Source: an uncultured Bacteroidales bacterium
GTDB lineage: Bacteria; Bacteroidota; Bacteroidia; Bacteroidales; Paludibacteraceae
Direction of reading: 5' to 3'
NCBI GenBank assembly: GCA_902798965.1
Contig: CADBYS010000027.1
Coordinates: forward strand, 1-43,795
DNA length: 43,795 nt
Below are positions 1-43,795 of the stretch, one piece after another. The first letter of the stretch is position 1, and each line of letters begins with the position of its first letter. Both the position numbers and the translations under genes were made by a program. The notes under the pieces were generated by a model. That model made no database searches. It was given only the letters and a program-made list of their open reading frames with translations, and was not told the origin of the DNA.

Positions 1-127
1 GATAGCGACACGGTTCCGTCAATGGGCCACGCAGCGCTTGCAGGAGTACATCATCAAAGGCTTCACGATGGATGATGAACGGCTGAAACGGCTCGGAGGT
101 GGTAACTACTGGAGAAGAGCCGCATAA
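1..127 (+). pseudogene. RhuM-family protein, truncated remnant (5' end outside window)
   Basis: Reading from base 2 gives 41 codons ending in TAA at 125-127. The residues FRQWATQRLQEYIIKGF followed by MDDERLK and GGGNYW match the middle of the Virulence_RhuM / RhuM-like family as I know it. In intact members GGGNYW continues with a KELLxRIRxIR segment and a long C-terminal domain. Here the frame ends four residues after the Trp, and no matching segment follows in the other frames. I infer a frameshifted or deleted remnant. RhuM-like genes often sit beside restriction-modification or mobile genes, so this may be the edge of an accessory region left of the window. The start cannot be seen. Confidence 0.6.
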
Positions 128-172
128 TCTGATGTAGTTTTGGAGAATAGTAGTGAATTTAATAGAAGAAAT

Positions 173-1429
173 ATGAAAATAACATTGATTGCGGGGGCCA
201 GACCGAATTTTATGAAGGTGGCACCGATTATTAAGGCGATTAAGGCGTTTAATGAAGGGTTACAGGTTACGGGTGACGGGTTACGGGATGCTAACAAGCG
301 GATCGAGTATCGCTTGGTGCATACGGGACAGCACTATGACAAGAACATGAGTGACACGTTCTTTGAGGAGTTGGGCATTCCGGCTCCGGACGTGAACCTC
401 GGTTGCGGTGGAGGAAGTCAAGCTGAACAAACGGCTGCTATCATGGTGGCGTTTGAGAAAGAACTGATGGAACATCCGACAGATATCGTGCTGGTTGTAG
501 GCGATGTGACAAGCACCATGGCTTGCTCGATTGTGGCGAAGAAACTGAACACCAAAGTGTGCCATGTGGAGGCAGGAATACGCAGTTGGGACCTGACGAT
601 GCCGGAGGAGATCAACCGGATGGTGACGGACTCGTTGGCCGATTATATGTTTACCACGAGTGAGGTGGCGAATCGAAACTTGATTCGGCAGGGAGCCGTT
701 TTGATGAATGATGGAATGAGCGAGGCAAAGCCTCTCAATGATAGAATGATGCTCGAAGATAAGTATGCGTATGAACGGGTTCCACAACGCGTTTGGCATG
801 TGGGGAATGTGATGATTGATACGCTGTTGGCGAATAGGGCGCGGTTCAGGAAGCCTGATGTGTGGGACGAGTTGGGACTGAAGGACAGGGAGTTTATCGT
901 GATGACAATGCACCGTCCGGCTAATGTGGACGAGGAGAACCATCTGCGTGCGATGATGGAGCAGATAATTGACAATGTGCATGGTCTGCCGGTGATTTTC
1001 CCGATTCATCCGCGTACTGCGAAGCTGTTCTACGGACTCTGGGGGTCGGGTGCTCCCGACAGAGCGGAAAGCCATGCGGGTGACGAGTTGGCCAAACGCT
1101 TCCCGAGCTTGCATATCGTCGAGCCGATGGGGTACCTGGAGTTTAACTATCTGGTGGAACGCGCGAAGGCTGTGGTGACGGATAGCGGTGGTATCACCGA
1201 AGAGACAACCGTCATGGGTGTGCCTTGTATCACGCTGCGCGACAATACCGAACGGCCGGAGACGTGTACGGTGGGAACGAATGAACTGATCGGCACGAAT
1301 CCTGCAGCTATCAAACCGGCATTGGACAAGTTGTTTGCGGGAGAGTGGAAGAAAGGTGCGATTCCGGAACTGTGGGATGGACATACGGCTGAGCGAATCA
1401 TAGCGATTCTCTCAGCATTGGAGATTTAA
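173..1429 (+). CDS. wecB: UDP-N-acetylglucosamine 2-epimerase (non-hydrolysing)
   Basis: This 418-residue cytoplasmic enzyme interconverts UDP-GlcNAc and UDP-ManNAc, supplying ManNAc-type sugars for surface polysaccharide. The start at 173 (MKITLIAGARPNFMK) is preceded by a purine-rich AGAAGAA; an in-frame ATG at 140 only adds residues without family match. Visible motifs are the N-terminal GARPNFMKVAPI, HTGQHYDKNMSDTFF, the central GDVTSTMACSIVAKKL and HVEAGIRSWD, the PEEINRMVTD stretch, MTMHRPANVD and the nucleotide-binding TDSGGITEETTVMGVP. Length is close to the family norm of about 375-430. It is followed convergently by the GSCFA gene, with only 44 nt between. Neighbouring polysaccharide genes, if any, would lie left of the window. 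Confidence 0.95.
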   Translation: MKITLIAGARPNFMKVAPIIKAIKAFNEGLQVTGDGLRDANKRIEYRLVHTGQHYDKNMSDTFFEELGIPAPDVNLGCGGGSQAEQTAAIMVAFEKELMEHPTDIVLVVGDVTSTMACSIVAKKLNTKVCHVEAGIRSWDLTMPEEINRMVTDSLADYMFTTSEVANRNLIRQGAVLMNDGMSEAKPLNDRMMLEDKYAYERVPQRVWHVGNVMIDTLLANRARFRKPDVWDELGLKDREFIVMTMHRPANVDEENHLRAMMEQIIDNVHGLPVIFPIHPRTAKLFYGLWGSGAPDRAESHAGDELAKRFPSLHIVEPMGYLEFNYLVERAKAVVTDSGGITEETTVMGVPCITLRDNTERPETCTVGTNELIGTNPAAIKPALDKLFAGEWKKGAIPELWDGHTAERIIAILSALEI

Positions 1430-1473
1430 GATCGTAGATTTGTCATTGTACCATCGGGTTGCATGAGGTATTG

Positions 1474-2304
1474 CTATTCGTGCAAAGGTCGATGGTTGTT
1501 GCGCAAGTAAATCTTGTAGTTGCGGTGGAGCTGCTCGAGGGTCGCGGGTGACATGTAGGTGTCGCAGAGGCGTTGCCAGATGTACTCGACGGCTGTGGCG
1601 GAGGGATGCAATAGATCATCGGCATAGAAGCGGTAGTCGCGTAGTTCGTCGAGCACAATCTCGTATGCGGGGAAGTAACTGATCTGCTTGGGGTACTCGG
1701 TTTGCAGTTGCTCGATAGCGAGCAGGAGGATGGCTTTGCTGAGTTGGTTGGCGTGCATACCGTCGCGCTGATGGCGTATGGGGCTGACGGTGAACACCCA
1801 GTGTTTGTCGGGGTTGCTGTGGATGATAGGTCGCCATGCAGCAAGGATATCCTCAACAGACAATCGGCTGCGGGTGAACTCGGCTTCGGGGAGTTTGTGG
1901 CAGTTTGCCACTACCTGGCCGTTGCGGTAATAGACGTACGCTGTGCCGAAAGTGATGAAGACGGTATCGGCTTGGGCGAAAGCCTGATGCAGCACGGAGA
2001 GCGACTGCACGCAGTCGCGCAGCACCTTGTCGGCATCGGTGCCGGAGAAGGAGCCGTGGTGCGACATGGAGTGGTAGAGCCCGTCATGCTCGATCAGCTC
2101 GACGCGCATCGAGCCGTTGAGTGCCTGAGCTAAGCTCAGCGGGTTGTAGAGCACACCGGTAGGGTTGGAAAGACTATGCATGCCGTGCTGCTGCATCTTT
2201 TGGCCGATACTGTCGGTGAAACATGAGCCGACAAGCAGGATGCGGGTGTCGGGAGTCAACTGACGGGGGCTTTTCGTGATGGATATTTCAGTGAAGAGTT
2301 TCAT
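1474..2304 (-). CDS. GSCFA domain-containing protein
   Basis: A 276-residue protein of the GSCFA family (SGNH-hydrolase-like fold), common in Bacteroidetes and of unproven function. It carries the naming motif LLVGSCFTDSIGQKM near the N-terminus, NPTGVLYNPLS, TFGTAYVY, the CHKLPEAEF segment with LSVEDIL, and VSPIRHQRDG with ANQLSKA. No signal peptide is evident. Two consecutive ATGs at 2307 and 2304 are possible starts; MKLFTEISI matches the family start. The 27 nt between the upstream DUF5103 stop and these ATGs consist almost wholly of a 7-nt repeat, so no normal Shine-Dalgarno exists. The two genes form a pair on the minus strand. Confidence 0.85.
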   Translation of the reverse strand: MKLFTEISITKSPRQLTPDTRILLVGSCFTDSIGQKMQQHGMHSLSNPTGVLYNPLSLAQALNGSMRVELIEHDGLYHSMSHHGSFSGTDADKVLRDCVQSLSVLHQAFAQADTVFITFGTAYVYYRNGQVVANCHKLPEAEFTRSRLSVEDILAAWRPIIHSNPDKHWVFTVSPIRHQRDGMHANQLSKAILLLAIEQLQTEYPKQISYFPAYEIVLDELRDYRFYADDLLHPSATAVEYIWQRLCDTYMSPATLEQLHRNYKIYLRNNHRPLHE

Positions 2305-2310
2305 CATATA

Positions 2311-2331
2311 GTAGAAAGTCAAAAGTCGAAA
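2311..2331. repeat. Heptamer repeat at GSCFA translation start
   Basis: Three tandem 7-nt units (minus-strand reading TTTCGAC, TTTTGAC, TTTCTAC) fill the gap between the DUF5103 stop and the GSCFA start. The same heptamer occurs at 26188-26261 before yitT. Confidence 0.75.
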
Positions 2332-2334
2332 GCA

Positions 2335-3624
2335 TTACGGTGTGAGGCGACGGATGCCGACAAGTTGCTCGTAGCGCGCGCCAAAGGGGCGATAATAGAC
2401 GTAGATCGTATATTCGTTGCGCGTCTCCCAATGCGAACCTTCCGTGCGCAGGAGCGTGGCTATGGTAGCGCCTTTGGGCAGGAACCAATACTGGTAGTCG
2501 TACGCGCCTTGCTTGACGGGAGTGGTGAGGTAGTAACACTTGTGCTCTGCATCATAATCCATCCGGTTGCGCAGGGTGAACTTGTTGCCGAACAGATCGC
2601 CGCCGACATATACCGCTCCGTCGAAGAAGGGTTTGTCGGCCAGGAGCACCCAATGTACCCACATATACTCGGCTTCCGTTTCAGGATCTTGTACGCGTTC
2701 GGCATTCACGCGGTATTGTCCGTTGACATCAAACTCATGGGAGTAGGGCTTGTTGGCTCGCAGTTCGTCGGTATTGAGCAGCGCGTGGTAATCGCCCATC
2801 TCATATACAATGCGATCGATACCCGTACCGGCATAGTAGGCAGAATAAGCATCGAAATGGCGGTACTCATCCCCTCCCTCGAAGATGAGCGGTGCGGCAT
2901 GTTGCCAGCGCAGCGCCTTGCCGTCCACAAACGATGGTGTGGGAGCAACAACCATGTTATCCGTTCGCCCGTTCTGCTGCACGACGATAAAGTAATCCTC
3001 GCGGATATTTGTGCTGCCGCCGTCGGTAACAACTTCAATCTCGAGTTGCTGGTAGCGTCCGCTTATCTCCTTGTCGGTGGATGAGAGTACCTTACCTTCC
3101 ACGCGCACGCGTTTCTCGCACACGAAGAGAGGAATACGCGCAATCGTTTGCTCCGGGTCGCCATCCTGATAGATGGACAGCTCGTAGCGACCACTGATCG
3201 TAAGCTGCATATCCTCGTTGGGGAAGAGGAATCGATAATGGGTATAGGACTGCTGCGTATTGAGCGAAGGCATATAGTCGGTTATGTCGCGCGTAGTGAA
3301 GCCGTGCAGATACTCGACGGAAGCGAGGTTGTCGGGCTTGCCCATAGCATCGCAATGACGCACGGTATAGGTATATTGCTTGAAGTCCTGGCTCATCTCG
3401 TCGAAGCTGATCTCCAGCAAGTGCCCCTCGGTGTCACCTTCCGCACCGAGAGGAGAAGTGCCGTCAATAAAGAGGATAGGCCGTTCCGGCATTTTGTACG
3501 GTTCGAGCGTCTCGGCATCCACATACTGCACGCGCAGCGTACGGATCTCGCCAAACGCCTTGCGGGTACCCGCGCACCACAGCACGCAGAACAGGAGGAT
3601 GACTATGTAGCGGTTTTTATGCAT
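2335..3624 (-). CDS. DUF5103 protein, type IX secretion plug-like
   Basis: A 429-residue exported protein. The start at 3624 gives MHKNRYIVILLFCVLWCAG, a signal peptide; the longer frame from 3708 adds sequence lying in the promoter. The mature part begins with IRTLRVQYVDAETLEPYKMPERPIL and has PERPILFIDG, QYTYTVRHCDA, YLHGFTTRDITDYMPS and YTHYRFLFPNEDMQ, all typical of DUF5103, whose first domain corresponds to the T9SS plug family. These proteins are thought to associate with the type IX secretion translocon or outer-membrane assembly in Bacteroidetes. The C-terminal half (beta-rich, with GDLFGNKFTLRNRM and YDYQYWF) also matches. Its leader holds a 7-bp hairpin at 3626-3646. Confidence 0.85.
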   Translation of the reverse strand: MHKNRYIVILLFCVLWCAGTRKAFGEIRTLRVQYVDAETLEPYKMPERPILFIDGTSPLGAEGDTEGHLLEISFDEMSQDFKQYTYTVRHCDAMGKPDNLASVEYLHGFTTRDITDYMPSLNTQQSYTHYRFLFPNEDMQLTISGRYELSIYQDGDPEQTIARIPLFVCEKRVRVEGKVLSSTDKEISGRYQQLEIEVVTDGGSTNIREDYFIVVQQNGRTDNMVVAPTPSFVDGKALRWQHAAPLIFEGGDEYRHFDAYSAYYAGTGIDRIVYEMGDYHALLNTDELRANKPYSHEFDVNGQYRVNAERVQDPETEAEYMWVHWVLLADKPFFDGAVYVGGDLFGNKFTLRNRMDYDAEHKCYYLTTPVKQGAYDYQYWFLPKGATIATLLRTEGSHWETRNEYTIYVYYRPFGARYEQLVGIRRLTP

Positions 3625-3625
3625 A

Positions 3626-3646
3626 ACTATGCTCGTTTTGCATAGT
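3626..3646 (-). other. Leader hairpin of the DUF5103 gene
   Basis: ACTATGC and GCATAGT are perfect 7-bp arms with a 7-nt loop, ending one base before the ATG at 3624 (ATG occupies 3622-3624). In the transcript this could hide the start codon. Function is inferred only from position. Confidence 0.4.
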
Positions 3647-3673
3647 GGAGATACAAAAATTATTCCAAAAATG

Positions 3674-3709
3674 CAAAAGATAGAAAAAAAATGTAAAATA
3701 ATTTGCAAA
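3674..3709 (-). promoter_or_regulatory. Probable promoter of the DUF5103-GSCFA pair
   Basis: On the minus strand TTTG (3706-3709) is followed after 23 nt by TATCTTTTG (3674-3682), one base longer than the TAnnTTTG consensus. The TTTG lies in the palindrome ATTTGCAAAT (3701-3710), which also supplies the -33 box of the tRNA promoter on the other strand. Confidence 0.45.
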
Positions 3710-3733
3710 TGTTATCTTTTTGTTGTATCTTTG
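3702..3733 (+). promoter_or_regulatory. Promoter of tRNA-Thr
   Basis: TTTG at 3702-3705 and TATCTTTG at 3726-3733 are separated by 20 nt, a full match to the Bacteroidetes TTTG/TAnnTTTG promoter. It lies about 35 nt upstream of the mature tRNA. Confidence 0.75.
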
Positions 3734-3766
3734 CAGTCGCTTTTGGTGAAAATGCTGAACGCGACC

Positions 3767-3838
3767 GCCACTTTGGCTCAGAGGTAGAGCAACGCATTCG
3801 TAATGCGTGGGTCCCCAGTTCGAATCTGGGAAGTGGCT
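3767..3838 (+). tRNA. tRNA-Thr (anticodon CGT)
   Basis: The acceptor stem GCCACTT pairs with AAGTGGC (3831-3837), followed by discriminator T. The D arm has GCTC/GAGC. The anticodon stem is ACGCA/TGCGT with loop TTCGTAA, so the anticodon at 3799-3801 is CGT, reading ACG (Thr). The T arm is CCCAG-TTCGAAT-CTGGG. The 3' CCA is not encoded. A hairpin terminator follows directly. Confidence 0.96.
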
Positions 3839-3840
3839 CG

Positions 3841-3870
3841 AAAGGATTGTTGCAAAACAATCCTTTTTTT
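3841..3870 (+). terminator. Intrinsic terminator after tRNA-Thr
   Basis: A perfect 11-bp stem (AAAGGATTGTT with AACAATCCTTT) and GCAA tetraloop, continuing into a run of seven T (3864-3870). Confidence 0.85.
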
Positions 3871-3930
3871 GTGTTTCGATATGTTGTTTTTGCTAATAAT
3901 CGAAAAAAAATGCATTTTTATCTTAAAAAA

Positions 3931-3963
3931 TTTGCATATTCCGTTTTTTTTTTTGTATCTTTG
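3931..3963 (+). promoter_or_regulatory. Promoter of the GH3/HAD pair
   Basis: TTTG at 3931-3934 and TATCTTTG at 3956-3963 with a 21-nt spacer that includes a long T run. Transcription would begin about 14 nt before the ATG at 3984, giving a very short leader. Confidence 0.7.
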
Positions 3964-3983
3964 TACGCAATTTTGTTTTGCTT

Positions 3984-5936
3984 ATGAAACAGACACCCAC
4001 GTACGAGGATAATCAGGGCAATAAACTGCCTTATCCATGGCTGATCAATGCCATGTTATGGCTTGTAGGCGGCAGTCAGACGTTACGTCTGAAGGTTAAG
4101 AGCCGCCATCCGCGTCAAGCTGCCGAAAACACGCTTCGACACATTCTGTATCTGGCGAAAGACACCGTATATGGCAAGGAGCATCACTTTGATACGATCC
4201 TGCACGCGACGTCAACGTCAGATTTCTTTTTGCTATACCAGCAGTTTGTGCCTGTGAATCAGAGCTTTGAGACGCTGCGTCCGTACATCGAGCGCCACAA
4301 GAACGGTGAGACGGATGTTCTGTTCCCGGGTAAGCCGGATATGTATGCCACAACCTCGGGTACAACCAGCGAACCGAAATGGGTTCCGATGACCCACAAG
4401 TACCTGAGGGATGTGTACGGCAAGATGTCGCACGTATGGACATGGAACTTCGTAAAGCACCGCAGTCGCATCTTCGGCGGACATATATTCCCGATAGTAG
4501 GCAAGGAGGTAGAGGGCTACGCACCCGACGGCACGTTGTTCGGCAGCGTGAGCGGTGTACTGGTGCGCGATATACCTCCTATCATCAAGAAGCATTATGT
4601 CGCTCCCGCAGCGGTGATGTCGATTCCCGACTACGGAGCACGCAACTATACGCTGATGCGCTTGGCCTTGCAGCACAGGGATGTGACGCTCTGGGCAACA
4701 GCCAACCCCTCGACCATCCTGGAGCTGATGCGTACCGTGGATGAGAATGCCGAGGAACTGATCAAGGATATAGCTCACGGCACATTGTCGGAGAACTTTG
4801 AGGTGCCCGAGGATATCCGCGAGACGCTCAAGCCGTACATCTTCAGCAAACCCGAACGTGCGCAGGAGCTAAAGCAGCTGCTGCAGGAGCATGGCAGGTT
4901 GCTACCCAAGGATTACTGGCCATGGCTGCAATACTTCTCCACCTGGAAGTGCGGCAACACGAAGATATACATGGATAAGTACATGGATGCCTTCAATTGG
5001 GACAAGACGTACTATCAGGAATTAGGTTACATAGCTACAGAGTGCCGCTTCGGTTTCTCGCTGGACGATACGAACGAGAGTGTGCTGTTCCCGCATTTCC
5101 ATTACTACGAGTTTGTGGCGGAAGAGGAGTTGGATAAGCCCAACAAACACTTCCTGCAGATCGACGAACTGGAGCTCGGCAAACGCTATTGCGCCTATGT
5201 GACAACCTACTCGGGCTTGTACCGCTACAATATGAATGACCTGGTAGAGGTGGGCGGATACTTCCGCAACACGCCTACTGTACATATGGTATCGAAGGTG
5301 AACGGTATAGTCTCGATGACCGGTGAGAAACTGTATGAACCGCAGTTCATCCAAGCTGTGCATGAAGCCGAGAAAGAGACGAAGATCAAGACGAAGTTCT
5401 TCGTGGGCTTCGCGGATGTGGAGCAGAGCTTGTATCACTTCTACTTCGAGTTTGTGAACGATGATATCCGTCAGGAGCAGGCAGACGGCTTTGCACGTGT
5501 AGTGGATGCCCACCTGCAAAAGATCAATATCGAGTACGAGGCCAAGCGTTCGTCGTTCCGTCTGCACGAACCGAAAGCACATATCCTGCAATCGAATGCG
5601 TACTCACGCTTCAAGACTGCTTGCTTGAAAGACGGTTTCCGCGATGGTCAGTTCAAGTTCAACCTGTTGATGCAAGATGAGTTGCGTCGCCGCAAGTTCT
5701 CGTTTATCGAGAAACTGCAAGAAGGTGAGCTCAGTAAGGCGATCATGGAGAAAGCCAACGAGTGGGATGAGCGCATCAAGGAGAACAGGGCTGAGCGCAC
5801 CAAACGTCGTGCAGCACGCCAGGAACGACGCGAGGAACGCAGCAAAGCCCGGGCTGCCCGCCGAACAAAGAAAGAGGATGCCCCCAAGCAGGAAACGCCC
5901 AAACAGGATACTCCCAAGCAGGAGAAGCAAGATTGA
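3984..5936 (+). CDS. GH3-family acyl-adenylating enzyme with basic C-terminal tail
   Basis: A 650-residue cytoplasmic protein of the GH3 (auxin-responsive promoter) branch of the adenylate-forming ANL superfamily. The ATP-binding signature TTSGTTSEPKWVP lies at about residues 123-135, followed by HKYLRDVY, the acidic-region YIATECRFGF, YEFV and the GLYRYNMNDLVEV motif. Plant members join amino acids to acyl acids; the substrate of bacterial members is not established. The family core ends near residue 595. It is followed by an Arg/Lys/Glu-rich tail and a three-fold pentapeptide repeat (PKQET, PKQDT, PKQEK) coded by a 15-nt repeat, probably disordered or helical. The ATG at 3984 is preferred over a TTG at 3978. 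A HAD phosphatase gene starts one base after the stop, so the two are cotranscribed. Confidence 0.9.
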   Translation: MKQTPTYEDNQGNKLPYPWLINAMLWLVGGSQTLRLKVKSRHPRQAAENTLRHILYLAKDTVYGKEHHFDTILHATSTSDFFLLYQQFVPVNQSFETLRPYIERHKNGETDVLFPGKPDMYATTSGTTSEPKWVPMTHKYLRDVYGKMSHVWTWNFVKHRSRIFGGHIFPIVGKEVEGYAPDGTLFGSVSGVLVRDIPPIIKKHYVAPAAVMSIPDYGARNYTLMRLALQHRDVTLWATANPSTILELMRTVDENAEELIKDIAHGTLSENFEVPEDIRETLKPYIFSKPERAQELKQLLQEHGRLLPKDYWPWLQYFSTWKCGNTKIYMDKYMDAFNWDKTYYQELGYIATECRFGFSLDDTNESVLFPHFHYYEFVAEEELDKPNKHFLQIDELELGKRYCAYVTTYSGLYRYNMNDLVEVGGYFRNTPTVHMVSKVNGIVSMTGEKLYEPQFIQAVHEAEKETKIKTKFFVGFADVEQSLYHFYFEFVNDDIRQEQADGFARVVDAHLQKINIEYEAKRSSFRLHEPKAHILQSNAYSRFKTACLKDGFRDGQFKFNLLMQDELRRRKFSFIEKLQEGELSKAIMEKANEWDERIKENRAERTKRRAARQERREERSKARAARRTKKEDAPKQETPKQDTPKQEKQD

Positions 5937-5937
5937 A

Positions 5938-6504
5938 ATGATGCATATTCCTGAAGATATAACGATGATCGTGCTGGACATGGACGGCACGATCTATCGT
6001 AAACCGAGGATGGTACGACATATGCTGCGCAAGCAATGGCGCCATCTGCCGTCGCTGATTGCGGAGCGCCGTTGGCGAATGAAACAGCGTAAGGCCTTGC
6101 GCGAACGTCGGGAGCTGCCATCTATGCCAGTGGATGAGCGCTGGTACAGCCAGAGTTATCTTCCTGCCATGGTGGATATCATCCGCAAGCACTATACGGC
6201 TGCAGAGTGGGTGCGTCCGCTGATTGCCGAATGCAAGCAGCGCGGCATAAAGGTGGTTGTCCTGTCGGATTACGAGGCTGTGGAAGATAAGCTTAAGGCA
6301 CTTGGCTTAGAGACCGAACTGTTCGATGCTATAGTGGCGAGCGGGGATCATGGCACAATTAAGCCCGATGTACGTTTGGGAACGATCCTTGCCGAAAAAT
6401 TACATGCCGCCATCAGTTGGCAGCATGTACTGTTCATAGGAGATCGGGACGACACCGAAGGCGAACTGGCGCGAGCATTAGGGGCGCAGTTCTTGAAAGT
6501 GTGA
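5938..6504 (+). CDS. HAD-superfamily hydrolase
   Basis: A 188-residue cytoplasmic phosphatase-like protein. Motif I is LDMDGT (Asp14 nucleophile and Asp16), motif II is VVLSDY, motif III is the Lys in GTIKPD, and motif IV is FIGDRDDTEG. Between motifs I and II is an Arg-rich helical cap-like segment. The start at 5938 (ATGATGCAT) lies one base after the GH3 stop, implying translational coupling; upstream codons in this frame belong to the GH3 gene. The substrate cannot be read from sequence. Its last 27 bases overlap the 3' end of kdsB on the opposite strand. Confidence 0.88.
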   Translation: MMHIPEDITMIVLDMDGTIYRKPRMVRHMLRKQWRHLPSLIAERRWRMKQRKALRERRELPSMPVDERWYSQSYLPAMVDIIRKHYTAAEWVRPLIAECKQRGIKVVVLSDYEAVEDKLKALGLETELFDAIVASGDHGTIKPDVRLGTILAEKLHAAISWQHVLFIGDRDDTEGELARALGAQFLKV

Positions 6505-7266
6505 GTTGGCTTTCCGGAGATCTTCGGGCGTATCGATGCCGATAGTGGCATGTGAGGTAATGGCTACACGAATTGTGTAGCCGTTTTCTATCCATCGTAG
6601 TTGCTCCAGGCTCTCGGCTTGCTCGAGTGGAGTAGGCGCCAGGGCGGCTATATTCCTTAATACGTGCGCGCGATATGCGTACATGCCTACGTGGCGATAG
6701 AAGGTGTGACGCGCGAGCCATTCTTGCTCAGGTATTCCGCGCAGATGCGGGATAATGTTGCGCGAGAAAAGCAAGGCGCGCATCGTACGATCCATCACTA
6801 CTTTCGGTGTGCTGGGGGTAGCCAAATCGTCCCAGGTGTCGGTTGTGGCGTACGGCCGTGCGAGCGTGGCTATATCGGTGTCGGGGCAGTCGAAGCACGC
6901 GCATAGTGCGCGTACCTGTTCGGGGGCAACAAACGGCTCATCGCCCTGGATATTCACCACTACAATATCGGATTCAGCCAAGCTTGGCTGAATCGCAGAT
7001 TGTTCGGCAAGCCACTTGTCGAGTGCCTCAAGGCAGCGATCCGTACCGCAACGATGGTCGGTGCGGGTCATCGCGGCTTTGCCGCCAAAGGCCTCGACGG
7101 CATCGTAGATACGTGCGTCGTCGGTGGCAACAAGCACATCGCTCAGTGCCTGAGTTACATGCTCGTACACATGTTGTATAACCGGCTTGCCGGCAAGCAT
7201 CGCCAGTGGCTTACCCGGAAAACGGGTGGAAGCATAGCGCGCGGGGATAATGGCTACGTATCTCAT
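6478..7266 (-). CDS. kdsB: 3-deoxy-manno-octulosonate cytidylyltransferase
   Basis: A 262-residue enzyme that activates Kdo as CMP-Kdo for lipopolysaccharide inner core. The N-terminus IIPARYASTRFPGKPLAM binds nucleotide; ATDDARI, MTRTDHRCGTDRC, IQGDEPFV and the HVGMYAYR segment are all present. Length is slightly above the usual 245-255 because an extra segment of about ten residues (around AIQPSLAESD) precedes the IQGDEP motif. That segment is coded by a perfect 24-bp palindrome at 6971-6994 resembling the REP elements of this window. The start overlaps the mfd stop by 4 bases, making it the last gene of the twelve-gene run. Confidence 0.95.
   Translation of the reverse strand: MRYVAIIPARYASTRFPGKPLAMLAGKPVIQHVYEHVTQALSDVLVATDDARIYDAVEAFGGKAAMTRTDHRCGTDRCLEALDKWLAEQSAIQPSLAESDIVVVNIQGDEPFVAPEQVRALCACFDCPDTDIATLARPYATTDTWDDLATPSTPKVVMDRTMRALLFSRNIIPHLRGIPEQEWLARHTFYRHVGMYAYRAHVLRNIAALAPTPLEQAESLEQLRWIENGYTIRVAITSHATIGIDTPEDLRKANSHFQELRP
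6971..6994. repeat. REP-like palindrome (type B) inside kdsB
   Basis: A perfect 24-bp palindrome with half-site GATTCAGCCAAG. Its core CAGCCAA-CTTGGCTG matches the type-B element upstream of gcvP and differs from the type-A REPs by paired changes in the stem. Confidence 0.6.
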
Positions 7267-10200
7267 TTCTCTTCTTTATTTTCGGGATTCTCAATTTTGC
7301 TTAGCAAATGTATGGCACCGGCAATGGACTTGACGTTCTGAATCGTGATGTACCGCTTATGCGGCACAGTCTTCAATTCCTCGGGGCTGAGTCCTTTGGT
7401 TCTGACCGGCTCGTCGTGGAACATACAGCGCTGCGGACGGGTAAGTGCGTACTCGATTAGGTGCGCGAATACCTCGCTCTGATAATACGCATCGTTATTC
7501 TGCGGCATATAAAGCGCCATTCGTTCTCCTTTGAGCAGAATCTTCTCTATGCCAAGACGGCAACAAATCCACCTCAGACGCATCACATCCAGCAACTCGC
7601 AAGCCTGCTCGGGCATCGTGCCGAAACGGTCAATCAAGCGCTTCTGGAAGGCAAGCAACTCCTGCTCATCCTTGAGCGAATCGAGTTCGCGATACAGATT
7701 GAGGCGCTCGCTGATGTTTTCTATATAGTCCGGTGGGAAGCTGACCGGTAGGTCACATTCGAACTGCGCATCCTGTACCCAACGGCGGTGTGAGCCTTTG
7801 CCATTTACCATTTTGTCATTTGCAATTTGGTCATTTGGCGTTTCAGTATATAGGCCTTCTTCCTGCTTTAGCTCCTCGACTGCTTCGTTCAGGATGCGTT
7901 GGTACGTCTCGTAGCCGAGGTCGGCAATGAAGCCTGACTGCTCCGCGCCGAGCATGTTGCCCGCACCGCGTATATCCAGATCCTGCATAGCCAGATGGAA
8001 TCCCGAGCCCAGTTCGGCGAAGGTAGTGATGGCGTCGATGCGTCGGCGCGCATCGGGAGTGAGCAGTTCGCGATCGGGGGTGATAAGGTAGCAGTAGGCT
8101 TTGCGGTTGCTTCGTCCCACACGTCCGCGCAGCTGATGCAAATCCGCCAAGCCGTAGTGCTGCGCCGAGAAGATGAACATCGTGTTCACGTTCGGTATAT
8201 CGATACCCGACTCGATGATCGTGGTGGAGATGAGGATATCGTAATCGTAGTTGATGAAGTCCTCAAGGCGTTGCGCTACCTCGTCTGCGGGCATCTGCCC
8301 GTGGGCAATGACGATGCGTGCATCGGGACACAAACGGTGTATGCGGTGCTCGATGCGCTCAAGCATCTCGATGCGGTTGTTGACGATGAATACCTGTCCG
8401 TTTCTTGCCAACTCAATGTCGATAGCTTCCTTGATGATGTCCTCGTCGTCGAGCGTTATGTTCTCAGTGATAACAGGATAGCGGTTAGGGGGCGGGGTAG
8501 TCATCACGCTCAGGTCGCGTGCGCCGAGTAGCGAGAACTGCAACGTGCGCGGAATAGGTGTAGCGGTGAGCGTGAGTACGTCGATGTTCGTGCGCAGACT
8601 CTTCAGCTTCTCCTTGACAGCTACGCCGAACTTCTGCTCCTCGTCGATGATGAGCAAGCCGAGGTTATGCCACTTCACGGCTTTGCCGATGAGCTTGTGC
8701 GTGCCGATGAGGATATCGATCTTCCCGGCTTCGAGCAGCTCGAGAATCTCCTTGGTCTCCTTGGGTGTCTTGGCGCGCGAGAGGTATTCCACTTTCACGG
8801 GAAAATCCTTGAATCGCTCGCTGAAGGTGGTATAGTGCTGCAGTGCGAGCACCGTAGTAGGTACGAGCACGGCCACCTGCTTGCCGTCGGTAGCCGCCTT
8901 GAAGGCTGCGCGCATGGCAATCTCCGTCTTGCCGAAGCCTACATCGCCGCAGATAAGGCGATCCATAGGCATCGGACTTTCCATATCGTGCTTGACATCG
9001 AGTGTGGCTTTTGCCTGATCGGGTGTATCTTCATAGATGAACGAGGCTTCGAGCTCATGCTGCATGTATCCGTCGGGTGAGTAGGCGAAGCCCTTCTGCT
9101 GCTTGCGCGTGGCGTAGAGGCGTATCAGGTCGCGGGCAATCTCCTTTACCTTATCCTTGGTGCGTTCCTTGAGTCGTTCCCAAGCTCCCGAGCCGATGCG
9201 CGATACGGTAGGTGCAGTCCCTTCCTTGCCTTTGTATTTGCTTATGCGGTGCAGGTTGTGTATGCTCACGAAGATGGTATCGCCATCGCGATAGAGGAGC
9301 TTGATCATCTCTTGCGGTTTGCCGTTCACTCCTGTTGTTACCAAGCCGCCAAAGCGCCCTATGCCGTGGTCGGAGTGTACGACGTAATCGCCCACTTGCA
9401 GTTGGTTGAGCTCCTTGAGGGTGATCACGGCTTTGCCGCGGCGGGCATTATCCGAGGTAAGCGTCACGCGGTGGTAACGCTCGAAAATCTGATGATCGGT
9501 GTAGCAGGCAATCTTGGCAGCATGATCCACCCATCCGCTGTGCAGCGTGTGATCGACTGCCGTGAATAGGGCAGGACGTTCGGTAAACTCGTCGGCTAAC
9601 CGCTTGTCATCGCCTTGGGTAGGGATAGCAGCCATGATGGCTGTTAGACGATCGGTCTGCTTCTTCTGGTCAGATAGGATGAAGATGGTATATCCCAAAC
9701 TGATCTTCTCCGTCAGATCACTCAGTAGCATCTCGAACTGCTTGTGGAACAGCGGTTGCGGCAGGGTGTCGAACGCAATGCGCGTATATTTGTCGTACGA
9801 ACATTTCGTTCCAATCTCCAGGGTGCTCTGCCAGGCATTCTCGCAACTGAGTGACGCGTATAAGGCAGTAAGACGGACATTATTTCCTATATATAATGTA
9901 TCCTCAGGCAGGTAAGCCGCCAGACTGACTTGCTGCTCGCTCTCCTGCATCCGGACTACCGACACTTCCGTGACACGCTTGTCGGAGAGCTGCGTCTCAA
10001 TGTCGAACGTACGAATGCTATCAATCTCATCCCCGAAGAAATCCAGACGGTAAGGGTTGTCGCTGGCAAAACTGTAAATATCCACTATGCCTCCTCGTAT
10101 GGCGAACTGCCCGGGTTCGTACACGAAATCCACGCGCACAAAGCCCAAATCCAGCAACCTGCGTGTCAGTTCGGCGATGGTAATCTGTTGCTCGGTGTGC

Positions 10201-10646
10201 AGTGTGAGACTGCTTTGCCTGAGTATGTCGGGTGTGGATGCAAGTTCGCTCAGTGCCTCGGGATAGGTGACAATAGCCAGACCGTCGGGGTTTTGCACGA
10301 GCGCGCTTAACGTTTGCGTACGCTGTATGGCCATCGACTCGTCGATAGTCGTTTGGCGGCGTCGGTGAGAGTGGGGGAAGAACAGAAGATGCTTGTCTTC
10401 ATCCGTGTCGCAGAGCGTACGCAGGTCAGCATAGAGGTATTGCGCCTCATCCTGATTGTCGCAAACAATCAGATGCACGCTATGGCTCTTGTCCTGCTCG
10501 CGCAGATCAGACAAGACAACCGAACACATGCCGGCATGCAAACCTGTGAGCAGGATATGTGCTTGTCGTTGGCGTAGTTCGCTTAGGATGGCCTGCTGCT
10601 CGCTATGTGCGTGGATTATATGTTGCTTGAGCTCGCTGATTGTCAT
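7263..10646 (-). CDS. mfd: Transcription-repair coupling factor
   Basis: A 1127-residue SF2 translocase that frees stalled RNA polymerase from DNA lesions and recruits UvrA. Order of domains: UvrB-like N-terminal part (GGIVDIYSFASDNPYRLDFF region, about residues 185-210), CarD-like RNA-polymerase-interaction domain (QVGDYVVHSDHGIGRF, about 420), Walker A GDVGFGKTE at 567-575, DEEQ box in LLIIDEEQKFGV, TATPIPRTLQ, the second RecA domain with ESGIDIPNVNT and QLRGRVGRS, then the C-terminal TRCF domain. Between helicase and TRCF domains a loop reading ETPNDQIANDKMVNGKG is coded by degenerate 7-nt repeats (7802-7837). The start lies 4 nt after the upstream stop. Confidence 0.97.
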   Translation of the reverse strand: MTISELKQHIIHAHSEQQAILSELRQRQAHILLTGLHAGMCSVVLSDLREQDKSHSVHLIVCDNQDEAQYLYADLRTLCDTDEDKHLLFFPHSHRRRQTTIDESMAIQRTQTLSALVQNPDGLAIVTYPEALSELASTPDILRQSSLTLHTEQQITIAELTRRLLDLGFVRVDFVYEPGQFAIRGGIVDIYSFASDNPYRLDFFGDEIDSIRTFDIETQLSDKRVTEVSVVRMQESEQQVSLAAYLPEDTLYIGNNVRLTALYASLSCENAWQSTLEIGTKCSYDKYTRIAFDTLPQPLFHKQFEMLLSDLTEKISLGYTIFILSDQKKQTDRLTAIMAAIPTQGDDKRLADEFTERPALFTAVDHTLHSGWVDHAAKIACYTDHQIFERYHRVTLTSDNARRGKAVITLKELNQLQVGDYVVHSDHGIGRFGGLVTTGVNGKPQEMIKLLYRDGDTIFVSIHNLHRISKYKGKEGTAPTVSRIGSGAWERLKERTKDKVKEIARDLIRLYATRKQQKGFAYSPDGYMQHELEASFIYEDTPDQAKATLDVKHDMESPMPMDRLICGDVGFGKTEIAMRAAFKAATDGKQVAVLVPTTVLALQHYTTFSERFKDFPVKVEYLSRAKTPKETKEILELLEAGKIDILIGTHKLIGKAVKWHNLGLLIIDEEQKFGVAVKEKLKSLRTNIDVLTLTATPIPRTLQFSLLGARDLSVMTTPPPNRYPVITENITLDDEDIIKEAIDIELARNGQVFIVNNRIEMLERIEHRIHRLCPDARIVIAHGQMPADEVAQRLEDFINYDYDILISTTIIESGIDIPNVNTMFIFSAQHYGLADLHQLRGRVGRSNRKAYCYLITPDRELLTPDARRRIDAITTFAELGSGFHLAMQDLDIRGAGNMLGAEQSGFIADLGYETYQRILNEAVEELKQEEGLYTETPNDQIANDKMVNGKGSHRRWVQDAQFECDLPVSFPPDYIENISERLNLYRELDSLKDEQELLAFQKRLIDRFGTMPEQACELLDVMRLRWICCRLGIEKILLKGERMALYMPQNNDAYYQSEVFAHLIEYALTRPQRCMFHDEPVRTKGLSPEELKTVPHKRYITIQNVKSIAGAIHLLSKIENPENKEEK
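7802..7837. repeat. Degenerate heptamer repeat within mfd
   Basis: About five consecutive units of 7 (once 8) nt resembling CATTTRC or CATTTTG on the plus strand. They code a hydrophilic Asn/Lys-rich loop between helicase and TRCF domains and stay in frame. Confidence 0.55.
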
Positions 10647-10650
10647 GGCA

Positions 10651-13338
10651 CTACGGTACCTGAATCTTCATGGATTGCTTGCCTTTGTTGTTCTCAAAGA
10701 TAAGCCAGTATACACCTTTCTGCATCTTGAATGTCTGCGTGCCGGTTAGCAACTGATCGATGAACGATGAACCATCGGGAGTAATGACGCGCATGGTGGT
10801 TGGTTGTGCAATGTGGTGCATTACCAGCTCTCCCGGATCAATATGTACGCCGAGCTTGAGGTCAACAATGCTTATGTCGTTATCTCCGTCCGGATCGTTG
10901 GTGGGATTCCAACCGTCTGTTCCGCGCGTATACATATAGGGTGTGATGTCCCATGTGCTGACATCGGCGTCGGCTATCGTGGATATCAATCCCGGGTCGT
11001 ATGCCATACTCTCCAGCGAAATGTCGAACTGCGGATGAAGGAAAATCACTTCTCCGTAGTGGTCTTTGGGTTTAACCAGATGGCAGGGCTCTGCATAGGT
11101 CTTGTTGATTGACTCTTTCTCGGGTTCAGCCGAGCGGAACATACAGTCGTAGAATAGGAACCCTCGTAATCCTACTTGTGTACGCGCGGCTGTTATATGT
11201 GCGCTTGGCGTGGTGGGGAACAGTTCGATGCTCGAGCGGTAGCACACAAGCGTCATACCTCCGCTGATGATATTATGACTACCCATGATATGACATTCGC
11301 GCATCAGTACGCGGCAACCAGCATCGCCATGCATGGTGTTCTCCATGCCGATGATTCGGCAGCTCATGATCTGTACGCGATCGGCCATCCCGACTACAGC
11401 CAGCGCAGCAGCAGGCCTGCGATACTTGGGTAACTGTACTTCGGTTGACTGTTGGTTAACCGGTCGCAGAGGCGTGTTTGCATATTGCGGGATGAGTTTG
11501 TCGTGCGCTTCCAAACGGGTGATATAGCGGTTGAACGCATTTTCTATAATCAGATTCTCGAGCGTCACATCCTCGGCAGCCACAACAACCGTGGCGTTGA
11601 AGTACACTTCCCTTCCTCCGGGGTTACGTACGCCTAAGGCTTTGTTCTCTATGTTCACGCGCAAGGCTCGCTGCGAGTGCGTGAAGTTCTCAGTCATCGA
11701 GTAGTAGTTGTACTCCGCGCCGTAGTAGCCTGTTATGCGCACTGCTTTCTTGCTTATATCCAAGCCTGCATTGCTGATGCTTACCGACGGCACAGCGGCG
11801 CTGTTGACGAGCGATATGTTCGGCTGCGTGATGCGTAGCATCTCTTCGTACTGTCCGGGATCGATGGCAATGGTTACATGCTGATCCGGGGTGCGGTGCA
11901 TGCGGTCAATCACGCGCAGGGCTTGGCGGATAGTGGTGTAACGGCGCTGGTCGCCTACGTAGATCGTATCCATGTAATCCAGTGAATCGCTGGCGGTCAG
12001 TTCGCGGCGGAAGTCAAGACGTTTGCTCGTTTCCACCTTGTGCACATTCAGCAGCGAAGTGCGTTGCAGACGGAAACTGTCCAGACCACTCACGGCAATC
12101 GAATAGACACCGGTACGCAATTGTATATCATCGGTTCCGTTGAATGTATATACGTAGTCGGGTTCTTTCGTGTTCGTGAACTCGATAGTGGCATTGCTCA
12201 AGTCTATCTGCGAGAGGATTTGTATGGGGTAGGTAGGTTTCTTTGAGAAAACGAGCTGATTCAGATTCGTGATGGCGGCAATCGTATCCATCTCGTAGTC
12301 GTTCACGCCTAACGCGCGTACCTTATATTGGTTGTTAGGCTCGGTGTACAGCGTGTAGCGGTTGCCGTTCAACTCGTAGAAGGCATGGAACGTAGTGGGG
12401 TACTTGGGCGTGAGCACGAGTGATATCTTTTGCAGTTCACTTTCCGGCAAGCCAATAATCTTACCGTGGAACTCATTGAGCTCGATGTTCTTTACCTTGA
12501 TCGGACATACCTGACCGTTCTGCTGAAAGTTAACCGAGTCAACTGTTGTTAGCATCTTTGTCGGGTCACCGAGCAACTTGAGTCCATAGGTATAGCCAAG
12601 TGGCAGATTGACACTCGTCTCTCCATAGGCAAGTGTATGCGTGGCTCCATTTTCACGGTTGATGAAAGCCAACGAGCATTGTTTGGGCATCGAGCCGGTG
12701 ACATACAGGTCGCCCCATTCTGCAGGGTAACGAATGATACGCGCAACCATCAGCTTGTCATCTACCGAGGCTAGACGGTAATGCCCGCGCTTGGGGATGG
12801 AGAACCATATGACTTCCGCTCCCTGACCGCTTATGCTGCGCGTCTGCTCAAAGTCTCCGTCCTCCGAACTGAGTCGGTACGTTGCTGCTACACCCGTTGA
12901 GGCAACGGCGTATTCAACGATATCGCCTTCGTAAAACGTCTGCTCTATATATACTTCGGGGTCGGCGTGCAAGTCAGAAACGAGGACACCGGTGAATGTT
13001 GCGTCGTGTGCCTGATCGTACAGACTCGTCTCGTCGAAGCGTGAGAGCTTGGTGTTCGTCGTACGCAAGCGGTGAGCTTGTCCACCGTGACCGTAGAAGG
13101 CTAAGTTAACACCCTTTGAACCCAAGAAGTCGGATATATAACAGTTGGCCGAACCCGGAATAGCTGCAGGCATCCAACCGTTAATCTCGCGTGTCGTAAG
13201 CATGTTCTCATAACGGGTGCGGTCGAAACTGACTGCGCCGAAATCCCAGATCTGAGGGCGGTGTTGAGTGGTCTGCGCTTCAAGCATGGAGCATGAGAAG
13301 AGCAGAAAAACGAAAAATGTATATATCTTATTTCGCAT
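10651..13338 (-). CDS. Secreted pectinesterase-fold (CE8-like) protein, catalytic aspartates missing
   Basis: An 895-residue exported protein; start at 13338 gives the signal peptide MRNKIYTFFVFLLFSCSMLEAQ. Next comes PQIWDFGAVSFD and EINGWMP, a front domain seen in Bacteroidales pectinesterases, then a beta-rich middle. The parallel beta-helix starts near residue 470 (TIRQALRVID, DPGQYEEML, VTLENLIIENA). Active CE8 enzymes use the Asp of QDT and the Asp of DFIFG about 21 residues later. Here the positions read MENTMHG (Asn667) and SHNIISG (Asn689), so both catalytic Asp appear to be Asn. It probably binds rather than hydrolyses pectin. The end, KGVYWLIFENNKGKQSMKIQVP in part, resembles a type IX sorting tail. 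It lies inside a housekeeping operon. Confidence 0.75.
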   Translation of the reverse strand: MRNKIYTFFVFLLFSCSMLEAQTTQHRPQIWDFGAVSFDRTRYENMLTTREINGWMPAAIPGSANCYISDFLGSKGVNLAFYGHGGQAHRLRTTNTKLSRFDETSLYDQAHDATFTGVLVSDLHADPEVYIEQTFYEGDIVEYAVASTGVAATYRLSSEDGDFEQTRSISGQGAEVIWFSIPKRGHYRLASVDDKLMVARIIRYPAEWGDLYVTGSMPKQCSLAFINRENGATHTLAYGETSVNLPLGYTYGLKLLGDPTKMLTTVDSVNFQQNGQVCPIKVKNIELNEFHGKIIGLPESELQKISLVLTPKYPTTFHAFYELNGNRYTLYTEPNNQYKVRALGVNDYEMDTIAAITNLNQLVFSKKPTYPIQILSQIDLSNATIEFTNTKEPDYVYTFNGTDDIQLRTGVYSIAVSGLDSFRLQRTSLLNVHKVETSKRLDFRRELTASDSLDYMDTIYVGDQRRYTTIRQALRVIDRMHRTPDQHVTIAIDPGQYEEMLRITQPNISLVNSAAVPSVSISNAGLDISKKAVRITGYYGAEYNYYSMTENFTHSQRALRVNIENKALGVRNPGGREVYFNATVVVAAEDVTLENLIIENAFNRYITRLEAHDKLIPQYANTPLRPVNQQSTEVQLPKYRRPAAALAVVGMADRVQIMSCRIIGMENTMHGDAGCRVLMRECHIMGSHNIISGGMTLVCYRSSIELFPTTPSAHITAARTQVGLRGFLFYDCMFRSAEPEKESINKTYAEPCHLVKPKDHYGEVIFLHPQFDISLESMAYDPGLISTIADADVSTWDITPYMYTRGTDGWNPTNDPDGDNDISIVDLKLGVHIDPGELVMHHIAQPTTMRVITPDGSSFIDQLLTGTQTFKMQKGVYWLIFENNKGKQSMKIQVP

Positions 13339-13364
13339 AGTTTGTTGTAGTTGCAGCATTGTTT

Positions 13365-15113
13365 TTAAGTAGTTGCGTGTATAGTCATTTCACATTCTTT
13401 GCAGTGGAATCGTAGTTCAAGCATTGTTCCGTTCTGCAGTCGCAGGAAATGCGGTTCTTTATTCGGTGCGAGTCGTGCGGGCTGTTTGCGACAATGCCCC
13501 ATCTCGTAAAGGATGCAGTACTTGCATCGCATCAGCGGTTCCTGGGCAAACGCATAATCGGGCATCATCCCGGCATCTATCGTATGCGGCGTGTTGTCCG
13601 ATACAGGTGTAAGCAGTGTGGTCAGTTTGTCACGCGCAGCGGCAGTCAGTTCTCTGCGCCAGGCATTGAGCGTGCTCAGGGGTACGAACAGCGCCTCATC
13701 CGGTACATGCATCTCTTTGGCAACAAAATCGCTATCGCCGAGTTTGCTCAGTTGGGTGCGTTGTGCTTCCAAGGCCTGCGAGGCGTTCGTGGCGGGTGTA
13801 TGCGGGTAAGCGAACGAACAGTTCACGCTCCATAAGGGTTCGCTCAGGCTACGCATCTCAAGCGAGAAACCATGTTCCGCCTTGCGCATACTGACTTCCA
13901 CAGGAATCTTCCGCTCGGCATGCAGACTCTTCAAAAATTCTGTATCCGTATTGCGGTACAGCATAGTGCCGGCAGGAATGCGCACACTGCGGTAGGTGGT
14001 TAGGGCAACCGAACTGCCGCTAAGCGGAGCAACTGTATTGACCTGAAAACCTTGGTCGCCATAACATAAACCGTCACCGTTATGCAACGTTACGTCAGGC
14101 AACAACTGCACATGAATCTTCCGCTCGCGGCAGGAGGTAACGATGCCTATCTTCTCCCCGGTGGATTTGGGCGATTCCCAATTAGCCATGCTTTCGCTCC
14201 TGCCGTGCAGGAAGTACGGTGAACTGCCACGGTGGAAAGTCTTGGCAGGATCAGGCACGAACGACGGGTTGTTTGCCATGTGTCTGCTCTCCCCTTGTAT
14301 CTTGTCCAACAGGGTGCGGTAGTACGCCACAATGTTTGTCACGTAGTCAGCATCTTTCAGCCGGCCTTCTATCTTTATGGTGTGCACACCTGCTTCTTGA
14401 AGTTCTTGCAAGTACGCCGAGCGATCCATATCTTTGAGCGACAGTACGTAGCGTTGCAGCATAGGCAATCCGTTGACATCGCGTAGCGGCTGCTTGTCGG
14501 CATCCAGCACGTCGTACGCCATGCGGCAGCATTGTGCGCACGCACCGCGGTTGGCACTACGTCCCATCAAACGCTCGGACATAAAGCACTTACCCGAGTA
14601 CGATACACATACCGCTCCGTGTACAAACACCTCCAGCTCAATCGGGTTGTCGGGATTAGCCTGCAGCGTAGCTTGGCGGATGGCACGAATCTGCTCGATG
14701 GTCAGTTCACGCGCCAGCACAACTCTGCGGAATCCCATCTGTTGCAGGGCGATGACCTGCTCAGCCGTGCGGTTGTCGCATTGCGTGGAGGCATGCAGAC
14801 GAATAGGCGGCAGATCTTCACGTAGCAGACGCAAGTCTTGCACAATAATGGCATCCACGCCGATACGGTACAACTCGTGAATCATCTGCGCGGCTTGCTT
14901 GCGCTCGCTATCATCCATCAAGGTGTTCACCGTCACAAGCACCTTCACTCCGAATGGTTTGGCATAGCGCACAACGGCCGCCAAATCATCTATACTGTTG
15001 CCGGCAGCCTGGCGCGCACCGAACGCGGGAGCACCAATGTATATGGCATCACAGCCCGCCATGATGGCTGACTTTGCCACTTCCATATTTTTTGCCGGTG
15101 ACAATAACTCCAT
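13365..15113 (-). CDS. U32-family protein (RlhA/TrhP-like, with DUF3656-like C-terminus)
   Basis: A 582-residue protein. It opens with MELLSPAKNMEVAKSAI and AGCDAIYIGAP, the TIM-barrel start of the U32 family. The signature with cysteines reads VHGAVCVSYSGKCFMS and RGACAQCCRMAYDV; these Cys are thought to hold an iron-sulfur cluster. Despite the name peptidase U32, close relatives with a DUF3656 extension (E. coli RlhA/YdcP) hydroxylate a cytidine in 23S rRNA, and TrhP acts on tRNA. The presence of a DUF3656-like region (about residues 330-480) favours an rRNA role. A further Cys group (CKYCILYEMGHC, HCKECE) closes the protein. Adjacent TrmH and RimM genes also point to RNA or ribosome maturation. 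Confidence 0.87.
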   Translation of the reverse strand: MELLSPAKNMEVAKSAIMAGCDAIYIGAPAFGARQAAGNSIDDLAAVVRYAKPFGVKVLVTVNTLMDDSERKQAAQMIHELYRIGVDAIIVQDLRLLREDLPPIRLHASTQCDNRTAEQVIALQQMGFRRVVLARELTIEQIRAIRQATLQANPDNPIELEVFVHGAVCVSYSGKCFMSERLMGRSANRGACAQCCRMAYDVLDADKQPLRDVNGLPMLQRYVLSLKDMDRSAYLQELQEAGVHTIKIEGRLKDADYVTNIVAYYRTLLDKIQGESRHMANNPSFVPDPAKTFHRGSSPYFLHGRSESMANWESPKSTGEKIGIVTSCRERKIHVQLLPDVTLHNGDGLCYGDQGFQVNTVAPLSGSSVALTTYRSVRIPAGTMLYRNTDTEFLKSLHAERKIPVEVSMRKAEHGFSLEMRSLSEPLWSVNCSFAYPHTPATNASQALEAQRTQLSKLGDSDFVAKEMHVPDEALFVPLSTLNAWRRELTAAARDKLTTLLTPVSDNTPHTIDAGMMPDYAFAQEPLMRCKYCILYEMGHCRKQPARLAPNKEPHFLRLQNGTMLELRFHCKECEMTIHATT

Positions 15114-15119
15114 AATCTT

Positions 15120-15734
15120 TCACTCCTTGTTTCTCGCTACGAAGAGATTCTCCATCTTTCTGCGCAGTGCATTCGCCCAGGCATACATCACTATGCCGGC
15201 AGTGACGCTTACGTTCAGCGAATGCTTGGTTCCGTACTGTGGCAACTCGATATACCCGTCGCAAAGTGCCATCACTTCATCAGCCACACCGAACACCTCA
15301 TGCCCCAGTACCAAGGCAACGGGGTAGGGCGCAGCATCGGCTGCATGTTGTTCGTACGTCTCTATCGCTTGCTCGAGCGTCATAGCATCGTGTGCCAACT
15401 CGATGGCATATACCTTGAATCCCTGCTCATGGAGCGCACGGATAGCATCCACGGTGTGTTCATAGTAAGTGTACTCCACCGTTTGCTCAGCCCCTAATGC
15501 TGTCTTGTGCAGTTCGGCATTAGGTGGGCAGCATGTGATGCCGCACAGGCATAAGCCCTGTATGCCAAACCCGTCAGCCGTGCGGAACACTGCGCCAACG
15601 TTATGTTGGCTGCGCACATTATCCAGCACCATGACGAGCGGCACTTTCTGCGTCTGCTTGTACGCCTCGACACTCAGCCGATGCATGTCTGCTATACTCT
15701 TCTTTCCTTTCACTTTCCACCTTTCACTTTTCAC
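15120..15734 (-). CDS. TrmH/SpoU-family RNA 2'-O-methyltransferase
   Basis: A SPOUT methyltransferase of up to 204 residues. Motif 1 is LDNVRSQHNVGAVFRTADGF, motif 2 LVLGHEVFGV, and motif 3 PQYGTKHSLNVSVTAGI, which form the trefoil knot that binds S-adenosylmethionine. The target RNA is not readable; it could be tRNA or rRNA. The start is uncertain: GTG at 15734 overlaps the rimM stop, GTG at 15713 and ATG at 15686 are in frame. The first codons are written in a 7-nt repeat (MKSERWKVKGKK). Relatives have a short basic segment before RLSVEEFK, so 15713 is attractive. It is preceded by rimM and followed by the U32 gene. Confidence 0.88.
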   Translation of the reverse strand: MKSERWKVKGKKSIADMHRLSVEAYKQTQKVPLVMVLDNVRSQHNVGAVFRTADGFGIQGLCLCGITCCPPNAELHKTALGAEQTVEYTYYEHTVDAIRALHEQGFKVYAIELAHDAMTLEQAIETYEQHAADAAPYPVALVLGHEVFGVADEVMALCDGYIELPQYGTKHSLNVSVTAGIVMYAWANALRRKMENLFVARNKE

Positions 15735-15742
15735 CTTCCAGC
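15701..15742. repeat. Heptamer repeat at the rimM/trmH junction
   Basis: Six 7-nt units close to TTTCACY on the plus strand (GTGAAAR on the coding strand) run through the last codons of rimM and the first of the methyltransferase. Each GTGAAAR unit offers a GTG start codon. Confidence 0.65.
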
Positions 15743-16239
15743 AACCCTTCCGGCAGCGTGACGGTTAGCACCTTGTTTTGTACATCTATGCCCTCCACAA
15801 AATCCTCATGCAGCGGCAGCAACAGGCCGTTATCCAATTGCACCAAGGTGTTGAGGGTCGTTGTATCAATATCTTTTATCACTCCTATCACACCATGCTC
15901 CTTATCCTGCATCGTGTAGCCTCTGAGCGACTGCATCTCGATGGGTGTCTCTGCATCCTCGGGAATATCGCGTCGGAGCATATATGCCTCCATGCCTACC
16001 AGCCGCAAGGCACGTTGCTCGTCGTACACACCTTGCAAACATAGCAGCACATCCTCGCTGCCCTTGGTGCGCCATTCATTGACGCGGAAGGGAACGAAGA
16101 TCTGCTCGATGCTCAGAATGATGAACTCGGCATCGTTATCTTCCCACAACGTGCTGAGCATGCGGCATTGTAGTTCGCCGCTTGTGCCGTGCGTACGCAC
16201 AATACGACCTATATGTATCAGTTCGTCTTCCCGGATCAT
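15724..16239 (-). CDS. rimM: 16S rRNA processing protein RimM
   Basis: A 171-residue ribosome maturation factor that helps assemble the 30S head with ribosomal protein S19. The start ATG at 16239 overlaps the previous gene's TGA in an ATGA. The N-terminal domain starts with HIGRIVRTHGTSGELQCRML, the typical RimM opening; the C-terminal PRC barrel includes LRGYTMQDKEHGVIGVIKDI and QLDNGLLLPLHEDFVEGID. Upstream in-frame residues to 16398 do not match the family and belong to the neighbouring reading frame. Length is normal. Its last codons run into the heptamer repeat shared with the next gene. Confidence 0.93.
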   Translation of the reverse strand: MIREDELIHIGRIVRTHGTSGELQCRMLSTLWEDNDAEFIILSIEQIFVPFRVNEWRTKGSEDVLLCLQGVYDEQRALRLVGMEAYMLRRDIPEDAETPIEMQSLRGYTMQDKEHGVIGVIKDIDTTTLNTLVQLDNGLLLPLHEDFVEGIDVQNKVLTVTLPEGLLEGEK

Positions 16240-16718
16240 GGCGTGACAGATATCTTGCCAGTAGCGGCGTTGTACGTAGTGGTGTAGCGCTTGAGCGGCT
16301 CGTTGCCTATGCCGTGTGTGGGCACTCCGTTGCCTGAATAGATGTCGTACTCCTCGCCGCATACGGGGCATACGGCAAACATGCCATTGATCGTGCACGG
16401 CTTGTCACGCTTCAGGCAGTGCGGGCAACACAAATCGTACGCGCTGTACGGGTAGAAGCCGTCGATATATACGACCGTACCCGCAAAGCCGTATGCCTGA
16501 TCTACGGTCAGCGGCTGAGTAACGCCGTTCAGATGGATGCCCTTTTCGTCGGCAATCAGGTACGTCATTACACTCGTTGGAACGAAGTGCACGTACATAC
16601 CTACATTCGTGTTTATCTCCAAATGAATGGGGTAACTCGGCACGGAGCTGCGGAACGTAGTGTTCTTGCAGCCGGCCGAGAGTAGGGCTACACCCAATAT
16701 GAGTAGTATCCTTTTCAT
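16236..16718 (-). CDS. Lipoprotein with Rieske-like fold and four-cysteine metal site
   Basis: A 160-residue protein with a lipoprotein signal (LLILGVALLSAGCKN; Cys17). The core reads DLCCPHC, then FAVCPVCGEEYD and GNGVPTHGIGNEPLKRY. The spacing and the closing GNEPLKRY look like the cluster-binding loops of Rieske [2Fe-2S] proteins (CxH...CxxH). Here Cys takes the ligand places usually held by His, giving CPHC and CPVC. That could bind zinc or a differently ligated Fe-S cluster in the periplasm. Function is not known to me. It starts directly after the FKBP gene's stop and overlaps rimM by 4 bases. Confidence 0.7.
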   Translation of the reverse strand: MKRILLILGVALLSAGCKNTTFRSSVPSYPIHLEINTNVGMYVHFVPTSVMTYLIADEKGIHLNGVTQPLTVDQAYGFAGTVVYIDGFYPYSAYDLCCPHCLKRDKPCTINGMFAVCPVCGEEYDIYSGNGVPTHGIGNEPLKRYTTTYNAATGKISVTP

Positions 16719-17213
16719 TTATTGCATTCCGCTAAGATGAACTTGATAGATCAGTGTGGAGTAGGGCGGAATGAATCCGTAGTAACCTTCCGTACCTACA
16801 CCTTCTGTTCCGTAGCCCAGGTCGTAGGGGATGAACAGCATATAATCGTCGTTCACGTGCATCTTCTGCACTCCCTCGCTGAAGCCCTTGACTACGCTCT
16901 GCAGGTTGAATACGGCTCCGGTGGCTTCCTCCAGCAGGTTGCCGGTGTTGTAGCCGCCGTAACTGGTAATCAGGTACAACTTGTAATCCACGATCACCTG
17001 CGAATCGTAGTTCGGGCGGCTTTGTGTGGGATTGATCGTTGTGCCGTTCAGATTCTTGTACTGCAAACCGGACTCGGTTGTTACTACGCCGGGTTGCGTC
17101 TTGTTCTGCTCCAGCCAGCGGGAGTTCAGCGCTTTCCAGTCTAGGTAATCATCCTGCTTGCACGACGTCAGCGCTACAAGCATGAAGAGAATATATACAA
17201 TCTTTTTATTCAT
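16719..17213 (-). CDS. FKBP-type peptidyl-prolyl isomerase lipoprotein
   Basis: A 164-residue lipoprotein (MNKKIVYILFMLVALTSCKQ; lipidated Cys18). The C-terminal half is FKBP-like: ESGLQYKNL, VIVDYKLYLI, FNLQSVVKGFSEGVQKM, YMLFIPYDLGYGTEGVG and IPPYSTLIYQVHL. FKBPs catalyse prolyl cis-trans isomerisation; this one would work on the periplasmic side of the envelope. Compared with canonical members the VxVHY and GxLxxG surroundings are degenerate, so activity may be low. Start at 17213 is chosen for the signal peptide; residues upstream have no family match. It is separated by 43 nt from envC and by none from the next gene. Confidence 0.85.
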   Translation of the reverse strand: MNKKIVYILFMLVALTSCKQDDYLDWKALNSRWLEQNKTQPGVVTTESGLQYKNLNGTTINPTQSRPNYDSQVIVDYKLYLITSYGGYNTGNLLEEATGAVFNLQSVVKGFSEGVQKMHVNDDYMLFIPYDLGYGTEGVGTEGYYGFIPPYSTLIYQVHLSGMQ

Positions 17214-17256
17214 CGTTTTCTGTTTATTCTGCTTAAATCTGTCAACCGTCAAACAA

Positions 17257-18423
17257 TTATTGAGCTATCCACAGTTCGGGGTTTTGCAACTCTCTGTCTT
17301 GCCAAACCTGGAATTGCAGCTCGGTCTTGTTGTCCTGATCGGGGTTGGAGGCAATCTTGCCTATAGCTTGTTTGGCTACTACCTTGTCGCCGGGCTTGAC
17401 TGCCGGTGTCTGTATGCCTGTATATACGGTACGGTAATTACCGTGCTGAATGATGATGGCATAGGTCGAACCCATCACCATGCATGTGGTTACTTCGCCT
17501 TCATATACGGCGCGCGCATCGCTGCCGGCTGTGGTTTGGATATAGATACCTTTGTTGTTGATCGTAACGTTCTCGTAGATGTCGTGCTGATGCTTGCCGT
17601 AATGTCCGCTGATGAATCCTTTGGCTACAGGCCAAGGCAGTCGTCCTTTGTTGGCGGCAAAACCTCCGGCTATCAGCTCCTGCTCCTTGGTCAACTGTTG
17701 CTTGCGGTCAACCTGCTGTGCAATGGCTTTTTCGATCTGTTTATTTAGCTCCTCAATCTTCTTCTGCTGTTTCTTTTGCTTCTGTACCAGCTCTTTCTCT
17801 TTCTTTTTCAGGTCTTGCAGCATGGATTTCTGTTTGCGCTCGTTGCGTGCCAGTTGGTCTTTCTCGCGTTGTTGCGTCTTCAGTGCCGCGTCTTTCTCCT
17901 TGCGGTTATCCTCGAGCAGGTTAGCCTGAATCTGTATGTCAGCCTTCACGTTCTCGATGCGTGATACCTGTTCCTGGCGGTAGGCTGCAAACTCGCGCAT
18001 GTAACGCACGCGACGGAAGAGCTGGTTGAAGTCCTGTGCCGAAAGCAGGAACAATAGCGGCGACTGCTGCAGATCGGCATAATGCGTGAGCTGAACGAGC
18101 TTGGCATAATCCTGCTTGAGCGAATCCAACTCGTACTCCAGACGTGTCTTCTCGCTGTGCAGACGTGTCTGCTCCTGATCCAAAGCAACCAACTCGTTAC
18201 TGATAGAGTTGATAAGTTTCTTACGCGTACGGATATCTTGCCCGATCAGGTTGAGCTTGTTCTCCGTAGCTTTCTCGTTCTGCTTCGTTTCCTTAATCAT
18301 CTTGCCGGTCTGCTCAATCTGCTCGGCGTACTTTTTCTGCTGTGCCTGCAGCTCCTTGAGCGTCTGTGCCTGCATGCTGAGCGCAGTCAGCAGAACGAAT
18401 AGAATAGTGAAATATCTGTTCAT
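17257..18423 (-). CDS. EnvC-like murein hydrolase activator (degenerate LytM domain)
   Basis: A 388-residue periplasmic protein. After a signal peptide (MNRYFTILFVLLTALSMQAQ) comes a long coiled coil, about residues 22-245, rich in Lys, Glu and Gln. The C-terminal M23/LytM domain starts at LPWPVAKGFISGHYGKHQHD. Active LytM enzymes need the His and Asp of HxGxD and a later HxH. Here the positions read NKGIYI and VYTGIQ, so zinc ligands are missing, as in E. coli EnvC. The protein therefore probably activates a cell-wall amidase at the division site rather than cutting peptidoglycan. It lies between the FKBP and DUF4292 lipoprotein genes. Confidence 0.88.
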   Translation of the reverse strand: MNRYFTILFVLLTALSMQAQTLKELQAQQKKYAEQIEQTGKMIKETKQNEKATENKLNLIGQDIRTRKKLINSISNELVALDQEQTRLHSEKTRLEYELDSLKQDYAKLVQLTHYADLQQSPLLFLLSAQDFNQLFRRVRYMREFAAYRQEQVSRIENVKADIQIQANLLEDNRKEKDAALKTQQREKDQLARNERKQKSMLQDLKKKEKELVQKQKKQQKKIEELNKQIEKAIAQQVDRKQQLTKEQELIAGGFAANKGRLPWPVAKGFISGHYGKHQHDIYENVTINNKGIYIQTTAGSDARAVYEGEVTTCMVMGSTYAIIIQHGNYRTVYTGIQTPAVKPGDKVVAKQAIGKIASNPDQDNKTELQFQVWQDRELQNPELWIAQ

Positions 18424-18438
18424 AATGTTTGTAACTTT

Positions 18439-19146
18439 CTACTTGAATGATTTTAGCAATTGCTCAACCGACACTTGCCGATAGCTTGTTACATCTGTCG
18501 GACGCAGGTTAAGCTGCATGTTTTTTTGCATGGATGAGGTACTGATGATTGCCGTACCCTGTATGTTCGCTTGCGTTGTTTGCAGGGTGAGTTGCGGCTC
18601 ATCGGCATGCGCCAATATGCGCTCGTCAATCCATGTATCTATGTCGTCAAGCGTGATGCGCGCACCCATTTGCGCTATTTGTTCAGCATTCAACTGCGAG
18701 TATTGCCGGTTCACCTTGTCGATGACGGTCAGTCCCTGTTCGCCCAACTCGAAGCGGAACATCTCCATCCCGATGAACGGCATCAGACTTACCATCAGTC
18801 CTGTCCCGCGTTGCCATTTCATGCTGGCTGGGGTGCTCATCTGTTGTCCTTGCATGTTCACGATGATCGTCATGCGCGGGATGTACAGCGTTTGCACTTG
18901 TGCTTTTTTTGCCTCTTCGGCAGCGGCTATTGAGTCGGCTATGCGTTGTGCCTCCATGGCTTGCAAGCGCAGCCGCTCGGCTTCTGCCTCGGCTTGACGA
19001 ATCCTCTCTGCTTCTTTCGTTTCCTCTGCTGCTTTGGTCTCACGGGCTGTGGAAGTAGGGGTGGATTGAATCTTCTTCTTGCTTGCGCAACCGACAGCAG
19101 TCAGTGTTATGGCAAGCACGATCAGTGTATATAGAATCTTTTTCAT
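18439..19146 (-). CDS. DUF4292 lipoprotein
   Basis: A 235-residue lipoprotein (MKKILYTLIVLAITLTAVGCASKKK; Cys20). An Ala/Glu/Arg-rich helix follows at about residues 30-80. The rest, with ITIVNMQGQQMSTPASMKW, RGTGLMVSLMPFIGMEMFRF and LTVIDKVNRQYS, matches the DUF4292 family of Bacteroidetes, which resembles LolA/LolB-type half barrels. Such proteins may carry or receive lipids or lipoproteins at the outer membrane; this is inference. In many Bacteroidetes DUF4292 genes neighbour a TPR gene and an EnvC gene, as here, which supports cooperation in envelope assembly. Confidence 0.82.
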   Translation of the reverse strand: MKKILYTLIVLAITLTAVGCASKKKIQSTPTSTARETKAAEETKEAERIRQAEAEAERLRLQAMEAQRIADSIAAAEEAKKAQVQTLYIPRMTIIVNMQGQQMSTPASMKWQRGTGLMVSLMPFIGMEMFRFELGEQGLTVIDKVNRQYSQLNAEQIAQMGARITLDDIDTWIDERILAHADEPQLTLQTTQANIQGTAIISTSSMQKNMQLNLRPTDVTSYRQVSVEQLLKSFK

Positions 19147-19149
19147 TGT

Positions 19150-20676
19150 CTATTGTTGCTTTTCCAAAATAATCCTGTAATGTTCGTGTAGCGTCTCGTC
19201 GGGGGTCTCACCGGCGTATTCCAATGCTTTCTTTATATAGAACAGCGCCAGCGTATCTTGCCCTTGCAGGTGTAATATCCATGCATAGGTATCCAGGAAC
19301 GTGGGGTTGTTGCCGTCTTTCTGTATGGTGCGCTGACTCATCTTCTCGGCTTGCTTGAGGTCGCCGCCGCTGATGGCTAAGCTCCACGCGTAGTTGTTCA
19401 GCGTTCCGAGATGATCGGGTTGCAGTTTTAGCACCTCGTCGTAGGCGGCAAATGCCCGCGTGTACTCGCCTTGCTGCCCGAGCATATCGCCGTATAGGAT
19501 AAGCAGCGGCAGACGCTCCGTGGGCTCCTCGGCATGCTCTATCGCACGATCCAGCACGATAAGCATGGAGTCTATCTTGTTTTCCCGATAGCACAACAAA
19601 GCCTTGAAATATCCCCATTTCGGGTCGTCGGGAAGCAGGGCATAACTCTCAAGGATGAACTGCCTGTACTCCTCGTCTGTAGTTGTGCTGTCATCGCGCA
19701 TGAGATCTACTACTTGTTCGCGCAGCTCGCTGTTTGCAGGGTTCATGCTCAGTAGCGTTCGTCCTGCCTCCAGGGCTGCGTGAGGATCACCATGCTCCTT
19801 TTCGAAAGTAAGCAAGGCCTGATACACCTCTTGCTCCAGCGGATATTGCTCGCGCAGTTCGTTGAGCAGACGTTTTTGCTCATCGGCATCATAACCCAGC
19901 CATGCGTGATGCTGCTGCAACTTTTTCAGTTTGGTGCTCAGAGGCACATCCTGACTGATGAGTTGCTCGCTCAGCAGTTTCCTGCCTGTCACTTTGTCGC
20001 GTGTCTGATAGGCATCAATCAGGTAATGATCGGTGCGCATGGCGCGTACTCGGCCGTCGTTGGGGTTACGCTCCAGGTAGTTATCTAACACTTGTACCGC
20101 TGCGCGTCGGCTGCCCTGATCGCAAAGTATCTCGTAGCGGGTGAGTACCGAATATACGGTCGGCTCGCCGGTGAGTTTGTCTATCTTGTCCTGTATGGCT
20201 AATGCCTCTTTATAGTTACGCTCGTGGCGGAGTATATGTGCATGCAGGTCAAGGATGTCCATGTTCTTCGGCTCGCTCTTCTCCATCTCTTTCAATGTCT
20301 TGAAGGCGGTTGAACGCAGTCCCGCATCGTAACTTGCTACCACGTAACGATACCAATAGTCGTGCGGCGACCCCTCATAGGCGCGGCGGATAAGAGGGTA
20401 GGCTTTGTCCAAACCGTACAACGACTGATAGTATGCGCCCATCAGCGAACAAACGGTAGGATTAAGCGAATCGATCTTATAGCATAACTCCAGCATGAAA
20501 TATGCCTGCGCATGATCCTTCCTGTCCGAGGCATCCAACGCCGCATACAGATAGTAATCCAGACGCATCTGCTCCACGTCGCTTAACCTCCGCGCTTTGG
20601 CTTTGGGCTTCGCCTGTATCGTTCCGCTCATACCAAGCAGAACAACCGATAGCACTATGTATCGTATAATCCTCAT
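19150..20676 (-). CDS. Tetratricopeptide repeat protein (exported)
   Basis: A 508-residue protein with a signal peptide (MRIIRYIVLSVVLLGMSGTIQAK). It consists of TPR-type helix pairs, for example AYFMLELCYKIDSLNPTVCS, YKEALAIQDKIDKL, EYTRAFAAYDEVLKLQPDH with LGTLNNYAWSLA, and the closing QDTLALFYIKKALE. The NNYAWSL motif is common in Bacteroidetes TPR lipoproteins linked to DUF4292. It probably acts as a periplasmic scaffold for the neighbouring envelope genes. The stop lies 3 nt before the DUF4292 start, so translation is probably coupled. Confidence 0.85.
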   Translation of the reverse strand: MRIIRYIVLSVVLLGMSGTIQAKPKAKARRLSDVEQMRLDYYLYAALDASDRKDHAQAYFMLELCYKIDSLNPTVCSLMGAYYQSLYGLDKAYPLIRRAYEGSPHDYWYRYVVASYDAGLRSTAFKTLKEMEKSEPKNMDILDLHAHILRHERNYKEALAIQDKIDKLTGEPTVYSVLTRYEILCDQGSRRAAVQVLDNYLERNPNDGRVRAMRTDHYLIDAYQTRDKVTGRKLLSEQLISQDVPLSTKLKKLQQHHAWLGYDADEQKRLLNELREQYPLEQEVYQALLTFEKEHGDPHAALEAGRTLLSMNPANSELREQVVDLMRDDSTTTDEEYRQFILESYALLPDDPKWGYFKALLCYRENKIDSMLIVLDRAIEHAEEPTERLPLLILYGDMLGQQGEYTRAFAAYDEVLKLQPDHLGTLNNYAWSLAISGGDLKQAEKMSQRTIQKDGNNPTFLDTYAWILHLQGQDTLALFYIKKALEYAGETPDETLHEHYRIILEKQQ

Positions 20677-20692
20677 TTATTGCTTTCGACTA

Positions 20693-21337
20693 TCAAAACC
20701 TCTTCGGTGCCAATATATACAGGTTGTCCGGCAATATGCTTACTCTTACGCTCTGCTCTGCTGCGTACTCGTCGCCATCAATCATCACGCTGCCGTTGCA
20801 GTCGATCTGCAGGCTATCACCGGCTTTCAGGTTGTTGCCGTTCGCCACCTCGGCTATGCCGTCCTGTATGCTCGTCTTCACCCCGTGTGCACAGTTGATC
20901 ACGCGCTCTTCACCGGCCTTCAGCTCGCACAATGCCACGATGGCAGGCTTGTCGTCTATCTGCACCGACAACGTGTCGAATTGCAGCGGCTCGCTGCGAT
21001 TGAGCCAGCTGATAGCCGTGTTGCCGCGCAGAGGGATTCCCAAATGACGCGCAAGCGTGTTCGTCAAGCCCATAGGTATAATACCCAGAGCTGTATGCGT
21101 ACCTGCTAAGCCCTGCGCTACATCATGAACCGTTCCGTCACCGCCCACGGCTACTACCGCGTCAAAACCCATCATGGCATACTGCTTAGCCAGCGAAGTG
21201 GCCTGAGTAGCCTGCTGACTGAACACAATATTCTCCAGCCACTGACTCTTGTCCAGCAACTCCATGATCAACTTCGGCATGCGCCGCTTGTTCTGCGTAC
21301 CCGACATCGGGTTGATGATAAATGCTATATTTTTCAT
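20693..21337 (-). CDS. Diacylglycerol/lipid kinase family protein (short)
   Basis: A 214-residue protein of the DAGK-catalytic/YegS type. It starts MKNIAFIINPMSG; the nucleotide-binding motif is VVAVGGDGTVHDVAQGL, then LGIIPMGLTNTLARHLGIP. The ATG at 21337 is chosen because upstream codons have no family match. These kinases phosphorylate diacylglycerol or related lipids at the membrane. Usual length is about 290-310; here the C-terminal beta-sandwich is short, ending with the expected DGDEYAAEQSVRVSILPDNL-type strand. The middle seems compressed rather than cut off. This is the first gene of the minus-strand run and lies downstream of a good promoter. Confidence 0.85.
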   Translation of the reverse strand: MKNIAFIINPMSGTQNKRRMPKLIMELLDKSQWLENIVFSQQATQATSLAKQYAMMGFDAVVAVGGDGTVHDVAQGLAGTHTALGIIPMGLTNTLARHLGIPLRGNTAISWLNRSEPLQFDTLSVQIDDKPAIVALCELKAGEERVINCAHGVKTSIQDGIAEVANGNNLKAGDSLQIDCNGSVMIDGDEYAAEQSVRVSILPDNLYILAPKRF

Positions 21338-21425
21338 AACTTTGTTATATTCTTCGTAACATTGTTTCTGTCGTCTGCCTGCCGCTAATTGCACTACACG
21401 GAAAGGCACATACCATTTGCGCCTG

Positions 21426-21457
21426 CAAAGTTACGAAAAAAAAATGATATTTGCAAA
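21426..21457 (-). promoter_or_regulatory. Promoter of the twelve-gene minus-strand operon
   Basis: On the minus strand TTTG (21454-21457) and TAACTTTG (21426-21433) are 20 nt apart. The -33 box lies in the palindrome ATTTGCAAAT at 21449-21458. No other equally good promoter was seen between the following genes, whose gaps are 43 nt or less. Confidence 0.75.
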
Positions 21458-21533
21458 TTTTTCGGCAAAAAAGTTGCGGGAAAATAGAAAAAAGTATAAG
21501 AATACAAAAAAAAGTAAAAATATTCGCGGAATA

Positions 21534-21565
21534 TTTGCAAATGTCAGATTTTTTTTGTAACTTTG
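21534..21565 (+). promoter_or_regulatory. Promoter of the Na/Pi cotransporter gene
   Basis: TTTG at 21534-21537 and TAACTTTG at 21558-21565 with a 20-nt spacer. The -33 box again lies in ATTTGCAAAT (21533-21542). The segment around the -7 box is nearly identical to that at 43375-43405. Confidence 0.75.
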
Positions 21566-21623
21566 TAGCGTAATTTGCAGTAATGCGGCTATATATTCGA
21601 CTAACTACAAATAAATCAATAAT

Positions 21624-23333
21624 ATGCAATTTGCTTTACAGATTATTACGCTCATCGGCTCCGTAGCGATGCTCATGTACGGAATGAAGGTGATGAGTGA
21701 AGGCCTGCAGAAGATGGCAGGTAGCAAACTGAGCAACGTGCTTGGCACGATGACTACCAACCGCTTCTCCGGCGTGCTGACCGGCGCGTTCATCACGGCA
21801 GCCGTACAGTCGTCAACAGCCACAACCGTGATGACCGTTTCGTTCGTCTCGGCGGGTATTCTTAGCCTGGTGCAAGCCATCTCCGTGATCATGGGTGCGA
21901 ACATCGGTACTACGTTCACGGCGTGGATCATGGTGCTTGGCGGCAGTTCGTTCGATATGCGCCTTGTGGTGTATGCTACCATCGTTCTGGCTGTTGCGCT
22001 TATCTACACCAAGAAGAACGCCAACCTCGGCGATTTCCTCATCGGTCTGTCGTTGATGCTCTTGGGCTTGACTACCCTGAAGATCAACGCAACGGAGATG
22101 AAGCTCGACGAGATCGATGCCGTCCGTAACTTCTTTGATTCCACATCCAGCTACGGCTATGGCAGCTACTTCCTCTACCTGCTTGTAGGCGGCATACTGA
22201 CCTTTGCCGTGCAATCATCAGCTGCTATCATGGCCATCACCATGACGCTCTGCTCGGTTGGCGTACTACCGATAGATATGGGTATTTCGCTCGTCTTGGG
22301 TGAGAACATCGGTACTACCATCACCTCAAACATCGTAGCCCTCTCGGCTTCCGTTCAGGCACGCCGTGCCGCTATGGCGCACTTGGTATTCAACCTGTTC
22401 GGTGTCGTTTGGGTACTCATCGTCTTCCGTCCGTTTGTGGGCTTCGTGTGCTCGCTGTGGGGAATCCCGTTTGAGCCGGGTGTTCGCCCCGAGAACGGCC
22501 TGTCTCCGGAAAAACTGAGCGCCATCCTCGCTACGTTCCACACCTTGTTCAACGTAATCAACACCTGTATATTGATAGGATTCATCTCCTTACTCGAGAA
22601 ACTCGTTTGTGTACTCATCCCGTCGAAGCCCGAGGGCGACGAAGATTCTGCCCTCAAGTTTATCACCGGTGGCCTGATGTCAACCTCCGAGCTCTCAATC
22701 ATGCAGGCTTGGCATGAGATTCACGTCTTTGGTGTTCGTACGCGCCGTATGATTGATATGGTCAGCGACTTGTTCCACACTACCGATGAACAGGAGTTCG
22801 TGAAGATCTACTCCCGCATTGAGAAGTACGAAGGTATATGCGACCGAATGGAGGTGGAGATCGCCGGTTACCTGAATGCGGTAGCTGACGGTCGTCTGTC
22901 TGAGCAATCCAAGCACGAGGTACATAAGATGCTCCGTATCGTCAGCGAGCTGGAGTCCGTAGGCGATGCCAACTTCAACCTCTCACGCTACATGTCTTAC
23001 CGCCATCGCGACAAACTAAAATACACCGAGGAGCAGAACCGCAACATCGAGATGATGGAGTCCTTGCTCGCTCAGTCCATGAATAAGATGGTTGATGCAC
23101 TCGACAAGGTACACATCTCCGATTCCGAGTTCGTGGAGATGATGAGCATCGAAACGGAAATCAACAACTTCCGCGACGACCTCAAGGCGGAGAACACCAT
23201 GAACGTTACCGAGCATGTTTACGACTACCTGACAGGTGTCAACTACATGGATACCATCTCCGAGTTTGAGAAGATGGGCGACTATATCATCAACGTTGAG
23301 GAAGCCATCTACGAAAAGAAACACGACAAATAA
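21624..23333 (+). CDS. Na/Pi cotransporter family protein with PhoU-like tail
   Basis: A 569-residue inner-membrane protein of the NptA/YjbB type. The two inverted PNaS repeats carry the hallmark QSSTATTVMTVSF and QSSAAIMAITMTL, and each is followed by the G-A/E-N-IGTT motif (GANIGTTFTAW, GENIGTTITSN). About eight to ten membrane segments fill residues 1-330. The cytoplasmic part from about 355 on is PhoU-like and helical (VRTRRMIDMVSDL, RYMSYRHRDKL). It would import or export phosphate with sodium. No signal peptide is separate from the first membrane helix. It has its own promoter and about 42 nt follow before gcvP, holding a palindromic element. Confidence 0.92.
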   Translation: MQFALQIITLIGSVAMLMYGMKVMSEGLQKMAGSKLSNVLGTMTTNRFSGVLTGAFITAAVQSSTATTVMTVSFVSAGILSLVQAISVIMGANIGTTFTAWIMVLGGSSFDMRLVVYATIVLAVALIYTKKNANLGDFLIGLSLMLLGLTTLKINATEMKLDEIDAVRNFFDSTSSYGYGSYFLYLLVGGILTFAVQSSAAIMAITMTLCSVGVLPIDMGISLVLGENIGTTITSNIVALSASVQARRAAMAHLVFNLFGVVWVLIVFRPFVGFVCSLWGIPFEPGVRPENGLSPEKLSAILATFHTLFNVINTCILIGFISLLEKLVCVLIPSKPEGDEDSALKFITGGLMSTSELSIMQAWHEIHVFGVRTRRMIDMVSDLFHTTDEQEFVKIYSRIEKYEGICDRMEVEIAGYLNAVADGRLSEQSKHEVHKMLRIVSELESVGDANFNLSRYMSYRHRDKLKYTEEQNRNIEMMESLLAQSMNKMVDALDKVHISDSEFVEMMSIETEINNFRDDLKAENTMNVTEHVYDYLTGVNYMDTISEFEKMGDYIINVEEAIYEKKHDK

Positions 23334-23337
23334 CAGC

Positions 23338-23357
23338 GTCAGCCAATCTTGGCTGAC
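23338..23357. repeat. REP-like palindrome (type B) between Na/Pi gene and gcvP
   Basis: GTCAGCCAATCTTGGCTGAC: perfect 9-bp arms around TC. It shares the CCAATCTTGG centre with the type-A REPs near gdhA. Lacking a T tract, it is not a standard terminator. Confidence 0.6.
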
Positions 23358-23374
23358 CAAACAATCTACATACA

Positions 23375-26185
23375 ATGAATACATTAGTTAACAGACATAT
23401 CGGCCTTAGTGAAGCCGACAAACAGCAGATGTTGCAGACGCTTGGCGTTGCAACCGTCGATGAACTGGTAAAGCAAGTGATGCCCGAGGACATCATTTTG
23501 CCCGAAGATCAACGCCCCGACATCCAGGCGGTTACCGAACAGGAGCACCTGGATTACATGCATGGCATGCAACAGGAGAACGAGTGCCGTCGTTCGTATA
23601 TAGGCCGTGGCTGGTACGGAACACTTACTCCTTCCGTCATCACCCGCAACGTGCTCGAGAACCCCGTGTGGTACACCTCGTACACGCCGTATCAGGCAGA
23701 GATCTCGCAGGGTAGGTTGGAGGCGTTGTTCGCCTTCCAGACGGTAATCAGCGACCTCACAGGTCTGCCCTTGGCAAACTGCTCGTTGCTCGACGAAGCC
23801 ACAGCTGCCGCCGAAGCCGTAACGATGATGCGCAACCTCCGCTCACGCCAACAGGTCAAAGATGGAGTACGCAAGGTGTTCGTGGACTGGAAGATCTTCC
23901 CCAACACCTTATCCGTAATGCGCACGCGCGCCTTAGGTCAGGAGATCGAACTGGTCATGGGCAACTATGCCGCCTTCACTCCAAGCGAGGAGTATTTCGG
24001 CGCAATCGTTCAGCTGCCGAACGCCGATGGCGCTATTGAGGATTACTCGCTCTTCGTGGACGACTGCCATAAGGCAGGTATGAAAGTGACCGTCATAGCC
24101 GACCTGATGGCACTCTGTCTGCTCAAGCCGCTGGATGCTGATATCATGTGCGGCACGGCACAACGTTTCGGTCTGCCCATGGGATTCGGAGGTCCTACAG
24201 CCGGCTATATGGCTACGCGCGACGAGTTCAAACGCGAACTGCCCGGACGAATCATCGGCCTCTCGAAAGATATGTACGAGCGCCCCGCATACCGCTTGGC
24301 TTTGCAGACCCGCGAGCAGCATATCAAACGCGAGAAAGCCACATCGAACATCTGTACCGCTGAAGCCCTCAGCGCCATGATGGTGGCTTTCTATGCCGAG
24401 TACCACGGTGCGGAAGGCTTGCGCAAGATAGCCGAAGCCATCCATGGCAAGGCTGTTTATCTGAGCGAGATGCTCCAGGCCTATGGCTATACTCAGGAGA
24501 ATAGCGAGTTCTTTGATACGCTTAAGATCTATCTGCCCGAAAACGTGACCATCGACAAACTCCGGGAAGCTGCTGACTTCAATGATATCAACCTCTATTA
24601 TGACAAGGAAGGGTGGGTTGGCCTGTCGATTGACGAGACTGTCAAGATCGACGACATGAACGACCTGCTCGATATGTTCGCCGAACTGACCGACGGCATG
24701 GCTATGCCGGTTCAGGATGAGTCGGCGTTCGATGGCCTTTGGGCAATCGACGAGAGCCGCGTGCGCGAGGTGGACTACCTCAAAGCCGAAGTGTTCTGCA
24801 AGTATCATACAGAAACAGAAATGATGCGCTACATGCATCGCCTTGCCCGCAAGGATATTTCCCTCACGCACTCGATGATTCCGCTTGGCTCGTGCACCAT
24901 GAAGCTTAATCCCGCTTCCGCCATGATTCCTATCACCTTCCCGGGCTTCATGGCTGTGCATCCGCTGGCTCCCGCCGAGCAGATCCCCGGTTACATAGAG
25001 ATCGAGGAGGAACTCAAGGAATTCCTCTGCAAGATCACCGGCTTCGAGGCATGCACCTTGCAGCCCACCTCTGGTGCGGCTGGCGAATATACAGGCTTGG
25101 TTACTATCCGCGGCTACCTGCGCAAACATGATTCGGAACGCAAGGTACTGCTTATCCCCGCTTCGGCTCACGGCACGAACCCCGCATCCTGTGTACAAGC
25201 CGGCTTCGAACCGGTTGTCGTCAAGTGCGACGAGCTCGGCAACACCGATATCGCCGAGTGGCGCGCAAAGGCCGAGGAGCACAAGGATCGTCTGGCAGGT
25301 TGTATGATCACTTATCCGTCCACCCACGGCATTTTCGAAACTGCTATCCGCGAGATGTGCCAAATCATCCACGACAACGGCGGACTCGTCTATATGGATG
25401 GCGCCAACATGAATGCCCAGATCGGCTACACCTGCCCGGCTTTCATCGGCGCGGATGTCTGCCACCTGAATCTGCATAAGTCCTTTGCCTCGCCTCACGG
25501 CGGCGGAGGCCCCGGAGCAGGTGCAGTGTGCTGCAACGCCAAACTCAAAGAGTTCTTACCTTCCGAGGATATCAACCGCGTCTCGTCGGCTGCTTACGGC
25601 AACGCCAATATGTCGCTCATCGCCTATGGCTATATCTGTATGATGGGCAGCGAAGGGCTGCGCAAGGCTACCGCGGCTGCCATTCTTTCTGCAAATTACA
25701 TGGCGGCAAAACTCAAAGATGCCTATGGCATCGTATATACCGGCAAAAACGGAAGAGTAGGCCACGAGCTGATCTTGGACTGCCGACAGTTCCACGCTAT
25801 AGGCATCACGGAAGGCGATATCGCCAAGCGACTGATGGATTATGGCTACCATGCACCTACGCTCTCCTTCCCCGTGCACGGCACACTTATGGTCGAGCCT
25901 ACGGAGAGCGAATCGCTCGCCGAACTCGATCGGTTTATCGATGCCCTGCTCTCCATCCGTGCCGAGATTGACGAGGTGGAGAAAGGCTTGTACGATGCCA
26001 AGGACAACGTGCTGGTGAACGCTCCGCACCCCGAATACGAAGCGGTAGCCGACGAGTGGCATCACGCCTATCCGCGCTCCAAAGCCATCTACCCGACACC
26101 CGCCGTGGCAGCCAACAAGTTCTTTGTTCCTGTAGCCAAGGTCGATAACGGATTCGGCGACCGCAACCTCGTCGCTCGCTACTAA
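23375..26185 (+). CDS. gcvP: Glycine dehydrogenase (decarboxylating), P protein
   Basis: A 936-residue pyridoxal-phosphate enzyme, the P protein of the glycine cleavage system; it decarboxylates glycine and passes the aminomethyl group to the H protein lipoamide. It is the long single-chain form with both halves (GcvPA and GcvPB) fused. Motifs: RHIGLSEADKQQML at the N-terminus, GRGWYGTLTPSVITRNVLEN, YTPYQAEISQGRLEALFAFQ, SLTHSMIPLGSCTMKLN, PTSGAAGEY and HLNLHKSFASPHGGGGPG, where Lys702 should form the Schiff base. gcvT and gcvH are not in the window. Its start has no clear Shine-Dalgarno. Heptamer repeats follow directly after the stop. Confidence 0.97.
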   Translation: MNTLVNRHIGLSEADKQQMLQTLGVATVDELVKQVMPEDIILPEDQRPDIQAVTEQEHLDYMHGMQQENECRRSYIGRGWYGTLTPSVITRNVLENPVWYTSYTPYQAEISQGRLEALFAFQTVISDLTGLPLANCSLLDEATAAAEAVTMMRNLRSRQQVKDGVRKVFVDWKIFPNTLSVMRTRALGQEIELVMGNYAAFTPSEEYFGAIVQLPNADGAIEDYSLFVDDCHKAGMKVTVIADLMALCLLKPLDADIMCGTAQRFGLPMGFGGPTAGYMATRDEFKRELPGRIIGLSKDMYERPAYRLALQTREQHIKREKATSNICTAEALSAMMVAFYAEYHGAEGLRKIAEAIHGKAVYLSEMLQAYGYTQENSEFFDTLKIYLPENVTIDKLREAADFNDINLYYDKEGWVGLSIDETVKIDDMNDLLDMFAELTDGMAMPVQDESAFDGLWAIDESRVREVDYLKAEVFCKYHTETEMMRYMHRLARKDISLTHSMIPLGSCTMKLNPASAMIPITFPGFMAVHPLAPAEQIPGYIEIEEELKEFLCKITGFEACTLQPTSGAAGEYTGLVTIRGYLRKHDSERKVLLIPASAHGTNPASCVQAGFEPVVVKCDELGNTDIAEWRAKAEEHKDRLAGCMITYPSTHGIFETAIREMCQIIHDNGGLVYMDGANMNAQIGYTCPAFIGADVCHLNLHKSFASPHGGGGPGAGAVCCNAKLKEFLPSEDINRVSSAAYGNANMSLIAYGYICMMGSEGLRKATAAAILSANYMAAKLKDAYGIVYTGKNGRVGHELILDCRQFHAIGITEGDIAKRLMDYGYHAPTLSFPVHGTLMVEPTESESLAELDRFIDALLSIRAEIDEVEKGLYDAKDNVLVNAPHPEYEAVADEWHHAYPRSKAIYPTPAVAANKFFVPVAKVDNGFGDRNLVARY

Positions 26186-26187
26186 CC

Positions 26188-26261
26188 GCTTTCGACTTTC
26201 GACTTTTGACTTTTGACTCATATGGCTTTCGACTTTCGACTTTTGACTTTCGACTCATATG
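26188..26261. repeat. Two 37-bp tandem copies made of heptamers, including the yitT start codon
   Basis: Units 26188-26224 and 26225-26261 match at 36 of 37 positions. Each consists of four TTTYGAC-type heptamers ending in CATATG. The second ATG (26259) begins yitT; the first (26222) opens an out-of-frame 15-codon mini-ORF. Confidence 0.85.
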
Positions 26262-26269
26262 GCTTTTAA
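26222..26269 (+). other. Upstream mini-ORF overlapping the yitT start
   Basis: The duplicated ATG at 26222 reads MAFDFRLLTFDSYGF and stops at 26267-26269, inside the yitT coding region in another frame. It copies the first residues of YitT (MAF). It could lower or couple yitT translation; whether it is translated is unknown. Confidence 0.4.
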
Positions 26270-27155
26270 CTTAGAGCAGATATACAAGGCCAAACCCTTC
26301 ATCCTCTTCAAGGAGTACTTGATGATCATGTTGTGTACTATCCCGTACGCCGTTGTCGTCAATCATATCCTTGTGCCCCACGCCATCGTAGGCGGCGGTT
26401 TGACCGGTTATTGCGAGATCCTGTACTTCGCCTCACACCGCACGATACCTATCTGGGCATCCTCGGCGACCATGAACATCCTGTTGCTCATTGCTGCGTA
26501 CTTTGCTGTAGGCAAGCGCTATGTGTTCCGCACCTTGTACGGCGTGTTCTGGCTGACATTCTGGCTGAAGGTTATTCCTGTTCTGGATGTCCCTATCATA
26601 ACCGACCCGTTCATGGCTGTAGTGTTGGGTGGTATTTTCAACGGTACAGCATTGGGCTTGGTGTTCCTCAACAACGGCTCTACAGGTGGTACGGATATAG
26701 TGGCGATGATCGTCAATAAGTACCAGCACCTGCCCATGGGGCGCGTGTTGCTCATCTGCGATATAGTCGCTATCTCGTGCGGTTACTTCCTGCCCGAGGT
26801 GCGCAGCCTGGAGAAAGTGCTGTTCGGTCTCTGCTACACGTTCATCAGTTCTACGGCTGTGGACTGGATCATGAACCGAATGCGGCAATCCGTGCAGTTC
26901 TTTATCTTCTCCAAGCATTATCAGCAGATTGCTGATGCCCTGATGAACGATGTGCATCGTGGCGTTACGTACCTGAGTGCCGAAGGCGGTTACTCAGGCG
27001 AGCAGTACAAGGTGATTACCACCATTGCCCGCCAACACGATAGTGCCAAGATCTTCCGCATCGTTCGTGAGATCGACCCCAACGCCTTTGTCAGTCAATC
27101 ACAGGTGCGCGGCGTGTTCGGCGAGGGCTTCGACCGCCTCAAGGATACCCGGTAA
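26259..27155 (+). CDS. YitT family membrane protein
   Basis: A 298-residue protein: an N-terminal membrane domain (YitT, older DUF161) with five or six hydrophobic helices, and a C-terminal cytoplasmic DUF2179 domain. Visible family features are LVPHAIVGGGLTGYCEIL, FLNNGSTGGTDIVAMIVN and KVLFGLCYTFISSTAVDWIM, then the DUF2179 part with RGVTYLSAEGGYSGEQYKVI and REIDPNAFVSQSQVRGVFGEGF. The transported substrate is unknown. The ATG at 26259 lies at the end of a duplicated repeat unit, so the gene has no normal leader. It is followed by three tandem REP elements. Confidence 0.93.
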   Translation: MAFNLEQIYKAKPFILFKEYLMIMLCTIPYAVVVNHILVPHAIVGGGLTGYCEILYFASHRTIPIWASSATMNILLLIAAYFAVGKRYVFRTLYGVFWLTFWLKVIPVLDVPIITDPFMAVVLGGIFNGTALGLVFLNNGSTGGTDIVAMIVNKYQHLPMGRVLLICDIVAISCGYFLPEVRSLEKVLFGLCYTFISSTAVDWIMNRMRQSVQFFIFSKHYQQIADALMNDVHRGVTYLSAEGGYSGEQYKVITTIARQHDSAKIFRIVREIDPNAFVSQSQVRGVFGEGFDRLKDTR

Positions 27156-27156
27156 T

Positions 27157-27261
27157 ATCATCCGCCATCTTGGCGGCTCAAGTAGCATCAATAACAGCAT
27201 CCGCCAATCTTGGCGGCTCAAGTAGCATCAATAACAGCATCCGCCAATCTTGGCGGATTAA
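27157..27261. repeat. Three tandem type-A REP elements between yitT and gdhA
   Basis: Cores at 27162-27176 (one A missing), 27201-27216 and 27241-27256 read CCGCCAATCTTGGCGG. The unit repeats every 39-40 nt with the conserved link CTCAAGTAGCATCAATAACA. The last copy ends 16 nt before the gdhA ATG. Confidence 0.9.
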
Positions 27262-27272
27262 ATAACATAACT

Positions 27273-28649
27273 ATGGACAAACAAACCCAACAGTACATCG
27301 ACCAATTTATGGCCGACCTGATTAAGAAAAACCCCGGTGAGAAAGAGTTCCACCAGGCAGTTCGTGAAGTTGTAGAGAGCGTAGCTCCCATGATCATGGC
27401 GTATCCCTATCTGCGCGAGCAGAAGATCATGGAGCGCATCGTTGAACCCGAGCGTGTGATCATGTTCCGCGTACCTTGGATGGACGATCAGGGCGAGGTG
27501 CAGATCAACCGTGGCTTCCGTGTGCAGATGAATAGCGCCATCGGTCCGTACAAAGGCGGCATCCGTTACCACGAATCCGTTAACCTCAGTATAATGAAGT
27601 TCCTCGCCTTCGAGCAGACCTTCAAGAACGCGCTTACCACGCTGCCTATGGGCGGTGCCAAGGGCGGTTCGGACTTCTCGCCCCGCGGCAAGAGCGATGC
27701 CGAGGTGATGCGTTTCTGCCAGTCGTTTATGACCGAGCTCCAGCGCCACATCGGTGCTGATACCGACGTACCTGCCGGTGATATAGGCGTAGGCGGACGC
27801 GAGATAGGTTTCCTCTTTGGCCAGTACAAACGTCTCCGCGATGAGTTCACCGGCACATTGACCGGCAAAGGTCAGCTCTGGGGTGGTTCATTGATGCGCC
27901 CCGAGGCAACAGGTTACGGAGCATGTTACTTCGCTGAGGCGATGCTCGCTACCCGTGGCGAGTCGTTCGAGGGCAAGCGTGTCTGCATCTCCGGCGCAGG
28001 TAACGTGGCGCAATATGCCGCACAGAAAGCCATGCGTCTCGGTGCCAAGGTGCTCACCCTGAGCGATTCCGATGGCTTCATCTATGATCCCGAAGGACTG
28101 ACCGAGGAGAAGATGAACTACGTCTTTGAACTCAAGAACATCCGTCGTGGACGTATCAAGGAGTACGCACAACGCTTCCCGCAGGCACAATACTTCCCCG
28201 GCGAGCGTCCATGGCGTATCCCCTGCGATATCGCAATGCCTTGCGCTACGCAGAACGAGATCGAGAAAGCCGATGCTGAGAACCTCATCAACAACGGTTG
28301 CTTCTGCGTCACCGAAGGTGCCAACATGCCGAGTACCCCCGAAGCTATCGCCATCTTCCAAGGCGCCAAGATCCTCTACAGCCCGGGCAAAGCCAGCAAC
28401 GCTGGCGGTGTAGCCACATCAGGCCTTGAGATGACCCAGAACTCCATGCGTCTCAAATGGACTGCCGAGGAGGTTGACCAACGCCTCCGCACGATCATGG
28501 CCGATATCCACGCCGCTTGCCTCAAGTACGGCACAGAACAGGACAACCTCTGCCCTGATGGCACTCCCTACATCAATTACGTCCGTGGTGCCAACATTGC
28601 CGGCTTCATGAAAGTCGCCAACGCGATGGTCGAGCAAGGCTTAGTATAA
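27273..28649 (+). CDS. gdhA: NADP-type glutamate dehydrogenase
   Basis: A 458-residue hexameric-type glutamate dehydrogenase that makes glutamate from 2-oxoglutarate and ammonium, the main ammonia-assimilation route in many gut Bacteroidetes. Features: FRVPWMDDQGEVQINRGFRV, the catalytic PMGGAKGGSDF (Lys130), DVPAGDIGVGGREIGFLFGQ, the Rossmann CISGAGNVAQYAA and EGANMPSTPEA. Length and the ADTDVPAGDIG form fit the NADP-specific bacterial class; coenzyme is inferred. ATG at 27273 (MDKQTQQYID) is the family start; in-frame codons further up read through REP elements. REPs lie on both sides, so mRNA ends may be processed or protected by hairpins. Confidence 0.95.
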   Translation: MDKQTQQYIDQFMADLIKKNPGEKEFHQAVREVVESVAPMIMAYPYLREQKIMERIVEPERVIMFRVPWMDDQGEVQINRGFRVQMNSAIGPYKGGIRYHESVNLSIMKFLAFEQTFKNALTTLPMGGAKGGSDFSPRGKSDAEVMRFCQSFMTELQRHIGADTDVPAGDIGVGGREIGFLFGQYKRLRDEFTGTLTGKGQLWGGSLMRPEATGYGACYFAEAMLATRGESFEGKRVCISGAGNVAQYAAQKAMRLGAKVLTLSDSDGFIYDPEGLTEEKMNYVFELKNIRRGRIKEYAQRFPQAQYFPGERPWRIPCDIAMPCATQNEIEKADAENLINNGCFCVTEGANMPSTPEAIAIFQGAKILYSPGKASNAGGVATSGLEMTQNSMRLKWTAEEVDQRLRTIMADIHAACLKYGTEQDNLCPDGTPYINYVRGANIAGFMKVANAMVEQGLV

Positions 28650-28670
28650 TCAGGCTGGTGTAATTGTAAA

Positions 28671-28735
28671 GTATCCGCCAATCTTGGCGGATCAAATAGC
28701 ATCAGTAATAGTATCCGCCAATCTTGGCGGATCAA
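28671..28735. repeat. Two tandem type-A REP elements between gdhA and the RAYT gene
   Basis: Cores at 28675-28690 and 28715-28730, exactly 40 nt apart, each followed by ATCAA. The second ends 10 nt before the probable GTG start of the transposase and provides its AAGG ribosome-binding segment region. Confidence 0.9.
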
Positions 28736-28740
28736 GGCAA

Positions 28741-30006
28741 GTGACAACCGATTGGTATACATATTGGAAAGACCGCGGTGGCCTGTTGATTAGTGCTCAT
28801 CGTCCGCACAGTACCTGGAAGGATTACAGATCCCCCGGGATATACCTTATTACCATTGTCACGCACGCCCGCAAGCGCGTGTTCGGCGAGTTGAATAGGG
28901 ATATTCACAATCCGGGTATTGCATTGACCACTCTTGGTCAATCCGTGGAACAAGCCTGGTTCCAGACCTTCGATAAGCAATCCGCCCGTGACCGTCATAT
29001 CCGTTCACTTGGCTATCAAGTCATGCCGGATCATTTCCATGGTATCTTGCAGGTTGTTCACCCGATGGATGTTCCAATCGGCACTATCATCCGCGATTTC
29101 AAGGCCGTCTGTACCAAAGAGTACCGCATCCAGTATCCGCCAATCTTGGCGGATCCCATCGACTCCGCTTTCCTTGCCCGCTCCTCCCGCAAGCAGCGCG
29201 AGGATTATTACGCAGCTCATGGTATCGAGCCGCTCTTTGACGACAACTACGATGATACCATCTGTTACCGGAAGGGGCAGCTGGACAATATCATCAGCTA
29301 CGTCCAGGACAATCCCCGCCGTGCCATTATGCGTGCGCTCTATCCCGATCTCTTCCAACGCCGCCAGCATATCACTATTGACGGACAGGATTTTGCCGCT
29401 TACGGCAATCTCTTCTTGTTAAAGCGCCCGTGGAAAGAACAGGTTTTCTGTCACCGTTGGCTGATGAATGGTGACCGGCGCGATTACAACACCCGCTACG
29501 AAACCACCGACGCTTTCCTACAGGAACGCGCTGCATGGATTCAAGCTGCTAAGGATGGCGCTGTTCTGGTCACACCGGGTATCTCCAAAGGCGAGCAACA
29601 GCTGGTCAAGGATTGCATTGAACAAGCCCTCCCGCTTATTCATCTACAGAAAGAGCCGATTCGCGAGGGCTGGAATCCTGAACTCCGCCGTCATCAACTC
29701 TGCGAGATGGGTCAGTTACTTATCCTCTCGCCCTGGCAACTGACCGCGATGGATGCCGTCAACGGCGTTCCCGCAGTTTCTGACTATAGTCAGTTCCATA
29801 ACATGAACACCCTCGCTGCCCAAATATGCAGTAACAGCCTCCGCCCCACCATGCATAGTGCCCGCCCCGCACTGCATAATACGCCCCACAACAAAGCATC
29901 CGCCAATCTTGGCGGATCAAGTAACACCCCACAAGCAATTAAGCATCCGCCAATCTTGGCGGATCAAATGAATAACTCACCAGTTAATATGCATCCAAAC
30001 ACGTAA
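28741..30006 (+). CDS. REP-associated tyrosine transposase (RAYT/Y1_Tnp) with C-terminal extension
   Basis: A 421-residue protein if started at GTG 28741 after AAGG; the frame stays open upstream through REP DNA. Residues 30-200 are a Y1/HUH domain of the IS200/RAYT type: GIYLITIVTHARKRVFGEL, the metal-binding HFH in MPDHFHGIL (His98, His100), and ISYVQDNP with the likely nucleophile Tyr187. Classical RAYTs have 150-220 residues. Here residues 215-365 form an extra domain with GAVLVTPGISKGEQQLV, ALPLIHLQKEPI and CEMGQLLILSPW, reminiscent of a DprA-like Rossmann fold; this is inference. A type-A REP codes residues 133-138, and two more lie in a Pro/His/Asn-rich tail. RAYTs bind and nick REP hairpins. 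Confidence 0.85.
   Translation: MTTDWYTYWKDRGGLLISAHRPHSTWKDYRSPGIYLITIVTHARKRVFGELNRDIHNPGIALTTLGQSVEQAWFQTFDKQSARDRHIRSLGYQVMPDHFHGILQVVHPMDVPIGTIIRDFKAVCTKEYRIQYPPILADPIDSAFLARSSRKQREDYYAAHGIEPLFDDNYDDTICYRKGQLDNIISYVQDNPRRAIMRALYPDLFQRRQHITIDGQDFAAYGNLFLLKRPWKEQVFCHRWLMNGDRRDYNTRYETTDAFLQERAAWIQAAKDGAVLVTPGISKGEQQLVKDCIEQALPLIHLQKEPIREGWNPELRRHQLCEMGQLLILSPWQLTAMDAVNGVPAVSDYSQFHNMNTLAAQICSNSLRPTMHSARPALHNTPHNKASANLGGSSNTPQAIKHPPILADQMNNSPVNMHPNT
29137..29152. repeat. Type-A REP inside the RAYT coding sequence
   Basis: A full CCGCCAATCTTGGCGG core read in frame as PPILAD, between the HUH motif and the catalytic Tyr. Confidence 0.9.
29900..29962. repeat. Two type-A REPs in the 3' end of the RAYT gene
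   Basis: Cores at 29900-29915 and 29947-29962, 47 nt apart and in the same orientation, within a low-complexity C-terminal tail. Confidence 0.9.
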
Positions 30007-30093
30007 ACGACACGTAAACGACACGATAACGAGACGTAAACGACACGTAAACGGGTGCTGAGAACATGCTGAGGAAATGCTGAGGAAATGCTA
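29999..30093. repeat. Two successive 11-nt repeat arrays after the RAYT gene
   Basis: 29999-30053 holds five units close to ACACGTAAACG; the RAYT stop TAA lies in the first. 30061-30093 holds three units close to AGGAAATGCTG, with a related unit just before. Both have an exact 11-nt period but different sequence. Confidence 0.85.
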
Positions 30094-30112
30094 ATTACAA
30101 CCTAATATGAAT

Positions 30113-30170
30113 ATGGCAATATGATTAGAAAATGGCAAAAACAAAATGATTAGACTATGGCAAAAGCAGA
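30113..30170. repeat. 25-bp tandem duplication covering a start codon
   Basis: Copies 30121-30145 and 30146-30170 match at 21 of 25 positions. The second holds the ATG (30157) of the next gene. ATGGCAA occurs three times, at 30113, 30132 and 30157; the first two open mini-ORFs of three (MAI) and five (MAKTK) codons. Confidence 0.75.
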
Positions 30171-30543
30171 ATTAAACATATTATTAGACAAATTGAGAGG
30201 TCGCATTACAGGTGACAGCGTGCTTTATACCACGCACCGTCATGGTCGCACGGTCATTAGTAACTACCCGATGCACAAAGACCCCAAGTCAATCACCCCA
30301 AGCCAGCGAGCCAATAGTTCCGGTTTTGGTCAGATCTCACGTCAAGCCAAACAGGAACTCGCCGCTCCTGCTCGCCATGCTTATTGGCAGGATCAATACG
30401 ACCAATACCAACGCCTCGCCAACAAGAACCTCAAGAAAGCGAACACCCAGTTCTTTGGCCCCAACTCTCCCGCCGTCATTAAGGACAAATACTACGAAAC
30501 CCTCCGTGGCTTCGTCATCGGGCAATTAAGCCAACAACAATAA
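30157..30543 (+). CDS. Hypothetical protein next to RAYT
   Basis: A 128-residue soluble, basic protein that I do not recognise. It begins MAKAELNILLDKLRGRITGDS and has a His/Arg segment (TTHRHGRTVIS), a KSITPSQRANSSGFG stretch, a helical AYWQDQYDQYQRLAN segment and ends in a Gln-rich tail. There is no signal peptide or membrane helix. Base composition matches the chromosome, unlike the next two genes. It begins inside a 25-bp tandem repeat, and lies 150 nt after the RAYT gene in the same direction; a functional link is possible but unproven. Its codon structure and length make it a probable real gene. Confidence 0.6.
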   Translation: MAKAELNILLDKLRGRITGDSVLYTTHRHGRTVISNYPMHKDPKSITPSQRANSSGFGQISRQAKQELAAPARHAYWQDQYDQYQRLANKNLKKANTQFFGPNSPAVIKDKYYETLRGFVIGQLSQQQ

Positions 30544-30637
30544 AAATGACACCCGATAGTTTGACTGGCTTCGTGACTATTTCAAATAGAGAGAAAAGGG
30601 ATGAAATTTATTTGATGTACGCATATTTTTAAGTAAA

Positions 30638-31051
30638 ATGAGAAGAAGGTATTATACTCAGGATGAATTAAACAGGCAGAAGTTTGAAAGAGAATGGAGG
30701 CTTTCACAAGGATGGAAACCTTTTATTCTGCGGTATCCTTCTGTTGCCTCATGTACAATTACATATGAAGAGGATGTTATATTAGCTCAACATTACCATG
30801 AACATAAAGTATGGGAAGTGCCTATTTTAACAGCATCTTCTAGAATCACGATAGAATGTCTAAATCCTGATTGTAGTAGAGGATACTTTGATCTGTCTAT
30901 GGTAATTATGCAGATGGTAAAGAATAAAGAGACGTTACAATCAGGGAAAATGGTATGCGATGGATATCAAGATGCCGAAAGGTGTGGACAATACCATTGC
31001 ATGTGTGAATTAGAATATACAATAGAAATCCAATATAAGGAAGAAAATTAA
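30638..31051 (+). CDS. Hypothetical Cys-rich protein, AT-rich gene
   Basis: A 137-residue protein I cannot assign. The N-terminus is polar (MRRRYYTQDELNRQKFEREW). The second half holds cysteines in CLNPDC, MVCDGYQDAERCGQYHC and MCELEY, which could form a zinc site. No signal peptide is seen. The gene is clearly more AT-rich than its chromosomal neighbours and ends 7 nt before the next gene, with which it probably forms a two-gene unit. The AT bias and lack of recognisable relatives suggest horizontal gain. Start at 30638 is preceded by an AT-rich 90-nt gap without a clear promoter. Confidence 0.6.
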   Translation: MRRRYYTQDELNRQKFEREWRLSQGWKPFILRYPSVASCTITYEEDVILAQHYHEHKVWEVPILTASSRITIECLNPDCSRGYFDLSMVIMQMVKNKETLQSGKMVCDGYQDAERCGQYHCMCELEYTIEIQYKEEN

Positions 31052-31058
31052 GGTTATC

Positions 31059-31868
31059 ATGAAAAAGTTATTATTAGTATTGTTCGCAATTGTTTCGACA
31101 ACGTATTGTTATGCGACAACAAAGTCAGAAAAGGAGTTAAACAAATTATTCACTGGTATGACTTTGAAGGACTTTAAGTCAATATTTGGAGATCCCTCAT
31201 TTTCGAAATATGAGAAGGATACAAAGACAAGGATGTTGTTGTATACATTATATAAGAAAGAAGGTGGTTTTGTCGAATATCATATGTATTTTGTGAATGA
31301 TACTTTATCCGAGGTAATGCGTTATAAAGACAAGCATGAAGAGAAATTTCCTATTGCTGATATTTCTCCAGAAATAGTAGACCAAAAAGCATTGAATTAT
31401 ACGATAGAAGGTAAAAGTTTAGTAGTCTCAAAGATTATAGAAGGATTATCTTTAAATAACGAGCAAATTAGAAATGCTCTAATGGCAGCAATATCAAGAT
31501 CTTGTAACGGTGCCACAGGTGAAATTAAAATGAATGAACCTACGCGAGTTTTGTATCATGGTGTTATTGATAAAGTGATTACTTTTGATTGGATTTGGGG
31601 AAGTATTAATGTGTTTTATTCTATAGACGTTGCTATTAAAGAAGGTAGAATTAGGATTAAAGTAATAGGTGAAGAAATTGATTGGCATCAGGATAAAGAG
31701 AAATCCACATATTATTTCTCAGAAACTTATCCTATAGGAATAGTAGAGATGAAAGAGGTTCCTAATGAAAAAGCACGTGAGATGATACGTATTACGTTTA
31801 ATACTTTTCAACAATACATTTCTGTTATAGAAGAAGAGTTACATAAAATGGAGAATGACGATTGGTAA
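31059..31868 (+). CDS. Hypothetical exported protein, AT-rich gene
   Basis: A 269-residue protein with a signal peptide (MKKLLLVLFAIVSTTYCYA). After it comes SEKELNKLFTGMTLKDFKSIFGDPS, similar in style to SmpA/OmlA-like or DUF-type stress lipoproteins but not enough for a call. No lipobox is convincing. The remainder is mixed alpha/beta with charged stretches (RYKDKHEEKF, KEGRIRIKVIGEEIDWHQDKEKS). It is cotranscribed with the Cys-rich gene (7 nt gap), and equally AT-rich. Function unknown; possibly an immunity or stress protein of a small acquired pair, which is only a guess from layout. Confidence 0.6.
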   Translation: MKKLLLVLFAIVSTTYCYATTKSEKELNKLFTGMTLKDFKSIFGDPSFSKYEKDTKTRMLLYTLYKKEGGFVEYHMYFVNDTLSEVMRYKDKHEEKFPIADISPEIVDQKALNYTIEGKSLVVSKIIEGLSLNNEQIRNALMAAISRSCNGATGEIKMNEPTRVLYHGVIDKVITFDWIWGSINVFYSIDVAIKEGRIRIKVIGEEIDWHQDKEKSTYYFSETYPIGIVEMKEVPNEKAREMIRITFNTFQQYISVIEEELHKMENDDW

Positions 31869-31896
31869 TTTCCCAATAGTTCAATTAGATGAGCAT

Positions 31897-31952
31897 TCGA
31901 AATCTCGAAATATCGATGTGTCGAAATCTCGGAATATCGATATATCAAGGAA
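31897..31952. repeat. 8-nt repeat array upstream of the four-helix gene
   Basis: Seven consecutive octamers close to TCGAAATM, each beginning TCG or TCA. The same octamer forms the array after the gene. Confidence 0.85.
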
Positions 31953-32001
31953 GGAAAGATAATACAATAATGCGCAATAACAATTAAATACAAAGATCAC
32001 A

Positions 32002-32745
32002 ATGCTTAAAATACGGCGATTTGGATATTATTGGTTAAATACGTGGGTGGTGGCTAATGTCATTCAGTTGGCGACACAAGATTTTTGCAAGCGATTCTTG
32101 AACCTAAAGAATGATCCCTGTGGCAGACAATATGACCAAATGACTCAGGCTGCGCGTTCAGGTGTTGCAAATATCGCCGAGGGCAACTCGCGGCATTCAA
32201 CATCCAAAGAGACCGAAATGAAACTGACCGATGTGGCTCGTGCAAGTCTGGCAGAACTGATGAGCGATTATGCGAATTGGCTGATGCAACATGAGAAGAC
32301 ACCATGGTCAATCAATACTGCTGACTACAAGGATGTTTATGGTATTCAGTTTGATCTTCCGGAATATGCAGATGACGTGTTGCATGAGAGTTGTGAGCAT
32401 ATTTTGCGTCAGAAACGTAAGTTCGATAAGTGGCTTAACAGTGAAGATTCGATTGTTGTGGCGAATTGTTTGCTGATTCTATGCAATCGACTCATCCTTA
32501 TGCTCCAGAAGCACATAGAGACCTTGCTTGGTGACTTTACTGTTGAAGGCGGATTTACTGAGGCGTTGACTGCCGAACGGCTGCAACACCGTGCGCAGAA
32601 AAGCGCTGAGGAAAATGCTCCGATGTGTCCGGTGTGTGGCAAGCCGATGATCAAGCGTGTTGCGAAGAAGGGGATAAACTCAGGAAAAGAGTTCTGGAGT
32701 TGCAGCGGATATCCCGAATGCAATGGAACAAGAAAAATGGAATAG
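32002..32745 (+). CDS. Four-helix bundle protein with topoisomerase-type zinc ribbon
   Basis: A 247-residue cytoplasmic protein. The first part belongs to the four-helix family related to the 23S rRNA intervening-sequence protein (S23/IVP): QDFCKRFLNL, QMTQAARSGVANIAEGNSRH, STSKETEMKLTDVARASLAEL and the suffix-type second half. The C-terminus MCPVCGKPMIKRVAKKG with FWSCSGYPECNGT is a four-Cys zinc ribbon like those at the end of topoisomerase I. Nucleic-acid binding is likely, the exact role unknown. The gene is bracketed by two arrays of the same 8-nt repeat; the downstream one begins 3 nt after the stop. Such genes are often accessory and may have moved as a unit. Confidence 0.85.
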   Translation: MLKIRRFGYYWLNTWVVANVIQLATQDFCKRFLNLKNDPCGRQYDQMTQAARSGVANIAEGNSRHSTSKETEMKLTDVARASLAELMSDYANWLMQHEKTPWSINTADYKDVYGIQFDLPEYADDVLHESCEHILRQKRKFDKWLNSEDSIVVANCLLILCNRLILMLQKHIETLLGDFTVEGGFTEALTAERLQHRAQKSAEENAPMCPVCGKPMIKRVAKKGINSGKEFWSCSGYPECNGTRKME

Positions 32746-32747
32746 CC

Positions 32748-32898
32748 TCGATATATCGAAATGTCGATAACTCGAAATATCGAAAAGTTAAATCAATGAA
32801 TCCTCGAAATATCGAAATCTCGATAAATCGAAATATCGAAAATTCAATCAATAGACTCTCGAAATATCGATAAATCGAAATCTCGAAATATCGAAAAA
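32748..32898. repeat. 8-nt repeat array downstream of the four-helix gene
   Basis: About sixteen octamers of the type TCGAAATA, TCGAAATC or TCGATAAA in three blocks separated by AATCAAT-containing links. It fills nearly the whole gap to the next gene. Confidence 0.88.
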
Positions 32899-32913
32899 TA
32901 TTGACAAATAACA

Positions 32914-35900
32914 ATGGAGAACAGTAACTACACATCGTTGATGGCGAAGCGCGTGAAGCGGATTCTGCTGGTGTGCAATAACTACGATAGTTTTGCGCTG
33001 GAGGAAGACGGACGTATTGATGTGCAGATCGCACAGGAATATGCGGAACTGAATCTGAGTAATCCGCCGACGATAACAAGGGCAGAGACTACGCGCGAGG
33101 CGCTGGCTTTGATAAATGGTGAAAATGGTGCAAATGGTGCAAATGGTGAGAACGCTGGCAAGGGCGAGGAGTTTGACCTGATACTGATGATGTACAGCGC
33201 GGGAGAACTGGATGTATTCGATTTTGCTCATGAGGTTAAGCAATTGCTGCCGGATTGCCCGATTGTGCTACTATCAGCATTCAGCAAGGAGATCTTCCGC
33301 CGTATCGAGAAGCACGACCGTAGTGACATCGATCTGTACTTCAACTGGAACAACTCCACCGATCTGATTATTGCTATCAACAAGTTGATAGAGGATCGAA
33401 TGAATGCGCCGCACGATATATTGGAAGAAGGCGTGCGGGCAATTCTGCTGGTGGAAGACAGTGTACGCTACTATTCGACCTATCTGCCGTTGCTATACAA
33501 ACTCGTGCTGCAACAGAACAGCATTGCCATCCGCGACGCGCTAAACGAGAAACAACAGTTGCTGCGTAAGCGTTCGCGACCGAAAGTGCTGATGGCAACC
33601 TGCTACGATGAGGCGGTGGAACTGTACGAGCAATACAAGCAGAACATCATCGGCGTAATATCGGATATTGGATTTGTTATCCATAAAGGCGACCCGGCTT
33701 CCGAAGAGAAACTGGATGCGGGTGTTGACTTGTGCAAACTGATCCGCAAAGACAACCCGACAATGCCGTTCTTGATGCAGAGTTCGCAAGAGTCCATGCG
33801 CCAGACGGCAAACAAACTCAAAGTAGGCTTCGTTATCAAGCAATCGAAGACCCTGACGCAAGAGGTGAGCGAGTATATAGAGCGGGAGTTCGGATTCGGT
33901 GACTTCATTGCCCGCGACCCGAGAACGGGTAGGGAGATAGACCGAGCGAGTGACCTCGAAGGTTTTGAGCGAATCATATCGACTATCTCACCTGCGGCCT
34001 TCCGCCGATTGAGCGACAACAACTACCTGAGTAAATGGCTCTTTGCACGAGGCTTGTTCTCTGTAGGCCGACCGGTCAGTGCCCTGAAGATTCAGGACGA
34101 GTCGGATATAGAGAATGTGCGGCAGAACAATATCCGTCTGATTCACGACTACCGTATCAATCAGGCTTTGGGCGTCGTGGCGCGCTATGCGAAAGATACC
34201 TACAACGACACAATCTGGTTTGCGCGTTGCGGCGATGGCGCTATGGGCGGCAAGGGTCGAGGCTTGGCGTTCCTCAACCATGTGCTGCAAAAATACGACC
34301 TGTACGACAAGTGGCCTGATGTGCGCGTGCTCGTGCCGCGAACGATGGTCATCACGACCGAATATTTCGACAAGTTCATCCACGACAATGGTCTGCAATA
34401 TGTTATCAACGCCGACCTGACGGACGATGAGATCCTATCCGAGTTTGTAGCAGCAATGCTTCCGCTGGAGTTGCGCGATGCCCTCAGGCACTTCATCCGT
34501 GTGACGCATCGGCCATTGGCTGTGCGCTCAAGCAGCAAACTCGAAGACTCGTACTACCAGCCGTTTGCCGGTGTGTATTCGACCTACATGATCCCGAACA
34601 CCGAGAACGAAGACCAGCAGCTCCGTATGCTCAGCAAGGCGGTTAAGTCGGTGTATGCGAGTGTGTATTTTGCCGCGTCGCGTGGCTATATAGTCAGCAC
34701 AGGCAACGTGCCGAGCGAGGAGAAGATGGCGATTGTGCTGCAAGAGGTGTGCGGCGAACAGGAAGGCAACTACTACTTCCCCGTTATCTCCGGCGTGGCG
34801 CGCAGCATCAACTTCTACCCCGTGGGCAAAGAGAAACCCGAAGATGGCATCGTGAAGATTGCGTACGGTTTGGGCAAAGCCGTCGTGGATGGCGAACAAG
34901 TGTTGCGCTTCTCACCCAAGTACCCCAAGAACGTGATGCAGACTTCGACCGTCGATCTGGCGATGCGTGAGACGCAGCAGTCGATGCTGGCGCTATCGAT
35001 GAGTCCCGAGCTCTTCAAGGTATCTACCGACGATGGCGTCAACCTTGAGAGGATTCCTATCCACGATTGCGAACAGTTTGGCAGTCTCAGGCTCATTGCT
35101 TCGACCTATGATATGGAGAATATGCGCATCGTTGACTCCTGTTATCCCCAAGGCCCGCGCATCATTACGTTTGCACCGCAACTTAAGTTCAATACCTTTC
35201 CGCTCACGGCAATCATCCGCCAGTTGCTCGATATAGCGCAGCAAGAAATCAAGACACCCGTGGAGATTGAGTTTGCCGCGTCGCTCAAACCGAATAACGA
35301 ATCTGTTCCACAAAAGAGTGGCTTCGTATCGGATAACCTAACAATATTCAATGTGCTGCAGATTCGTCCGATCTCTGCCGATAGTCTCAATGCCCAAGTC
35401 AACTGGGACGAGATCGACGAGAGCGGCGCGTTGCTTCGTTCGGGTAGTGCCTTGGGCATAGGCAAGATTGACGACATAACCGATATCATCTATCTCAAGC
35501 GCGATACCTTTACTATATTGCGCACGCGCGAGATGGCTGCCACGCTCCGCGAGTGGAACAACCGCATGCGACAGGAGGGTAGGCAGTACCTGCTCATCGG
35601 CTATGGTCGTTGGGGCTCGCAGATCGATACCTTGGGCGTGCCCGTACAATGGAGCGACATCAGCGAAGCCAAGGCGATTGCCGAGTGCTGCCTCGAGGAT
35701 TTCCGTGTTGACCCCAGCCAGGGCAGCCACTTCTTCCAGAACATGACCTCATTCAATGTCGGCTACATGAACATCGATCCCTGGGCACGAGCAAACGATT
35801 GTTACGACCACGAGGCACTCGACCGTCTGCCGGCAGTGGAAGAAACCGAACTCGTGCGACACATTCGCCTTGAGCAGCCCCTGGAGATGTATATCGACGG

Positions 35901-35931
35901 CTTTGGCAACAAAGCCTGCGTGAAACTGTAA
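32914..35931 (+). CDS. Response-regulator-like PEP/pyruvate-binding (PPDK N-terminal) protein
   Basis: A 1005-residue cytoplasmic protein. Residues about 15-155 and 175-330 look like two CheY-like receiver folds; the second keeps acidic residues (LLVEDS, VISDIGF) and a late Lys, the first seems degenerate. From about 430 onward comes the PPDK N-terminal ATP-grasp domain: GDGAMGGKGRGLAFL at 438-452, RPLAVRSSSKLEDS, and QPFAGVYSTYM. The phosphohistidine swivel and the C-terminal PEP-utilising barrel are absent, so it is not a complete PPDK or PEP synthase. A 9-nt repeat codes NGENGANGANGEN near residue 70 in the first receiver. It might phosphorylate a partner in response to a signal; inferred. 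dUTPase follows 34 nt later. Confidence 0.82.
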   Translation: MENSNYTSLMAKRVKRILLVCNNYDSFALEEDGRIDVQIAQEYAELNLSNPPTITRAETTREALALINGENGANGANGENAGKGEEFDLILMMYSAGELDVFDFAHEVKQLLPDCPIVLLSAFSKEIFRRIEKHDRSDIDLYFNWNNSTDLIIAINKLIEDRMNAPHDILEEGVRAILLVEDSVRYYSTYLPLLYKLVLQQNSIAIRDALNEKQQLLRKRSRPKVLMATCYDEAVELYEQYKQNIIGVISDIGFVIHKGDPASEEKLDAGVDLCKLIRKDNPTMPFLMQSSQESMRQTANKLKVGFVIKQSKTLTQEVSEYIEREFGFGDFIARDPRTGREIDRASDLEGFERIISTISPAAFRRLSDNNYLSKWLFARGLFSVGRPVSALKIQDESDIENVRQNNIRLIHDYRINQALGVVARYAKDTYNDTIWFARCGDGAMGGKGRGLAFLNHVLQKYDLYDKWPDVRVLVPRTMVITTEYFDKFIHDNGLQYVINADLTDDEILSEFVAAMLPLELRDALRHFIRVTHRPLAVRSSSKLEDSYYQPFAGVYSTYMIPNTENEDQQLRMLSKAVKSVYASVYFAASRGYIVSTGNVPSEEKMAIVLQEVCGEQEGNYYFPVISGVARSINFYPVGKEKPEDGIVKIAYGLGKAVVDGEQVLRFSPKYPKNVMQTSTVDLAMRETQQSMLALSMSPELFKVSTDDGVNLERIPIHDCEQFGSLRLIASTYDMENMRIVDSCYPQGPRIITFAPQLKFNTFPLTAIIRQLLDIAQQEIKTPVEIEFAASLKPNNESVPQKSGFVSDNLTIFNVLQIRPISADSLNAQVNWDEIDESGALLRSGSALGIGKIDDITDIIYLKRDTFTILRTREMAATLREWNNRMRQEGRQYLLIGYGRWGSQIDTLGVPVQWSDISEAKAIAECCLEDFRVDPSQGSHFFQNMTSFNVGYMNIDPWARANDCYDHEALDRLPAVEETELVRHIRLEQPLEMYIDGFGNKACVKL
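33115..33153. repeat. 9-nt microsatellite inside the PEP-binding gene
   Basis: Four units of AAATGGTGM coding alternating Asn-Gly-Glu and Asn-Gly-Ala; an extra loop in the first receiver-like domain. The period of three codons keeps frame. Confidence 0.8.
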
Positions 35932-35965
35932 AACAAAGCTTGTGACACTATAAAAACATGACAAT

Positions 35966-36400
35966 ATGGAACTGAAGATTGTAAACAAGAGCCAAAACCC
36001 CTTGCCGCGTTATGAGAGCGAACAAGCGGCAGGTATGGATATCCGCTGTAATATCCCCGAAGCTATAACGCTTCAGCCGCTGGAGCGCAGGCTTATCCCT
36101 ACCGGGCTGTTCATCGAGTTGCCGGCCGGCTACGAGGCACAGATTCGTCCACGGAGCGGTATGGCGCTCAAGCGCGGACTAACCGTGCTGAACACTCCGG
36201 GCACTATCGATGCCGACTACCGCGGCGAGGTGGGCGTGATCCTGATCAACCTCAGCGGCGAGCCGCAGACCATCGAACCTGGCGAGCGTATCTGCCAGAT
36301 GGTCATTGCCCGCCACGAGCAACCCGAAGTCATCGAGGTAACCGAACTATCCGACACCGAGCGTGGCGCCGGTGGCTTCGGGCACTCAGGAAGAAAGTGA
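35966..36400 (+). CDS. dut: dUTP diphosphatase
   Basis: A 144-residue homotrimeric dUTPase that hydrolyses dUTP to dUMP and pyrophosphate, limiting uracil in DNA and supplying dTMP synthesis. All five family motifs are visible: [23 protein letters not shown], the central [29 protein letters not shown] and the C-terminal arm [12 protein letters not shown]. Length is normal. ATG at 35966 has no strong Shine-Dalgarno. The stop codon lies in a short repeat (TGATGTCGTAT) whose second copy contains the start of the next gene, 20 nt on. Confidence 0.97.
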
Positions 36401-36431
36401 TGTCGTATAGAGTAAAACAATGATGTCGTAT
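36398..36431. repeat. Repeated TGATGTCGTAT at dut stop and next gene's start
   Basis: The 11-mer occurs at 36398-36408 and 36421-36431. The first ATG (36400) opens a 7-codon mini-ORF (MSYRVKQ) whose stop TGA overlaps the start codons of the following gene. Confidence 0.6.
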
Positions 36432-37370
36432 GCGATGAGATACATAGTGCTGATATGCTGTTGCATGTGTGCGGCGGTGTGTGTGGCTGCTCCGAATAAA
36501 GGCAAGCAGCCTACCAGTGCTGTGTATGCACGATATATGCAAAAACACCCGGGTGACAGCGAGACGTACTGCCTATGGGTGGAAGCGTTGCTTGCGGAAG
36601 GCGACACGGCTCAAGCCGAGCAGCGCATAGCCTACAAGTTAAAGTTCAACGAGGGCGATATATGCATGCTTCGTAGTAAGGCGCGAATAGCCTTGGCGCG
36701 CGGAAACCGGACGGAAGCTGTGCGTTGTGTGTCCGATGCAGTACTCAGCGGTTGGTTGCCGACAACGGGAGACTCGTTATGGCTAAGCGTGGCGGATTGT
36801 TGCGGGGAGAGTTTGGAACTGCGTTTGTCGCTCTTGTCGCGGCGCGAGAAGACGGTCTCTTCCATATGGCGTGCGCGGGCTGAACTGGCATTGTTGCAAG
36901 CCGATACGCTGCAAGCCTTGGCACATTACACCACAGCACGACAGCTGGGCGACACGACACTGGCAGAGATCATCGCCGGTCTGCAATCCGCTGAACGGAC
37001 GGATAGTACACATGTGAAGTGGAGTATACCGCTCACCCGCACGTACGATGCGTATGAGTTGCAAGCCAAGTGCAACGGACTGAACATCAAGGTTGTAGTA
37101 GATACGTCAGCCGTCCTGAATACGATATCGGGCGTGGAGAGTTCGTTTCTGCTCAAGAACGAATATATCACCCAAGCGGATATCGTAGGGCAAACGCAAG
37201 TACTGATCCGCGAACTGGATGTTGGCAGCGGCATAGTGCTGCGCAACGTGCTGTTCAACAACCGCAACACGCAAGATACACCGCTCATCCTGTCGTTGCA
37301 TGCCTTCGACCATTTGGGCGAGCCCAAACTGAATGTGAAGACGAATACAATTGATATTATTGACCGTTAG
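36420..37370 (+). CDS. Retropepsin-like protein with lost active site (TPR-like N-terminus)
   Basis: A 316-residue exported protein; starts at 36420, 36423 or 36435 (MRYIVLICCCMCAAVCVAA signal). The N-terminal half is helical and TPR-like (AVYARYMQKHPGDSETYCLW, GDTAQAEQRIAYKLKFNEGD). The last 120 residues are a retropepsin-like domain, aligned with the C-terminus of the gene at 39075: CNGLNIKVVVDTSAVLN against INGLQLYFVFDTGASDV. The catalytic DTG is DTS here (Asp228 kept), and the flap segment (TGEIHEG in the paralogue) is absent. It is probably not an active protease and may regulate or scaffold its paralogue. First gene of a five-gene operon. Confidence 0.75.
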   Translation: MMSYAMRYIVLICCCMCAAVCVAAPNKGKQPTSAVYARYMQKHPGDSETYCLWVEALLAEGDTAQAEQRIAYKLKFNEGDICMLRSKARIALARGNRTEAVRCVSDAVLSGWLPTTGDSLWLSVADCCGESLELRLSLLSRREKTVSSIWRARAELALLQADTLQALAHYTTARQLGDTTLAEIIAGLQSAERTDSTHVKWSIPLTRTYDAYELQAKCNGLNIKVVVDTSAVLNTISGVESSFLLKNEYITQADIVGQTQVLIRELDVGSGIVLRNVLFNNRNTQDTPLILSLHAFDHLGEPKLNVKTNTIDIIDR

Positions 37371-37413
37371 CTATTATCTGCCATTGGCAAACAAAAAACA
37401 TACATATGTTGCT

Positions 37414-39078
37414 ATGAAACGAATCGGTTTATTGTTATTACTATGCGGATCATGTGTTCTGCAGATGTTTGCGCAGAACGACATGAGCTCGTACGCCATG
37501 CGTCGCGGCTTGGAGGCGTGGCAGCAAGGTGACTACCAGACTGCTGTCAGCGCGCTGGCGCAAGAACTGAAGACTAATCCGCAGAACGGCATGGCGTATG
37601 CCGTGTTGGCGTTTGTGTGCAACGATGCCGGAGCTCCGAATCAGATGGTGCGTTGCGCCAACAAAGCATTGGAACGTCTGCCCAAGAACGATTCCCAGGT
37701 GTTACCCGAGGTGTTGCTTTTGCTCAGTAAGTTCTATTGGCAGGCGGAAGATACCGTGCTGACCGAAAAATATCTGGCGCAAGCTCTGAAAGTCGCTCCG
37801 AAGTATGACAAGGTGTATTATCGTTACAATACCTTCTATAAGAACACCAAGAGCTACGACGATATGATTATGTTGGGCAAAGTATGCATACGTATGCTGC
37901 CCAAAGAACCCGAAGGATTTAACATGCTCTATGATGGCTATATGGGCAAAGAGATGTACGAAGAGGCGTTAAAAGCGAGCGAAGATGTAGTTCGCGTGTC
38001 TTTGCGCCACGAAAAAACAGATATGCTGTTACCCTACGCGCATGAGTGCAAGGCGAAGGCGCTACTAAAATTGAAGCGTTATGACGAAGCTCTTCCGCTG
38101 GCCATGAACGCCATTGCCAAAGTGCAGACCAACGAATTGTTGAATGCCGTTGTGGCGATTGCCGACAGCACGAATCGGCAAGCCGTTATTGACAGCCTGA
38201 ACATCTATGAGCAGAAGTTCGATCGTGCACCATGGTGGTCGCTGTTGCGTGCACAGATTTATGAGAAAGACAAGCGGTACGGTGATTGCTATGTAGAGTT
38301 GTATCGCGCAATGCAGATTCAGGAAATGGATCATATTTGGCGCAGAATGGGCGGTATCGCAGCAAACCACCTAAATGACCTCAAACGCGCCAAAGAATGT
38401 TATGAGCATGCCCTGTTGCTCGATTCGACCGATATAGTGAATCATCTGATGATGGCAGATTATTACTATGACAATCTGGGTAATCATGCCAAAGGCAATG
38501 AGGTTCTTGAGCAGGCTATCCGCTTGGATGCTTTGCATCCGAGCGTGTATATCATGCGTGGCCGGGATATGTCGCGTACGGGCGATTACAAGCACGCTAT
38601 AGAGAATCTCTACTGCGCGTTGGTTGCTAACCCCGATAATCCTGAGTACTACTTTCGTATAGCACGCCTGTATGCGATGGCGGGAGATACAGTTGCCCGA
38701 CGCAATGTGCTTGATAAGGCATGTGCCTTGTATAAGGCTACAGGCAGAACAATGGGAACGGAAGAGTATATTGCCTTGGGCGATTTTGACAATGCTTGCA
38801 AGCAAGCCATGGAGGATATAACACCCACATCTTCGGAAAATGTGCGCTACAATGCTGCATGTACGTTTGCATTAGCCGGACGAAACGACGAGGCAATAGA
38901 ACATCTCAGGTTGGCCATCGAACAAGGATTTCTGGCCATTCCTCACATGAAGCATGATCCTGATCTCGATGGATTGCGCGATATGCCGGCGTTCAAGCAA
39001 CTGATGACCGAGTGCGAGATGCGTACGGCTGAGATGAGACAACTGGTTGACAAACAATTATCGGAGGACAAACTATGA
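37414..39078 (+). CDS. Tetratricopeptide repeat protein (exported)
   Basis: A 554-residue protein with a signal peptide (MKRIGLLLLLCGSCVLQMFAQ). Repeated TPR units include GLEAWQQGDYQTAVSALAQE, AKALLKLKRYDEALPLAMNA, RAKECYEHALLLDSTDIVNH, GDYKHAIENLYCALVANPDN and NAACTFALAGRNDEAIEHLR, with the closing FLAIPHMKHDPDLDGLRDMP that is common at the end of bacterial TPR proteins. It lacks the retropepsin domain of its neighbours. Start at 37414 is chosen for the signal peptide. The stop overlaps the next start by 4 bases (ATGA), so the two are translated together; a periplasmic complex is likely. Confidence 0.88.
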   Translation: MKRIGLLLLLCGSCVLQMFAQNDMSSYAMRRGLEAWQQGDYQTAVSALAQELKTNPQNGMAYAVLAFVCNDAGAPNQMVRCANKALERLPKNDSQVLPEVLLLLSKFYWQAEDTVLTEKYLAQALKVAPKYDKVYYRYNTFYKNTKSYDDMIMLGKVCIRMLPKEPEGFNMLYDGYMGKEMYEEALKASEDVVRVSLRHEKTDMLLPYAHECKAKALLKLKRYDEALPLAMNAIAKVQTNELLNAVVAIADSTNRQAVIDSLNIYEQKFDRAPWWSLLRAQIYEKDKRYGDCYVELYRAMQIQEMDHIWRRMGGIAANHLNDLKRAKECYEHALLLDSTDIVNHLMMADYYYDNLGNHAKGNEVLEQAIRLDALHPSVYIMRGRDMSRTGDYKHAIENLYCALVANPDNPEYYFRIARLYAMAGDTVARRNVLDKACALYKATGRTMGTEEYIALGDFDNACKQAMEDITPTSSENVRYNAACTFALAGRNDEAIEHLRLAIEQGFLAIPHMKHDPDLDGLRDMPAFKQLMTECEMRTAEMRQLVDKQLSEDKL

Positions 39079-41078
39079 AACGTGTTATCGTATATTTGCT
39101 CTTGGCAGTGATTGCCTTGCCTACTTTCGCTGATAAAAAGAAATCCTATTGGTTCCAGCGTTCGGAGGAATACTACCAGAATCAGGATTATGAGTCGTGT
39201 CTTGCTACCTTGGAAAAGGGAGTGGCGGAAGACCCGAAAGATGCCTATTGCTGGGCAGTGATGGCAGAAATCTACAGCAAACGTGCGTTCGCCCAATATG
39301 GAAAAGCATTGGAAGCCTCGGAGCAGGCACTGAAATATATGCCAAAGAAAGACACCTACTGGATGAGTATGATCTACGGCATACGCGGGGATATATATTA
39401 CAAAGTTGAGGAATATGAGCAGTCGGCTGTGGCGTATGAGCAAGCTGTTAGGCTGTTGCCCGAACGAGCTGAGTTCCGCTTCTCGTTAGCAGATGTTTAT
39501 ACCGAGTTAAAACGCTACGACGAGGCGATTGCGCTGATGAAAAAGATTGTGGATGACGATCCGGCTGAGTCATATGTGCAAGCCGTTTTGGCAAGAACAT
39601 ATCTGGAACATGGTGACACATTATTGGCCGAGAAACATGTCAAACTATCGCTGGCTTTGCAACCCGACAATAACCAGATGGCACATTACGTGCTGTTTAA
39701 CCTTGCATGGGGCAGAGGCAACAAACTACAAGCTGCCCGCGAGTATCTGGAGATATTGCATCAGCACGGCACAGAAGTGACAGCGCACGACAGCTTGCGC
39801 TTCAACGATCTGCCGTTGTTGCTGGCTGCCACGCGTCTGTTTGTCAACGAGTCGCCTAACGATCCCATCAACGTAGCCTATCACGCCGGAGTGCTATATG
39901 AGGAGGGATTGTATGCTGAGGCGTATTTGTGGCAGAAAAAAGCGGCAGCAATGGATGAGGAACAGGAAACTCGGCTTGCGGGAATATGCAACGAATTGGG
40001 GCTGTGGGAGGAGTCGGAAGAGATACTAACACGACAACTCAAACAGGACAGTACGTTGCATGGGGCGTTGGCACATTTGTATATGTGTAAGGGCGACTAC
40101 GAGAAAGCCATAGAACAGAACAAACTGTCGATGAGTGCCGAACAGCCTGAATATATTTACCGCAATATATCCCGCGCATTGTTGAACATGGGGCGCTACG
40201 ACGAGGCAATGCTGTACATGGATACAGCTATCGTTCTGGCTGATAAGCAATCGACAGGCACTATGCTCTTCAACCGAGGCGAACTCTTCGACTGCATGGG
40301 GCAACCCGACAAGGCACGGGAGGATTACCGAAATGCCGAGCAGAATGTGGAATCCGACAAGACGCAGGCATATATATCCGCACTCCTTGGCGACGCCGCT
40401 GCCGTGCAGCACTACGTTGACTCGGTGTTGCCTACCATACATGGTGACAGGGAATTGGATGATTTGGCTGAGATATATGCCTGTTTGCACGACGCCGACA
40501 ATGCCGTCAAATACATGCGTATGGCGTTCGAACATGGCAGACGTATCCTGTACAAAGCTAACATGTTCCGTTACCGTTTCATAGTCGACAATCCCGCATG
40601 GCAAGCCTTACTTGAAGAGATGGAACAGACGCGTTTGGCGGATTTGCAGACCATCCGTCGTAGCCTGCAAAGCGAAGCCGGAGGTAGTGCCGTTACAGAG
40701 ATTCCCTTCAAGAAACAGGGAGGTGTCAACCAAGTACAATGTACCATCAACGGATTGCAGTTATACTTTGTGTTCGATACCGGAGCCAGCGATGTATCTA
40801 TATCGAACGTGGAAGCAAACTTCATGCTCAAGAATGGCTACTTGACTGAGTCAGACTTCATGGGTAAGCAGAACTTCGTGACTGCCACCGGAGAGATCCA
40901 TGAAGGTACCATCATCAACCTGCGCGAGGTAAGAGTAGGGGATATAGTGCTCACGAACATCAAAGCGAGCGTAGTTAAGAACCAGAACGCTCCGCTACTG
41001 CTCGGTCAGAGCGTCTTCCGTCGTTTCGGTAAGGTGGAAGTGGATAATAATGCTTCAGTTATTCGGTTTGTAAAATGA
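39075..41078 (+). CDS. TPR protein with C-terminal retropepsin-like aspartic protease
   Basis: A 667-residue exported protein (signal MKRVIVYLLLAVIALPTFA). Residues 25-520 are TPR repeats (YYQNQDYESCLATLEKGVAE, YEQSAVAYEQAVRLLPERAE, GDYEKAIEQNKLSMSAEQPE). The last 120 residues form a clan-AA retropepsin-like domain with the catalytic motif FVFDTGASDVSIS (Asp568), a flap FVTATGEIHEG and the LLLGQSVFRRF segment in place of the usual LLG. One Asp per chain means a homodimer is needed. Location is the periplasm or outer surface. It overlaps the previous and the following gene by 4 bases each. Substrate unknown. Confidence 0.87.
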   Translation: MKRVIVYLLLAVIALPTFADKKKSYWFQRSEEYYQNQDYESCLATLEKGVAEDPKDAYCWAVMAEIYSKRAFAQYGKALEASEQALKYMPKKDTYWMSMIYGIRGDIYYKVEEYEQSAVAYEQAVRLLPERAEFRFSLADVYTELKRYDEAIALMKKIVDDDPAESYVQAVLARTYLEHGDTLLAEKHVKLSLALQPDNNQMAHYVLFNLAWGRGNKLQAAREYLEILHQHGTEVTAHDSLRFNDLPLLLAATRLFVNESPNDPINVAYHAGVLYEEGLYAEAYLWQKKAAAMDEEQETRLAGICNELGLWEESEEILTRQLKQDSTLHGALAHLYMCKGDYEKAIEQNKLSMSAEQPEYIYRNISRALLNMGRYDEAMLYMDTAIVLADKQSTGTMLFNRGELFDCMGQPDKAREDYRNAEQNVESDKTQAYISALLGDAAAVQHYVDSVLPTIHGDRELDDLAEIYACLHDADNAVKYMRMAFEHGRRILYKANMFRYRFIVDNPAWQALLEEMEQTRLADLQTIRRSLQSEAGGSAVTEIPFKKQGGVNQVQCTINGLQLYFVFDTGASDVSISNVEANFMLKNGYLTESDFMGKQNFVTATGEIHEGTIINLREVRVGDIVLTNIKASVVKNQNAPLLLGQSVFRRFGKVEVDNNASVIRFVK

Positions 41079-42193
41079 GGAAATATCAATCTATTTATCT
41101 TTTAGTGCTGCTCTGCGCAGTAGTGCTGTGCAGTTGCTCCTCGTCGCGGTACGCGGCATATGTGGTGAACTACCCCTCAGTGGATCAGAACGGCAACCCC
41201 TTGATTCTGTCGGGTAAGGTGACTGTACCTACCAAGAAACAGCCGCGTGGCGTGATGCTCATCCCGCATTACACGATCACTGGCAACAGCGAAGCGCCAT
41301 CGATGACGGAGAAAGGCGAACAGCAATCATTCCGCGAGGATTATGTGCTTGTGCTGCCTGACCTTATCGGTTATGGCATCACGCGCGATAGCGTGCATCC
41401 GTATCTTCGTGGCGATCTCACGGCGCAGAACTGCGTGGATATGCTGCCTGCTGCTCAACATATCATCGACAGCCTGCATCTCGCTGCCTCGTGCGATAGT
41501 CTGACTATCGTCGGCTTCTCGCAAGGCGGAGCTACTGCCCTGTGGATCATGCAACTATTGGAGACGCAGTATGCCGACCGCTATCGCGTGCAGCGATGCT
41601 TTGCCGGCAGCGGGCCTTATGACGTAGCGGCTACTTTCGATGAGTCCGTTATGTCCGGACGGGTAGGGGCACCTGTTGTAATACCGATGTTGGTATTGGG
41701 TACGAGTGCAGCCTACGGACTCAACCTCAAGCACGAGCATTTCTTTACGCCAAGGATGGACGAGATGTACAACCAGTATGTAACCAACAAGGAATATGCG
41801 TTCAGCAAGGTGTTCTTTAAGATGACCAACCACGATGTAAGTCGTTGGCTTACAGGCTGTGGCATGGATAAGACGCAACCTGAGACACGCCGGTTGTACG
41901 AGGGCTTGCTGCGATCCAGTCTGGTTCATTACCCGCTAGATAGCCTGGAAATCGGCGCAGAGATCATCTGCCCCGAGTGGCAACCGAAAGCCCCCGTATA
42001 TGTGTTCCATTCAACCAAGGATTGTATCGTCACCTTCCATTGCGCCGAACATCTGCAGCGTTGCTGGCAAGGCCTGCCGAACGTCACCTTTGATTTCGGG
42101 AACTATGGCAGCCATCTGCGCTCGGCTTATACCTTCATGCCCAAAGTAAAGAAAATGTTGGATGAACAATCGGCAATCATAGAAAAGAAATGA
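41075..42193 (+). CDS. Alpha/beta hydrolase lipoprotein
   Basis: A 372-residue protein with a lipoprotein signal (YLLVLLCAVVLCSCSSS). It resembles secretory-lipase or prolyl-oligopeptidase-like alpha/beta hydrolases: VMLIPHYTITGNSEAPS, VLVLPDLIGYGIT, the nucleophile elbow VGFSQGGATALW (Ser149), APVYVFHSTKDCIVTFHCAE with the likely acid Asp, and GNYGSHLRSAY with the likely catalytic His. A triad therefore seems complete. An ester or short peptide substrate on the outer envelope is plausible. The overlap with both neighbours (ATGA) shows it belongs to the same operon as the TPR-protease genes. Confidence 0.85.
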   Translation: MRKYQSIYLLVLLCAVVLCSCSSSRYAAYVVNYPSVDQNGNPLILSGKVTVPTKKQPRGVMLIPHYTITGNSEAPSMTEKGEQQSFREDYVLVLPDLIGYGITRDSVHPYLRGDLTAQNCVDMLPAAQHIIDSLHLAASCDSLTIVGFSQGGATALWIMQLLETQYADRYRVQRCFAGSGPYDVAATFDESVMSGRVGAPVVIPMLVLGTSAAYGLNLKHEHFFTPRMDEMYNQYVTNKEYAFSKVFFKMTNHDVSRWLTGCGMDKTQPETRRLYEGLLRSSLVHYPLDSLEIGAEIICPEWQPKAPVYVFHSTKDCIVTFHCAEHLQRCWQGLPNVTFDFGNYGSHLRSAYTFMPKVKKMLDEQSAIIEKK

Positions 42194-42633
42194 GTGAGAA
42201 ATTAAAAGACATATCGGGCGTGAAGATGCCCACCCGCAAATTGGTGATGGCAGAGAATGTGCATGCAGGTTTTCCGTCACCCGCAGCTGATTATTTTGAC
42301 CAGATCGATATAACCGACGAGATCATCCGCCATCCTGAAACAACGTTCTATGCCCGTATTGATGGCGACTCCATGCGCGATGCAGGCATCCATTCGGGTG
42401 ATATCGTGGTCATCGACCGCAGTCTCGTTGCCCAGGACGGCAACTTCGTGGCGGCTTACATCGATGGGGAATTTACCATCAAAGAGTACCGGTTCGATGA
42501 GAGCGAGCAATGTGCCTGGCTCATCCCCCATAATCCGCAGTTCTCACCCATTCGCGTCACCAATGAGAATGCCTTCCTTGTCTGGGGCGTCATAACCTAC
42601 ATCATCCATCGCTTTGCAAATATTTTTGCATAA
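42190..42633 (+). CDS. umuD: UmuD-like S24 peptidase
   Basis: A 147-residue LexA/UmuD-type Ser-Lys autoprotease without a DNA-binding domain. The cleavage site reads HAGFPSPA (Ala26-Gly27), the nucleophile lies in DGDSMRDAG (Ser61), and the general base in FTIKEYR (Lys98). UmuD' joins UmuC to form DNA polymerase V in the SOS response. No umuC follows here; instead repeats and gene debris begin directly after the stop. It overlaps the hydrolase gene by 4 bases, an unusual operon for umuD. It may therefore serve another role or partner with a UmuC elsewhere. Confidence 0.88.
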   Translation: MSEKLKDISGVKMPTRKLVMAENVHAGFPSPAADYFDQIDITDEIIRHPETTFYARIDGDSMRDAGIHSGDIVVIDRSLVAQDGNFVAAYIDGEFTIKEYRFDESEQCAWLIPHNPQFSPIRVTNENAFLVWGVITYIIHRFANIFA

Positions 42634-42639
42634 CACCTG

Positions 42640-42694
42640 TCCTTGACCAGGCCTTGACCAGGATTTGATCACATCTTGACCCCGACTTGACCCC
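42640..42694. repeat. 11-nt repeat array after umuD
   Basis: Five units of exactly 11 nt with consensus NNCTTGACCNN, starting 7 nt after the umuD stop. It has the same period as the arrays at 29999-30093 but unrelated sequence. Confidence 0.85.
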
Positions 42695-42712
42695 GATTGA
42701 GTTGCACACTTT

Positions 42713-43126
42713 TTGTTGACAATAGCTTTAGGCCTCCGTACACCGGAATTCCAACAGACGGAAGACTTCCGTACCATCATCTATCGCGCAGAAAAAGTGT
42801 CAGACCTTGGGGAAAAAGTGTCAAACCTCGGGGAAAAAGTAACAGAGCAGACCGAAAAAGTAACAGAGCAAGTTGGCAAAAGTAATAGAGCGGACGCAAA
42901 AAGTAACAGAGTGCGGCTGACTGCAAAACAGCGAAAAGTATTAGAGTTCTGCGACGTTACTCCGCGCACTGCACGTGAAATAGTGGAAATGATAGGTGTA
43001 TCGTATCAAACTAAAACACTTGAACAATACGTAACTAAGTTAGTCTTTGCCGGTGTTCTACGCCCGACGACTATCAGTCGCAATGATTCCAACCGCAAGT
43101 ACATTACAGCGCATAGCAACGACTAA
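42713..43126 (+). pseudogene. 3' remnant of an AlbA/Schlafen-type DNA-binding protein with coiled-coil repeats
   Basis: The frame opens without a credible start (TTG at 42713). LGLRTPEFQQTEDFRTIIYR matches the last strand of the ATPase-like part of AlbA_2/Schlafen-type (RecG-like) putative transcriptional regulators. The C-terminus, RLTAKQRKVLEFCDVTPRTAREIVEMIGV with YVTKLVFAGVL, is the winged helix such proteins end with. Between them 21-nt repeats code seven-residue repeats (EKVSDLG, EKVSNLG, EKVTEQT). The whole N-terminal AlbA domain is missing; the 11-nt array lies where it should join. Probably a truncated, non-functional gene, though a short product is possible. Confidence 0.65.
42790..42916. 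repeat. 21-nt repeats coding a heptad coiled coil
   Basis: About six units beginning RAAAAGT, 20-23 nt long. The first four keep an exact 21-nt spacing, giving EKV at every seventh residue. Confidence 0.75.
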
Positions 43127-43365
43127 AGGCAATGTATCATAGGAACTATACGGAGCGGGAATTGGAGGAGAGACCGAACTGACTTTCCAACGCTATTGTA
43201 CGTCCTGTACAATGTATCTTGGCAAGTTCGAATCCCCTAGCTCTAACACCAACCATGATTCGGAAAGTTCGGGGAAAATCCCCTTCATTTTCGTGCGCGA
43301 AATATCTTTTTCCGTTAAAATCTGCATTTTTCTCTTCGGTTTTTGCAGAAAAATGCACTTAACTC
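43127..43365. other. Gene-free stretch with an inverted repeat
   Basis: No convincing gene. A 7-bp inverted repeat ATTGTAC/GTACAAT (43195-43213) and a small GGGGA/TCCCC hairpin (43271-43283) are visible. A segment near 43224 (GTTCGAATCCCCTAG) looks like part of a tRNA T arm, without its partner strand. Confidence 0.5.
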
Positions 43366-43396
43366 TTGCTTATATCAGATTTTTTTTGTAACTTTG
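43366..43396 (+). promoter_or_regulatory. Promoter of the antitoxin-like gene
   Basis: TAACTTTG at 43389-43396 is preceded at 20 nt by TTG (43366-43368, a partial -33 box) and a T run. The -7 region is almost identical to the promoter at 21558-21565. Confidence 0.65.
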
Positions 43397-43423
43397 TAAG
43401 CGAATTTTAGAAAGGCAGCAACC

Positions 43424-43585
43424 ATGAAATGTATTACTGAGCAAGATGCCATCCGGCAAAGAGCCCGCATAGCGATCGAGGCTATGCGTAATCAAAGCGA
43501 GCAATGCGGTAATGCAGACATGTCGCTTGAAGACATTAATCGCGAGATTCAACTTTCACGACAAGCAAGAAGAGTGATGCCATGA
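43424..43585 (+). CDS. Small antitoxin-like protein
   Basis: A 53-residue acidic-to-neutral protein, MKCITEQDAIRQRARIAIEA at the start and DMSLEDINREIQLSRQARR near the end. The SLEDINREI-type tail resembles the MTLDEINAEIxxxR end of small Bacteroidetes antitoxins that pair with PIN-type toxins. It has a good promoter and AAAGG 7 nt before the ATG. Its stop overlaps an ATG (43582) in an ATGA, the usual coupling to a toxin gene, but that frame stops after three codons (MKC). The toxin therefore appears lost or broken. Assignment to a type II toxin-antitoxin family is moderately sure. Confidence 0.6.
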   Translation: MKCITEQDAIRQRARIAIEAMRNQSEQCGNADMSLEDINREIQLSRQARRVMP

Positions 43586-43671
43586 AATGCTGAATACTAG
43601 TGTTGCGATAAATTATCGCCATTATTTGTTAAAATACTTAAATTAAATATATTACAAGCGTTCTTTGATTT

Positions 43672-43700
43672 TTTGATTTGAAAAATTTTTAGTAATTTTG
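43672..43700 (+). promoter_or_regulatory. Possible promoter near the window end
   Basis: TAATTTTG at 43693-43700 fits TAnnTTTG; the best TTTG (43672-43675) lies only 17 nt before it. An AGGAG at 43732-43736 follows, but no long frame opens before the window ends, so the gene served lies beyond it or is an RNA. Confidence 0.4.
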
Positions 43701-43795
43701 CAGCCAGTTTTTCGAAGTGTCGAAAACAAAAAGGAGAAATAACAGGCGTGCCATGCGGTTGGCAGACTAAGTTACCTCTGTAAAAAAAGACGCAA

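Follow-up and report, generated by a model that had tools for sequence, protein, structure and literature searches.

A REP/RAYT-like locus of a Bacteroidales bacterium: a two-domain transposase with a predicted DprA-like fold and paralog-specific hairpins

The window analysed here is a stretch of 43,795 nucleotides, contig C27 of an uncultured gut Bacteroidales genome of 2.85 Mb. Between 27162 and 29964 it carries eight copies of the palindrome ATCCGCCAATCTTGGCGGAT, all in one (direct) orientation, which sit at the yitT-gdhA junction, in the stretch from gdhA to a transposase gene, and within that gene (Table 1). The initial annotation had described eight near-identical palindromes flanking and entering the gene, and this holds: seven have the exact 16-nt core and one has a 1-nt deletion. 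On the plus strand, exact CCGCCAATCTTGGCGG is found at 27201, 27241, 28675, 28715, 29137, 29900 and 29947; when up to three mismatches are allowed, the two strands of the window together give 18 matches, whereas 100 shuffles average 0.41. A second kind of palindrome, TTGACCACTCTTGGTCAA (28924-28941), had been overlooked. Other repeats surround the locus: a CTTTCGA-type tandem repeat immediately ahead of yitT (26188-26266) and, at the transposase stop codon and right behind it (29999-30092), two 11-nt tandem repeats that differ from each other. Further on, a protein (32002-32745) fuses a 23S rRNA-IVP-like helical bundle (E 4e-6, under the cut-off) to a topoisomerase-type zinc ribbon, and its gene has TCGAAATA tandem repeats on both sides (31897-31946 and 32747-32899).

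Table 1. Coordinates of the features of the locus in the window
Feature	Position	Strand	Basis or remark
Dispersed related stem TCAGCCA(4)TGGCTGA	23339..23356	+	5 nt behind stop, 18 nt ahead of gcvP
Palindrome copy, 1-nt deletion	27162..27176	+	
REP-like hairpin palindrome, yitT-gdhA junction	27199..27218	+	
Palindrome ahead of gdhA	27239..27258	+	14 nt ahead of gdhA ATG (27273)
Palindrome behind gdhA stop, transposase leader	28673..28692	+	
Leader palindrome	28713..28732	+	ends 8 nt ahead of inferred GTG
Two-domain Y1/HUH transposase gene	28741..30006	+	ORF list, relatives' starts, NF047646 match, dN/dS
HUH/Y1 catalytic domain	28741..29331	+	HFH 29032-29040, Tyr 29299-29301
Second-kind in-gene palindrome TTGACCA(4)TGGTCAA	28924..28941	+	codes LTTLGQ
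In-gene palindrome, linker between HUH and Tyr motifs	29135..29154	+	codes YPPILADP
DprA-like (SMF Rossmann) C-terminal domain, predicted	29332..29838	+	profile searches, predicted models
In-frame tail outside conserved domain, holds two palindromes	29839..30003	+	ORF, relatives
Palindrome within in-frame tail	29898..29917	+	
Palindrome within in-frame tail	29945..29964	+	

The transposase gene probably starts at GTG 28741, where two relatives (L012 and L017) have an ATG at the same residue, and would then encode 421 aa up to the stop codon at 30004-30006. With this start, the palindromes at 28673 and 28713 fall in the leader and those at 29135, 29898 and 29945 within the reading frame. The HFH and YVQDNP motifs recognized earlier are both present in the translation (the former as PDHFH), and both histidines, the tyrosine and NP are invariant in 69/69 aligned two-domain relatives. 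The protein combines a predicted Y1 fold with the HUH motif and the Y-x-x-x-NP motif expected of RAYT/TnpA-REP proteins, and it matches NCBIfam NF047646 at 36.7 bits, below the family cut-off of 80. The gene is under purifying selection: for eight ortholog pairs and two domains, dN/dS is 0.035-0.18 in 15 of the 16 comparisons and 0.32 in the remaining one. The source genome has seven two-domain genes, several with their own hairpin, and the other copies are at most 66% identical to the window protein.

Behind the catalytic domain, predicted models display the Rossmann fold of DprA, which supports the earlier suggestion of a DprA/SMF-type C-terminal part. The domain shares with DprA the pattern GN..LL, V..(S)R, S..IS..E and R..N. 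We take ShosA to be a DprA-like antitoxin. The fold and Rossmann motif pattern liken the domain to DprA/SMF (PF02481; H. pylori DprA-ssDNA, 4ljk) and to ShosA (8zva), from which it differs in sitting behind an HUH domain and in a profile match that ends early. In the Pfam scan the window domain had no match at E 1 and so lies under the PF02481 gathering cut-off; five standalone relatives score 24.2-27.6 bits against that cut-off of 29.6. In the relatives scanned the match to PF02481 runs only to about position 165 of 212, and the last part of a DprA domain may therefore be lacking. These five belong to a set of short standalone DprA-like proteins from Bacteroidota (L248-L254, the last an 84-aa fragment) and fall just under the cut-off; a 675-aa protein (L255:109-2133) has two DprA-type stretches (PF02481). 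Genuine DprA is present in 29/31 genomes of the set. Its function, according to part of the text of PMC9769556, is ssDNA binding and RecA loading.

Besides the source genome, 24/36 genomes of the same genus contain a match, that of G033 covering the HUH part only. A profile search for the two-domain architecture had been proposed; the C-terminal profile matches 29 of 393 genomes drawn from the order, 17 strongly (E below 1e-20) in frames of fused length and from eight families by the tool's codes, the fused structure being judged from frame length alone. The other 12 are weak, 10 of them in frames of 73-164 aa. From the phylum, 10 of 395 genomes match, source genome included. Of 119 named relatives 80 were kept, Bacteroidales by title and mostly from ruminant gut.

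A hairpin of their own is seen for many of the genes. By hand count, 43/69 loci have a palindrome recurring two or more times in the 500 nt around the gene, versus 5/345 shuffles; in the other 26 loci no palindrome recurs nearby. The stems in the linker between the HUH and Tyr motifs track the protein tree (FastTree, with long-branch warnings), with 14 changes over 66 rows and 12 states against 37-47 in 100 label shuffles. Linker stem and flanking stem are the same in 32/66 loci; with permuted loci the number averages 6.0 and never exceeds 13. Paralog L044 of the source genome has its own stem at seven exact sites, six of them at its own locus, and at nine more with two mismatches. Hairpin stems are paralog-specific.

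Hairpins inside the reading frame are more frequent than the protein sequence accounts for. Of 140 genes, 97 carry one of 7 bp or more in the linker from the HUH to the Tyr motif, compared with 11-20 in 20 synonymous codon shuffles; the other 43 have none there. At the second site (coding LTxLGQ) there are 24 against 1-6, and the C-domain control, with 26 observed, remains within the shuffled range (11-27). Among 24 orthologs the second-site hairpin is intact in 15 and the linker hairpin in 19, in the latter case at one place at 59-86% identity. The linker site has the lowest synonymous entropy of 264 windows (0.31; column mean 0.82) and the second site the third-lowest (0.39); in the second-lowest window (codon 7 on) no palindrome was found. 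Low synonymous variation could instead arise by gene conversion. Distant loci (L166-L221) have a linker hairpin in only 17/51 rows. A published proposal for RAYT subclass 2.4, in part of PMC6006769, is that in-gene hairpins are passive REP insertions in a flexible loop, functionless for the carrier gene. This is possible for the present family, if on the unlikely side. It fits the variable length of the linker (56-152 aa across the genus set of 65 loci) and the copies in the C-terminal tail of the window protein past the conserved domain, but it sits badly with a linker hairpin that keeps its place in 19/24 orthologs and lies in the window of lowest synonymous entropy. It also fits poorly with L146, where both arms of the second-site hairpin differ from those of other orthologs and two amino acids are replaced, yet the stem is kept.

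Confinement of the palindrome to these 3 kb had been named as a refuting result; it does not hold, since copies were found on other contigs. The exact core occurs nine times in the genome and the stem TCNGCCA(4)TGGCNGA at 41 sites, versus none for a reversed control; the 41 include compensated stems of the type ATCAGCC/GGCTGAT. As in RAYT/TnpA-REP systems, the hairpins flanking the gene recur elsewhere in the genome, and the REPtron-like plan first proposed is supported. In 37 genomes of the same genus palindrome counts range from 0 to 59: 4-59 in seven with a close homolog versus 0-22 in 30 without (p = 7e-4), a split set by us that places G024 (38% identical at E 3e-60, with stops in its frame) in the group without and G001 (an 86% fragment at a contig end) in the group with. 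Four genomes of the group without a close homolog, G015, G021, G034 and G035, have 18-22 palindromes each, possibly orphan repeat populations. Outside the genus, a single site is present in each of two genomes out of 24 from other genera of the order. The TTGACCA(4)TGGTCAA palindrome is found at three further places in the genome, two of which are a pair in one intergenic stretch; its intergenic copies in L278 and L280 (around 1501) represent a second dispersed hairpin family.

Placement of the stem copies outside the locus (34 of 35 placed, by hand, on mechanically called ORFs) puts 17 between co-directional genes, 13 inside called ORFs and four elsewhere. Twelve of the 17 junction copies lie at most 11 nt behind the upstream stop codon, and the median distance to the next start is 18 nt. 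Such positions would suit RNA hairpins of leaders and operon junctions, which the transposase would use or through which it would autoregulate at the mRNA level, with no movement of DNA. We consider this explanation unlikely, since position just behind stop codons is reported for REPs too (in part of PMC3733652), the stems are paralog-specific, and G007, compared by eye and sharing the same upstream gene end, has no copy at the gcvP junction.

With the RAYT/TnpA-REP REPtrons (E. coli RAYT, PDB 4er8; NF047646) the present system shares the HUH and Y-x-x-x-NP motifs, the fold, and hairpins both flanking and dispersed, one hairpin family per gene. It differs in the size of the protein, about 421 aa, in the added DprA-like domain, in a score under the NF047646 cut-off, and in palindromes that are perfect and, at the window locus, repeated in direct orientation. 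The GT[AG]G foot was found in 0/120 copies from 30 loci with at least three copies of a stem; the complementary sequence stands at the opposite foot in 3/120. At the putative guide-contact W, a position assigned by its distance from the Tyr, 56/69 relatives have F and 11/69 W. Recognition must therefore differ from that of E. coli RAYT.

In parts of Quentin et al. (2018; PMC6006769), in-frame REPs, generally between the HuH and Y motifs, are unique to TnpA-REP subclass 2.4, whose members have nothing after the core, a median of 194 aa and a GT[AG]G foot, and large C-terminal domains are tied to subclasses without REPs. Like subclass 2.4, which these parts also report from Bacteroidetes, the family has the in-frame hairpin between the two motifs, in the window gene (29135-29154) and in the 97/140 genes counted above; unlike it, the window protein has a predicted DprA-like domain behind the core. 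The present family joins two traits which that source, as far as these parts go, assigns to separate subclasses. The word DprA is absent from its main text, and such a REP/RAYT-like subtype was not found described in the literature searched, a scope outside which most subscription papers fall. Since the family combines both traits, lacks the GT[AG]G foot and mostly has F at the guide W, we treat it as a variant that would operate in the REP/RAYT manner, outside the described subclasses.

We find it rather probable that this is a domesticated REP/RAYT-like system, in which a Y1 ssDNA nickase/ligase with a fused DprA-like domain recognises a paralog-specific hairpin. Computation contributes to this reading two predicted folds, intact catalytic motifs, purifying selection, dispersed copies, paralog-specific stems and the excess of in-frame hairpins over codon shuffles. 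We infer that a protein of the Y1 (TnpA/IS200) superfamily would recognise its own perfect hairpin in single-stranded DNA, and that its HUH half would cut ssDNA beside it. The DprA-like half may hold the exposed single strand after the cut and might pass it to homologous recombination, a putative link to RecA. This would seed hairpin copies, or exchange them, both at gene junctions and in the transposase gene itself, where the linker would tolerate them and they would be kept as recognition sites. A bolder version, which we regard as doubtful, has a single protein both nick and recombine: the HUH half would cut single-stranded DNA at its cognate hairpin, the DprA half would load the strand for exchange by RecA, hairpins would be spread and homogenised by recombination, and the in-frame hairpin would be a self-tag binding the enzyme to its repeat family over evolution. 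An ordinary active IS200/IS605-type insertion sequence, to which the Y1 fold and motifs could belong, is highly improbable given the purifying selection, other copies in the genome at most 66% identical with no multiple near-identical copies with defined ends seen there, no relatives among phages or viral contigs and a single weak match to a plasmid, and gdhA before the gene in 4/24 orthologs, with some ortholog loci cut short.

How REPs spread is poorly understood, as stated in part of PMC8266576. For a domesticated REP/RAYT-like system, a natural fusion of a nickase with a DprA-type domain names a testable candidate for a step after cleavage, and the genome, with its seven two-domain genes, offers a ready-made specificity panel. 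The conservation of coding-sequence hairpins at the nucleic-acid level suggests that some in-gene REPs are more than passive passengers.
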